Shown here: positions 1 through 64,000 of the stretch, in pieces | Numbering within the stretch: the stretch's first letter is position 1 | Layout: each line of letters starts with the position of its first letter | Source of the DNA: Neoscytalidium dimidiatum | Taxonomy: Eukaryota > Ascomycota > Dothideomycetes > Botryosphaeriales > Botryosphaeriaceae | NCBI GenBank assembly: GCA_037367355.1 | Contig: CM074705.1 | Coordinates: 744,001 to 808,000 of the forward strand | DNA: 64,000 nucleotides | Reading direction: 5' to 3' | Program-made: the position numbers and the translations under genes | The notes under the pieces: model-generated | Seen by the model: the letters and a program-made list of their open reading frames with translations, nothing else | What the model was told of the DNA's origin: nothing | Database searches by the model: none

Positions 1-2421
1 CTAACGGTGCAGTCTGTTCTCCCAGAGGTGGAGCTCCCACAAGGCTTGTGGCATAAACAGGATCCTTTGTCCACCAAGGACCGGCAAACACTGGCAAATG
101 TCATGAAGGAAAACTTCGCCAAGGCCTCTGATGGCGCGGCTGAGACTGCGAAGAAGGTAAAATCTGGCAGCTCTCAGACGACACTCAATTTTGCGTGGGA
201 TGTCTTGATTTCGACTTTCCTGCAAAGACATGCAGAGGATCAGCCCAAATTTTCCAACTTCTGGACTGACATCGTAGACAGTGAGTTTTGGCTGTGTACT
301 GCGTCAAAAACATGTTTCTAATCCCTCTCAGACAATCTCTTTTCAGCAGCGTCATCTCCGGAGCAAAAATCGAAAGGGCTCCAGCTTTTCTCAAGAATGC
401 TTGGAAGTGCCCCCAAATGGGCGTTACCTTCAACTTTTAGTCCCAACCTTATGAGATGCCTCATCAACCAAAGGAATGATTCTGAAAGGCTCCTCCACAA
501 TGCTGCAAAGACCCCCCTGGATGATATGCGTGCAAGATCGAAGAAGGATCCGGAGACTGCCGCTCCGATTTTTGAAAATCTTATCACCAAGCATGGTTCG
601 CTCAATTTCGATCAGATAACAAAGAGCAAGACTGTGGAGGGCGTACTGAGTCACGCGAACGACATTGCACTCCACGAGATTGTCAGTATCTTGAAGCGGC
701 TTATACATCGTCCAGAAGACCAAGATGATAAGGTCGCTGAAAGTCAGCGCCGCACGGTGGCAGACATGTTGGTCTCGGCCGTGAGATCTCGCAACAAGGA
801 GAATTCTATTGGTGATGACTCGTGGCTACGGGAATTGTTGACCTTTTTAACGGAGATTGCATACTTCACTCCCACAGCCTCCAGTTCTCCTGACGACCTG
901 CCTCTTCCCGCTATTTCGGAAGCCTCGCGTAGCATGGTCCAGAGCAGGCTGACCTCCTGTCTTGCCCATCTGCTATCATCCAAGCTCGACGCAGAGATGG
1001 AGTATCCTTATGTTGTAGTTTCCGTCATTCGAACCAGGAACAAGTCGAAAAACTTTTCACTTGTTTTCCAGGCAGACAAGACAATCTCAAAGGCTGTTAA
1101 GCAAGCCCACAAACAGGTCGAAGAGATCGCAGAAAAGGTACCTTGACGATCCGTTTATCACGCGGATAACCTGCTAAAAATCGCTTAGGTCGCAAAGGCA
1201 AAGGAGAAGAAAAAGCCTGCTTTACGAGCATTCAAGCTCCTATTCTCATTAACCCTTATCCAGGTTTACAATGGAGATCCTGACGGCGTCTCTATTTTGG
1301 ACGAATTGGAGGTGTGCTACGAATCTGCTTTCCAGAAGAATGCAGACAAAAGCGCCTTCCAACTCCTTACCGAAGTTCTCCTGAGTTTCGCTGCAAAACC
1401 TTCCGTTCTGTTCAGGAAGCTTTCAGAACAAGTCTTCTCTGTGTTTGCATCAGATTTGACCGCCGAAGGACTCCAGTCAATGATTGATATCCTGAGCAAG
1501 AAAGAGAGCATATCGGGCCAACAAGACTTATTCGATCAGCAGGGCAGCGATGATGAGGAAGGGTCCGGAGAGGGTGATGACGTTGATGCAGAAGATTCTG
1601 ATGTCGAAATGATCGAGCCCCACGGATCTGATGTCGAGGAGGTCGAAGAAGGTTCCGATGAGGATGATGACGACGGAGACGAGCAAGAGTCGCAGGATGG
1701 AAGTGACGAAGAGGAGGATGAGGAAGAGCTGGCCAAGTTCAATGCTGCGCTTGCAAAAACACTAAACACCTCCCTTAACACAGGTGAAGAGGAGGATTCC
1801 GGAGACGATGACGAGGCAGACATGGACGACGATCAGATGATGGCACTGGAGCCCCACCTCGCGAAAATCTTCAAGCAACGTCAAGAGGCTGCAAACAAAA
1901 GTAAAAGGAAGGAGAACAAGGATGCCAAGGCTACGATGATCAACTTCAAAAATCGCGTACTGGACCTACTCCTCATCTATGTCAAGCAGCAACACGCCAA
2001 CACTCTCGCACTTGACACAATCATTCCCTTGCTCAGGCTCATCCGCCAGACAGCTGCCAAACAAATTGCGGAGAAGGCAGCGAATCTGCTCAAGCAGTAT
2101 TTCGACGCTACAAAGAAGGGTATGCCCACCCTGGAAGATGGAGACGTCAACCAGGTTTGGGGCCTGCTTGAAGACATTCACCTTGAGGTTACCAAGGATG
2201 CATCCAAGCTGCATGCCAGCGCCTGCAGCCGTGCAAGTCTGTTCATCGCGAAGATTCTGGTGACCAGGGAGGAAGGTGGCAGAGCGGAAAAATATGGAAA
2301 GATTGCTGATCTGTACACGCGCACACAAAAACAGTGGTATGCGGATCCTAAGTCGAAGGTGCATCCGTCATTCTTCAACGAGTGGATCAATTGGTCAGTC
2401 GGGATGAGGAAGAGTCAGTAA
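1..2421 (+). CDS. POL5: DNA polymerase phi / Pol5 (MYBBP1A-like), 3' part
   Basis: Nucleolar B-polymerase-like factor that acts in rDNA transcription and 60S ribosome biogenesis; despite its name the family is not a replicative polymerase. The gene enters from the left edge, so the N-terminus is missing. Exons are <1-280, 332-1137 and 1189-2421, with introns 281-331 (51 nt) and 1138-1188 (51 nt). I preferred the first acceptor after position 281 because it retains an LFSAASSPEQKSKG-type stretch typical of the family; a second acceptor at 346 is possible. The protein has helical repeats, then a strongly acidic Asp/Glu/Ser tract (about 1540-1840), then a basic helical C-terminal part. The acidic tract followed by a conserved C-terminal region is the Pol5/MYBBP1A signature. 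A very strong G-run cluster begins 6 nt after the stop codon. Family assignment is by recognition of domain layout. Confidence 0.8.
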
Positions 2422-2426
2422 GAAAA

Positions 2427-2454
2427 GGGGGGAGGGGGGAAGGGGGAAGGGGGG
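2427..2454 (+). other. Potential G-quadruplex in POL5 3' UTR
   Basis: Four runs of 6, 6, 5 and 6 guanines are separated by loops of only 1-2 adenines. The cluster starts 6 nt after the POL5 stop codon on the coding strand, so the mRNA would carry it. Short loops and long runs make this a strong G4 motif; folding is inferred. Confidence 0.7.
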
Positions 2455-3069
2455 ACAATGATAATGCTCTTCTCTACTCGCGAAGGCTTAATCATCCCCT
2501 TCATTCGGGTTTCCTGCCATGTCCCTTGAACACATGCCCAACCATTGATCCCTTTCACTAAAGGTATATATAGATATCTATTAGCGAGTATTCATGATAC
2601 ACATTGGTAGCTGTTCAGCTGTGGAGGGTCAGAAAGTCAAGTCGTCACCGCCAAGAGAAGCGGTAATTGAATTCCGGGAAATACCTACCAGGTGCTACCC
2701 TAAAGTGGTGTGGACAGCCCGTCTATACGGTCCCCCTGACTTTCTTAAATTACGTGAACCTTAGACTTTTACCAAGAGCAAAGAAGCTTTTTGTGTCAAA
2801 GCGAGAAGTACGTCGGATTCGTACAGCCGGTGGCACACTGGTCTTTCATCAGCTTTGCCATTACGGTTATGCAACAGTCATCACTTCTGTACACTCTACG
2901 TCCTCATTGCTTTCTCATTTTATTTTTGCATTGCCTTTTCCGAACATTCATGATTTATATACTTGTCACGAAAGAGAAGTATTCACAGAAACAGGAAGGC
3001 GACCACTCCTCCAAGCGCTCCGGACCATCCGAAACCGAACTGGTCCGCCCCACACATCCCTTAACTCCT
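2455..3069. other. Intergenic spacer, POL5 / FAD oxidase (convergent)
   Basis: The spacer lies between two convergent genes and should hold both 3' UTRs. Open frames here are short and overlap the oxidase antisense; none resembles a known protein. Confidence 0.6.
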
Positions 3070-4572
3070 TCACGGCAACGGGATGCTCTGCTCGTTCGAC
3101 GTGAACAGGGCTTCGGGATCGTACGCGGCCTTGATCTCCTTCAGCCTAGCGTAGTTCTCCTCGCCGTACAGGCGCGCGCTCCACTCGGCCTCGGTCAGGG
3201 CGGTGTCGCGGTAGTTGACGAAGCCACGCAGGGGGATGTCGGCGGCGACGAGCTCCTGCTCGAAGGGCAGCATCTGGTTCTTGAGGTACTGGATGCCATC
3301 GGCGGGCCAGACGGCCGGGTCGGCGGCATTAGCCTCCCAGCGGATCAGCCAGAGGTTGTTGCCGTGCGCGTAGCTCGTGTCGGCGTCGGAAATGTCGCGC
3401 GACACGCCGCCCCACAGGTCGAGGAAGCCGGACTTGCGCAGGTCGGTGCGGTTGAAGGCATAGGTGGTCGACTCGAAGAGTGTGTATGCCAGGTCGTACG
3501 TCAGCGGTCCATCCGCGGTCACGGTGAGGGCTTGTGTGTAGAAGGCGCGCCCGCCGAGCGTGCCGCCGTTGGGCGCTGTGATGCCGCCCGTCACGAGCTG
3601 CTCCATGGTCCAGAAGTCGTACTCGGACTTGGTCAGGGTTGTGTTGGCGGGGAGGCGGTCGAGGAGTGGTTGGATGAGGGTGTCGAACTCGGCGGGGTCA
3701 CCATAGAAGTACCCAGTGCCCTCCCACGGGGGAGCAGTCAGACGCCAACGGAGAGCGAGCTCGTCGGGAGCCTCGCTTACGGCATAGTCCTGGATAGCAA
3801 TGGTGGCTTTCGCACCGGTGTCGAGGTCGACGCTTCCAAGGGAGAGTGTGAAGTTGATGGCCTTCTCGTGGACAGGTTGCCACGTCTTGGTCGTCATGGA
3901 CAGGATGACGCCGTAGGATGATCCGGCACCTTGAGCAGCCCAAAGCAGGTCAGAGCCCTCACGGCCACTGACTACCGTGCCATTGTACAGCATATACTCC
4001 ACGCCCACGATGTTATCCATGGGAGTTCCCAAGAAACGGGAGGTGGTACCAAAGCCACCACCGATAGAAGAGCCAACCAGACCGACGTGTCCCGAGCGCA
4101 CGTGCGGAAAATGTCTGCCATAGTTTTCCCATAGGTATGTGGCGACGGGCCCAACCCTTGTCCCGCCGCCGAAGGTAAGTTCGTGGCTCGCCTCATCGTA
4201 GCTGACAGAGTTGAAAGCGCCGAGGCTCACAACAAGGTTACCTGGGTCGCCGAAGCCGTAGCCAGTAAAACCGTGGCTACCTCCGAGCTGGGAGACCTTG
4301 ACAGAAGCATTCCTAGCACAGCTCAGGGAAGAAGCAAGCTGATCTCGGTCTTGAGGAAAGGCAACGGCAGCTGGGTCAGGGGAAATGCGCTTCTGGAAAG
4401 TCGCGATGGCATCAGTCCAAGTGCTGGCACCCTCGATGACGTTTTCAACACCAGCGGCAGTCAGGCACGACTGAAGCTCGGCGGCTTTAGCATCCTGAGC
4501 AGCAACAAGCGCGGGAGTCAGAACAAGGAGTGACTTGGTGAGAAGACGCTTGAAAGAAAGTGAGGAATCCAT
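3070..4572 (-). CDS. Secreted FAD-linked oxidase (berberine-bridge / GOOX-like)
   Basis: A 500-residue single-exon flavoprotein oxidase of the PCMH-type FAD-binding, BBE-like family, whose members oxidise oligosaccharides, alcohols or secondary metabolites. The start chosen is the ATG at 4572, because the longer frame begins with TTG. Residues 1-25 form a hydrophobic signal peptide with a likely cut after ALVAA, so the enzyme is probably secreted. The FAD domain carries the GGSH motif with His100 at the usual flavin-linking position and the glycine-rich GSSIGGGFG loop around 167-175. The C-terminus (NYARLKEIKAAYDP) is a BBE domain. Bicovalent members attach FAD to a second residue, a Cys just before PHVG; here the segment reads RSGHVG and Ser160 replaces that Cys, so single-residue attachment is expected. 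The substrate cannot be told from sequence. No biosynthetic cluster genes adjoin it. Confidence 0.85.
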   Translation of the reverse strand: MDSSLSFKRLLTKSLLVLTPALVAAQDAKAAELQSCLTAAGVENVIEGASTWTDAIATFQKRISPDPAAVAFPQDRDQLASSLSCARNASVKVSQLGGSHGFTGYGFGDPGNLVVSLGAFNSVSYDEASHELTFGGGTRVGPVATYLWENYGRHFPHVRSGHVGLVGSSIGGGFGTTSRFLGTPMDNIVGVEYMLYNGTVVSGREGSDLLWAAQGAGSSYGVILSMTTKTWQPVHEKAINFTLSLGSVDLDTGAKATIAIQDYAVSEAPDELALRWRLTAPPWEGTGYFYGDPAEFDTLIQPLLDRLPANTTLTKSEYDFWTMEQLVTGGITAPNGGTLGGRAFYTQALTVTADGPLTYDLAYTLFESTTYAFNRTDLRKSGFLDLWGGVSRDISDADTSYAHGNNLWLIRWEANAADPAVWPADGIQYLKNQMLPFEQELVAADIPLRGFVNYRDTALTEAEWSARLYGEENYARLKEIKAAYDPEALFTSNEQSIPLP

Positions 4573-6037
4573 GGCTGGCAAAGTTCTGGGAACTTGAAGG
4601 AATGAACAGCCTTGGGCGGACGCAAAGAGATGGCCGGCACCTAACTTTTATATCAGGTGCAACGCCTCGCCATTCCCGGCCAGACCGGAAAAGCCGGGCC
4701 GTCATGAGGGGCAGAAGGGGGTTGAAAGCACCAGCCCTGACTAAGTCAGTGACGGCCAGTTCCTTCTGATCTAGAGGGGTTGATTGGTGGTATAACATCT
4801 GCACATCCTGCCAAGAAAGAAGGTAATCTCATCGACGCTCCCGCATTCTGCAAGAAATGACCGTCATGCTTGACTACGGACGTCCCGGGCGATCTGGAAA
4901 CAAAGCTTTGGCTCGCTTGAAACAGAATACGAATTTCCATCGCCTGCTGCGACTCATGAGAGGGTTTGCCAACACCGTGCCAAGGCCGGCGGAGTCGTCC
5001 AAGTTCCCCTTAGTGCGATTTCTGGGACATACCGATGAAGAAGGCGAAACGTCGAAAAGCTATGCTTCAGGGGCCACAGTAGGCGAGGAACGACAGCATC
5101 CACATTCATTTTGCGATTCATTCGCCAGCAGTATATAGTGGTAGCGGTGATATCTCCTGTCCAGAATCCCTGATTGGTGCTAGCTCTTGCTCAGTGGAAC
5201 CTTGGTTGACGCCATTCTGGATACTGTCCACTGTGCCGCAAGCAACCCGGTGGGATCTGTTGCCCAGCCATCGCTTAGGTTAGGAAGGTGTAGAGAGAAC
5301 ACGGATCTGCGGAGGAAAAAATAATGGATAATAGGGCAGGTGACCGTGAGGCTTGTGGGACTGCGCGCTTGAATATTCCGGTGGTGGACAGGAGAGAGTC
5401 ATCCGGCTGGCAGGAGAGCATCAACTACTCATGCGCACGTATTCGAGTGCGGCGTATGAGTTGGGCCGACGGGCCTGAATCGAGGTTCTCCTGGGCGGAG
5501 CGTGTGCCGCCGGCTTGGGAGAGAGCCTCGCCGGTGAGTTATTGCCTCATCTGACGGACGGCCGGATCGTCGGCTGCTTCCACAGCAATGGCGTCTGACA
5601 AGAAGAGTTTGGGTATGTGAATATTCTCCACGAGTAATGATGAAATGCAGCGGCCTTGTGGCTAGAATAAATCGAAGAACAGCAAAGCGGTGATCATCGA
5701 TACGTGGCGGCCTGCAACGACGGGGCAGCAGAAGCGTGAAGTCGGAGAATCGTTGAGAATCTCATCTGGGCGTGCAGAGAACAGTGCTACCACCACGACA
5801 GTGAGGAAGACTGAATATCAACGGACTGAGAGGCTGCGATGTCTCGTGCTGCAGCCATGGATGTGAGCGAGTGCAGGGCGAGTGGGAGTGAGGTCATAGG
5901 CCGGCGAAGCTTCCCTTGCCGCCCCGCGCAAACGCCGGCCCGCCATTTCGGCAGGCACCACTGTCCCGCCGTCGTACGCCTCATCCTCGCACCCAAAGCT
6001 GACAACAGCTCTACCTCCGCCTCAAGCTGTGAACGCC
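4573..6037. other. Intergenic, divergent promoters of FAD oxidase and UBP14
   Basis: About 1.5 kb between two divergently transcribed genes, presumably holding both promoters. The short frames inside (near 4860-5140 and 5320-5550) have no recognisable domain and I treat them as chance. No RNA gene or repeat was seen. Confidence 0.6.
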
Positions 6038-8587
6038 ATGGCTTGCAAGCATGTCGACGCTGCGGGTAAGCTTCCCGATCTGCCCTACGAATATGGAACT
6101 GACCGTAGGCAAGAGCTGCGCGCTCCGGCCCCCAGCCAGTCCGTTTATCGCGAGGACTGCACCCAGTGCTTCGATTCCATTGTAAGCTTCCCGAACGCCA
6201 CCACAAGTCCCGCACGAGCTCCACGCTGACTCTGTTGTCCTAGGACGACCCTGCCGGCCTCGATGTCTGCCTTTACTGCTTCAACGGCGGCTGTACTGGG
6301 GAACGCAACCATTCGCGCCTCCACTACCAGTCCCGCAAACACCCTCTCGTGCTCAACATCCGCCGCACCCGCAAGAAGGTCAAAAGGGATGAGCCACCTC
6401 AAAAGATGACCAAACTTGCCATCGCTGCCGAGACTGAGGAAGACCGCTACGATACAACGACCCAGGTTAAGTGCTTCGAGTGTGGCGTGGATAATGTCGA
6501 TAAGACCAGTGGAAAGCTGCCAAATGTTGTGGATGCTGTGTTGAAAGCAAACACATTTGCTCGCCAGGAGGAGGTTAAGGCGTGGGAGCAGGAGATGATT
6601 CCTTGCGAGCACACGCTGTGTCTCGAGCAGGAGCCTGCCAAGAAGATCGAGTCGCAGGACTTGGGCCACTGCTCCATGTGCGATCTCAAGGAAAACCTCT
6701 GGTTGTGCCTGACCTGCGGAAACTTGGGCTGTGGTCGTGCCCAGTATGGAGGTGTTGGGGGAAATTCGCACGGTTTAGCGCACACGGACGCCACTGGTCA
6801 TCCCGTGGCGGTCAAGCTTGGTTCTCTTACTGCCGACGGCACCGCGGACATTTATTGCTATGCTTGCAATGAGGAAAGAGTTGATCCTGAGCTTCCAGCC
6901 CATCTGGCGCACTGGGGAATAAACATTGCAGACCGACAGAAGACGGAGAAGAGTTTGACGGAGATGCAAATTGAGCAAAACTTGCGATGGGAGTTTTCCA
7001 TGACCACCGAAGACGGCAAGGAGTTGAAGCCCATATTTGGTCCCGGCTTTACTGGGCTGAAGAATCTCGGAAATAGCTGCTATCTTGCCAGTGTTTTGCA
7101 AGCGCTCTTTTCCATGCCCGAATTTAAGGAACGCTACTATCACCCCAAAGACACGCCACCGGCGGCGGATGACCCCGCTCAGGACTTGGAGACACAACTT
7201 CGCAAAATTGCCGACGGTCTACTCTCCGGTCGCTACTCCAAACCAGACAGCGATGTAATTGCATCAGAAGAGACTCCTGAAGTTCCCCATCAGAAAGGCC
7301 TCGCTCCTGCGATGCTTAAGCATCTTATCGGGAGAGGTCATGCTGAATTCTCTACAATGAGGCAGCAAGACTCCTTCGAACTCCTTCTCCACCTTCTCAA
7401 GTTGATAACCCGCACCTCTCACCCTGCACCTCTCAAGGACCCTGTCGACGCTTTCCGATTCGTCATGGAGCAAAGACTACAGTGCTTGAACTGCAAGAAG
7501 GTGCGCTATAGGACTGACGAGATGGAGAACATCTCCATCCCTGTCCCTATAAGGAGGATTCCCAAGGATGTGAATATGGAGGTTACGGATTCCAAGGGAA
7601 AGGATGTCGAGAAAGAAGAATTTGAGCCAGTGACACTTAAGGAGTGTCTTGACATCTTCACCGCCTCCGAAGTTGTCGAACTCACATGCGCTTCGTGCGG
7701 TAGCAAAGATGGATTCACGAAGCAGAGTTTGTTCAAGACCTTCCCCGCAGTCCTTGCTGTCAACGCGCGCCGCTTCGAACTTGTCAACTGGGTCCCAACA
7801 AAACTTGACGTGCCTGTCGTCGTTGGAGATGAGGCAATTGCCTTTGATGCTTACAAATCTCATGGTCTTCAGGAAGGCGAAGAGCTCCTGCCGGAAGATG
7901 CGGACACTGCTACATCGAACAAATTCGTCCCCAACGAGGCGGCTCTGGGCATGCTCGAGGCTATGGGCTTCCCTCGAGTCCGCTGTGAGAAGGCACTTCA
8001 CGCAACGGGCAATGCGGATCCTGAGGCTGCCTCTAACTGGCTCTTCGCCCACATGGACGATCCAGATATCGATACCCCGGTGGACCTGAGTGGAGGAGGC
8101 AGTGGTGGATCCGGAGCAGGAGCGATCGACCCGGAGAAGATAGAGTCATTGGGCGCCATGGGGTTCGCGGCCCCACAGGCACGCCAAGCACTCAAGGAGA
8201 CGGGCGGCGACATGGAGCGTGCAGTTGACTGGTTGTTCAACCACCCCGAAGCAACTGGTGACTTCGGAGAGGAGGACGATGCGGCTGCCTCGGCACCGAC
8301 GGAGAGGGCGGAGCCTGGTTCGGGCGAGCTGCCTGCTAACTTTCAGCTGCAGTCGATTGTCTGCCACAAGGGCAGCTCCATTCATGCAGGGTATGTGCTC
8401 AGTTACTGCTGTAGGCAGACGATCAAGGCTGACGTATTGCAGGCATTACGTTGCATTCATTCGCAAGCAGATTCCGAACGAGGACGCGGCGTCCTGGGTG
8501 CTTTTCAACGACGAGAAGGTCGCTAAGGCGGCAGACATCGACGAGATGAAAAAGTTTGCTTACATCTACTTTTTCAGGCGCGTGTGA
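6038..8587 (+). CDS. UBP14: Ubiquitin C-terminal hydrolase, UBP14/USP5 type
   Basis: A cysteine deubiquitinase that disassembles free unanchored ubiquitin chains and so recycles ubiquitin and supports proteasome function. Exons: 6038-6065, 6114-6181, 6244-8390, 8443-8587, giving 795 residues. Order of domains: a variant zinc finger near the N-terminus (CTQCFDSI...CLYCFNGGC), the canonical ZnF-UBP at about 175-250 (CSMCDLKENLWLCLTCG...GNSHGLAH), the USP core starting GNSCYLASVLQ with catalytic Cys311, two UBA domains inserted in the core at about 595-640 and 661-702 separated by a Gly/Ser linker, and the His box GHYVAFIR with His749. This is the complete USP5 architecture at usual length. Intron 1 (6066-6113, 48 nt) is a multiple of three without a stop, so its splicing is the least certain boundary; removing it gives the shorter N-terminus MACKHVDAAELRAP. 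Confidence 0.93.
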
Positions 8588-9181
8588 GCATAGAGAGGGT
8601 GCATGATTGCGGACAGATAAAAGTTGACGATTGCATGAGATACGGCGCATGATGGTTACGAATTCGAGGGAGGACGGCGGCAGAGATGTGCTTTGGAAGG
8701 CGAGGGCGGCAGCATCGATACAATACAATGCAGCGTTCAGAGCTCCGGAGCTCGAATTAAATGTAGCAGTATGGAAATCGTCAGGACGAGTAGCGTGCAG
8801 CATGTGCGGGAGTAGTTCTATGGAAGCAGCTGTGATAGGTGCGCCGATCGGAGCGTCATGGCTACGGATGCGACCCGATTTGGTGGATCGAAGAAAGCCA
8901 TGGAGGTTGTGCACGCGCATAAGTTGCCACAGCCGAGATATGACTTAACCCCGCTGGCCGAGACCGCAGTGGCCGCCCTTCTCCGCGAGCCGAGCGGGCG
9001 CCGGGCGTCATCCTCAAATAATCAAAGACGTGCACCTCCATCTTCGCCTCAAACCGCTCAAGTCCTGCATCTGCAACGCAACACGCTGCACACTCCCATT
9101 GACCTCCCATCACCACACGCGCTTGCACTGCGACAAACCACGACCAAAACACCCTTCGCATACGCCGCAACACTATCCATC
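8588..9181. other. Intergenic, UBP14 to ISU1
   Basis: Holds the UBP14 3' UTR and the ISU1 promoter and leader. The last 150 nt before the ISU1 start are pyrimidine- and CA-rich. An open frame continuous with ISU1 runs upstream to 8858, but the protein start at 9182 gives the usual mitochondrial presequence. Confidence 0.55.
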
Positions 9182-10068
9182 ATGTTCAGAAGAGCCGTTG
9201 CCACTGCGCCGGCCCAGGCCAGCAAGCTCCTCACCTCCGCCGCCAGACCCCAGATCGCATCGCCTCTCCGGACAGCAGCAGCTCCCGCGGTCGCCGTCAA
9301 CAGCAGGCGGAGCTACCACGAAAAAGATAAGTGCCTCCAATCGCACTGCCTCTCCTGCGCTGCCTCGATGCGTCGGTGATAAGCAGCAGTCACTGCGCTC
9401 AAGTCGCCGTCGCTTCTCCCGCGCAGGCACCCTGCACCATTCCCCACCATCCGCTGGCCCCCTCTTTTCCGGCACCCATCCATACCAGCCAAGCACGCCT
9501 CCCAAGCTAACATCCGCAGCACTGCTCGACCACTATAACCGCCCTCGCAATGTCGGATCGATGAGCAAGAACGACACGGACGTGGGTACGGGGCTGGTCG
9601 GCGCGCCGGCGTGCGGCGACGTGATGAAGCTGCAAATCCGCGTTGACCCGAACAGCAACACCATCAGCGACGTCAAGTTCAAGACGTTCGGCTGCGGCTC
9701 GGCCATCGCGAGCTCGAGCTATCTCACCGAGCTGGTGCGCGGCATGACGCTCGAGCAGGCCGCCCGCATCAAGAACACCGAAATCGCCAAGGAGCTGTGC
9801 TTGCCACCTGTCAAGCGTGAGTCCATCCCCTCCATGCCCTTTTTGGCCGGAACCCGATCGTAGAGTTTTGTGTGTGTCGCTGACGGCTGTTTGCTTGATG
9901 ATAGTCCACTGCTCCATGCTCGCTGAAGATGCCATCAAGTCCGCCATCTCCAACTACTACACCAAGAACCCCAAGGCACGGCAAACGGATCTCGGCGGCA
10001 CTGGTGCGCCGCTCCCCAAGGTGGAGGTCGAGACCATCACCGAGACGCCAAACACTGCCACTGCGTAA
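9182..10068 (+). CDS. ISU1: Mitochondrial iron-sulfur cluster scaffold (IscU)
   Basis: The scaffold on which the mitochondrial Nfs1-Isd11 desulfurase complex, with frataxin, builds [2Fe-2S] clusters, which Hsp70/Hsp40 chaperones then hand on. Exons: 9182-9326, 9523-9816, 9905-10068, giving 200 residues. Residues 1-44 are an Arg/Ser/Ala-rich targeting presequence. The core has the three cluster-ligating cysteines, Cys79 (GAPACGD), Cys106 (FGCGSA) and Cys149 (HCSM), plus Asp81, and the chaperone-binding LPPVK motif at 142-146. About 30 poorly conserved residues extend beyond the core at the C-terminus. The first intron is unusual: it runs from ATAAGT to CAC. Joined at those borders it gives YHEK-VLDHYNRPRN, exactly the conserved family sequence; the only GT in range (9331) gives no such product. 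Intron 2 (9817-9904) is canonical and splits the Leu codon before HCSM. Confidence 0.9.
9327..9522 (+). other. AT-AC intron of ISU1
   Basis: A 196-nt intron beginning ATAAGTGC and ending GCAGCAC. The donor matches the major-spliceosome consensus except for A in place of G at +1; it does not match the minor-spliceosome ATATCC donor. A CTAAC branch site with its A at 9510 sits 12 nt before the AC end. Use of the CAG three bases earlier (9519) would also be in frame but would replace Val by Ala-Leu. U2-type AT-AC introns are an established rare class; that this is one is inferred from the protein junction. Confidence 0.75.
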
Positions 10069-11807
10069 AGAGGGATGGTTACTGATGAAAAATTGAAAAA
10101 GAAAAGCGATGACGGTGATGAAATAGAAGGAGCAGAAAACGGAGCAGTAGTGTAAAAGTCCTTGGTACGAAAGTCTCACATGCCGACGATGGCACTTTCG
10201 TTTAACCTTCTTTGAAGGAGGCTCGCGGAAAGGAAACAAACCTGGAGAAGGCGATTTGGAGTTCTCTCCTTTGATGATCCATCGCGATGGAAGCGAGTTC
10301 CCAGACACTCTCTGTCCCTCCTGGTCAACCTACATCTTCCCCCTCTTTTCCGTGTCATGTAGTACATAGTTCAGCAGGATTCTCCTTTGTCGGATATTCT
10401 ACTCCTGGTGATCGGAACGGGGTTTTCGTTGTTATTAAGGCGCAGCTGGTGGATTAATAGTCCCGAGAGTTATCCTTTTTGTACTGCAGCAATGAAGAAA
10501 GTGAAAAATTCCTACACTAGAGACGAAGCGCGTCCGTCCGTCCGTCCGTTCGTGGCAACGTGGCTGCAAGAAACGGGTGACCAGTCAAAAGGAGGACCAG
10601 GATTGGGGAGAGAGAGAGAGTCATGGCAAGCAGGAAGAAAAGCGAAAAGTCGGGAAGAGAGGCGTGTGATTGAACGGCTATGGCAAGCTATTTAAACCGG
10701 GGGAAATGGAAGGGGAGAAGGAGCCGATTTTTGCACCTGGCGCCATGATGGTAAGGTCACGCCACATTTTCATTGTCGAGGCTCGTTGTGGACTTTCTAA
10801 GCTGACTGACGGCTTTGGGGCTGGTCGTTCCATCTGATATGGTGGGTGTGGGATATCTGATCCTGCTATCCGAAAAGAGGGAGAGGGGAAATGGGGGGAA
10901 CATGGGGGGGGGCCCGGCCGGCCGGCGCAATGCTGACCGCGCTGTCACGGCAATTGGCAAAGAAAGTTGCCCTTGGGACTACGGCGAGATAGTTCTTCTC
11001 ATGGGCAGTTGGAGCAGCCATCGGGCGTAAATCTTTAGAAAGTCTGGTAACAATTCGCAATGTCCGTACGATTGCTTTGGCTGCCCTTCAACCGCGAACC
11101 GCAGGGTATGGGCAGTGCTGCGAACACTGTGCTGGCCGAACATGCACAGGCCCCACACGCGTTCGCGCTTTTCTCTTCGCGCCGATCGAATAACACACCG
11201 ACCGATCAGATAAAAGAATTAGATGGAAAAGAACGGGCCTGCACGTGTTTCGCAATCTCTGCGTTTGTCGAGTTGGCGCGCTACGGGCCGCTCCATATAC
11301 GTTGCCGCTCTCACAACGTCTCGATAAACTGAGCGCGCACCCCAGAAAATCTTTGCCTCGCTCTTCGAGGGAGATCAAAGGAGACCCGCTCTCTTTCAAG
11401 GAAAGACCCGGCTTTCCTCTTGCTCGACCAACCAGATGGACGATGATGACTTGGGAGCAGCTGGCGGAGAAGCGCTTTTCTCCGGCACATCGCCGACACC
11501 GGCCGCCGTGGCTGAAGGATCGCGTATCAGATCCTCGGCGTTACGTGCCCTTCGGTATTCGGTCTTTTGCTGGATTATCCACGCCAGTTGGCTTATGCAC
11601 AAATCCTCTGCATAACTTCTGCCCGCGTACCTCCGCTTCGGCCTCGCGCTGAGCCTTCGCTGCTCGGGCTCGGCATCGGCCTCGTGGTGTTCTTCGTTCA
11701 TGTGTTCACCATTCCTTCCGACTGCACAACCCTTTCCCCGCCGGCAGTTCTCAACACCACCGCTCGATGCTCCAAAACACAGCCCTCCGCACTTGGGTCA
11801 AAACAGC
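10069..11807. other. Intergenic, ISU1 to tRNA-Glu
   Basis: No convincing gene in 1.7 kb. It holds a short CCGT tandem run near 10530-10550, a GA run near 10606-10618, and a G-rich cluster at 10885-10912 (G4, G6 and G9 runs) that could form a G-quadruplex. Open frames are short and share no recognisable family. Confidence 0.55.
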
Positions 11808-11812
11808 AAAAA
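11808..11812 (-). terminator. Pol III terminator of tRNA-Glu
   Basis: A run of five T on the minus strand 25 nt beyond the tRNA 3' end, the first T run long enough to stop RNA polymerase III. Confidence 0.55.
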
Positions 11813-11837
11813 GACGAGTGAAATACGCAACTTCCTT

Positions 11838-11938
11838 TTCCGTCGCCGGGAATCGAACCCGGGCCTTGCCGGCACTAGACAAAGTGAGAAGGCTCTTTTA
11901 CTGAGAGCGGCAAATCCTAGCCCCTAGACCACAACGGA
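11838..11938 (-). tRNA. tRNA-Glu (CTC), with intron
   Basis: Read on the minus strand, the gene begins TCCGTTG and ends CGACGGA plus a discriminator A, forming a 7-bp acceptor stem with one G-T pair. The D-arm carries GGTCTAG...GGCTAGGAT and the T-arm GGTTCGATTCC with a CCGGG/CCCGG stem. The anticodon stem is TGCCG/CGGCA around the loop CTCTCA-C, so the anticodon is CTC, which reads the GAG codon. A 29-nt intron (11873-11901) interrupts the loop after A37, the standard nuclear tRNA intron position. The mature molecule is 72 nt before CCA addition. A and B boxes are intact, so it should be functional. Confidence 0.93.
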
Positions 11939-13148
11939 ATTCGTATTGATCTACCCCATTTCTGAGGTGTCTCTCTCAGTTCGATGCGAGCAAGAATCAC
12001 AAAGAGACAATATGTTCTGACACAGATTTTCAGAAAATCTGAATGAATTATCGATTCGTGACTTAGAAGATGTCAGCTACCCCATGAAGATGCATCCGTC
12101 GTATCTTGAAAGAAGTGGCATTCTCTTCTACACTTATCTTGTGCCGAAGCGGACTTAGGTAGTCCAAAGACGGCAACAACTCTAGGTGAACAACAATGCC
12201 TCCAGAGGCACTCGATGGCGTCACTGGATGATTTATGGCAGTGTCCAAACTTATTCGGGTTAGTGTGCTCTTCAGGTGGATCCACTTGGAGATCGTTGGT
12301 TCTGATTGGTCCCTGTCACAAATTGTGTCGTTGTAGGTGGTCGCCGGACAACGGGTCTGGCTCAGGGTTTCGCGACCTTGAATAGGATCGGTGATGTGCA
12401 TGGATCTCAGACTCTAACAGGGGCCAAAGATAGTGGAGGCCATTTGGGATATGCTAACGCCAACTGCCTTAGATTAACAGTACAAAGACAACCTAGCTAT
12501 TTTGGAAAGGGAAGAGTAAGAAGAAAAGAAACGGTGTGGTCGGCACCCGCATTGGAAACGCAAAAGCAGTATGTTGGTGAAATTATGTTGATCAAATCTG
12601 TGAATACTAGAATGAAGGAGGGCATATTCGCATACATAACTTCCCGGGACTCGGCTCCTCTCGAAAGGCCTGCTGGACAGTCGTGCAGAATGATACCCCT
12701 ACGTGGAAACGAGAGCGGGCGCCTAATAGCATAGCGAAAACCAATGGGATCGGACTCACATGAAGAGCGGCCAACAATGTGCTCTCATGCTCATATGTAT
12801 GCCTTTAGCCCTGAAGCTGTTCGCCAAATAATGAACGTGTACGCCTTGAGCCAAGACCGCAGATGGAGAGCGCACCCGAGAGAATATAGCTTATTCAAAA
12901 CATCATTCATATTCTTCACTTCGCATGTAAGGCCTCCTGAATTTTGGGTATCGATTTTCCAATTCATATATATTCGTTTTGAAGTTCGCTCTGTACTAAG
13001 AAAGCGGGAAAATGCAACTCGCCACAAAGAAACCTCGTCTCTTTTCGTCTTTCAAACAAGCCAGAGGCTTGCTTCAGCCAGCTCCAAAAACACAGTCTTC
13101 ATCCATGAAAACTTGAGGGGGTACTCCGTAAAAGAAAATAAAAACTGC
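11939..13148. other. Intergenic, tRNA-Glu to fimbrin 3' end
   Basis: An AT-richer 1.2 kb stretch. Frames at 12306-12734 and 12744-13391 (the latter overlapping fimbrin antisense) have no recognisable family and no consistent splice pattern. Nothing else seen. Confidence 0.5.
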
Positions 13149-15209
13149 TTAGTGCATCTTCTCGTGCGTAGCCATCAAGCTGCCAATGAAGGTCGTGATA
13201 AGACGGCTGCGCACAGCGCAGATATCTTCGGGAACCAGCCAGATCGTGGCACCCATCTTACGAGCGATACTGATGGCCAGCTTGGCGTTGGCGTACGCCT
13301 CATCCTCAGTGCGACCAGGAGCGACAAGGTCATAATCGACGTAAGAGCTCTTCATGCCGTTAAGAACGTCAAGCAAGAAGACAGCATTTGACAGCGACTG
13401 ATCCTTGAAGGAGCGGATAGTGCTCGTCTTCCCACCCTGGCGAGACATGTCGTTGGCCCACTTGACCATGTCCGAGTCCGTGATCTCGCGCTTGCCCAAA
13501 CGCTGCGCAAGGGAGCCAATCGTGTTGACAATATCTCTACGCATGAGCTGCCAGACCAGACCCAGCGTGAGAGTGCGTTGGCCGTCCGTAATATCGGCAC
13601 CTTGGATACCAACCAGACTGAACCCGACCTGCTTGCCGAGCTCCACGGCGTAGTTGGTGTTCTCGACAGCCTTGAAACGCATCATCTCGCCGCCACTCGG
13701 AGGCAGCTTGTTGACGTGGCGCCAGTTGACGCTTCCAGGGATGACCTTGTCGTAAGCCTGCAGGATGATGCGGCCGTCGCGGAGATCGTCGAAGAAGCTC
13801 TGAACATTGGGCTGGACATCGAGCGAGTTGAGCCAAAGGGTAAAGACGCGGGCCTCACGCTCGCCTTCTGCATCAAAGTCCTCGATCTCAGCCTTCTCTT
13901 CCTCGGTAATAGCGTCGAGTCCGGGGTGAGTGTTGAAGAGGTTGGCAACGAAGGCGAGGTTCAGCTTTGGGTTTCCGGCAACGAGCGAAGTGGGCGTCAA
14001 GAACTTGCGGCAGTCGAGCTTCTCAGCGTTGTCGAGAACCTGCTCGGCGCGCTGGAGAAGATCGCGGGTCTGGAGAGGAGCGCGAGAGCAAATTTCGGGC
14101 TTCAATTGGTTCAGAAGGACAGTATAGTTCTCGCCATCCTTCACATCAGTGGAGAAGTTCGACACGCTGCGATTTGTCAGCCAATCGCTAATTAAACACC
14201 CAGATCTACTGGACTTACGTGCGGTGCCACTTGGCGTTCTTGAGGTGGTAGTTGAACCAGCGGAGTAGGATTTGCTCGGGTGGCAGGCGCAGGAACTGCT
14301 CAAGAGTCTCGTCCTCCTCCAGCAGTCTGTATAGCTCGGGGTGCAGCTTAATGTCGATCTTGCCCAGCAGACCTCGGCGGATGATCTGCCAAATCAAACC
14401 AAGGATCAAGTGCTCGCGGACCTCAATGATATCCTGGCTGCCAATGTTGACGACGGAGCAGCCAATACCTTTGGCAGACTCAATGACAATGTTGTTGTTC
14501 TCAGTCATGTGGAAGGCATTGAGCTTGGAAATCTTCCTGCCAGGGCGGTTTAGAACACGCTCATCAATGGTGTCCGGGACGCTGTCGTTGATCAACTTGG
14601 CCAGGATCAAACCATCCTTGCACTGGTCGAACATCTCGAAGGTGTCGGTGGGGAACGGCAGACGGTCGCCAATGTCCGGATCGCCGGCGAGGACGGCATT
14701 GATGTGGCTAGTGAAGGCGACGCGCTCATCCTCGTTAATGGTGTGAGTGACGTTGGCAGACGAGCCCTGGACTTGTATTCTGCCGCCGCCGTGGCTGCCC
14801 TGCGACTTGTGGCCGTAGACGGGCGACTGCGGGGCCTGGGCGCCACTGAGGCCTCGCGGGCGCGTGGGGCCCGTGTGCATGCGCTGCTGGGCGGGCGAGG
14901 ATTGGCGCAGTTTGGCAATGAGCTGTGCTGGCACGTTAGTCACTGGCGACTGAGACGTGGGATGGGCGCACTTACATCGACGTAGTCCTCTAGCTCGACG
15001 CGCCGCGAGCTGTCCAGGTCTACCTCCTTCAGAGCCTGTCTGACGACATCGTACGGCTGGCGCTCAGAAGCCTGGGTAGCTTTGATGACAGTCGCCTCCT
15101 CGAGATAGCCCTTTTCGTCGACATCGAGCTTGCGGAAGGCGTCGGTGAGGCCAAAGATCTCGGACTGGTCGAACTGAGGATACTTCCTCTGCAGCTTGAG
15201 GACGTTCAT
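13149..15209 (-). CDS. SAC6: Fimbrin / plastin, actin-bundling protein
   Basis: Cross-links actin filaments in patches, cables and the contractile ring, and acts in endocytosis and polar growth. Exons (minus strand order): 15209-14976, 14922-14219, 14166-13149; introns 14923-14975 and 14167-14218. An N-terminal EF-hand-like region (FRKLDVDEKGYLE, EVDLDSSRRVELEDYVDL) precedes a short Pro/Gln/Ser linker and four calponin-homology domains forming two actin-binding modules; landmarks are LILAKLINDSVPDTIDERVL, HLKNAKWHRTVSNFSTDVKDGENYTVLLNQL and LTLGLVWQLMRRDI. The intron 1 acceptor was set at 14923 because it joins EDYVD to LIAKLRQ in frame. Length (651 residues) and domain order match fungal fimbrins. 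Confidence 0.95.
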
Positions 15210-16255
15210 GGCTAGGTCTGAGGGCGGCGGAGGGGCGGGTGGATGGGGTAGAGGGCGGGAGGGGGGGAGCTGCGGAGGTATTGTATGCAAAGCAGCTGCC
15301 TGGCGGGTGTTTGGGATTGCGTGGCAGAGGGCGCGGTGTGGTGTCTGTCCAGAATCGGGCTGGAGTGTCGGGCGCGCTTTCACAGCACAGGAGGAGGCCT
15401 GGGGGCTGACGTATCGCGGGGCAGAATGAGGATCGGCCCTGCCCGGCCAAGCCCAGCGCCTACGCCGGAGCCTGAGCGGCGAGCGGAAGCCCAGGGAAAA
15501 ACCTGCTGCCCTCCGGCTGCGCCACTAGCTCCACCAACGCGAGTACGAGTGCTCCCGGATGCTCGCGGCCTATATGTGAACGCTCCATCCGGCTCGTCCT
15601 ACGCCAGTCCAACACTACTTTCGTTTTCGCGTGTGCTGGTCCGCTATGCCGCCGTTCACTTCCACCGTGTCCGCCTCTACCGCTCAGCGGCCGTGCGAAC
15701 CAGCGAATGCCCGCTGCGCCACCACTGCATCGTCATTAATCCAGGCACCGACATTTCTCTGGCTGACATCAGCACCTGCCTCTTCTCTGTCACACTACAA
15801 CCGCTGAGCGCTGTGTGCTGCTCAGGCTGCTGCTCAGGCTGCTGCTCTGGCAAACACCGCCACAATTTCCGGCGCTGCAGATCCATTCCAAAGCAGTTTG
15901 TCTGTGCTGTGGGTAGAATATTTGGACTTGAAATTACCAATTACGCTAGAGCATTTGGATACAGAAATTGGAAGTTACTTCCTAGACGCGATCCGGGAAG
16001 CTTACAATAAGCATATCGGGAACCAGGGAACGTTCGCCTCCAGACTGGCTTGACCTGCCTTCTGTCGAGCATTCTCTTCGGCGATTATTACTATCCAACG
16101 ATATGTTAGCCTCTCGTGCAAACACGGGAGATATCTAAGTACGCGAAATCGAAGTATGTATTGACAGAAGATGAGAGTACGCATTCGGTGTCAATGTATG
16201 TCATTTGGAACAGACTGAATTGAAAAGCCTTACTCAAAAACTACGCTATGCGACG
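15210..16255. other. Intergenic, fimbrin promoter side to SDR 3' end
   Basis: The fimbrin upstream region is GC-rich. A small tandem of GCTGCTCAG units lies near 15820-15850. A 241-codon frame crosses the region (15285-16010), but its composition and lack of any family match suggest chance. Confidence 0.5.
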
Positions 16256-17115
16256 TCAAATGCATCTCCCGCCATCCACTTCCATGTTGATTCTATGTGT
16301 TGTCAGTTTCTCTGCTCACTTTTCTGGTTGCTTTCCGAGGTTACTTACCCGGTAATGAATCTTGCATCATCGCTTGCCAAAAATGCACACGCTCCTGCAA
16401 CATCCTGCGGTTCACATAGCCTTCCCATGGGCACGTTGAACAGGAATTTCTGCATGTTCTCCGGCGTAGGCGGAACGCCTGCAAAGCTCTCAAAAAGAGC
16501 CGTCCCACTCAACAGAGGACATACCGAGTTGACGCGGATGCCATTGGGTCCATATTCGGCAGCGAGGCCTTTCGTAGCATTCCAAACAGCACCCTTGGTG
16601 GCATTGTACCACACCAGGCCCGGACGAGGACGGGTAGCGCCAACGGACGCAATGTTGATCATAACGCCACCCTGACCGCGCTCGATGACTGGAGTAACAA
16701 AGGCATTACTGCCCAGGAACACGCTCTTAACGTTGACGTTGAAGACTTTCTCCCACTCCTCCTCGGTGACATCCACAGTGGGCTTATTCTTGTATGTCGT
16801 GCCAGCGTTGTTGACCAGAATATCCACATGGCCATGTTTCTTCAGCGCAGCATCAACGGCAGCCTTCCAGTCGGAGGCTTTGGTAACATCCATCTGGTGG
16901 AAAGTCATGGTCGATGCATTCTCGGCAGCAACCTTCTGCCCGCTGGTGGCATTAATGTCGCATACAAACACATGAGCTCCCTCAGCAGCGAAGCGCCGCG
17001 ATATCTCGGCTCCAAATCCGGATCCACCACCTGGCTGGACTGTCAAAAATTTGATTCCACACGAGCTCTCGATCTTACCTGTGACGAGTGCTACTTTGCC
17101 GTCGAGCCGTCCCAT
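16256..17115 (-). CDS. Short-chain dehydrogenase/reductase, classical NAD(P) type
   Basis: A 251-residue oxidoreductase of the FabG-like classical SDR family. Exons (minus): 17115-17079, 17030-16349, 16292-16256; introns 17031-17078 (48 nt) and 16293-16348 (56 nt). The last exon supplies the ending INMEVDGGRCI, typical of the family. Rossmann motif TGGGSGFG at 12-19, Asp37 at the end of beta-2 (favours NAD over NADP), NNAG at 86-89, catalytic Ser141, Tyr154 and Lys158 (YNATK). The substrate is unknown; 3-oxoacyl reductase or sugar/hydroxyacid dehydrogenase are common annotations for this clade. It is divergent from an SSADH-type aldehyde dehydrogenase across 572 nt, so a joint alcohol-aldehyde-acid oxidation route is possible. 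Intron 1 is 3n and stop-free: if retained it would insert 16 residues into the Rossmann loop and probably abolish cofactor binding. Confidence 0.9.
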
Positions 17116-17687
17116 ATCTGCAATTAATCCCGATGCGGTAATGTCACAAATAAGTAGTTAGTATGGCGCAAGGTTGAGCGGTTTGTCACAGCGGAATTTG
17201 TAGCCCCCCATATGTCCTTTTATGATGCCAGCACATGCCGCTGGACCCGAAACGTGCAGGTCAGCTCCCCAGCAGTCTCCAACGACCTCATGGTGCTCGA
17301 GGTAGATCATCAAAGGCCACCAGAAATAGGATGCAGCCATTTTTTACTGTTCAGAAGTGGGGTTCTGAGGCCACGACTAAAATAGTCAGTGCCGAACCCC
17401 ACCTCCCCCAATTCCATCCCCGCCCTATGCTTACCCGAACCGGCCGCGCGGAAGTGGGACATGGCATCCTTCTCCGCACCTGTTGGGGTCCGCCAACTTT
17501 AGCTCAAACACTGATAGGTCCACGAGCTGGCAGCCCGACGTCACCGCAGCTTTTAAGGTAGGACGACGATGAGCATCACCTCCGTGTTCCCTACTGCTGT
17601 ATCTGAGCTCCCCCCGCCGTCTCTATCAGGCACTCGACACTAGTCCACTACAGAAAGAATAGCTACAGGGGCAGAAAAAGGATAAAA
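17116..17687. promoter_or_regulatory. Shared divergent promoter, SDR / SSADH
   Basis: A 572-nt gap between two divergent dehydrogenase genes. It contains two WGATAR-type elements, TGATAG at 17512-17517 and its reverse complement CTATCA at 17623-17628, the motif bound by fungal GATA nitrogen regulators such as AreA. Whether they act is unknown; such hexamers also occur by chance. Confidence 0.4.
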
Positions 17688-19508
17688 ATGGGCTCTTCCC
17701 ACGAACTACCGTTTAAGGTTTGTATGCCCAGCTAGCATGCTGCGAGCTTGTGTAGCCAGAACCCCGGGCTGATCCGCCCGCCGACCGCAGCTCAAGAATC
17801 CCGACCTCTTCCATAACCTATCCTACGTCCACGGAGAATGGACGAAGTCCAAGTCTGGCGCAACGTTCGAGGTTATTGGTGAGTTCCAAATATTCGCAAC
17901 TCATACCAGATCTTGCTGTTTTTCAAGTGATTCATGTATAAGGTACTGAATGCTCGCTCTGGGGTGAGCATGAGAAGGCCGTTCTGCTTCAAATGAATCC
18001 CCCACTCTTTGTTCTGTTCTGTTCTTTTGCTTGTTATCTATCCGTTTATCAACTAAACCATCACCAAAACATAGATCCCGGGACGGGCAAGCCCTGGACC
18101 AGCTGCCCTACCAATGACGCCTCAGACGTCGATGCCGCCGTGCAGAGCGCACACTCGTGCTTCGAGTCCTACCGCAAGCTCACGCCACGGCAGCGAGCGC
18201 AGATTCTCTTCAAATGGGACGCGCTCATCCGCGAAAACCGCGACGACTTGGCGACGCTGCTGACGTACGAGACGGGCAAGCCGCTGGCCGAGGCGTACGG
18301 CGAGCTGGACTACTCGACCGGCTTCACGTGGTGGTTCGCGGGCGAGGCCGAGCGCATCCAGGGGACCGTCTTTCAGCCCGCCCTGCCCAATCGCCGCGTC
18401 TTCACCATCAAGCAGCCCATTGGCGTGGCCGCCGCCCTCGTCCCCTGGAACTTCCCCATCGCCATGGTCCTGCGCAAGGCCTCCGCAGCCCTGGCCGCCG
18501 GCTGCACTATGATCGTCAAGCCATCCCCGGAAACGCCTCTCACAGCCCTGACGCTTGCGCACCTCGCGACCCAAGCCGGCTTCCCTGCAGGCGCCTTCAA
18601 CGTCCTCACGACAGACCTGGCGAAGACGCCAGAGCTGTCCGAAGCGCTGACGCGGCATCCGCTGGTCAAAAAGGTGACCTTCACGGGCAGCACGCGGGTG
18701 GGCAAGATCGTGGCGAAGAACGCAGCCGAGGGGCTGAAGAAGGTGACCCTCGAGCTGGGCGGCAACTGTCCGGTGCTGGTCTTCGACGACGCCTCGCTTG
18801 ACCAGACCATGGCGCAGCTGTGCCCGCTCAAGTGGCGTCACGCCGGCCAGGCCTGCATCACCGCCAACCGCATCTATGTCCAGGCCGGCATCTACGACGC
18901 CTTCGTCCAGCGCTTCGCGGCCGAGACTAACAAGCTCAAGATCGGCCATGGCGCCACTGATGGTACGAGTTTGGGCCCGGTGACGACGCCTCGCGGCCTC
19001 GACAAGGCGGAGCAGATCGTCAAAGATGCGTCATCCAAGGGCGCGAAGGTTGTCACTGGCGGGAAGCGTGTAGATGGAAAGGGTGGCTACTTCTTTGAGC
19101 CGACCATCCTCACGGATATGAAGCCGGACATGTTGGTGTCGTGTGAGGAGATCTTTGCACCCGTCGCGGCCATCTATCGCTTCGAGACGGAAGAGGAGGC
19201 AGTCAAAGCGGCGAATGACACGAGTATGGGTTTGGCATCCTACTGCTTTACGAAGAATGTGGACCGCATGTGGCGGATGTTGGAGAATTTGGAGGCGGGT
19301 ATGATTGGAATGAATACCGGTAAGGCTTGACTGTGGGGACTTAGTCCGATATGTTGCTGACAGTTGCCTAGGAAACTCCTCTGCCGCTGAATCACCATTC
19401 GGCGGGATCAAGGAATCTGGTTATGGGAAGGAATCCGGGAAAGACGTCGCTGTCAACGAATATCTCATCACCAAGACTGGTACCTTCACGTTGGAAGGTC
19501 AGTACTAA
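17688..19508 (+). CDS. Succinate-semialdehyde dehydrogenase-type ALDH
   Basis: NAD(P)-dependent aldehyde dehydrogenase, closest by motifs to succinate-semialdehyde dehydrogenase, the last step of GABA catabolism to succinate. Exons: 17688-17717, 17791-17878, 18075-19319, 19372-19508 (499 residues). The 30-nt first exon encodes MGSSHELPFK. Key residues: Asn165 (PWNFP), Glu266 (LELGGN) as general base, Cys300 (GQACITANR) as nucleophile. The TGSTRVGK cofactor loop and the C-terminal ESPFGGIKESGYGKE motif are present, the latter split by intron 3. Intron 2 (196 nt) is longer than its neighbours. No targeting presequence is obvious, so a cytosolic place is likely. SSADH is preferred over other ALDH subfamilies on overall pattern; betaine or glutarate semialdehyde dehydrogenase is not excluded. 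Confidence 0.88.
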
Positions 19509-20052
19509 AGCTGCAACTTTGGGCCGTCTATTGAATGAGGAGATTGAATACTTGCCTGTCATATTTGTATTTGTCACAAAAACGTGAAGGGCGTTCATTG
19601 TCAGATATGAAGTAATGATAGTGTTGTAAGGAAGGGGGAAAATTGAGAGGAAAAAAAAGTTATTCTCACTATCTTTTTCGCAATGCATTTCAGCGAGTGA
19701 TGAGTAGCAGTTGAAACAGTCGTCCAATCATGCCGTGTAAGGTTGATAACATCTATGTCCAGACGATTGATTCAGTTGCCTATGCAAGCCGGGTTACAGT
19801 TTAAAGGATAATCTCTGCTGCGGTCTGCCGCGGCCCGCATCTTGCCTTTCTGTTGCGTGCTAACAGCTTATTCGGGTAATTGTTTGCGGAGATCAACGTA
19901 CAACGTATTGGTTGTTTGAAGCCGAAAGCGTTCGATAAATAGACTAACATGGAATGATGTACAAAAAAGGCTTATCGCGGTGTGTCGGTTTGTGCAAATA
20001 GTCTTCTCCTCATCAAACCCTCAGAGGGACAATCCATGAGTTCAAACATTGG
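19509..20052. other. Intergenic, SSADH 3' side
   Basis: AT-rich, 540 nt. It includes the SSADH 3' UTR. No coding or RNA signal seen. Confidence 0.55.
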
Positions 20053-21162
20053 TTGGCGTGCATAAGCACCCAAACTGGTAGGATCCGCCGAGATAAAGAA
20101 GGCCGAAGATTACACTTTTATACTGGAAATAGTAGGCTGAAAATGTTATTGGCACCCAATATTATCCTCCTTATAATAACAAAATCAACAGTCAAGAAAA
20201 TAGACTCGCCTCCTTTCCTTCCAGAGCACAGCTTCTACCCTTTTGATCCTCTCGACGCACCGATTCATCAACCGATGATCAGGGCCATGATTGGGGGACG
20301 AACTCTTCGGACGAAATCTGATGCGAAGAAATACCTCTCATCCTAATTGCTCATGTCGATGATTGATACTTTATACCGGCATCTCTGGCTGGCCGGTGTC
20401 TCCCATCCCGTTGCATCGCTGCATCACCAGATCCTGAGGCTCCGCTCAACAGCAATTAATGAAGATCCTAATGAACACCTACTCTGGGATAGCACTCGCA
20501 TCTGCATAAAACTTCTTCCTTCCTTCATGGTGGATCATGGATTTTGGAGAGCAGAGCTATTCCAAGACGACTCGCTGTACAGATGCGCCTGTGGCATGCT
20601 TTGGTCGTACACATGGCTGATAAACCACGAAAGTGACTTGAGAATAGCCAATGAGCACGGACTGATTCCGGATGGACTGACATGGGATCTTTGGGTGCGG
20701 ATCGTTGACGACTTCCTGGACCATTTCGACGACGATCCTACTGATCACGTCCATGAGCGGTACAAATATGGGGAACCGAAGATTTCGAGAATCACGACGA
20801 TCTACCGATTAGCTCCGCCGAAAGATTATCTGCGCATGTATACATTCATTCCGATGTCCGGATTGGAGAGTACAGCAGTAGTAGCGTCCTTCACGGTGGT
20901 TCTATCAGCAATGCAGGTGGGGCTTTCTACAGATCGGCTCAAGAATGATACTCGGTTCCAAGACGCTTCTTACGGCTTAACAGTTTTCTCGCTTCTTGTC
21001 GTCGCTGTCGCCTTCTGCGATTGTTCCGGTAATCTGGACCGCTCTTTTAGTCGTCAAGGTTGCAATTACATTGGATTTCTCCCGCAGGTTCTCTCATCAA
21101 AGGAAGGTGGTCGAAAAGTCTTCTGCATAGCTGATGCGTCCATGCTGTATGCATGTATGTAA
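20053..21162 (+). pseudogene. Broken gene for a fungal membrane protein (DUF6601-like)
   Basis: The frame from 20353 encodes a protein resembling a widespread filamentous-ascomycete family of unknown function, which I recall as DUF6601: RHLWLAG near the start, then LWSYTWLINHESDLRIA, RYKYGEPKISRI and FQDASYGLTVFS. Two lesions stand out. First, the same reading frame is open upstream (20053-20343) and ends at a TAA at 20344-20346, only two codons before the MSMIDTLYRHLWLAG region; family members normally have a longer N-terminal part, so this looks like a nonsense mutation. Second, after LTVFSLL the current frame turns polar, while the +1 frame continues with a hydrophobic helix (AIVPVIWTALLVVKVAI) and a basic tail, as expected for the C-terminal membrane segment, suggesting a frameshift near 21000. 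A short unannotated intron could explain either lesion alone. No restored sequence is claimed. Confidence 0.55.
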
Positions 21163-21448
21163 ACAAGAATATGCATAAAATACTAATGAAAGCGGATTTG
21201 CTGATCGCAAAATCCTATTTGGTCGGTAGACCGGGAAGAGCAAATAAAAAGAGGCAGAGCTATTTTTTTTTTTTTCACACATGCTGATACGTTTGGATTG
21301 GTTTCCACGTTCTCGCTTGCAACTCCATGTGAAAGCTTCCGCTTTTCGCAACTTTCCAACCCCCTCCTGTTTCCCACTTTTCTTTCACGACCAAAATCTA
21401 TCTGGTCTTAGAAAGCTCCAACATCAGACATAAGAACTTAGCTGCACA

Positions 21449-21585
21449 GCGTTGGTGGTTTAGTGGTAAAATTCATCGTTGCCAAGAAAGGTTGGAATAG
21501 TCTAATGATAGACCCTGAGCAAGGGGCTCTCCAGGTGCTCAACACTAGTTTCGATGAGCCCCGGGTTCGATTCCCGGCCGACGCA
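21449..21585 (+). tRNA. tRNA-Gly (GCC), with 66-nt intron
   Basis: Acceptor stem GCGTTGG/CCGACGC with discriminator A, D-arm TGGTTTAGTGGTAAAA, T-arm GGTTCGATTCC inside a CCGGG/CCCGG stem. The anticodon stem CATCG/CGATG encloses the loop TTGCCA-T, so the anticodon is GCC. The intron occupies 21485-21550 after A37; 66 nt is long for a nuclear tRNA intron. Mature length is 71 nt before CCA, normal for tRNA-Gly. Internal A and B boxes are intact. Confidence 0.93.
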
Positions 21586-21587
21586 TC

Positions 21588-21594
21588 TTTTTTT
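21588..21594 (+). terminator. Pol III terminator of tRNA-Gly
   Basis: Seven T residues starting two bases after the discriminator base, a typical RNA polymerase III stop. Confidence 0.85.
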
Positions 21595-24075
21595 GGCCCC
21601 CTGCGAGGGTGGTGGCGGTGCTGGAGGACTATTTCCCTGATCTGGAATGCTGGTGTGGAAAGGGTTGGCGTGTCTGTCGTTGCACGGGACCGCAGGGCAA
21701 AAAATTTTTTTTTTTTTTGCAAGGGATTGCTCCGAAGAGGGGCCAGGCCTTTGTTTGCATCAAAGTGATCTCCGCAATGGACATGCAGCTGGTTGCAGTC
21801 TTTCTGGCTCGCCAATGATGTGCTTTCGATGGTATCTCAGTCTTTCATTGGGACTGGGGACATTTAGCGTACTGGGTGCAAGACGGTATGTCTGAGCATT
21901 GGATAGAACTTCTTCTGGGAACTTCAGAGAGGTATATTTGGGATCAAAAAATTCGAAGCCACCTCATGAATACGTTTTTCCCAATGCTCTGGCCTAAAGG
22001 CTAGTGGATCATGTAGACAACTAGTGTAAGTTTTGTAGATGGGTGCGGACGTCTTGCAATTTCCCAAAGCCTAAGTGTGAACGCTCTGGGTGAATTGGTC
22101 GTTTGTAAGACCTTTCATCCAGATGCTGACCCTTTTTCTGACAGGTCAATGACGTGAAGAGTCGAGCGGCGAATTCGAAAACCGGCCTGAGTCGAAGCAA
22201 GTATTGGTATTCGGTCTCATGATTTGGTGTTACAACACTCTAGGAGGTGATCTAGTGGGGTACTGTACACTTCGCGCTGTTCTAAGATATTATAGTCCAA
22301 CGGTGAGCTACTGTTCTGACGGCTCGCACGGGTGCTGTGCAGTACGACTAGGGCTGTGTACCAAGGCCAGTCTCTTTCTTACAAACAATCGCATTCCTTC
22401 ACTTCTAGCTCAGAACCCTTTGCGATTGTGGAGGTTACAATGAATTTCGGTGCTTCTAAATCGGTATCCCGTAGAAAAAAAAAAGCCGAAAACTTTCCCG
22501 ACAAGTCGAAACGGAGGGATGGGCCAACTATTAGTGGGATAACTGATGGAAGAAGCCAAAGTATCAAGAAGCGTCTAGGGCCTGGGATCCCTAGACACGA
22601 CAAGGCCTGTCAGGTGAGGAATGTTCATGCCGTGTGTTCCGCGGCAAGCTGCATATGAAACGAGGCAGATAATGCCCTGAGCTCCAGGTTGACGGGAGGT
22701 CGCTGAGGGGTGTCGGAGCCAATTAGACTCACGTGAAACTGGATGTTACGTGCGAGTGCAGGGATTGCTGACAGCGTAAATACAACATCCGTTTCGGACG
22801 CCCTAGACCTTCAACATGAGGACTGGTGTAGGTGTCTGCCCCTGATGAAGACAAACTTGGCTTGAGCAGTACGCTCACCCGGAAGGCTAGCACGGGATTG
22901 TCAGAGTCGACGAATAATGGCCAGGTGGGAGGTTCGATGGTGGTCCGTCGTCTGCATGGCTGTGATGCTGAGGAGATAAGGTTGTCCCCGGTAGCTCGAG
23001 AACGGCGCGTTTAGACGCTATTGACTGCTGCTTGGCCCAGGTCATGAATGACGACGGAGGAAGGAGAGCGGCGCTCAGCTGCGGGGACGCGTCAGGAGCA
23101 TAGCGGCGGCGCCGCGGATGCGCAAAAAGAAAGCAGGGCGGCTGCGAGGCAGACGAAACGAGAGAGAGCGCGCGAGGGACATGTCGAGGTGGGAACAACG
23201 TTGGGCTGCCGTCATGGGTCTCGGAGGGTCTCGGCGAGGAGAGCACTGGGGATCAGTGGAGCACAGGGCAAGGCAGCAAGTCGCAGCAGTCTCCGCAGCC
23301 AATGGCCGGCGATCAAGCGCAGGGGCAGCGACCGCGTCGAGGGCCGCGCACAGCTAAGCCCAGCCGGCCCGCCGCTCCCAGAGTTTATCGATCGGAGCTG
23401 TGGCCTGGACGCCCTCCCTCCGCGCGCTCAGGTCCAGCTTCTCTTCCATCGCAACAACGGCCGGCCCGCTGACCATCGTCGCCCTCGCGCTTTAATTCAG
23501 CATTCCTCCTTTCAAGCTCCGGCCCAATTCGCTTTTTCGTCTCGCGCTGTGCGCTCCACCTGCAATTCACCGCGCCTACAGTCACCGGTACGTTGACCGG
23601 CGATCATCAGTGCCAGCCCTTCCACCCTGGGAAGCGCCAGTGTCATACGTACAACCCGAAATGCCGCGCTCCGGCTCCTCCACGCGCTGAAGAAGCAGCC
23701 ACTCCCCCGATTTGTACTCTTGCTCGCTGGCTGCTCGACCCGCATATCTGCCGCTGTTGGAGGAGGAAGGAGAGACGGAACGGAAGGTAGAAGCCAGGAA
23801 CATTGATACCAGTCATTCGTACTCCTGCGTCACTTCAAGCTGAACGATCCTCCGACTCCCGTACACGCCTTCGCGAGCGGAATTCCAGCTTCGACGACCA
23901 ATAAGCGCTCTCGCATCCCCACTCCTACGCCTATATCCGTATCTTGATAATTGTCGTGCCCTCGCGCAGCTCACTCCACCCACGCCCGCAAACGCAGCCT
24001 CTTTCTGCTCACCAGAACCACCTCCCGTAATCCAAGGCTTTTCTCCTCGGCAAAGCTACACCTCTTTCGGCTACA
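21595..24075. other. Long intergenic / leader region before 24076 gene
   Basis: 2.5 kb with no convincing gene. The left part (to about 22.8 kb) is AT-balanced and feature-poor. The right part (23.1-24.07 kb) is GC-rich and becomes strongly pyrimidine-rich on the + strand towards 24075, as in many fungal promoters and leaders. Short frames at 23048-23596 and 23593-23790 could be upstream ORFs, but nothing supports translation. Confidence 0.5.
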
Positions 24076-24971
24076 ATGCCAACGTATCTGCTGCACGGCT
24101 TTCGCTGGCCTCGCAACTTGATTAGGATACACATCATTCTGGAGAATCTCGACGATGCGGCAGCAGAATGGCTCATGGCGCCAGCAACGAGAGAATGTCT
24201 GAAGGAGAATTTCCAGAGGAAATTTGCGGAGCCAATGAAGGGACTACCAACCCTACAATTCATCGAGCAGTTCGATGTCGAGTTAGCAGAGAAGGGTGAC
24301 AATGTACAGCCGTACGCATATGTGGCAGACGTGGTTGAGGAGATTAAGCTTGGCGTTGAAGTTGGCGAGGTAATGGGTCGTGGTGTGCCGAATGAGCAGT
24401 GGGCTTCAATCACCTCTCTGCGCGACCAGGTCGCGCCAGGTGAGAAAGTCGGATGGTTTGTTGTCGTTTGCCAGGACACCGAGCGTCGACCACCATCCAT
24501 ACTTGAAGAATACTACGAGGAAGAGGAGGCATACGAGGACGAGTCTGTGATTGAGGAGCTCGAAGCGGACATGCGGGATGTGGCATTAGCGAACGGCAAC
24601 AGCTATGGCTACTCGAAATCACCACACGAACAAGTGAATGGGCCAGTGAACGGCCACGCTGCAGTGAGGGTGCATATTCAGAACACGCCGAGTGTCAGCA
24701 AGAGCACAAAGAGCGGCAGCACGAGCAGTATGACGAAAGAGAACACTGAACAGCGCCCAAGCACAAGCAGGAGCATGAAAAAGTGGTTCAGTGGGCTGGG
24801 ACAGCTTAAGAAAGCAAAGAGGTGAGACATGCACTCATTTGATGACTTTTTCTTCACGTTTGCTACAGTGCAATTCTGACATCTTGCAGTCTCAAAGATC
24901 TCCGCAAACTCGAAAGCGAAAAGGCCAAGGAAATGGCCATGCCGCCCCCTCTTCCTGGTACAGCTGTCTAG
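24076..24971 (+). CDS. Conserved filamentous-ascomycete protein, function unknown
   Basis: 275 residues from exons 24076-24821 and 24890-24971; the 68-nt intron has a donor just before an in-frame TGA and splits an Ser codon (AG-T). The N-terminal 140 residues form a conserved block (MPTYLLHGFRWPR, IRIHIILENLDDAAAEWL, QPYAYVADVVEEI, APGEKVGWFVVVCQDTERRPP) that I recognise from many filamentous ascomycete genomes, where it is listed as hypothetical or loosely as a developmental regulator. The middle is acidic (EEYYEEEEAYEDE), then Ser/Thr/Lys-rich and disordered, and the C-terminus is basic and amphipathic (MKKWFSGLGQLKKAKR, SLKDLRKLESEKAKEM). No catalytic motif is visible. The W-F-x-G-L and leucine/lysine pattern at the end might mediate membrane or protein binding. 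Confidence 0.78.
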
Positions 24972-25602
24972 ATTACTTTTATCTTCACAACCCACGATCA
25001 CTTTAATATCCTTCCAAACTTGAAGGAAGAGCATTTATCCCGGAGTCGGCGTCTTTCTGTTTCGGTGCACTATTTGCATATTTTCACCACATCTTCACCC
25101 TTCCCATGATCAAGTGTATGACGCTATCATGGTTAAACAGGAACTTAACGGTCAACGTGATATGTCGCGCCTAAATATTTTTTTTGTCTATGTGAAGATC
25201 AATAGCTTCCTGGAGCTGGAAAAAAGTCTTAGGGTTGCACAATGATTTGAGTATTTGGGTTTCCGAAGACAAAAGGAGCATGGCCTGGAGGAGTTTTCTG
25301 AAGCACGCATTCGTTGTTACGTACCGAATCTATATACCAACTAATTATCTTGCTCTGCCATGGACAAGAACGTGCGAGTTATCGTCCACTAAAAGATCAC
25401 AAGACATGGAAACTGATTCATCATACATGTTTTATTCCACGCGGATTCGAAATACCTGTTTAAGAACTGTAATTAACTGTGGTGTTAGGGGAGTCTGCAG
25501 GTCTCGAAATCCATATCGACTCACTCGCATGCAGTGTCAGTAATGAACCACACTTCGTCTCATCATAATACTCATACTTAGTCAATCACTAGCAACGCTC
25601 TC
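24972..25602. other. Intergenic, convergent 3' sides
   Basis: AT-rich spacer between convergent genes. A 102-codon frame at 25235-25543 has no family match. Nothing else seen. Confidence 0.55.
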
Positions 25603-26679
25603 CTACCTCTTCAATGCTGCAAACCTCTTCGCCAACTCGTCCACATCGGGTATCTTTCCCCCAGGCCCATCATCCTTCTTCTTCGCCTTCCCCTCTTCTT
25701 CCACCTTCTTCAACTTCCCGCTAGGCTTCAAATCTGGCGGCCCAGGCAGCTTGACCTTCGGCGCCACATTTTCCGAGCTGGGACTAGGCGGCGCGATTCG
25801 CAACGGGCTCGCCGGCCCCAGCTTCTTCGGGGGCGTCGCCTTCGTCAGGTCCTCAGCCTCGAGCGGAGCCTCTAGCGCCTTGACCTTCTCCCCATCGCCC
25901 GGCTCGTCGTCGTCGTCGTCATCCGCATTGTCCCCGTCCTCTTCCCCGGCGCGCTCCTCGGGTTCGCCGGGCACGTGGACGCCGTACGCGCGTGCGATCT
26001 CGCGCATGTACGCGTCGACGAGCGCCGGAGCGGGCGTCTCGACTTTCAGCTTGTTGAGCACGCGCTCAGCCACCCCTTCGCCCTCCATCGCCGACAGCGC
26101 GAAGTCCTTGCCGAACTTCTCCACCAGCAGCGCGCGCGCGGCGTGCAGCTCCTTCACCTCGGTCCGCGGAGCGGCGTATATCAGGCTGCGCACGGCCTCT
26201 TCGAGGCCCGGGTCGCATTGCGGGTGGGACGGGGAGGTGGGACGGAGGGATGGCGAGGACGAGGGAGGGTCGAGGAGCTGGGAGCGCGCAAGGAGAAGTT
26301 CGCAGTAGAGCTCGAGGATCTCGTGGAGTTCGGTGGTGATGTCTTGCCGGATGATGTTCTCAATGCGGATTTTGGCCGATTCAAGCTTGCCTTGCTGTTG
26401 GGTGGTTGCGTCAGTGGGGGTGACGCTCGGTTGTGGTAAAAGTTGCGGGGGCATGGTGATGGGGTATGGGGTGACTTCTTATGGGGAACGGACTTCGAGG
26501 AGCTGTGCCATCTGGCGTCGTGATTGTTTCGCGAGCGCCGTGTCCTTCTGTTGCGTCATGCGTAGACGTGATATCGAGAGCTTGAGCTGCACCTTGAGGC
26601 GCGACTGCAGGAGCTGGGTTAGCCTGAGTTGGATTGCAGAGGCCGGGCGTTATCTTACGACTAAGGTTGGAGGAGGCAT
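25603..26679 (-). CDS. IST1: IST1, ESCRT-III-associated regulator of Vps4
   Basis: Ist1 family protein that binds Did2/CHMP1 and the AAA ATPase Vps4 to tune ESCRT-III disassembly in multivesicular-body sorting and abscission. Exons (minus): 26679-26659, 26604-26494, 26394-25603 (307 residues); introns 26605-26658 and 26395-26493. The helical Ist1 core spans about the first 190 residues: LKVQLKLSISRLRMTQQKDTALAKQ..QMAQLLE, then QGKLESAKIRIENIIRQD and ELHEILELYCELLLAR. An acidic, Pro-rich disordered region follows. The extreme C-terminus DVDELAKRFAALKR fits the MIM1 consensus (D/E-x-x-L-x-x-R-L/F-x-x-L-K/R), the Vps4 MIT-binding motif. The second donor (GTCCGT) is weak, but the junction LLE-QGKLESA is the family norm. 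It is divergent from the LENG1-like gene over 351 nt. Confidence 0.92.
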
Positions 26680-27030
26680 AATGAGGTGTGCTGTCTTGGA
26701 CAGCGTTGGAGATTGAGCGAAGAAATAGTATAGGAATACAAAGATGCGATGGTGGATAGTGGTGCCTTGGTTCGGCACCCGAGCTGTGAACGCTGCCCCA
26801 CAGGCGCTCGGCGGGGTCTGCAGCAAGGATCCCTGCATTTACCTACGCAGATCAATGCACCGCGTACGCTCTTAGACGCGTTCGCCGCACTCTCTCTGCA
26901 CGCGATAACTACCCGCCTTCTCACTTCCTCGATTAGCTAACTTGTACCTGGCATCCAAGCCTCGACTGTCTGTACTTCGACTACAACGAATGCATTCATT
27001 GCGTTATCGACGCTCGTTTAAAGACTCAAG
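26680..27030. promoter_or_regulatory. Divergent promoter, IST1 / LENG1-like gene
   Basis: A 351-nt region between two divergent starts, so it must hold both promoters and leaders. No specific element was identified with confidence. Confidence 0.45.
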
Positions 27031-28236
27031 ATGCCGCTTCACCTGCTAGGAAAGAAATCATGGAACGTCTACAACCCTGCCAACATCGAGCGAGTCCGTC
27101 GCGATGAAGCTGCCGCCCAAGCACGCGAAGAGGAGGCTGAACGCCGCATGGACGAATATGACGCGGCACGTCGGATAGCCGTCCTTCGCGGCGAGAAGCC
27201 ACCCTCGCCTCCTCCAGACCTCGTCGAAGACGGACACAAGCCGCGTCATGAAAGCACACAGAGGGGCTCAAAACGAAGGAGATTGGCGGGAGAGGACGAT
27301 ACAGATCGCGATATTCGTGTGGCACGGGAGACAGCTGAGCAAGGCCGGGAGCTGCAGGAGCAACTCGTCAAGTTCTCTCAGAACAAGGAGACGAGTGATG
27401 CACCTTTGATGGATCATCGTGGCCATATCGATCTGTTTCCTATGGACCATAAGGCTATGCGTAAAGCAGAGAAGAATGCTGGGCGTGAAGCCGAAGAGGC
27501 TAAGAAAAAGCAAGAACTCGAGGATCTATATACCATGCGTTTCGCAAATGCAGCGGGTAGGGGAAGCGGTGGCAAGCCTTGGTACACCAACACCACGAAG
27601 GGCTCTGCTGTTGGAGTCTCTGGAGATCTGGAAGAGCCCGGTAAAGACGTTTGGGGCCGCGAGGACCCAGGACGAAAAAATCGCGAAAGAATGCGCATGG
27701 ATGCCAGTGATCCGCTTGCCTTCATGAAGAAAGCTCAGGTGCAGCTCAAGGAAGCAGAAAGAGATCGCAAGCGCTGGGCCGCTGAAAGAGAACGTGACAT
27801 GATGACCATGAGAGCTCCTGATGAGGACAAATCTCGTTCGGGGCGCAGAAGGAGATATTTGCTCCGCCAAAACGAGGATGTGGATATCGGTGAACTGGAG
27901 GGCTTTAATCTGGATCCCATTGCTGTCAAAGAGGCGAAACCACGACATGAACGAAAGCATGAACACAGATCATCAAGGCATCACAAGCGGCATCGCAGCA
28001 GAAGCCGAAGTTGGGATAAGGAGCACCACCGATTTCGGCGCGATAAAAGCAAGAGCAAGAGCAAGAGCAAGAGCAAGAGCAAGAGCAGGAGCAGGAGCCC
28101 AGATACAGGGAGGCATAGGTCACATCGCAGCTCAAGGAAGCGGAGTAGGAGTCGAGAGTCCAGACGCGACCACACAGGTCGCCATTCAAGTAGGCATAGA
28201 CCTGAGCAGGATGAGCGACGGAAGCATGGCAACTGA
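27031..28236 (+). CDS. LENG1-like CIR N-terminal domain, RS-rich splicing-related protein
   Basis: 401 residues in one exon. It starts with a CIR N-terminal domain (LGKKSWNVYNPANIERVRRDEA), the hallmark shared by LENG1, Cwc25 and CIR; the LGKKSWNV..ANIERVRRDEA form and the later GKPWYTN..., KDVWGREDP, DPLAFMKKAQVQLKEAERDRKRW blocks favour the LENG1 homologue over Cwc25. Coiled-coil-like charged helices dominate the centre. The C-terminus is rich in Arg/Ser and Lys/Ser: a run of Lys-Ser dipeptides encoded by a hexanucleotide repeat (28046-28087), then RSRS and SHRSSRKRSRS. Such tails target nuclear speckles and are phosphorylated by SR kinases in known proteins. A role in pre-mRNA processing is inferred from domain type. 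Confidence 0.85.
   Translation: MPLHLLGKKSWNVYNPANIERVRRDEAAAQAREEEAERRMDEYDAARRIAVLRGEKPPSPPPDLVEDGHKPRHESTQRGSKRRRLAGEDDTDRDIRVARETAEQGRELQEQLVKFSQNKETSDAPLMDHRGHIDLFPMDHKAMRKAEKNAGREAEEAKKKQELEDLYTMRFANAAGRGSGGKPWYTNTTKGSAVGVSGDLEEPGKDVWGREDPGRKNRERMRMDASDPLAFMKKAQVQLKEAERDRKRWAAERERDMMTMRAPDEDKSRSGRRRRYLLRQNEDVDIGELEGFNLDPIAVKEAKPRHERKHEHRSSRHHKRHRSRSRSWDKEHHRFRRDKSKSKSKSKSKSKSRSRSPDTGRHRSHRSSRKRSRSRESRRDHTGRHSSRHRPEQDERRKHGN
28046..28087 (+). repeat. Coding hexanucleotide repeat (AAGAGC-type)
   Basis: About seven copies of a hexamer encoding Lys-Ser within the LENG1-like gene, with A-to-G variants (AGGAGC, Arg-Ser) continuing after it. A site prone to length change by slippage. Confidence 0.8.
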
Positions 28237-29371
28237 ATGATACGAGGCTGAGTCCATGGATATCTAATAACAGAGCCGTTTCATGAATAGTTTAGTTAGT
28301 CGTCCAAGCGTGGACGGTCGACACGATCAGCACACCTTCACGTCCGGGTGACTTTTTCCAACTCCATACCTCATCTCATGCTCCGCAGTGACAAGACAAT
28401 CAATGACATCCTCATTAGTCATCCCGTTGATGACTTTATCGATCTCGTCATCCTCGTGACACTCGACTTACATTAATGGACGGCTCGTTGAAGAGGGGCA
28501 ACTTAAATAGTCATTCGCATCACATTATCCCGTATTCATTCCACATCAGAACCCAAGATTGACCGTTCTCTTTCGTAAACTCGGGTTGCTCCCGCAAAGC
28601 CTGCGAATCAACCGGGTAGGAATGAAGAGCAATAGAAAGTTCTTATGTTACTGCCAGTCACAAGACCAAAATTTATCAGGCCTTTCCGATCAACGAAACC
28701 AACAAATCGTGAATGTTGTTGATCAACTAAAGGCGGTACTGGTGAGGAGCACGCGAGGTTAATTATCTAAATGTTGTAACCGAAAGGCTCTCTTCGGCTA
28801 CCATTGACCCGTGCTGGCAGAGGTCGCCAGGACGTGAACGTCATTGGCCTCGTTAGGTATCAACGTCCGTACGCCTGCTTCAGCTACTCACTGCATGGTT
28901 TGCGATAGTTTTTTGGGAGGGATTTCTTGAAAGCCACTGACATTGCTGCTGGCTCCGTGGTAAGATGTAGTATTAGAGTTGGAACGCTCAAAAGCGTTGA
29001 TACCGGACTCAAGCTTGACCTGCTGATTCCTGCGGTGTCTACTTCAAGGAAAGCCGAATACTGTTTCATTTCGACGGCATGGAAGGCTGCAGCGATGAGT
29101 TGATATGACTCGGAATGACGCACAAAAGAGCCAGCAGATGGGATAAAGAGGGGGTGGGTACTCGCTTATTTCTGGCCGCCTGCGCAGGGCGAAGCGCTGC
29201 AGCTTTCCGGCTGCGACAAAATTGGCTGGGTGATGGGGCTAATCGTCGGCGTTTCGGAAGATAGCCCTAACCGAAGATTGACCTGCCCACAGAAGCGTCA
29301 AAACTCCTACTCATCTACCCGCACGTACTAACGAAGCAGGACATCGACCAGCCCGACGACAATCATCCAAA
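28237..29371. other. Intergenic, LENG1-like gene to eL19
   Basis: 1.1 kb holding a 3' UTR and the eL19 promoter. Two short frames (28559-28762, 28884-29123) have no family match. Nothing else seen. Confidence 0.55.
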
Positions 29372-30310
29372 ATGTAAGAACCGCTCGTCAGACCGATTCC
29401 ACGACCCCGCCCGCACGAATTGCGCCCGTCGACATGCTGCATCGCCTTCGCACGTGCGCTGTAGCGCTCCTCCTTGTCGTCACGTCGCCACTGCGCCCGC
29501 AACTTCCGCACCGCCTTCAACAACCGCAGGAACAGCATCGCTGACATTCTTTTTTCTCGTCCATAGGGTCAATCTTCGTACGCAGAAGCGCTTGGCGGCT
29601 TCCGTCGTCGGCTGCGGCAAGCGCAAGATCTGGCTTGACCCCAACGAGGTCAACGAGATCTCCAACGCCAACTCCCGCCAGACCATCCGCAAGCTGGTCG
29701 CCGATGGCCTCATCATCAAGAAGCCCGTTACCATGCACTCCCGTGCCCGCGCCAGGGAGCTGAACGCCGCCCGCCGCATCGGTCGCCACCGTGGCTACGG
29801 TAAGAGGAAGGGTACCAAGGACGCTCGTATGCCTAGGTAGGCACATACCCCGTGGACCAGCCACCGATAAGGACAACGGTTGCTTGAGCATCAAAAAGTG
29901 TTGGGAGAGCTTGCACGAATTGGTCGCTGATGTGGTCGGAATACAGCCAGGTCCTCTGGATGCGCCGTCTTCGTGTCCTCCGCCGTCTCCTGGTCAAGTA
30001 CCGTGCCAGCGGCAAGATTGACAAGCACCTCTACCACGAGCTCTACCACCTGAGCAAGGGTAACACCTTCAAGCACAAGCGCGCCCTCGTTGAGCACGTA
30101 GGTTTTCGTGATGACATCATGACTGGGTCTTCACGCTCACATATATGACAGATCCACAAGGCCAAGGCCGAGAAGCAGCGTGAGAGGATCCTCAAGGAGG
30201 AGATGGACGCCAAGCGTGCCAAGACCAAGGCTGCCCGCGAGAGGAGGCAGGAGCGCGTCACGGCCAAGAGACTGGCTCTGGCGGCCGACGACGAGGAGAA
30301 GAAGGCGTAA
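29372..30310 (+). CDS. RPL19: 60S ribosomal protein eL19
   Basis: Large-subunit ribosomal protein near the peptide exit tunnel and intersubunit bridges. Exons: 29372-29373, 29567-29836, 29947-30097, 30152-30310 (193 residues). The first coding exon is only AT: a GTAAGA donor follows, and the next exon starts with the G that completes the ATG, then GTC AAT CTT ([11 protein letters not shown]). Later landmarks are [32 protein letters not shown] and the long basic C-terminal helix [16 protein letters not shown]. Introns: 193, 110 and 54 nt. All junctions reproduce the conserved family sequence. Multiple introns, including one at the start codon, are typical of fungal ribosomal protein genes. Confidence 0.96.
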
Positions 30311-30887
30311 GCGATGACTTTCAGGAGGGTGCAGGTGACGTCTGGCGTGGGTTTTTGAAAAAGGGCAAAACGGAAGTCCCTTTCTCCAGATTATTTACAG
30401 GCACCAGAGGTCACGGTTTCTTCATGTACGTCCGGGTCATTGCAAATGGAGCTTTACGTCTTCGGGCTCTCCGGTGGTCCTGCTACACGTCTTAAGGCTA
30501 ATCGTGAGGGGTCTCCTGGGATGGCTGTGAATTGGGAGAAGAACAAAAATCGACGGGTTTATCAAAAATTCTGGGGGTTAATACCATTTCTTTGCTGATT
30601 AGGGTTGATATAACAAACTGCGCTCACAACCAGCAACCTCCCCAAAGCCTTTGCTACAAGCCCACGATTCCCAGAAAAGTGAAAGCTACTCTCATTGTTA
30701 GCTCTGCTGAACATGGTTTCTGCAATAGGTCATTTTCCACAGCTGGTTGTCCACGCCTCCGCTCTATTCCGCAAGCGGCAACCCGGCTACTGACGCGGTA
30801 GTGGAAAGGCTTAATCAGAATGTCTCACTTCTTACAATCATCACCTCTACTAAACATCACCCACTCTGCTGCACACACACGAACACC
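30311..30887. other. Intergenic, eL19 to GLOD5-like gene
   Basis: 577 nt with the eL19 3' UTR and the next promoter. No gene or repeat seen. Confidence 0.55.
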
Positions 30888-31833
30888 ATGGCTTCTCGTT
30901 TCGACGTCAAATCTATTGACCATGTCGTCTTGACTGTGCGCTCTATACCCGCGACAGTGAATTTCTACACTCAGAAGTTGGGAATGAGGCACGAGGTCTT
31001 TACCTCGGCCAAGAATCCTGGGGTGGAGCGGTACGTCTGCGCTTTCTCCCGCTTACGACACCGCCTTCGCCCCGAGTCATTTACACGCAACCCATCAGCA
31101 GCATCAGCCAAGGGCAATGAGTATGAAGAAAATGAAGAAAAAAGAAAGAAATTACGACCGATTCCATTTTTGATCCTACGATCAACCATGATATCCTACC
31201 AAAGTCACGCATCATGCATCGTTTCGCCTTTCTCTATCCAATCTAATCCTTTCCTTGGCATGCTTCCTCTGAGTCAGTGCCCTAGGGCTTATAAATAACT
31301 AATAAGTAAACAGCCATGCTCTCGTCTTCGGCAGCCAGAAGATCAATCTCCACCAAAGCGGTCAAGAATTTGAGCCAAAGGCTCAGACCGTTCAGCCGGG
31401 TAGCGGAGATCTATGTTTCCTGACGGACACCAAAATCGAGGATGTGCTCAACGAACTGAAGGGCAGCGGTATCGAGGTGAGATGCAGTAATCCCCAAGGC
31501 ATTTCATCCAGATTTGTCACAACTAGAGTGTCTGAAAGAGCCATTGAAATCGATTATAATTCCTATATCAATTCGCTAACAGACATGATATTGCCGTATC
31601 CGCATGACAACGGTCTATTTACTGACGAGTTTGTTGGATTGTAGGTTCTCGAAGGAGGTGGCATAGTTGATAGAACGGGCGCCGTGGGAAAATTGCGCAG
31701 CGTCTACTGCAGAGATCCGGATGGCAACCTCATTGAGTAAGCCCCAACAATTTTCGATCCAGAACCACTTTTGCGCCAATTTAGGATCGTTGTTGACTTT
31801 AATGAATGATCTAGGGTTTCGAACTATGTCTAG
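30888..31833 (+). CDS. VOC-family protein, GLOD5-like glyoxalase domain
   Basis: 138 residues from exons 30888-31030, 31314-31476, 31645-31736 and 31815-31833. One vicinal-oxygen-chelate domain covers the whole protein: SIDHVVLTVRSIPATVNFYTQKLGM, then HALVFGSQKINLHQSGQEFEPKA, then SVYCRDPDGNLIEVSNYV. This order matches human GLOD5. Putative metal ligands are the His of DHVVL, the His of NLHQ and the Glu of NLIE. The final 19-nt exon completes IEVSNYV; a TAA at 31738 would otherwise cut the protein at IE. The reaction of GLOD5 is unknown; the fold is shared with glyoxalase I and extradiol dioxygenases. Three introns (283, 168 and 78 nt) in so short a gene is notable. Confidence 0.87.
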
Positions 31834-31996
31834 GCAAGGCCATACGACGGAGACTGGGCTTCAAATCTGGGCAAGAGGCAGACCTGCGCTTTACGTAGCT
31901 CATCAGTACTAAATAGGACGGCTGCAAGGGAAACAGCTCTCGAATACGCGCAGAGAAACTGAGATGTTACCGCACTTAACATGTTACAAAATTCAC

Positions 31997-32735
31997 ACCG
32001 TCGGCATAAGCAAGTTGATGGGTGTCGCGCGCCAGGCCGCCAGCGAGCGCCTCGCCGCCGGCGCGGAGGCTCGGCGCAACATGCTGGACTCGGCTGTGCT
32101 AGACAGGCGCCAGTCCGAGTTCGAGATCCTGCTCCTTTGTTGTCGCGGTAGCGACACCGCCGTTGCTGCCGCTGCCCGCGGCACCCTGCTCTACCTGCTG
32201 CCGACGCTGGTGGCCCTGGTAAAGCCGCCGAGGGAGATGGATGATGTAGCTGGAGGACGACAAGATCTCGGTTCCGTCACAAACGGTGAGGCGAAGGAAC
32301 TGCTGTGCTTGAAGGCTGTGATCATGGAGGACCTGCGTATATATCCGCTCTTGACTGGGTTGTTGGCTAATGAGGTCCCGCTGCAGGGCGAGGTCATCAG
32401 CGGCAGGTTCGTGTCCGGCGACACCAACAGCAGCCAACGCATCTGGTAGGCCAAGTGCGAAGTGAAGGTGTTCGACGTGGATGTAGAGGTGTTCAGGCTG
32501 GAGCAGTTGGCAGAGGAGATGAATGAAAAGAAGCTGCGGTCGATGGAAGACACGGTCGGGTGCGCTTCGAGCTCGGGAGATGAATATGTTTGGAGAAGGG
32601 GCTCACGCTAATTGTGTTGAATAAGGGCTTCGCGGAGGTGAGTTTACGAAACTTTTATAGATATGTGTTCAAAGGCTAACTCCACACGACAGCACCTCCG
32701 CAAATTTGACTTCGCCGTTCTTTGCTCGATGAAGC
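31997..32735 (+). pseudogene. Cytochrome P450 relic (3' part)
   Basis: Degenerate C-terminal third of a fungal cytochrome P450 of the pisatin-demethylase / benzoate-hydroxylase-like type. Recognisable in order: a KLMGVAR helix, an I-helix remnant (LLCCRGSDTAVAA, cf. AGSDTT), the K-helix ExxR region VIMEDLRIYP with GLLANEVPLQGEVISGRFV, the VKVFDVDVEVFRLEQ segment, EKKLRSMEDTVG, and after a remnant intron (about 32640-32690) LRKFDFAV. An in-frame TAG at 32447-32449 interrupts before AKCEVKVF. The heme loop is destroyed: the conserved FGxGRxxCxG is replaced by a Cys-free SSSGDEYVWRRGSR segment, followed by a stop and a frame change. The N-terminal two thirds are absent. It cannot encode an active enzyme. 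Confidence 0.8.
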
Positions 32736-33958
32736 TTTGAAAGGCGGATAATTATAATCTCTGGATCATCTGCGACGTATGGCTGCGTGTATCTTACCAT
32801 TAGGGTGCCACTTCTGAGCAGAAGTAGGGCCATAGTAAGGCGAGGTGGGGTACGACATCAGCAACCGTAGGTACCATTGCTACGGTGTGGGAGGGCAATG
32901 ATGGGGACAGTATTGGTGAACGACGGAAGTCATGACAGCGAGATCAGGCGAATTGGCTAGCGTAAAGAAGATCAATCATCGATGACTATCTAAGCAAGCA
33001 AAGGACATGTATGAAACACAGATGGTCCTCCAACAAGTAGCGCGTCCGCGACGCGAAGTCCCTCGCTGATATTCAGAAGTAAACAAACACACCAAGATCT
33101 TCCTCGAAGGCCCGCTCAAGACAAGCCATTCAACGAAGAGACCAGTCAGTGACTTGCACCTTCTGACTCTCGGGAGAAAACCCCTCCTGCAAGCAAGAGG
33201 GTAAAACCCATTTCCACACGAGCTTGTGCCCGGCTCGAGGGGCGCTCGTGCAGTCTTGTAAAGATCAGCAAAGGCTCTCGGTGAATCCATTGGGTGCCTC
33301 CCAGATGGAGTGCTTGATTGACCCGCCAGACCCACCACTCCCACAAGGAGTCCGCCGCAGTAAAGGGTCCCTCGTTACCCAAGTAGGCGAGCCAATGGTG
33401 TCCCTGTTCAGAAGAACAGTTACTACCCAAGCCAGTTAGGCAAGGGTGGAGCGAAGAAGAAAAGAGGAGTCGGTGGTCGGGGGTACGAGGGGTTTATATA
33501 GGTGTTGGGGGGCCCATGGCAGACATGCCAGAAGGGCCATGCCAGCAGCACGAGGCTGGACCCTGCATGAACCGGCCGCGCTAATGGTACTACTGGCCTG
33601 TTGCCTGGACTGTTTGCCTGTGGAGGAGCAGGGATGACGCTAGCGGGGTGAATGCAGGAAGGAACGGTCGGCACCTGCACATGCCAGCCCCTCTTCTTAC
33701 CTTGCATGGCATGGCTGCCTAGTCTGGCACTAGAGCATTCGACCATGGTCACTGACTCCCTGGACTGGCTCCAGAGGCAAGCTCACGTGTTGCAGAGCCC
33801 GCGTGGTGTTTTTTTTTCCCCCTTGTCGCCGACACAGAGGTCAGGTTCCGGAAGAAGAACCGTGCCATGGGATCACGCCCTCGAACCTGCCAAACACTTC
33901 CAACGTATCCCATTCTATCAGCTTTGACTGATCCTACCTATGTACAATACTTACTGCT
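32736..33958. other. Intergenic, P450 relic to RQC2 3' end
   Basis: 1.2 kb without a supported gene. Frames near 32976-33430 and 33423-33752 (minus) lack any family match. A run of nine T lies near 33810. Could include further decayed sequence from the P450 locus, but I cannot show it. Confidence 0.5.
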
Positions 33959-36900
33959 CTACTTTCTCTTCGAGCCTCTGCCGCCCCTCGTGCTCTTTTT
34001 GCCTTTGTTCTTGTCCCCACCGCTGCCACCTCCTCCGCGAGGTCCACCGCTGAGCATCACCCTCGCCTTACTTACAGGCACCACGCCATAAATCTCCGTC
34101 TCCTTCCAAGCCTTCACCAGCTCAGCCTCTTTTGGCCAAATCCTCTCCACGTCCCGGCTCTCCTTGTCGAACGCCCGCGGCTCTTTGAACGCGGCGTCCC
34201 ACCGACCTAAGATCTCCTTGACCGCCTTTCCCTTCTTCTGGGCTCCCGGCTGCAGCTTGACCTTGTACTTGTACGTGGCGAGAGCGGACCATGGGGCACA
34301 CACGGGGATAGCAGCGACTAGCTCATCACCTGGCAGCGGGCGGCCAGTGAAAGCGTCGAGCCCGACGCTCTCAAGCCGTTGGATCTCCTCCTCGATGGCC
34401 GGATCATTGTCCTCTCCCAGAGCGCCCTCCAGCGCGGCGCGACGGCGCTCCTCCTCGGCCTTGCCCTTCTCCTGCGCCCGCTGGTGCTGCTCGCGGCGCC
34501 GCTGCTTCTGAGCCTGTAGCTCCTCCTCCTTGCTGATCTTCGGCTTCTCCGGTTCCGCGGACTCCTTACCCGCAGCCTTCGCACCGAGTAGACGTAAGGC
34601 GAGCTCGCGCTCTTCTTCGTCCTGGTGTGCATATTTCTGGGCCATCTTCTTCGCCTTACCGCGCTTGCCTCTAGGTAGAGAACCTTGCTTCCCCTTCTGG
34701 CTAGAGATCTGCGTCGTAGCTTCTGTAGGTGCCAGGGAGGCCGTGTCGCCTTCCTCACCGCTGTCGTTCACTAACGCACCGCCTGGAGTTGAGAGCTCAG
34801 GCGGGTTGATACCCTTACGGAGTAGTCGGCGCTCTCGGGCGGAGAGGTGACGCTTTCCAGTTGATTTGTCTTGTCCGCCCTGCTTGGGCTGCGATTGAGG
34901 TTTTCCCCCAACCTCTTTCGCTGGCTCTGGTGTCTCTTCTTCAGCTTCCTCACCATCAACGGCAGACTGCGAATCTTCTTGCGGCGCTTCCTCTGATCCT
35001 GACTCGGACCCATAGCCTTCATCCGCCGTAGGACCACCACCGCCGCCTGACTGCAGCGGGTTGCTGCGATCCTGCTGCTCGTTATCACTTTCTTCCGAAG
35101 CTGACTCTAATTTGGCATCCGGGAAGTCTTCGTCACTATCACTGTCCTCGTCTTCATCCGCCGTCGTTTGTTTCACCTCTTCTTCCAGGTCAGACTGTGG
35201 GGCAACAGGCTTCGGTGCGACGCTTCCCTCCGCGAGCCTATGCTTGTTGTGATTCTTCTTGCTCTCTTCTGTGATCTGGAACATGACTGCAAAGCCCAGA
35301 AGCAGCTGGGCAGGTGGAAGGTAATTCTTCTTTCCGTTGATGATGAATCCACCAGTCGCTAGGTACTCGCCGCTTGGAGTTGTCTTCGAAACTTGATCTG
35401 CATTGACCCACCAAGCCGACATGACGGCCTTAGAATCCCATGCGGTGGAGGTCGAAATAGAAAGATTGCCAGCTTGCGAAAGAGTGGAGGGAGGGATTGG
35501 ATCATCGGGAGTGGATGATTTGTTCTTGATGATGACGCTTGCTGCTGCATTTAGGTCCGCGTGAACGTAGACATCACCCTTCTTAAGATGACGCCTATAC
35601 AAAATTTCGGTCTGCTGGGCATCCTTGCCACTGTGTGAATCAGTTAATTAGCAAAGCATCCTACATGCGAATCATTGGAAAGACTTACCCCAAGACCAAA
35701 TAACCATCTGAAGAGATGAAGTAGATAAACTTCTCGAACCAGAACTGTTTCCGAACTGGTCTCAACAGCTCTTTCTCTTGCTTCAAGCCTTTCTTGAGAT
35801 CAGCCTCGATCTTCTTCTGCGTGCTCTTGAGAGCTCGTTGAGATGCTTCAAGAGTCCTTTCCTCCTTTGCTGCGGCTGACTTCTTTTGATCGAAATAAGT
35901 CTTTGCGTTAGCCCATGGCGAGAGGCCGAGCTCGATGTCAACCGCGAGCCGCTTATCTTCTGGCTTGGCAACAGGCTTCTTGCGCTGCTGCTGTGCTTCT
36001 TCCTCATCTTCTGAAGATTCGCTCTCGGTCTCGCTACCCTCGAAATCCTCTTCGTCTCCTCCGACACCAGGCTCGGCAAGGAGCAGGGTCACGGTATTCT
36101 CACGGAGTTTGAGCGGTAGTTTGATCATCTGTGCTACCGGGTTGCCGTGGGATTGCTCTCTTTCAATAAGACGGTCAATCTCCACCCAATCCATACCCTT
36201 TTCGATGAGTCCATTCACAGCACTGGTTGCCTCTTGCACCCGGTCAACATTTGCCTGAATAGCTTCTGCCTTGCGAATGTGAAGCTCCTGTGCTTGCTGC
36301 AGACCACCGAGGCGCTTGAGGTGCTCTTGTTTGGCTTGTTCCAGCTTTCGTTTTGCATTCTCTTCCCGCTCTTGCAATCGCGACTCTAGCTTCTGGCCTT
36401 CTATGGAGGAAAAGAATTCGTCTACCGTCTTATTGAACCCTTCGAATTCTAAGAAGGTCAACGTTGGGTCTGCCTCGAACTGCTTGGGTTTGAATGGGTG
36501 AAAGTCCTCATAGAGGAGTTTCTCAGTAAGAGCCTTCTCCTCGGAGCCTTCTTCGGTGTTTTCCTTGGCTGCTGGTTGTCCAGTTTTCTTGGCGACGATA
36601 TATCCTTTAGCGGTCTCTGCGCGTGTAATCTCGGCGTCGATTTTCTTTGCTTCAAATAGTGCCTCCAGAAGTTTCTCTAGTAGAGAATTGTCCTCTAAGA
36701 CCTGTTCCGGTTTGATGGAGGTATCAAAGCAGGTGAGGTGGAATGCGTGGTCCACCAGCATCGGCGGCAGCTCCGTTATGGACACAGCTAACGCTTTTCG
36801 AAGCGCGTCCTTGCCCTTCTTTTTAGCCTTCTTGTCCGTCGCATCTTGCTGTCTCTCCACAGCCTTCTGCAGACCCTCTCGTACGCGATCCTTTGTCAAC

Positions 36901-37500
36901 TCAGGTACACCACCGTAATTTTGCCTTTCCGTCAAGTTATACTTGACGCCAACTTTCACCCTCTCATGTTCAGGGCCTTCATCAACTGAGCGGAGGAGCG
37001 AAAGTATGTTCAGCTCATTATCGGTCAGGATGATATTTCCTCCGGCGTAAAACTCGAGGTAGAGGCGGTACAGGCCGTCGGAAAATTGGAACTCGATGAT
37101 TCTGTCGGTGCCAATCTGGCTGATGGACGTGACGCGCCTAGTCTTGAGGAACTTGCGCAGCCGTACCACGAAGGGCGAGGGAGTGGCAGGGGTTGAGCGA
37201 GCGAAACTTGTCAGATGGCATCGGAATCCCGAGTCGATGAGGAGCTGTTCGCGCTGGTTCGGCTTCTGAAACTTGAAGAGGAAGATGCGCTTTGACGATG
37301 GATCAGTGCTGGAATCCAATTGATGGATATATATGCTATACGCACGGTCGACAAGTCGTATATGTTAGCTACACGCAGCGAGCAAAGGCTACTTGAAAGC
37401 TCATGCGCGATGACCTAGGAGCTATTACCGGCCGCGACTCCAGAAGAAAGGCTTTGGACAAACGTACTTTGACATCGAGGGATGAATATCGTTGCTTCAT
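33959..37500 (-). CDS. RQC2: Ribosome quality control factor RQC2 (NEMF/Tae2)
   Basis: Binds the stalled 60S-peptidyl-tRNA complex, recruits the E3 ligase Ltn1 and directs CAT-tail (Ala/Thr) addition. Exons (minus): 37500-37468, 37414-37346, 37289-35689, 35630-33959 (1124 residues). NFACT-N at the start (MKQRYSSLDVKVIAHEL...NIYDLST-RIFLFKF), then a long coiled coil, the NFACT-R domain ([30 protein letters not shown]...GGFIINGKKNYLPPAQLLLG), an acidic and Lys-rich disordered section, and NFACT-C with a Lys/Gly/Arg tail. Asp9 and Asp96-Arg97 correspond to yeast Asp9 and Asp98-Arg99, needed for CAT-tailing. Intron 2 was given the AAG acceptor at 37290 because it rebuilds the conserved DLS-RIFLFKF junction. 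Confidence 0.95.
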
Positions 37501-38026
37501 CTTGGGCTGCAAGACGATGTGCTCTGGAAGTTCTCTAGGAGCTTGGCGAAGGTGGGGAGTGTTTTCAGAGTGCGTCATTGCCAGAGAGGCGCACGCCAAG
37601 CACCGGCCGATCGCGGGGCTCTTTGTAGGGCTGAGCAATGCCGTCGCGGTAATACTTGTCAATCATCGCATGCGGTCAGCGCCAGGACGGACACGGATAT
37701 TTATCTTTCATGAAAGCTTGTCTATGCTTTCCATAATTGAAATAAATCAGAGCTAAAGGTATCGTCCCGGACAAACATTCGTAATTTCTATCGAGCCCGC
37801 GCCCTTCGGGGTGCGGCTCTAGCCCATATGGCTGCCTGCTCATTACCCTTGCACTTCGAGATCCCTCGACAGGGAGCATAGACAACTGCAGCGGCATCAT
37901 CCCGTCTCGCGATACGCCTCTGGATTTGTCCCAACATGCCCTTCCTTGGCTTACTGCCGCAACTGCGCTCATGCCCGCAGTACACGAATATGCCCATACT
38001 GACAACGCCAAACATGCCAATGTCGT
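37501..38026. other. Intergenic, RQC2 promoter and RET3 3' side
   Basis: 526 nt between tandem minus-strand genes. Nothing beyond presumed promoter and UTR. Confidence 0.55.
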
Positions 38027-38673
38027 TCACAGACCCTGTCTCAAACGCTCTCCCAGAGTCCTCTTGCCGAACTCCCAGGCGTTGATCAGACCCTGTTCCG
38101 AGAGGTCGATGTTCTTGGGGTTGAAGTCTTGCTGAGGCGGCCGGCTGACTCGCGACGCAACAATGACTGGGTCCGTCTCGAGAATGATGCCGTCGTCGAC
38201 AATCTCATCAATGGCGAGGGAAACAAGATCGTAGTTCTCAATGATGGTGCGCTTGTCCGTAGAGTTCCTGATGTCTGGTTAGCACCAGGCCAGTGTCGGC
38301 GGATACAGTATGTAGCTTACTTGAGCAGAATGTTCAAAGAGTCGCGTAGAGCCAGGATGACGTTGTAGAGCAATATCTCGTTCTCGTCGGCGCCGCCAAC
38401 AACGTACAGCATAACATCCGATTCCATCTTGAAGACGACCACGCGATTGTCGTAGAGGATGATGTCGCTCGTTTGCTTGGCGGTCTTCTCGAGCAAGCCC
38501 TTTTCGAAGGCCTTCTGGTCCTTCAGGTTGGGGTAGGGGTTCGCGCCGGGGTAGTTGGTGCCATTGGTGCCGGCAGGTGGATGAGGCGCATTGTAGTACT
38601 TCGCGAGGATGCGCGACGAATCGTCTGTGGAGAGGATAAGGATTGCGTTGACTGAGAAGAGAGAGAGAGCCAT
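38027..38673 (-). CDS. RET3: Coatomer subunit zeta (COPI)
   Basis: Small adaptor-like subunit of the COPI coat, partner of gamma-COP, for Golgi-to-ER retrograde and intra-Golgi transport. Exons (minus): 38673-38321 and 38267-38027 (197 residues), intron 38268-38320 (53 nt). The longin/AP-sigma-like fold is seen as MALSLFSVNAILILSTDDSSRILAKYY, KTAKQTSDIILYDNRVVVFKMESDVMLYVVGG, LYNVILALRDSLNILLK-NSTDKRTIIENYDLVSLAIDEIVDDGIILETDP. The C-terminal RVSRPPQQDFNPKNIDLSEQGL is typical of fungal zeta-COP. It is divergent from the PPR gene. Confidence 0.95.
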
Positions 38674-39159
38674 GGTGGATAGTCTAGTCGCGGGCCTGGG
38701 CTGGTATGCTGCGCGAAAGGTGTTGCGAAGTGAGCAGCGCGGCCGGAACTACAACGGTGATTCCCCTTGCTGCGTCAAGCACCAGAGCTCGGTGGCCTTT
38801 TCGAGCCCTCACCGCCTTCGCCTGCAGCAGGGGTCCGGCGCAGCTTTGCAAGTAGCTGCCACCGTAGCTGGAGGAAGTAATTCCGCCAGACCTGCAAAAC
38901 AAGTTTTCCAGGAGCATCTGATGGAATTCATAGGCTTTAAATGACTGTACATATAGTTCCGAGCATATTAGGCCTACTTTTGGTTCTCTGCGGTGCTGTA
39001 CGTCATTCTATGGGTAGTCTCGTGAGAGCATTTGCGGCCACAATTACTTTTCGGCCCTGACTGACGAAATCCATGCGCGTCCATCTCCGCGAGGTGCGTC
39101 TCCAAAAAAAACTTTCCGCAACCATCTGCGAGACGGGCTCTCACTGCTCGCGCCTCCCC
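38674..39159. promoter_or_regulatory. Divergent promoter, RET3 / PPR gene
   Basis: 486 nt between divergent starts. The PPR frame is open further upstream to 39073, so its start could lie there. No specific site identified. Confidence 0.4.
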
Positions 39160-41454
39160 ATGTCAAGCTCTCGGGCCATCGCCGTTGCCATCTGCCCTTC
39201 CGCCCCATTTCTTGTTCCGCGTAGAGCATGCGCTTTGTTTCGTAGTGTCCAGTTCGGCGCGCGCTCAGTTGCTGCAAAGCATGATGCTGCGCATTCTCGA
39301 CCCGGTCGCCCGCGGACAGAGTCTTCCTTCCTCAGGAAGGTGAAAACTAAACAACGCAAATTCGAGCCGCCACCAGTCTTGGATGAACAGCTGGGAAAGG
39401 TAGGGGTGTATTCCTTAAGTACTCGAGTAAAAGGCTGACTCGCCCCATAGCTTCTCTCGTCCTTCCGCCTACTTTCTACTAACGGAGACCTCGAAGGCGT
39501 TATTCGCCTCTATCCGAAGGCGGTTGAGAACGCAATTCTCACCTACAATGATACTCTGCATACCGCCAAGCTGCTCCACACCCATTTTCGACGAACGTCA
39601 CCAAGTAGAAAACCCCTGGTTATGCCGGTATTGTTACGATTTTGCGACCAAATAATCGAAGATATCCGAGCCGCTAGGATTCCGTCGCATTGTACAGCGA
39701 ATCTACATTTGATATCTTTCCTGAAAGAGGCTGGGCAATTCGACCGCGGATCAATTTTCTGGACGTGGCTTCAGCGGAAAGGTAACGACTATGTTGACGC
39801 TGCTGTTTATGGGGCCGCGATCGAGATGCTGGCTGCCCAGAAAAAGGTTGGACTTTCTGAATTAGAAGACCTTTACATTGAGGCCCTCCACCGCTTTCCA
39901 GGAAATTTTACCGAGTACCATTTTTCGCCGGAAGCTATGGTATCAGACCGCGGACAGCCTGTCTTGATCAAGGGATTGCCTGTTTCCTTATTGCAAGGAA
40001 TCACGACGGCGAGATTAGCACATAACGATTGGCGCAACGCCTATCTTGCCTTTGACACCGCGTTGCGGCTGTTTCCAACCCAGGTTCCAGAGCGCTTTTA
40101 TGAGTTGTTTCTCCATGGGCGGCCTCTGGCCGAGTCTTATACAGTCTTCATGATGGCCTGCCGTTCTGGGGTTGTTATGAAACCTGAGCAGCTCACTGTA
40201 GTCTTGAAAGCCTTGACTGACAGCCAATTCCGCGCACCTGTTCGAAGAAGGCTTCTGGCGATCAAGGGCATGCTAAACGCCATACATGCCTATGTTGGAG
40301 TTGGCGGCCACATCAGCGGACATCATCTCAGCGTACTTGTAAAAGGGTTTGAGAGCCTTCTTCCAGGATCTTCTCCGCAGGAGGACCTGGCTCATGACGC
40401 AATTAATCAGCTCATCGGTGACACGGCACGCGAAACCGTGCTGACCATATCGCGAGCTGGAGTCCCGTTAACTTTATCAACATTCGCTAGCCTGGTGGGC
40501 CTTGCAGGAAAGGCACGACTGCCAGAGCATCTCGGTCGAGCAATTCAGGATATCTTAAATGCGGGGTTGGAGCCGAATGAAGTCGTGCACCGCTCCATGG
40601 TGCTTGCCGCAGGTCAAATCAAGCATATTGATTTACTTGAATGGAGCTGGAGAAGCCTCGTGGAGTCAGCTGAGGCCTCGGGAACTCAGCTAGAGCTACG
40701 GGACTGGCAGGCTTTGTTGCGAGCAAGCATCAACGCTGATCACACTGGCTTTGTGCGGGAGCAAACTTCCAAGCTCAGCCACACCTTGACAGACGAGATC
40801 ATGTATTTGGTTGAACGCGAATTGGCTAATGGAGGACCAAAGGAGGTGCAAGGAGCTGGTTTCACGGAGGCCGACAATGATGCCGTGAACTCGGGCATAC
40901 CTGACATCAGGTCTCAAGTCGAATCTATTTTCGCTCTGGTCAAGTCGGGAAAGCTTCTCAGCTTTTTCGACCACCCCCTTCCCATGTCATTGGTTCCTAG
41001 GCCAGCGTTAGGATCGGAGCGAGCGTTACACGCAGTCTACGATGAGCTCACAGCAGATCCCCGCGTTCCGACGACGAATCAGTCCACGAAGCCAGTTGTA
41101 AAGAGCGCAACTGGCTATCCGCTTGACGCGCTGCGCTACGCCAATTGGACCTCAGTCAATGAATTACTTTACGATGCTGACGCGCACGAGACGAATCGCC
41201 AAAGGAGGATTGAGAAATCACTCAAGGAAGGAAGGGACCAAATGAATTTAGAAGCAGTCGTTCGGAGCCTTTCGCGTCCTACGCTGGCCCCGAGAAGATC
41301 GCCAGGGGATCGAGACGTCCCTCCCGCTGAAAGCGGTGCGGCTGGAGATAATCCCGCCGTTGCTGATGACGCGTCTGAGATCGATGCTGCGAGACAGGAG
41401 ATCCGTCGGCTGAGGGCGTTGCAGGATCAGCCACGCTTCGCACCAGACCCCTGA
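39160..41454 (+). CDS. Mitochondrial PPR-like protein (Rmd9-type, tentative)
   Basis: 747 residues from exons 39160-39399 and 39451-41454 (intron 51 nt, phase 0). The N-terminus is rich in Arg, Ala and Ser with few acids (MSSSRAIAVAICPSAPFLVPRRACALFRS), a good mitochondrial presequence. The rest is alpha-helical with degenerate pentatricopeptide-like pairs; blocks such as DYVDAAVYGAAIEMLA, LEDLYIEALHRFPGNFTEYHFSP, PVLIKGLPVSLLQGITTARLAHNDWRNAYLAFDTALRLFPTQVP are conserved among filamentous ascomycetes. Such proteins bind organellar RNA; Rmd9 stabilises mitochondrial mRNA 3' ends in yeast. The assignment to Rmd9 rather than another PPR family (for example Cia84) is uncertain. An in-frame ATG at 39073 would add 29 residues. 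Confidence 0.75.
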
Positions 41455-42238
41455 TGCGGATTAGCAATTAGTTAGTGCTCGAGGCATTCGATGGAAGAAT
41501 CACGGAAGGAATACATCGCTGCCCTCCACACCTCATCTTCGAAATGATGATGGGCTTCTCGCGTGCTTGTCGAGCATAGGGAGGCTATATTGGCGGTAAA
41601 GATAGAGACGAAGACGCAATTGGTACGTGCGATGGCGATCCCGTCAGCGTCATTGATCAACAACGCAGCAGCACAGCAGCAGCAGCATCATCATCACAAC
41701 ACCAACAACAACGCATTGCAAAAGTTTACGGGGGCGTTGGTCAAGAAGACCGACCAGCGGTTCTTTCATCTCGAAGTAAGACGTCTTTTGGTGACATTAT
41801 ACCCATCTAAGAATTTCTGCGTGTTTCTGGTTCCGGATATCTCGTCTGGCCTACACCCCAGCTCCAATCCGGCCCATTTTTGCAAATCGCAGAGAGTACG
41901 AGGAAAGCAGCCAACATGTGGAATGATATATCCGTCAATTCCGTCCTTTCTCACTCCCCTCCTTTTTCGCGCCAATTCATGAAACGAGAAGTACAATAAT
42001 CGAAAGAACACCTTTCCCCAACCTGTGTGACCACCTTTGATGAATGTTAAGAGCCGTGAATGCAAGATATCAAATGATGAAATGAACTCCTGATGATTTT
42101 CGAACCCGTCCGCGCTTTACCCTAAGCCATCGTATGATGAGATGAAAGAAAAAAAACCCACGTCAAAACCACTGTACAGCCCCCTTGTCACGTTGAATGA
42201 AATAGTGAAGGAGGGAAAGGTGAACATGGTGCAGCCAT
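41455..42238. other. Intergenic, convergent 3' sides; possible small ORF
   Basis: 784 nt between convergent genes. A frame from 41563 encodes a Gln4-His4-Asn-rich stretch near 41660-41715 and reaches a GTAAGA donor-like site after FFHLE (about 41778). It may be a small gene or part of the PPR 3' UTR; evidence is too thin to call a CDS. Confidence 0.4.
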
Positions 42239-42520
42239 CTAAGCGCTGACGACGCCGACCTCCTCGTCAAGCCTCCTTCTCGCGGCGGCCCACTGCTCCT
42301 CGGCATCTTGCTGGTGGTGCGAGTGGAAGCCGTTGCGGCCAAAGTCGACGGGCGACGGAGGGGGCGCCTCAAGCGTCTCCTGGATGGCTTTGGTGCGAGT
42401 GATGTCGAGCGGCGAGGAGGCCTTGAGTGCGGCGGCCACGTCGTGGCCGAGTGTGCTGTGCGTGAAGAGGGAGAGGCGCTCACGCGGGTGGACCGGGCGG
42501 GGCTGCGAGAGGAGAGACAT
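42239..42520 (-). CDS. Small protein, 93 residues, unknown function
   Basis: A complete frame from an ATG in good context (GCGAA-ATG-TC) to TAG. The protein is hydrophilic with no signal peptide or membrane span: MSLLSQPRPVHPRERLSLF at the start, a TKAIQETLEAPPPSPVDFG centre and a helical acidic/basic end (QQDAEEQWAAARRRLDEE). I do not recognise the family. Support for a real transcript comes from a strong intron in its leader: donor GTAAGC at 42784 and a polypyrimidine tract ending CTCCGCAG at 42706 on the same strand. The reading frame is also open back to that acceptor without an ATG, so a longer coding version using an upstream exon is possible. Confidence 0.55.
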   Translation of the reverse strand: MSLLSQPRPVHPRERLSLFTHSTLGHDVAAALKASSPLDITRTKAIQETLEAPPPSPVDFGRNGFHSHHQQDAEEQWAAARRRLDEEVGVVSA

Positions 42521-42705
42521 TTCGCTGAAGTTTGTTTGACTCGGACGGGATGAGTTCCGTATAGAAAAGAGGGTTTGGAGATGGTCACTCTTTTCAGTGC
42601 CCAGGTGGCGAGTTCTGCTGAAGATGGCGCGAGACGGGGCACCTGGGAGGCGGATTGTATTTATGCGCCGATAGATCGTTGTGGTACAGATGGGAGGCTG
42701 GGGGA

Positions 42706-42784
42706 CTGCGGAGAAGAAAGAAGGATCAGTTCAACAAATCTCCCGGATGCGAAGGAAGTACGTTGGGTTGCGCAATAAGCTTAC
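42706..42784 (-). other. Predicted leader intron of the 93-residue gene
   Basis: On the minus strand GTAAGC at 42784-42779, an AACTGATC branch-like site and a TTCTTTCTTCTCCGCAG acceptor ending at 42706; 79 nt. All three signals are strong and properly spaced. Confidence 0.6.
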
Positions 42785-45700
42785 CAGGTGCTGGAACCGG
42801 AGGGTTGGATGACTAGAGGGTTGTCTGGGGTAACTATCTCAAACAGGCAAGTCCGTGGGGAATGCGCCGGATCCGGATAATTGCGGAGGGAACGTTGGCT
42901 CGAAGATGTGGGATTCGAGATGCCGTTCTTGGAAGGCAGGTCTGCGACTGGATTGCCGGGGCTCCGAGTGATTCTGAGGTCGGGAGGTCGGCGATGGTCA
43001 GGCTGAGGGCGGCGGCGCAGATATAGGGAAGACAAGAGACGAACGGGACGTCACGCCAACGTAAGGGGAAGCGTATGATGGAATGGACAATGATCCAAAA
43101 AAGGAACAAGGCTCGGTAGTGGTCGTTGCTGGGGCCTCGGCGGCAGGGCGAGGCACGGCAAGGCAAGACGAGGCAAGACTCAGGCTGGACACGTATGCGG
43201 AGGTGGCTTGAGGTACGGGAGAGGTGGCAAGCTGGCGGCCAGTGCGGACGTTTCTCCAAATTTCAGCTTTAGCTGGCGAGGTAGTCTGACAGAGCAGGCT
43301 CCAGCGTGTGCTCCCGAAGGCGCGCCGATTATTTATATATCGCAGCGCGGTTCCGAAGGTCATCTTACAAATCTACGAGCGACAGGCAAGTGGTCGCGTT
43401 GTCGCTACACCGCCCATCCTGACTCGCATGCATGGCGGCCAGAAACGGCAAGCCTGGGAGCTGCAGTGTGTGGGGGAAGGGTACGAGCAGGGGGGAGAAG
43501 GTGGTGGAAGCGGGCGTGCGTGCGCGGTGCAGCTAGGCCGGGACCGGGATGATGGCGATGGCGATGGGCATGGGCGTCCTGGAGGCATAGGAGGGGCCGC
43601 TGCACACTGCGGCTTGGGCTGGGGCATGGGGGCGCCCTGCGCTGGAGAGCTAGCCCCGGGGAGGGGGAGCCCACCAACAGGGCTGCCTCCTGGAGCCTGC
43701 GCTCCCGCGCCAGGCATGGCTGCTGCTGCCGCCGTGCGCCCTTCCAGCTTCCCCGAGATAATCCTCCTGCAAGCGCACCCAAGGCCTGAGCATTGAGCAT
43801 TGAGCACTGAGCCTTGCGCAACGCACACCCCACGCCAGCAGCGCCCGCCCGTGAGCCCGCAGTCCTGTCTGAGGTCTGTGTGAGAGAGACGATGCCGCCT
43901 TCGCCCTCCGTTCTCCCTCCTCCGCGCCAGCCTGCCTTGTTTCTGGCGTGCCACCATCTCCGCGCCCTGGCCTGCTGCTGCCTCTCGACACGTCCTATTT
44001 GCCCGTGCAGCCCCCCATGTTGCTCATCTCGCCTTCCAGAACTTCCCGCTTCCGCCTTCCACTCGTCTTCCAGAAGACCGGCCTCGGCGTGCACACGCCT
44101 CAGCGTGCGGAGCAAGGTACTTCGTCAGGCAGGACGCCCAAAGCATATTCGCGACCCCAGACGCGCGCGAGACCTGAAACGCAGCCACGGACAACGGGAG
44201 CGGGACTGATGCGGTGCTCGACGAGATGAGGAGCGCCAGAAGAAAAACCTGGAGCTGAAGCTGGGCCTGTCTCTTTTCAATGGCCGCCCGCTCTTCCGCG
44301 CCGGCCTGGTCCCTGCAGCAGCCCAGGACTGGCTGCCGGCCTGATCCATATGCGAGTGACGGCCCGGCCGGGCGTTTGCTTCACCACTCGCCCTGTTCCG
44401 CCATTCGCTATACAGCAAGCATATCGCCGGTCCGGCGACGCCGGCATGGGCTTACTATCCGCTGCTATTGCGGCGCTCTGCGTCGGGCGCTGTTATCATG
44501 CCAGACGGGCGGTGTTGGAGCGAGAAACACCTCCGAGACCCCAGAGGGAAAGCTGACGCGCCGTGCGCGAGCACGACAAGCCCATCACTACCGCAGTGGT
44601 CGAGCGGAAGCACGCCGTGTAGCCGCCAATCTTGACAATAGCAATGCGGGCGGACACGGCGGCCGCGTGGATTGACTGGAGAGCAGCCACGCCCGGTGGA
44701 TGGAGGCACAAGCCGCAGCAGCCCCGGCATGGGCACAAGCGGCAAGACCTCATCCGGCACTGTGCTATCGGGAACCTTCTTGGGCGGTGTCTATCGCGAG
44801 CTACCAGCTTTGGACCAGAAAGGCTATCCATCCCTCGCCCTTTTGCCAGTCGTATTATCCGCATCCGCTCCGCATCCGCACCCCACCATCCGCCAGTGCC
44901 CGTCGGTCAGCAGCGTCCTTGCCTTAGCCAGCTCCCGTAAAACGTGTGCGGACGAAATTTGGCCAAGCATACTCTGACTGCGGGTGATGAGATGGGTGGC
45001 TTGCCAGGGTGGGAGACGAATTTCTGTTTCCGACCCGCGGCTGTCACCACCCGCCTCCTTCCGTCAAATCATTCATTTCGCCTGCGCGAGGCCTCGTCGT
45101 CTCATCTCAAAAGTCTCGTCGTCTCCCGGCCGGCCGTGCCATGTGCGTGCTTTTGCTCCGTCTCGCCTCGGCAGGAGACCTTCGACACGACACCGCGCGG
45201 CCTCCGGATTGACTGTTGTTTGCCGATCTGAAACGGATATTCTGCCTTCGCGGCCGCCAGACAGCCTTGCCTTGTCTTGCAGACCCTGCCAGCACAGCAT
45301 CAACCCAGACCGCCAAATGCAAGGCTTATGCATGCCCCGGGGCCCCGCATGTCGCCTATGCACGCTATCCACGAATCCCAGCCCAGCCCGTCGGCGAGCT
45401 TCCCCATATTTCCGTGTAACTTGGCTTCCTCCATCCCTCTTCCAACGGCCTGGTCTCCTCCGTCTTTGCCATCTATGGAAGTTCCAGGCGTTCTAGCTTC
45501 GTTGCTCAACCACTCCTCACGCCTTGTCCTGGCCATCCCACGCTGCGCTCACGACTTACCGAGTCCGTCAGACCGGTAGGCAATCGCCGGCAAGGATGCT
45601 TCCGCACTTCCCATTTGTTTGTCGCCGGGCGGCTATCCACGGAGCCTGGGAGCTCACCGTGATCCGACACCGGGTCCTGGAGCGGCAGGGCGTAGCGCTC

Positions 45701-47236
45701 GCTAGCTGCTGCTCAAGAGGATCGGCTCTAGGTATCGTATCGTGGGCGGGCGGCGCCTGCAGCAGCGCGCGTGTGGGAAAGCGGGACCTTGGGACCATTC
45801 CGATAACCTAAAATGCCATCGTGAGGATCTGTCGATTGCGGCGTGAGAATCGCACTCAATAGCGGATAGGTGTGGTGGTTAGCTTCCGGCGAGGCTGGAT
45901 ACCCGGCGATACCGAATGCAACCTGCGCAAGGCGTACCGCCGCGCGAGTAATGGAGGGTGATTCCGATGGTCGCCAGTCCGATGTCTCGATCTTGGTGGT
46001 GGAGAATTCGACAACTGAGGGGAGCGGAGGTGAAGAATGTGGAGAAGCGGTAAGGTTCTCCACAATGTTTCGCCTTGAATCTTTTCCTTTCGCGCAAAGT
46101 TTAAGGTAAGGTGTCGCTGAGGGATAGAAATGCGGAGCCGACGTGTCACCGGAGCTCATGCACTATGCTTACAGTGCTCTCCAACGGTCTTGGTGGTGTG
46201 TTTCCCACGCCGTTTTGACTCTCAGAGATTCGGGCCTCGGTCGGTGCTGTCGGTATGCTGTATGCTGTATGCCGTGCTAGGACACACCGCTGCCGCGCCC
46301 TTGCCTCTCGCTGTCGTTGTGCCGTTGCGCCCTTAGTGCGCTGCCGGGTGCTGTTCCCTTTCTTTGTCCACCTCTGCTCGCCCCAGTGCGGTTGCTGTGC
46401 TGCAGCGTGGCTACCACACACCGCGGAGCAGCGGGACCAACGGGTATACGCGTTTGTTGCTGCATGATGCTGCTCTTCATCAAAGATTACCTGGCTACAC
46501 GACCGTGCTGCGATGCTGCCCATACATACATGCATACATACATTACACAACTCATCTGCGTGCGGCATGCATGTCTCACTTGCACAGCATCCGCCAGCTA
46601 GCCATCTGTCCAACAGCCAGTCTCGATGACTGCTGCAATCCGGCGGCGCTCTTGCAGCGGACCAAACGGGTCTGCAGATCGCCAGCGCGTACTGTGGCTG
46701 CAGGACCATGGCCGCCCAGCCTGCAAGGCCGGTGTGCCACTTCCTTTTCATCCAGCAACCGGCCCGTAGGCGAGCAACAAAAGATCGAGATGGCAACACT
46801 CTTGCATCGCCTCCCATTCTTTCAACCGCCTCCTCACTTACCGCCGTTTGCCCATTGGCGCTTCCTATTTCCTTCATCGTGGTTGAATCATCTTGCGCCA
46901 GATCTCCGATGTGTGGGAAGGGCCGGCATCGCTTCCACTTTGCTGGAAAGGAATTTTACTTGGGCTATTCGGAACGACGCGTGGTGGAGACGGCAGTTGC
47001 CTGCTCCTACACCGTGGCATCCTTGATCGAAAAATACCCTGCCTCTCATCATCTCGGCGAAAATAATATTATTCGGACAAGCTGCAGCAAGCCGGCGGCC
47101 GACGCGGCAGGAGGGAAACACATAGAAGTTTGAGAAAAAAAAAATAAACTCAAGACTGGGTAAGAAAGGGTCACTGAGATGGAAGAAAGACCGAGGAAGC
47201 AACCACCCATGAAGCGTTGAAAAGCTTCAGACTGCC

Positions 47237-47254
47237 AAAAAAAAAAAAAAAAAA
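47237..47254 (+). repeat. A18 homopolymer
   Basis: Eighteen consecutive A residues in non-coding DNA, preceded within about 100 nt by another A-rich run (near 47134-47144). Confidence 0.9.
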
Positions 47255-48978
47255 GTAAGGTAGTGCAGAAAGTATCAAGGACCGGGATTGCCGCATTCGT
47301 CCACCCACGTTTCGAAACGTGAATATTGTTTCGACGCAGGTTTTTCTTTCGCTGGAGTCTGACCAGTCCGCGCGCAATTGCGGGTGTTTCGCCTGCATAG
47401 CACCTTATCGACGATATTGCTTGATCGTAGATTTCCTCCTGCAGCTACGCGTTTCTCATTTTCCTGCTTGTCCACTGTGCGCGGTTTTCCCCCCTCCCTC
47501 GCTTTATTCGCTTTCACGTTCCATCGATGTTTGAGAGTTGGACTCTACGATCTATCGATCTCAGTTTTATCGGTTGGCATGCACCACAAACCCAGAGGAG
47601 ATCTTCAATTTTTTCAACCCCGACCTGAAGCGACAAAAGAATGGTGATGTTACAGGTAAACATTTCTTGACAAGGAACAATTCCCGGTTTTAGAGATTTC
47701 AGCGGAAAAGATTTTTCTTTTCCATCAACGCTCAGGCACCCGCATCAGGCAGGAGCCAGTCGGTGGTGCAGCAGACGGACTGTTGCTGCTGCTACCTTTC
47801 CCCTGCTTTTGTAGCGGCATGTGGGCGGACAGGCGGAACCCTTGTTGAATGGCCCCTTCCGCACGCACGCACGCGCTCCTACCGCAGCCCCGGTCTTCTT
47901 ACATTCCTCTTTGCTCTCCATCTATCTGCATAGAGTGAGGTTTCACAAACCATAGGCGCAAGCCACATCTCATCAAGCGCACATCAGCGCAGCGAAAAGA
48001 GGAGCACGGACGTTTAAAACGATTCGAAAGCAGTCATCTTGGTCTTTTCTTTTTCCTGGTTTGTGAGTGCCCTAAGCTGTTTCCGATAGCTTTACTTCCC
48101 GCACCGTTTGAGGTTCTACATGTTCACTTCACTGCATATCCACCTCATCCACTCACATTTCAACGGCTGTCTAAAATGGTGTGCCATGTGCTGCTTGCTT
48201 CCGTAGGAGGCACACACTTGGCGTACACACACCTGATGCCAATGGTGCCGCCAGATTGACCGCCGAGAATTGCGACCACCTTGACGCCTCATACCCTTTC
48301 CATTCTTTGTATTCTTGCCGCTGCACATATATGTTCGCCCATACCCTCACGAGCAGCCAGCCCATCAGAGTTCAGTATGTGGCAGAAGAAATCACACTTC
48401 GGCTATGTGTGCTATATCACTAAAGGTACGGTAAGAAGAAGGCTCTCGCATAAGGTGTTATCCGGACAACTCAAGCAGACGCTCGGTTGTGAGAGGTACC
48501 AGTTTTATGTGACTATTACATCCAGGTAACTGCTTCACTTTTACAGCTCGGGGGGCGGATTCGTCAGTCATCGGTTGTAATCCCACACTGTCTCCCAAAC
48601 GTGTTTTTTCCCCGGAATAAGTCACATGCAGCACTGAATCCAAGGTATCTCTCTTCCCGCACTTTCCCTATCTCCTCCCATGACCTCTCATGTCAAAACA
48701 GCCCACTACAAGCGACCACATCGATAAGCCATGACGAGAACTCAAATCAACCTCGCACGTAATGGTCTAGACAAACACGATTGCATACACTGTGGCATCT
48801 GATCGACAGGGGCACGGCGGAGCGAGCGGCCTCGGCCCTTGCCCGCACATCAGCCATGCAATCGCTGACCTCCGCGGAAACGCGTGCTGCCGTCGTTGCT
48901 CCTTCTGCTGCTGCCGCCACGGCGGCGGCGGCTGTTGTGCTGCCATTCATTTCAGCGGATAGCGTCGCGCAGGAGACC

Positions 48979-48998
48979 CACACACACACACACACACA
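48979..48998 (+). repeat. CA dinucleotide repeat
   Basis: Ten uninterrupted CA units, with a looser CA/TA-rich tract just downstream near 49020-49035. Confidence 0.9.
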
Positions 48999-49681
48999 CC
49001 TGCTTATGTGCGCGAGCGTACATACACACATACATGTAGAGAGGCACCTGCGCGAGCCAACACGCGTGCGTGCCCGTCGATTCAGTGACTTGCAGAGCCT
49101 GCTCACCCAAACGGCCACGCCTCCGTCCATCTGCGGCGTGCGCTGATTACACGTTCTCGACCCGCAAGCACGCACGTCCGCACGCGCAGCCGCCGTGCTC
49201 GTACGGCGATAAGCAAGATGGGGGGAGACAAAATAGAAAGGAGGAAGAAAAAAAAAAGAAATCAAAAGCAAGGCCTAGCAGATACGCGTGTCGCTGCAGA
49301 CAGGCAGATAGATACGTGTGCCTTCGTTGCGCGTCGAGACCGCCGCATCTGGATTCCCTTCGCTCCTTCCTTCCTGCGTGGCAATGGGTGTGGTCGAGAA
49401 CGCGCGTGGTTGGCTCGGATGTCGGGCGGGAAGGGAATACGGAGCGCGACTATGTATGCACTGTGCATTACTTACCGGGATCGTGGCGGCGTGGAGTATA
49501 CTCCGCGCTCCGCCCCGAGATCCGAGTGACTGGGAGAGTTACCATTGACTGAGCTGATGGCATAGAAAAGGCGCTCGTGCTCCCGCTCGCGGTCTAGAAG
49601 AAAAGTTGGGTGAGTGGGGGAGGCGCAGTGTGGTCGTTTGTTGGATACGGGAGGGCGGGGAAGGTTTGGCCGGCTGAGGTT

Positions 49682-49707
49682 GGGTTGGTGGGGGGTGGGG
49701 GGGCGGG
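49682..49707 (+). other. Potential G-quadruplex
   Basis: Guanine runs of 3, 6, 7 and 3 separated by loops of 5, 1 and 1 nt, in the gene-free stretch downstream of ADE2. Confidence 0.6.
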
Positions 49708-50260
49708 ATGGTTGGGCGCGTGTTCTAGGTGCGTGTGCGCGCCGTGTGTTGTGCACGCTATGTTGTGGCAGTATTTCCGGCGGCTGAAAAGGAGAGTGCT
49801 GGATAAGAATGAGGAGAAGGAATGTTGAAGGAGGGGGTTTGTACGCTTAAATGCAGGGGGTTATATGCTTATTGGGGGACCATGATGGGGAGGTTCTGTA
49901 CTGCGAGACATGCACCTATGGGAACTCGCCGCGTCTAGGCGTGGCTGACGAGATGCGCATCTCTCACTCACGCGCTCCCCTCGGAACTTTCTTTGACTTA
50001 TCGTAGAGCGTGTGGAAAAATCGATTCCGTCGACGGGCCTAGACCTATGGTGTAGCTTTTCGACCCCCATCCTTCATGTCAGGTGCATCGATTTCGGATT
50101 GTCCTTTCTGGGCAAAGGATGCGAAACGTAGCAAGAGGATGTCTTCTTGGCACAAAATTATTCTCGTCGAGGCTTCAGGTCTCAGGTGTAAGCCAACGTG
50201 CAGAGAGAAATCCAAATTGGAGGTTGTCATAAGTAGATCAAATCCCGAACCAGCGCTGCC

Positions 50261-51973
50261 CTACTTCTTGGCGGGCATCTGCGCTAAGTACGCCTCCGGA
50301 CCCATCTCCAGCAGCTTAGCATCCTTCTCCATGACTTCTTTCCTGCTGGCCTCAAAGTAGTCGTGCAACTTCTCACCAATGCTCGAGTCCGCCACGCTCA
50401 AGATCCTTGCGGCAAGCAGAGCTGCGTTAGTCGAGTTGTTGATCCCGACGGTAGCAACAGGCTCACCGCGCGGCATTTGGACGATGCTGTACAAGCTATC
50501 AACCCCGTCCAGCACGCTGGCCTTGACGGGAATGCCAATAACTGGAAGGACGGTAAGAGCAGCAGCCATGCCAGGCAAATGGGCAGCGCCACCAGCAGCC
50601 GCGATGATGGCCTTGAAGCCGCGTCCTTCGGCACTCTTGACGAATTCAACCATCCACTCGGGCGTACGGTGTGCTGATGTGATGCGCGTCTCGAATGGGA
50701 TGTCGAACTTGGTGAGGATATCAAAACCGGCCTTCAGAACAGGCATGTCCGAATCAGATCCCATGATGACGGCGACTAGTGGCCTACGGGCTGGTGCTGC
50801 CGTAGGCGCTGCTGACTCGGAAAGCTTGCCAGATTGCTTGTCGACGGCATCCAGCAGCGGCTGCATGAGAGCTTCAGCCTCTTCCATGCTGTGGGCAGTC
50901 ACAGTCAGATGCCCCATCTTACGACCAGGTCGAGCCTCTGCCTTGCCGTAATCATGGATCCGGACACGTGGGAACTTTTTGGCCAAGTCGTAGATCTTGA
51001 TGTGAGAGTCGGGATCCTCACCTCCGAGGACGTTCAGCATGATGGCCGCGGGCTCGCGAAGGTACAAGTCGTCTTGCGTGAGAGCTTCTTCTGTGATTGC
51101 TCTAAGGTGGGCTTCGAATTGGGAGACGGTGCAGCCTTCTATAGTGTAGTGGCCGCTGTTGTGGGGACGAGGAGCGATCTCATTCACAAGTAGTGAATTG
51201 TCCTTGAGAAGGAACATCTCAACACCGAAGACACCTTTGCCCTTGAATGTTGCTACAGCTTTCCTGGCTAGTGCCTCGGCCTGTTGTCTGATCTCTCTTG
51301 AGACACCGCGAGCAGGTGTGTACGTAAGCTTGCATATGCTGTTCTCGTGGATGGTTTCCGTCGTTGGGTAGGCAATGGTGCCGTCCTTCGTCTTCACAGC
51401 CATGACAGCAAGCTCCATCTTGAAGTCAGCCCACTTTTCTGCGTAGAGCGGACGATTGCCGAGCTGCTTCAAAGCATCCGGAATATCCGCTTCCGACCTC
51501 ACAGGGAAGTTTCCTTTGCCGTCATATGCCTCGGTCTTCGACTTCAACATGAAAGGATACCCGAAAGAAGCACCAATGGTCTTCAAGCTCTCCTCCGTGG
51601 ACTCTTTGAGCTCTCTTGACTCTGCCACCTCAACGCCGTGGGAACTAAGGTGAAGCTTTTGAGCGTATTTGTCCTGAATTGTTCTGACGGTGCTCCAGTG
51701 AGGCTCGACCTCGACGGTTCCCTCGATCTCTTCTAACACTGCTGTGTTGATGTGCTCAATCTCGAAGGTGACGACATCACACGCCCTAGCGAGCTTCTTG
51801 ATGGAGTCGGGGTCTTTGAACGAGCCATCAACGTGGCTATCATGTGCGCTGATCTGCTTTGCTGGTGCGCCGGGTGCGTCCAAGATATTGATTGGAATCT
51901 TCATCCGGTTCGCCGGCTCGACCATCATACGGCCGAGCTGGCCACCGCCTAGTACACCAACCGTCTTCGTCAT
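50261..51973 (-). CDS. ADE2: Phosphoribosylaminoimidazole carboxylase (PurK-PurE)
   Basis: Carboxylates AIR to CAIR in de novo purine synthesis; in fungi one bifunctional enzyme. Single exon, 570 residues, starting at the ATG of MTKTVGVLGGGQLGRMM; the longer open frame upstream is leader. The N-terminal two thirds are PurK-like: GGGQLGRM nucleotide fold, ATP-grasp core (GYPFMLKSKTEAYDGKGNF, GVEMFLLKDNSLLVNEIAPRPHNSGHYTIEG). After a short Ala/Pro linker the PurE domain begins VAVIMGSDSDMPVLK and continues ITSAHRTPEWM, IIAAAGGAAHLPGMAAALT, PVKASVLDGVDSLYSIVQMPRGEPVAT. All catalytic signatures of both domains are present. Confidence 0.97.
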   Translation of the reverse strand: MTKTVGVLGGGQLGRMMVEPANRMKIPINILDAPGAPAKQISAHDSHVDGSFKDPDSIKKLARACDVVTFEIEHINTAVLEEIEGTVEVEPHWSTVRTIQDKYAQKLHLSSHGVEVAESRELKESTEESLKTIGASFGYPFMLKSKTEAYDGKGNFPVRSEADIPDALKQLGNRPLYAEKWADFKMELAVMAVKTKDGTIAYPTTETIHENSICKLTYTPARGVSREIRQQAEALARKAVATFKGKGVFGVEMFLLKDNSLLVNEIAPRPHNSGHYTIEGCTVSQFEAHLRAITEEALTQDDLYLREPAAIMLNVLGGEDPDSHIKIYDLAKKFPRVRIHDYGKAEARPGRKMGHLTVTAHSMEEAEALMQPLLDAVDKQSGKLSESAAPTAAPARRPLVAVIMGSDSDMPVLKAGFDILTKFDIPFETRITSAHRTPEWMVEFVKSAEGRGFKAIIAAAGGAAHLPGMAAALTVLPVIGIPVKASVLDGVDSLYSIVQMPRGEPVATVGINNSTNAALLAARILSVADSSIGEKLHDYFEASRKEVMEKDAKLLEMGPEAYLAQMPAKK

Positions 51974-54239
51974 TCTAGAGCTATGAGCCGTGTCAGTAAA
52001 TTGAGAACTGTGGCTATGAAAAAAAAATAAAAGAAAGCTAGAAACTGTAATTAGGTGAATATCATCCGCTGCTGATCCATTGGCTGAAGTATTTGCATAA
52101 CAAGATGTGCCTTCGACACGCAGGCTTAGGTGCTCGTAAGAATGTGGGTTCGGGCACGTCTCTGTTGTCACTCTCTTGCATCAAGCAACACTTTTCATCA
52201 GAGTGCTCTATGCACAAGCGCCCACCGTCTCCAAGAGCATAGTTTGCGTAAACGAAGAGTCGCCCTCCCCAGAAACAATTGAGTCATAAAAGACTTAAAG
52301 AAACCACCTTTCCAGGGCAGAGTTCACCGGTAGGTCAACCAGGCGCGATCTCTTGCTTCTGAGAAAAGCCGAAGGAGAATGAAGCGGGGGCCGAAGGCAA
52401 GGCAATTGACGTTGCACTTGGATAATTGGAGAGATTGAACATTAAGTGAAAAATCCAAGGCAGATGATGTAGCAAGGCAAGAAAGAGATAGGGATAATGG
52501 GGCTGAACAAAAGTAAGTGAAACGGAAAAGAGGAAGCTTACACTTTATGCGGGGATCGTGGGGCGGTGGAAGAGAGGGAAGCGTACGAGGGCGCGGACGG
52601 TGGATGAGCTGTCGTCGGCTTGGAGATTTTTTTGGGCAGGCGCCCCAGATTTCGGCGCGATCCAGTGAGGTCACTGCGAAATCGGCACGAGTCATGAATA
52701 AGCCTTTTGGTTGGGCACCCGACTCGTAGTCAACACCATGCTCGCGGGGTACCTCTTCTCGATTTGCGTGAACTGTAACGGCACTATCGAGACGACTTGA
52801 TACACGATTTGGTTTATAGTTCTTTGCACGCCTATGCTCCACATGGCGCACTTCCGGTGCTGCCCAGATGCAGCTTGCAAGGCACGCCTTCAGGAATCAC
52901 TATCCGCAGAAGGTTGATCCTTTTTGTTATGTGCTGTGGTGCGGAGCCAGAGGTGAGCACGTCAAAAGTCTTGAACAATCACGGAGCAGAAATCAAGCAC
53001 CTTCGATTTGATGGATAGGACATCTTATCAGTAGCGTTCCCCGGCCAGGCTAGGTTCAAGGCCGCCAGCTTGTATCCAACGCTCATGCGTCGCAAGTCAG
53101 CCGGGAGGAACACCGAGGGAATGTACAGTCTCTTCCGAATTCTCCCTATACGGACAGCAAAGCTGCCCATTTACGGTAATTGCAGACGCAAGTCGCATCG
53201 TGTTCACCCGAGCCGCATCTCTGCAAGTGCCGACAGCCGCCTGCCAAGACTGTCGAAGTACCTCTGCCTAGTCTTCGTGGTATAGGATTTCGGACAATGA
53301 CGTACACAGCCAGGCTTGAAAGGGAGTGCTCACATTCCGTTCGTGCACAAGCGAGATCGATGACTAAAGACGTCAGTGAGCCGCCGGATCCGTGAACAAT
53401 TCTGGAGGCCGTCGGAGCTGAGCGTGACGTGGACTTGTCCAAGCTCTGGTGGAAGCAGCACTCAGCAGAGCGATGCAACCAGCAAGACCAAAGCCGAGCG
53501 GCACACGCGACAGCGCCAGCTGATGGGCGAGTGTCACGTGGCCTTGATGGACCAGGAGCATGCGACAGGAGGCGCCGGTGCAAGGCGGTGCGAGGGCCGA
53601 GCGGTGATTGGCGGCGCGGCGGCGCTGGGTCGCAGCAGGACTGGAGACATGACCCGGGTCGTGCTGAAGATGCGGCCGTCAGGAATGCGGGCGGCGCGAC
53701 GTATTTAACGAGGCGTAGCCCAGGGCAGCGCGGACGCGGCGCAGCACGCAACAGCGATGCGGTGGATCGCTGGTGCGGAGAGCAACAAGCCAAAGGGTCG
53801 TCCCGCAAACGAACGGAGATCTAGAAAGCGAGCGCTTCTCCGGGCTAGACCAAAAACATCCGCCTCCATCTAATCTCCACAAGGCCGACAAGGCCTACGC
53901 TGCGCTGCGCTGCGCTGCGATCCAGACGTCAGGGCGCGAACTCCCCACAACACCCTCCAACTGTCTTTGCATGGCCGCCGCACTCGTTGATCCTCCTGTC
54001 TCGCTCTCCTCCCTTCCCCCTTCTCTCCCCGCGCTCCGTCCGCGACATACTGCGCAGCCTTGATTGATGAGCGCTGTTTCGCCCACTCCCGATCCTCGAG
54101 GCCTCCACCGATAGGACCTTGCCGGCGTTGCTTGCTGTCCACGCGCGTTGCGGCGCCCTCTCCAGTCCTCGCTGCAGCCCTGCGCAACGTGGTGCGCGCT
54201 TCTTCTCCTTGAGCGGAATTGCCGCCTGCACTGCCCCAA
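51974..54239. other. Divergent intergenic region, ADE2 / mitochondrial carrier
   Basis: 2.3 kb between divergent genes. No recognisable gene; frames around 53146-53824 arise on both strands in GC-rich DNA and lack family matches. A GCTGC tandem lies near 53898-53918. The last 250 nt before the carrier start are pyrimidine-rich leader-like sequence. Confidence 0.5.
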
Positions 54240-55502
54240 ATGTCGAATCTCTCGGCGACATCAGAACCCAGCAAGGTGAGTTCAGCTGAGTCGCGCTGCA
54301 TGTTGCGCTCTTCCGCTAACTGCGCCGCCCCTCCACCACAGACGCCGGCGATCATGTCCTCACCCACGCCTCCCTCGCGCGCCGTGCGCTTGCGGGACTT
54401 CTTCTCGCAGCCCGTCGCTGCCTCGTTCATCGCCGGAGGTGTCGCAGGGGCCGTCTCCCGGACTGTTGTCTCTCCGCTCGAGCGATTGAAAATCCTCTTC
54501 CAGGTCCAGAGCCATGGCCGCACCGAATACAAGATGTCAATAGGCAAGGCTTTGGCAAAAATGTGGCGGGAAGAAGGCTGGCGGGGTTTCATGGCTGGCA
54601 ATGGCACCAATTGCATCCGCATCGTACCCTATTCCGCCATACAGTTTGGAGCTTTCAATTTCTACAAGAGGGTGAGTGGTCACTGAGTGGCGATCGACGC
54701 AATGCGCACGCGAGGGAGAGCGGTCCCGCTGGGTCAATTGCTGACGGTTGGAGATCAGTTCTTCGAAGACGAACCCGGTGCCCCGCTTAGTCCGCAACAA
54801 CGTCTTATCTGCGGTGGATTCGCAGGAATTACTTCCGTCACTTTCACGTACCCTCTGGATATCGTTCGCACCCGTCTTTCTATCCAGACCGCGTCTTTTG
54901 AGGGTCTTTCAGCCCAAGCGAAGAAGGAGCTTCCAGGCATGTGGGGTCTGATGATTTCCATGTACAAGAATGAGGGAGGATTCCTTGCTCTATACCGCGG
55001 GATAATACCAACCGTGGCCGGAGTTGCTCCCTACGTGAGTAGCAGATTTCGAGAGTCAACTTCTGCCTGGCTGATGTGATGACAGGTTGGCTTGAACTTT
55101 ATGGTGTACGAGACGATGCGTAATTTTTTCACGCAGGAAGGCGAAAAAAATCCCGGAGTCTTCGGGAAGCTCGCGGCGGGCGCTGTCTCGGGTGCCGTTG
55201 CACAAACGTTCACGTATCCATTGTAAGTGTGATGTGGAATTTCTAAAACCCCCGGATGCTGACAACATCACAGTGACGTCTTGCGTCGCAGGTTCCAGAT
55301 TAATACAATGAGCGGAATGGGTTACCAGTACAAGTCGATATGGGATGCCCTCTCGACCATCATCAAGCACGAGGGAATCAAGGGACTATACAAGGGCATC
55401 GCACCGAATCTACTCAAGGTCGCACCCAGTATGGCGAGTAGTTGGCTCAGCTTCGAATTGACGAGAGATCTTCTCGTGTCTCTAAGGCCAGTGGAAGTGT
55501 AA
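54240..55502 (+). CDS. Mitochondrial carrier (SLC25), YPR011C-like
   Basis: Inner-membrane solute carrier of 335 residues. Exons: 54240-54275, 54342-54671, 54759-55034, 55086-55222, 55274-55502. Three tandem repeats, each with the Px(D/E)xx(K/R) signature: SPLERLK, YPLDIVR and YPFDVLR, the last split by intron 4. The pattern LFQVQSHGRTEYKMSIGKALAKMWREEGWRGFMAGNGTNCIRIVPYSAIQFGAFNFYK is that of the fungal YPR011C group, which transports adenosine 5'-phosphosulfate and PAPS in yeast; CoA/ADP carriers such as Leu5 or SLC25A42 are close relatives, so the substrate is inferred. Intron 1 (66 nt) is a multiple of three with no stop, so its removal is uncertain; translation may also start at MSSPTPP. 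Confidence 0.9.
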
Positions 55503-56395
55503 AAGCACTTCCGATGCCACATTCGTCCGCGGTGAAGCTGGATGAGCTATAATTGGATTTCCTTTGAAACCAACTCTCAACAAACCAAAAACTATAAAGC
55601 GCTACAAGCGGAATGCGCCATACGGTCTATGCCGCATCAAAATTTACAGCTTCTTGAAAGAGGTGTACAGGAATGAACAATCAGCATTAGGCAGGGTAGG
55701 CAGATGAGTGAGTGTTAAGCATCTATGGGAAACGGAAGCGGGCGTTGCCGGAATACAGCGGACCAAACAATGGTATAGCGGATAGATCGCAATAAAAACT
55801 AAGAGAATGCTTTTCTTCGCTGACGTCGAATGTTTTGAATGTTGCGGTGAGAATCGAGATACCGCTAAAGGGCGGGATCAGTGGTATGGACACTGGGGTC
55901 CCATGAAGGAGATAAAACAGTGAAACAGGAAGAACATCCAATTTTGATTCGTGCTGAAACCACGTAGCCTCCTACGTGCTCACTCCAAGTGATCGATTGC
56001 TGCAGCGCTATTAACCATGTCGGGGGATCGAGCCGAGACCGCCGGGCACCGGTGTGCCAGTTGCATGGCATAGGTAAGCAGAAAGGCTCTATCGGAAGTG
56101 TTGCCGGCAATTGATTCGATATTTGGCAAAGTCGCGTGTGATGTGCAGAGCGGAGGTAAAATCTTCACCAAATCACAATCCCTTACGAGGTTGCGGGGTG
56201 CCGTGAAGTGAGGCGGCGTTGGAAGTGTGGAAGGCGGTGTTGCGGCTGGCAGTAAGCGCGAGGCGTGCCAAGACCCCAAGCGAGGCCACACGCTCCGTGC
56301 GCTCCAACCTGAAAATCGAAGTACAGGAAAACCGCGACTGCGACACCAACGACGACGGACGACTACCTCGACAACCGACAACCGCCGCCGCCACA
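55503..56395. other. Intergenic, carrier to eL18
   Basis: 893 nt holding a 3' UTR and the eL18 promoter and leader. No gene seen. Confidence 0.55.
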
Positions 56396-57284
56396 ATGGG
56401 TATGTGACGCCCTTCTTTCGATGCAGAGCGGCATCCGCATCTGCCACAGCACGAATTTGCCTTGTGGAAGTGCAACCGCTTCCCACCACCGCACGATTTT
56501 CGACGATACCACTCAAGGGAGCGATCCCGCTGACACCTCTCGCTCAACAGGTATCGATTTGGACAAGCACCATGTGCGCAGCACGCACCGCAAGGCTCCT
56601 AAGAGCGACAATGTGTACCTGAAGTTGCTCGTCAAGCTCTACCGTTTCCTTGCCCGTACGTGAATCCCCGAGTTGGAGAGAGAATAGCCGGCATCCAAAC
56701 TAGCGAAAACGACATTTTGGTGGAAACGGCAACTTGGAACATTGTTCCTGACAATACACAGGCCGTACCGATGCGGACTTCAACAAGGTCGTGCTCCGCC
56801 GCCTTTTCATGTCGCGCATCAACCGTCCCCCGATCTCCGTCTCCCGCATCGTCGCGACTGCCCACAACAAGTACTCGGCCAAGGCCCACGAGGGCAAGAC
56901 CATCGTCGTTGTCGGCACCGTCACCGACGACAACCGCCTTCTTGAGCTGCCCAAGCTCTCGATCGCTGCCCTGCGCTTCACTGCCACCGCCCGTGCCAGG
57001 ATCCTCAAGGCTGGCGGCGAGGTCCTGACCCTGGACGAGCTCGCTCTCCGCGCCCCCACCGGTGCCAACACCCTCCTCCTCCGCGGCCCCAAGAATGCCC
57101 GTGAGGCCGTCAAGCACTTTGGTTTCGGTCCCCACTCGCACAAGGTAGGTAGCATCTGGTGGAAGGGAGATTATCCGGATCGAGCGACCGCTGACCCGTG
57201 CTACAGAAGCCGTACGTCGAGTCTAAGGGCAGGAAGTTCGAGCGTGCCCGTGGCCGCAGGAGGTCCAGGGGTTTCAAGGTGTAA
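56396..57284 (+). CDS. RPL18: 60S ribosomal protein eL18
   Basis: Large-subunit ribosomal protein on the solvent face. Exons: 56396-56399, 56551-56655, 56762-57144, 57207-57284 (189 residues). The first coding exon is only four bases (ATGG); the next starts GT ATC GAT, giving [37 protein letters not shown]. The [29 protein letters not shown] junction and the basic end [25 protein letters not shown] match the family. Introns are 151, 106 and 62 nt. Confidence 0.96.
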
Positions 57285-58452
57285 GCGGACATTGGTGTCG
57301 TTGCTGCTACGGTCTCGTCCGGATCGTGGACGTGGCAGCAGTGGTGTTGGAGGAACAAAAACGGGAGAGGTGGAAGGAGGAAAGGCTTTCCACCCTCTCG
57401 TGTCATCGTCGGGGGGAGCTCCGAGAAAATTATGGCGATCATCCTGCGTGGTGCATGGTTACTGGGCTCCTTTTATACTGGCTGGCGAAAACCAAACGAT
57501 TACTGCCCGCTTCCTCTTACATGGTTATTTGCATCTGGCTAAGGGAATACAAAAAATGTTAAGTCCATGCGGTTTTCGCCACCTTTCCCACGAAGGAGCT
57601 TCGAGTTTGATACCAGAGCGGGGAGTACAAAAGAGAATTTCACGACTTGCTTTCATAAGGGAACGTGCAGAGCCAAGCTGCTTGCGCGCGGACACAGTGC
57701 TTTATCCAGTGATACACAACTAACTCCTGATGAGAGAATAGCTTCCTCTTGAAACAGTACAACGTAGGGCCGCCGTTCAAGAATCACCCGTTACCCGCCG
57801 GAAAGGTGGCAACGATCTTTCCTGACTAACACAAGAACCCAAATTGCCCAGCAATTTGTCTAAGACGGCATCTCTCAAAAGTACTAAATCACACCCGCAC
57901 AATTCTCGTCATCTCGAACTCCATATAATTCAATGTCCTTCTGGACGTCTCAAGCTCAGAGCAAGATGAAAAGGGCACCTCAGCCCAGATTGCCCATAAC
58001 TACTATGTCCAAACAAGATAATCTCTACCACATGGTTAAGAGAAAACCCAAGATGGAATGACCTAATTACTAACACTTTTACGAAGAAGAGTTAAATGAA
58101 ACGAAGCTCTCTTCCCTCCAGCCTACGGCGAACAAGATGGAACAAAACAACATCCCGCTGCCCAATGCATAATTTAGTTGGTGCTGCCGCTTACCGCTTC
58201 ACTGCATACTAAACGTCTCGCTCTTTTTCTTCCAAGACCAACAAACAAACACACCAAAAAAAGAGATATTCCACTAGGTACGCGCTCTACACCTGCAGCG
58301 CGCCTCTGCCTGCACGCTAGAACCCTGGCTCTCTGCCCTCCCTTTTCCCCCAACCAATCCCACTCCAAGAATCCGCAAGACGAAAATTACACTTCCTTGC
58401 CGTTACCCCATCCAGTGCTCGCCCTCCTCTCAACCTCATCGGACTTACTATC
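57285..58452. other. Intergenic, eL18 / SEC24 convergent 3' sides
   Basis: 1.2 kb between convergent genes. The frames here continue past the eL18 stop in another phase or are short; no gene recognised. Confidence 0.5.
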
Positions 58453-61400
58453 TCAACCCCAATACGGTGTCCTTAACCCCGTGAACGTCGACGCCATCGA
58501 CGCTGAATCGGTTGGGTCGGATTCCTTGGTCCGGTGGCCGGAGAGCTGCGATCGACGAAGATGGAACGCGCGTTACTAAAGCTTCCTTCTATGCGACAAG
58601 GGGGGGAGAGAGACAGAGCGGGATCATTGGGGCCCCCTCTCTAGAACGTCGTGCGATGCGAGTGTGGGTCGAGCTTTACGAGTGCGCAAAAGGAAAGGCG
58701 AACGTGAGACAAGAAGGCAGAGAAGAATAGCACAAGTGATCGGGGCGGTTCGGAAAGGGAAGGGGGGTGAGGAAGGGCATTAACTTACCTCGAGCTGAAT
58801 ATTCCGATGCACGTGCACCAGCCAGTCGACATAGCTCTGCGCCTCGCCGTTCCTGTCCTCGTACAACAACCTCGCGAACTCGTACTCCGCGCCGTCCAAG
58901 CCTTGCCTCGCAAGCTGAAGGGTGACGGCTTTGCTGCCGCGTGTCTGCTCAAGGTATTGCAGGATATTGCGGACCTGGGCGTTGAGATGGGTTTCGAGGA
59001 CGGGGATATTGTTGAGGAAGGGGTCGAGGGCACGCAGCTCATTGACGCCTGGGCCAAACAGATCTTCCAGCAGGTTTGGCGACACGGAGCCGTGCAGCCA
59101 CAGGATCACTTGCTGTCCGTTGTCCACGAGGTAAGCGCCGCCCTCTTCCATCTTGGAGTAGGAGGCACGCACGCCAGGCGGCATCCGCAGGCGGCCGCTT
59201 TCGTTCGCGAAGCCTTCGGTGGGCTCGAGGTTGTGTAGCGAGTATATACGGGGGTAAAGGTAGAGCGAGAGTTCAGTAGGGCCCATGGACTTGAGCATGC
59301 GACCGTCATAGACGCGACGGTCCGTAGGCTCCTTTCCACCCTTGAAAGCACGGGACTTGATCAGGCCGAGCATGTACATGGCAAACTCCTTGAGGTGCTC
59401 TGGGAGCACAAGTTGACCAGGTGGGTGACCATGAGAGAAGTTCTTGCGGTAGGCAGCGAGAATGTCCACCGTTTTCTCCGTTATCGCGTTTCGAATATCC
59501 TTGAGCGAGCGCTCAGCCATGCGTGACGCAGCTTCTTTTGCGATGATGTTGACCACAGCATCCTGGTCTACACACTTCATCGTCTCGACAGGGTTGTCGT
59601 TAACACTTGCAACAAGATTGCAGCATCGCACTCTCCTCTCGCCGCCGGCAGTTGTGTACAACAGCGCACTTTGGAAATGAGCATCGAGCTTTGGATCCAG
59701 CTTGCCATCGTAGCTGAACATGACCCCAATGGACTTGTCCGCATCGATGACGCCAAACTCGAGGTCGGCACCAAAAGTGTGGTGATAAAAATTTCCATGG
59801 TATGCGGATACCTGTAAACCGTTGGAGCAACGAACCTTCATGAGGGCTTGGTAGCCGGTCTCACGAGTAACGGTGTGCTTGATCTCCTTGGAGAGCTTAA
59901 GAGTGTCGCGCGGCCCATGGAAGTTGGGATAGTAGAAGGTCTCGCCTCCGGTAACTTCGGCAACATGGCCTATCGTAGCAACATCGAGATAACCGCCGCT
60001 TGGTGCAGCCAGGAAGAAGTCAATGCCGATTCCAGCCTCGCAAAGCTTTTGCCCAATCTTCTTGTAACCGGGGTGCTCAGTAGAAAGCAGCTTCTTTTCC
60101 GCATCGGTGCCATGGACCTTCCCGTCATCCCGGAGGAAGAGACGTCCAGGTCCCCATGTTGGTAGTGTTGCGAGCGAGCAGACAATCTTGCCACCAGTAG
60201 CTTGCAGCGCGTCCAGTGCTGAGTGGAGGGTCGACAGTAGAGCAGGCTCCGGATTCTTGATTTGGGAGAACATGGTCGGCAATTGCGTCAAGAGCGCAGT
60301 AATGACAGATTTAGACTCCTCGGGATCCACGAACAGACCTTCACTAAGCGGGACGAAAGGGTCCTCGATGTCCGGCATGACCATCATCTGCGCCTTGTCC
60401 AGGCTGGGGCTGAGGTTGTAGAAATGGATCTCCTTATCATACGTCACGATTCCCACCTTGGCACCCTTTGGTATTCTCCTCGACGTCGTGCCATCCTGCC
60501 CCTCAATCTCGTTCTCGGTCCCGTAGAGCGCATTCATTATACCTTCGCAGAAGCCGTCCAAGAAACCTTTATTCACGGCCTCGGCGCTGACATCGACCAG
60601 AAATAGCCAACGCAGACCCACAGGCTCCTTCGACCAGTATTCCCTAGGTACCATGAAATCTACCGTGCCAAGAGTAAGTTCTGGTCGTTGTAGACGATCC
60701 ACACGAACACCCGAAGGATCTGTTGGAGAAAAATATTCCGGCGGTACGTCATTGGGGAAAGTGCACATGTTGCAAACAAATTTGTTGCCTCCCGACCTGA
60801 ACGTCATGAACGGATTGATGTATGCCCTGCACCTTCTACACCTTGGCGGGCCTGATTCACCAAAGTCCAGTACCGGGACGGGTTGTTCGCCTTCCTGCGG
60901 GGCCGCAAGCGGTTGAAGAACCAAGCCCAGAGGCAGGGCGGTCGAGGCCAGCGCATCGGCAGACTGGGGTATACTGTTCAGCGTGAGCCTGGCGAATCGC
61001 GGCGCAGAGTTACCCTGATCAAAGGCAACGTAGGGAATGGCGGCGGGCGGGGGAAGATGGCGCTCCATGGTGGGGTATACGTTCTCCTGGTAGAACTGTG
61101 CTGGAATATCTCGCGACCTGGGAATACTAGGAACCTGCTCCGGGTCAACTTTGCCCTGAGCAGACGACGCGACGGACCCATTGAAGGCAGCACCGCGGGC
61201 AGCATGCTGCATAGGGGTCGCCGGATTCGCCGGGGCGAAATTGTTGGCAGCGGCAGGAAATTGGTTCATGGCTGGAGTAATGGGCTGGTTGAGGAATTGC
61301 GACGGCGTAGAAGCATCTCCCTGCGGAATCCCGCTGTATGCCTGCGAACTCCCAGCAGCATCCAACTGGTGGTAGGCATGCCTATCCTTCTTCTTGTGCG

Positions 61401-61764
61401 GCCTAGCGGCGTGCGCCTGGCCTTGGGCTTCCGCACCCAGCCCCATGCCTCCCATTTGTTGTGTCAGACCCGACATGTCGGCCTGGCCTGGCGATGGCTG
61501 CGGCTGTGGAGGAAAGTAGCCTTGGTTCTGCTGAGGGGTGCCGGCGTGTGGCGGCTGCGGCGAGCCGTAGTGGTTCGGAGGGGCATTGCTGTAGGACGAG
61601 CCAGTTTGCTGGTAGCCTCCCGGGCTCGGGGCGACAGGCGGGCGGAATTGATTCTGGTTCTGCTGCTGTTGTTGTTGTTGCTGCTGCTGCGGCGGCGGCG
61701 GAGGACCGTTGGCGGTGCTGGGCGAATGGGCGCCCAAGGCGTGGTACATGCTGAAGTCGGCCAT
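58453..61764 (-). CDS. SEC24: COPII coat cargo-binding subunit Sec24
   Basis: With Sec23 forms the inner COPII coat and selects cargo at ER exit sites. Exons (minus): 61764-58789 and 58545-58453 (1022 residues). The N-terminus is a disordered Pro/Gln-rich region with a polyGln tract. The ordered part has the zinc finger (CRRCRAYINPFMTF...CNMC), trunk (WLFLVDVS, VGIVTYDKEIHFYNL), beta-sandwich, helical and gelsolin-like domains (VYDGRMLKSMGP, WLHGSVSPNLLEDLFG). The last large exon would read IQLE-VS-stop through a perfect GTAAGT donor; splicing to 58545 gives IQLE-LSGHRTK..., matching the usual IQLxLSG ending, so I include a small terminal exon across a 243-nt intron. That last exon is less sure than the rest. 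Confidence 0.94.
61670..61705 (-). repeat. Sec24 polyglutamine/polyproline coding repeat
   Basis: Mixed CAG and CAA codons give about ten Gln following five Pro codons (GCC/CCG-rich) in the N-terminal disordered region. Confidence 0.8.
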
Positions 61765-62783
61765 GACTGGCGCAACGGTGGCTTCGGCGGGCCTGGGAGG
61801 GCGGGAGGATGACGCGGACTCGGGGCGCGGGCGGCGGGGAGGGAAATGGAGCGGAGGACTTCGGGGATCAAGCGAGCGTGAGAAGGCAGAGCATAGTCTC
61901 GGGAGCGCCGAAAAATCTGGCGGAGGTGAGCTTTGAAGCCGGGATGTGATTGCGGGCAAGTTTATGGCTTAGCTGTCCAATGCATAGAGACGATCACGGC
62001 CACTAGCGCGGCGCGAAAGGGAGCTGCGGCCAGGCCAGCAGGCCAGCCCGAGTCGGTCGGCCCTTGCCCCATGCCCATGCAGCCCCTGCTCCGCCGTCCC
62101 TCCCCGTCCCCGAACACACACGTAAATCTCACCACACCCCCTCCGCTCTCTATCCCCACGACTCCATCTTCACGCTTTCAAGATCGCTTCTCGGTCACTG
62201 ACGCTGCTCGAGATGCCGCTGCCAGATCTCTGCTCCAGCCATGGCAAGAGCTGGACAAGACGGCCCCCCGCCGCCCCTGCACCAATCATCAGATACGAGC
62301 TATTCTGCTGCATAAACACGTCTACTTCTCCTAATCCTCTCACTAGTCCAGGATGTGGAGGTCGATCCTATAAACACAGGTGTCCCATAGCTTACTGTGA
62401 GGTAGCCGACTGCTGAATACTCCCAGCTGAAGCATGCCTCTACCATCTACCAGTGCTCGGGCCTCGGCTCAGTCGCCAATGTCGGCGAAACGACTGCATT
62501 GACTCCAGACGTCAATCGTTATGGGTCGAAGAGCTATCTATCTTCCTACCACCTTTCGTTACCGTTACAGCGTGCTACCTCATTAGTCGATTTTCTTTAG
62601 AAATATTCCCAATCGGGCCACCGTTAAGAGACTGGCACCAAATGACGGACACTCGATAATGTCCTCCTGCACCGTTTTTGTTGGTTCATTCGCCGCCTTG
62701 TGCCGGAAGGACTCGTGCTGTTATGTCATTAAAAGGCTCTCTACATGTCAGCTGTTCTGTCAACACATTCTACACTAGTTTCA
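61765..62783. other. Intergenic, SEC24 promoter and 3' side of membrane gene
   Basis: 1.0 kb between tandem minus-strand genes. Short frames only, no gene recognised. Confidence 0.55.
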
Positions 62784-64000
62784 TTATACAACGCACCAAC
62801 TCACTCCCATCCACGCCAACACCAACGTCCACCCAAACAGCAGCACTCCCGCTCCAATTAACACCGCTGTGCCGACCCTAGCACCGCTCCCCCTGAAACC
62901 CTCCACCAGTACTCCGCTTCCAAACAGAATCCACAACACAATGCCTGCCGCTGCCAGCAGCAACACCAGCAGCACCGCCGCCAAAATCCGCCCAACGCTC
63001 CAGCCCTCCACAAACTCCAGCGTGGCAACACTATGCCCAGGTCCGATCTCACCAGCGATCCCAAGCTCCGCTGCAGCAGCGTTAACCACGAATACGTCAT
63101 CTTTACTCTCACTCTCGCTCCCGCCGCCCGCCAATGCTGCGGTGGTAGTACTCGGCGTGTGCCCCGACGCATCCACCGACTTACCAACCACACCACCACT
63201 GGGTGTCGGCGGCAGCTCCCTATCCCTCCAATCGCCACTCCTTGGCCATTGCCGCTGCACCGCCCTCCAGCTCGACAAATCCGGCTGCTCGTGCAGACCC
63301 GCCAGCCGGCTAGCCCAGAGTACCCATGCGAACCTACTGCGCCCTTTGTGCGGGTTGCGAAAATGCGCGAGCAGATTCTCCTCGGAAAACGTGTCCTTTA
63401 GGCCCTGGCTAGCCAGGAACCGGGGGCTGCGAACGTGGTAGATGCCGCTGGGCGTGGCCGCTGAGCAGCCGCCATGCCGTTGCTGCCGTAGCTGGAGCGG
63501 GCCACTTCCTCCGTGCGCGGCTTGTGCAGCTGGACAGCAGCCGCCACCGCCGCAGGCGGACGGGCCCGGGCAGCTCTCGGTCGCAGACCAGGCGGTGGTG
63601 TGGCCGACGGTGATTCGATGCAAAGAGCGGGCGCTGAAGAAGCGCCACCATCGCCCTGCGAGGTGCGCGTAATCGGTGCGGAGCTGCTTGAAGAATGCGG
63701 CGTCGTCAAAGACGGGGGGAGGCCTCTTGTCAGGGGCAATATCGTCACTGAAGCTGTTGGCAGTATAGTAGTTACCCTCAAGCAATTCAGCCGGCAACAA
63801 CAATCGCGCAACGCGGGTCGAGAGCACACTTTTGCGTCGACGGATGCTCAGCGTTAGAACTGTATCCTTTGCTTTTGGTGGAGGGAATCCAGGGCTCCCC
63901 AGCGTCTTCGGCAGGTTCTTGTGATGGTGGAACGGATATGGTGTTTTGACTTTTTTCTCACCCCTACTCTCTCTCGACCTATTGATATCAATCGGTGGCG
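62784..64000 (-). CDS. Fungal two-helix membrane protein, 3' part, unknown function
   Basis: The frame ends at 62784 and stays open to the right edge, so the 5' end lies outside. Upstream of position 63827, where the first in-frame alternative start (GTG) lies, it still reads as plausible protein (PGFPPPKAKDTVLTLSIRRRKSVLSTRVARLLLPAELLEGNYY). The soluble part has blocks RPPPVFDDAAFFKQLRTDYAHLAGRWW, YHVRSPRFLASQGLKDTFSEENLLAHFRNP and FAWVLWASRLAG, of a kind I associate with uncharacterised filamentous-ascomycete proteins. Close to the C-terminus are two hydrophobic helices, VGRILAAVLLVLLLAAAGIVLWILFG and VGTAVLIGAGVLLFGWTLVLAWMGV, so it is a tail-region membrane protein with most of its mass on one side. 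No enzymatic motif is visible. Confidence 0.65.
   Translation of the reverse strand, partial: PPIDINRSRESRGEKKVKTPYPFHHHKNLPKTLGSPGFPPPKAKDTVLTLSIRRRKSVLSTRVARLLLPAELLEGNYYTANSFSDDIAPDKRPPPVFDDAAFFKQLRTDYAHLAGRWWRFFSARSLHRITVGHTTAWSATESCPGPSACGGGGCCPAAQAAHGGSGPLQLRQQRHGGCSAATPSGIYHVRSPRFLASQGLKDTFSEENLLAHFRNPHKGRSRFAWVLWASRLAGLHEQPDLSSWRAVQRQWPRSGDWRDRELPPTPSGGVVGKSVDASGHTPSTTTAALAGGGSESESKDDVFVVNAAAAELGIAGEIGPGHSVATLEFVEGWSVGRILAAVLLVLLLAAAGIVLWILFGSGVLVEGFRGSGARVGTAVLIGAGVLLFGWTLVLAWMGVSWCVV

What the first reader, a model, noticed from the sequence alone, without database searches (positions are those of the whole stretch)
9327..9522. AT-AC intron in the ISU1 gene
The first intron starts ATAAGT and ends CAC. 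Joining its borders turns ...TYR-HIS-GLU-LYS plus G|TG into YHEK-VLDHYNRPRN, the conserved IscU sequence, with no gap or extra residue. The only nearby GT donor (9331) is out of phase with the good CAG acceptor, and its in-phase partner adds residues absent from the family. The donor fits the major spliceosome apart from +1A, so this would be a U2-type AT-AC intron, rare in any eukaryote and little described in filamentous ascomycetes. A CAG three bases upstream of the AC makes a natural competition between AT-AG and AT-AC.
Basis: partly seen in the sequence, partly recalled or inferred. Interest (0 to 1): 0.78.

Follow-up and report, generated by a model that had tools for sequence, protein, structure and literature searches.

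The report
Conserved AT-AC intron in fungal ISU1
A fungal gene for the protein on which iron-sulfur clusters are built contains an intron with the unusual ends AT and AC instead of GT and AG; related fungi appear to share these odd ends, and many public gene predictions get the protein wrong because of it.

Summary
Confirmed and extended. In the window, ISU1 exon 1 ends at 9326 and exon 2 starts at 9523; the intron reads G|ATAAGT...CTAAC...CAGCAC|TG. Of 4,936 in-frame, stop-free removals tested, one alone restores YHEKVLDHYNRPRN, and it is AT-AC. The A is very unlikely to be a sequencing error: among 270 homologues examined, 52 of 52 with an insertion at this junction continue YHEK-D (G|AY), none YHEK-G (G|GT), and 71 of 73 readable intron 3' ends exclude a terminal G. 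The insertions come from 36 named taxa in three classes. Four such models match an insertion-free protein exactly elsewhere; Botryosphaeria dothidea's partner comes from short contigs that look like cDNA. No protein of 270 shows the AT-AG product. The canonical second intron, read the same way, gives C or R, as a GT donor predicts, in 44 of 44. Donor and branch point are of the major-spliceosome (U2) type. So this is a new, apparently old member of a known rare kind, the U2-type AT-AC intron, widely mis-annotated. No RNA reads and no relatives' DNA could be examined; spliceosome type, origin and persistence are inferred.

The parts
9182..9326 (+). ISU1 exon 1, mitochondrial presequence up to YHEK plus the first base of the V codon
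   Evidence: matches the start of family proteins
9327..9522 (+). intron 1, 196 bases, AT-AC, phase 1
   Evidence: the only removal of 4,936 that gives YHEKVLDHYNRPRN
9327..9332 (+). donor ATAAGT (U2-like apart from +1A)
9507..9511 (+). branch-point motif CTAAC, presumed branch A 9510, 12 nt before the intron end
   Evidence: the same spacing is implied in 36 of 73 homologous intron ends; the branch A itself is inferred
9517..9519 (+). CAG, the competing AG end three bases upstream; no product of its use seen
   Evidence: 0 of 270 proteins with its product
9521..9522 (+). terminal AC of intron 1
9331..9332 (+). GT at +5 of the donor, the site that GT-AG gene models could use
   Evidence: in-frame partners 9403, 9493, 9565
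9523..9816 (+). ISU1 exon 2
9817..9904 (+). intron 2, canonical GTGAGT...TAG, internal control
   Evidence: 44 of 44 read-throughs in homologues give C or R
9905..10068 (+). ISU1 exon 3 and stop

Best explanation
ISU1 intron 1 (9327-9522) is a U2-type AT-AC intron, removed by the ordinary major spliceosome: U1 and U6 recognise ATAAGT mainly through positions +2 to +6, U2 pairs with CTAAC, and the second step joins at the AC, with the first A and the last C replacing the usual G and G as the pair of ends that must fit each other. The same kind of end pair is shared by Dothideomycetes, Eurotiomycetes and Lecanoromycetes, so it is probably inherited. Changing AT-AC to GT-AG needs two changes through a poorly spliced intermediate, so the intron is trapped: it stays or is deleted. 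Shown: the bases, the unique junction, D in 52 of 52 insertions, a non-G last base in 71 of 73 intron ends, and insertion-free proteins with exactly V. Inferred: the spliceosome, the step-two fit, common descent and the trapping.
For: Unique junction. 50 of 50 insertions found by a pattern that did not ask for D, plus two more read by eye, begin with D; 20 of 20 in the two searches whose query had no insertion. 71 of 73 intron ends read L, so last base C or T. 0 of 52 allow the U12 donor ATATCC; 43 of 52 allow G|ATRNGT, against 48 of 400 random residue pairs. Branch motif at matching distance in 36 of 73. Control intron 2: 44 of 44 C or R. Exact partners without insertion, four pairs. Minor spliceosomal RNAs not found and none reported for Ascomycota (PMC10639083, PMC2846911, passages).
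Against: No RNA read of this fungus was seen, and no relative's DNA. D could be GAC as well as GAT (52 of 52 allow both) and L could be TTR as well as CTN, so in relatives the proteins exclude GT and AG but do not prove AT and AC. Two of 73 ends do not read L (P0120 and P0164, the latter a beetle record). Nine of 52 do not allow ATRNGT directly. U1 duplex energy does not favour the AT site (-4.2 kcal/mol, against -5.4 for GT 9376 and -4.7 for GT 9372). The third search used a query with an insertion and so favoured such proteins. The absence of minor snRNAs has no positive control.
Confidence: 0.92

Rival explanations
1. Canonical GT-AG splicing with extra residues (for example GT 9331 to AG 9493), as many public gene models assume.
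For: Such models exist in 36 named taxa; GT 9376 pairs better with U1 than the AT site.
Against: The inserts differ in length and sequence between species (4 to 46 residues), while 195 of 270 proteins have exactly V at this place (193 by pattern plus P0067 and P0148); four pairs are identical apart from the insert.
Confidence: 0.03
2. AT-AG: the intron ends at the CAG (9519) and the protein has one more residue, YHEK-A-L-LDHY.
For: CAG lies 9 nt after the presumed branch A and AG is the usual end; the frame is kept.
Against: 0 of 270 proteins show such a product. Some relatives have no room for an AG at this place, e.g. LTSPPL in P0228 and LTSNLL in P0258 (inference from codons).
Confidence: 0.04
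3. Sequencing or assembly error: the true base at 9327 is G.
For: Only one genome could be read as DNA here.
Against: 52 of 52 homologous models or ORFs with an insertion carry D, not G; an error at +1 would also leave the terminal C unexplained.
Confidence: 0.01
4. A U12-type AT-AC intron removed by a minor spliceosome still present.
For: AT-AC ends are typical of U12 introns.
Against: Donor ATAAGT is not ATATCC, and 0 of 52 homologues allow ATATCC; CTAAC is not followed by the U12 pattern CCTTAAC; U11, U12, U4atac and U6atac not found (no positive control).
Confidence: 0.01

Closest known systems
U2-type AT-AC introns of animal voltage-gated sodium channel genes (SCN4A intron 21 and relatives)
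   Same: AT-AC ends with a donor otherwise of U2 type, G at +5, and persistence explained by a trap between the two ends (PMC2831892, section 16; SCN4A passage).
   Different: Different gene and kingdom; here in fungi for which surveys report no minor spliceosome (PMC10639083, PMC2846911, passages).
AT-AC junctions counted in fungal genomes
   Same: Rare AT-AC introns in filamentous ascomycetes: 69 of 14,305 junctions in Trichoderma longibrachiatum (PMC4324775, passage), 0.03% of SnowyOwl introns (PMC4084796, passage), 0.019% of annotated fungal introns (PMC7072748, passage).
   Different: Those are bulk counts; the passages that I saw name no ISU1 intron and no conservation across classes.
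U12-type AT-AC introns
   Same: Terminal AT and AC.
   Different: Donor ATATCC and branch CCTTAAC are missing; consensus as quoted in PMC3033335 (passage).

Membership tests
U2-type AT-AC intron | intron begins with AT | tested here: met
   window base 9327-9328 and unique junction; relatives D in 52 of 52, which allows GAT or GAC
U2-type AT-AC intron | intron ends with AC | tested here: met
   window 9521-9522; in relatives only C or T shown, 71 of 73
U2-type AT-AC intron | donor of U2 type with G at +5 | tested here: met
   ATAAGT; 43 of 52 homologues allow ATRNGT
U2-type AT-AC intron | branch site of U2 type near the 3' end | tested here: met
   CTAAC 9507-9511, A 9510 to end 12 nt; by motif only
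U2-type AT-AC intron | splicing at these ends seen in RNA | tested here: inconclusive
   no reads of this fungus; insertion-free proteins on short contigs of relatives, e.g. P0001
U2-type AT-AC intron | removal needs the major and not the minor spliceosome | not testable with these tools
   needs splicing in extract or snRNA mutants
U12-type intron | donor ATATCC or GTATCC | tested here: not met
   ATAAGT; 0 of 52 homologues allow ATATCC
U12-type intron | branch site CCTTAAC | tested here: not met
   AAGCTAAC
U12-type intron | U11, U12, U4atac and U6atac in the genome | tested here: inconclusive
   0 matches each, no control genome rang; U6 and U2 found over the cut-off, U1-like below it
canonical GT-AG intron | a GT-AG pair giving the family protein | tested here: not met
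   none among the in-frame removals

The most novel reading that the evidence does not exclude
This intron is a fossil of the lost minor spliceosome: an ancestral U12-type AT-AC intron in ISU1 that gained a U2-type donor and branch site before or while the ascomycete lineage lost U12 splicing, and has been trapped with AT-AC ends ever since. It would be a fungal parallel to the animal sodium-channel case and would show how one gene survived that loss.
Probability: 0.25. Interest if true: 0.78.

Novelty: new member of a known kind. Interest (0 to 1): 0.6.

Why it matters
It gives a natural and apparently old test case for how the major spliceosome handles A and C at the intron ends, in organisms where genetics is easy. 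If the distribution holds in DNA, it would show that such introns persist or are deleted rather than revert, which makes the trap idea testable. It also shows a systematic error: public ISU1 gene models of 36 named taxa carry false insertions in a strongly conserved protein (essential in yeast, from recall), because gene finders force GT-AG.

Tried and rejected
Fungal DNA was sought with a degenerate 3'-junction pattern in viral contigs (19 hits) and genome contigs (2 hits); by their translation all 21 are bacterial-type IscU frames without intron. A U1 with the change that would pair with +1A was sought among the six U1-like loci of the genome and none was seen. Folding the intron gave a weak signal (z -1.67, 14 of 200 shuffles as good). 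A branch-to-CAC pattern that I spaced one base too short found one match elsewhere, below chance expectation of interest, and not this intron; it says nothing. U1 duplex energies do not favour the AT site. Human ISCU may have an intron at the same place: I recall this from its two N-terminal isoforms; one search (listing only) was not followed up.

Papers: searches that joined AT-AC or AU-AC with fungi, ISU1, ISCU, iron-sulfur cluster assembly, Aspergillus, ascomycete, filamentous fungi, Pezizomycotina or fungal returned 10, 0, 34 (20 listed), 0, 0, 27 (20 listed), 24 (15 listed), 1 and 4 papers. By title and start of abstract none is about this intron. I saw passages of nine papers (PMC7072748, PMC10639083, PMC3033335, PMC4084796, PMC4324775, PMC3577648, PMC6176087, PMC2831892, PMC2846911) and one section of PMC2831892; supplements could not be read, and the library lacks most subscription journals, so prior mention cannot be excluded.

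Full report
What is there. The window lies in a genome of 43.76 Mb in 40 contigs. ISU1 has exons 9182-9326, 9523-9816 and 9905-10068, and the genome has one NifU_N match. Intron 2 (9817-9904) is ordinary, GTGAGT...TAG. Intron 1 (9327-9522) starts ATAAGT and ends CAGCAC, with CTAAC at 9507-9511, 12 nt from the presumed branch A to the intron end.

Is the junction forced? A script tried all removals of at least 41 bases with first base 9290-9429 and last base 9400-9569. 4,936 keep the frame without a stop; one gives YHEKVLDHYNRPRN, and it is AT-AC. No GT-AG or GC-AG pair keeps YHEKVLDHY; AT-AG at the CAG adds one residue. The joined protein aligns without a gap over the junction to the solved Isu1 chain 5t0v (that this chain is from yeast is recalled).

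Is it real beyond this assembly? Relatives' DNA could not be read, but protein records reveal it. Three protein searches matched 7,996, 7,995 and 786 proteins, of which the best 120 each were listed; together 270 distinct ones. A pattern count gave 193 with YHE[K/R]-V-[L/I/V]DHY, 50 with an insertion after YHEK, 23 with another N-terminal part before LDHY, and 4 outside the patterns; of these four, two (P0067, P0148) have V and an altered PRN motif and two (P0114, P0117) have insertions. All 52 insertions begin with D, that is GAY: one exon base plus AT or AC. A GT donor would give G. In the first two searches, whose queries had no insertion, it is 20 of 20 among 180 proteins; the third query carried an insertion and favours such proteins. 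The inserts differ in length and sequence, as expected if each gene finder improvised an intron inside the real one. 43 of 52 allow G|ATRNGT directly, against 48 of 400 random residue pairs. Eight of the other nine begin DN or DD, which would fit a model spliced from the GT at +5 of ATAAGT or ATGAGT (my reading, not a test); the ninth begins DKA. None of the 52 allows the U12 donor ATATCC.

The 3' end. In 71 of 73 insertions or intron-starting frames the codon over the intron end reads L, so the last intron base is C or T and not G. The exceptions are P0120 and P0164, a beetle record. In 36 of 73 the residues LT (CTNACN) sit where a CTAAC branch site 12 nt from the end would put them, as in the window; 30 of 73 show no LT in the last 14 residues. 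The product of AT-AG splicing appears in 0 of 270.

Controls. Read in the same way, the canonical second intron gives C (23) or R (21) after LPPVK, as a GT donor predicts, in 44 of 44 read-throughs; 224 proteins are spliced there, one ends there and one lacks the motif. With the insertion set aside, four models equal an insertion-free protein exactly: P0004/P0001 200 of 200, P0020/P0010 205 of 205, P0044/P0005 205 of 205, P0101/P0026 196 of 196. P0004 is a Botryosphaeria dothidea gene model; P0001 comes from six contigs of at most 1,173 bases and has neither intron, as cDNA would; P0026 is on one contig of 1,295 bases. P0010 and P0005 are gene models on long contigs, so they show that another annotation chose V, not that RNA did. 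That the short contigs are cDNA is inferred.

Breadth. The 52 insertions include 36 named taxa (my count). Coccidioides immitis belongs to Eurotiomycetes, Xylographa carneopallida to Lecanoromycetes, Botryosphaeria dothidea to Dothideomycetes; the other 33 I place in Dothideomycetes from recall. In contrast, 14 proteins read through intron 2 yet have V at junction 1, which suggests DNA without intron 1. One is a Monilinia fructicola gene model (Leotiomycetes); five others (P0229, P0262, P0263, P0266, P0269) have contigs of over 6,000 bases and resemble Leotiomycete sequences. A transcript that kept intron 2, or a GT-AG intron 1 in the gene model, could mimic this in single cases. So the intron is probably ancestral to leotiomyceta and lost in at least some Leotiomycetes. 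That no lineage has gone back to GT-AG is not shown: V models could hide one.

Machinery. The genome has six U1-like loci, all below the family's cut-off, two with the canonical 5' end ATACTTACCT (L004, L005), one U6 with ACAGAGA and 25 U2-like matches. U11, U12, U4atac and U6atac gave no match, but no control genome rang, so absence is not proved here; published surveys report none in Ascomycota (PMC10639083, PMC2846911, passages). No U1 copy seen has the change that would pair with +1A. U1 pairing energy alone would not choose this donor: -4.2 kcal/mol, against -5.4 for GT 9376, -4.7 for GT 9372, -3.5 for GT 9331 and -5.8 for intron 2. The protein junction, conservation, branch site and AC end carry the argument.

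Known or new. U2-type AT-AC introns are a known rare kind. The animal sodium-channel cases have G at +5 and are thought to be converted U12 introns, trapped because both ends would have to change together (PMC2831892, section 16). In fungi AT-AC is 0.019% of annotated introns (PMC7072748, passage), and bulk counts exist for Trichoderma, Fusarium and others (passages). My searches, listed under Tried and rejected, showed nothing on an ISU1 intron or a class-spanning fungal case. I file it as a new member of a known kind; the fossil-of-U12 reading is open and testable.

Noticed in passing
own genome G000; loci L030-L037: 25 U2-like snRNA matches, 24 over the family's cut-off, scattered and of very unequal score. 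Of the 8 that I read, two (L033, L037) have GAAGTGAC where the others have GTAGTAAC or GTAGTATC, the branch-binding stretch. Variant U2 genes or pseudogenes; not tested.
   Followed up: partly
own genome G000; loci L002, L003, L006, L007: U1-like copies with altered 5' ends: L007 ATACTCACCT, L006 ATACCTACCT, L002 and L003 without the canonical 5' end; L004 and L005 are canonical.
   Followed up: partly
public ISU1 records, e.g. P0004, P0020, P0056, P0094, P0181, P0206: Gene models of 36 named taxa carry a false insertion or shortened exon at this junction.
   Followed up: yes
window 6244-8526 (+): Long open frame upstream of ISU1 that looks like a ubiquitin-specific protease of the Ubp14/USP5 kind (name from recall, not searched).
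   Followed up: no
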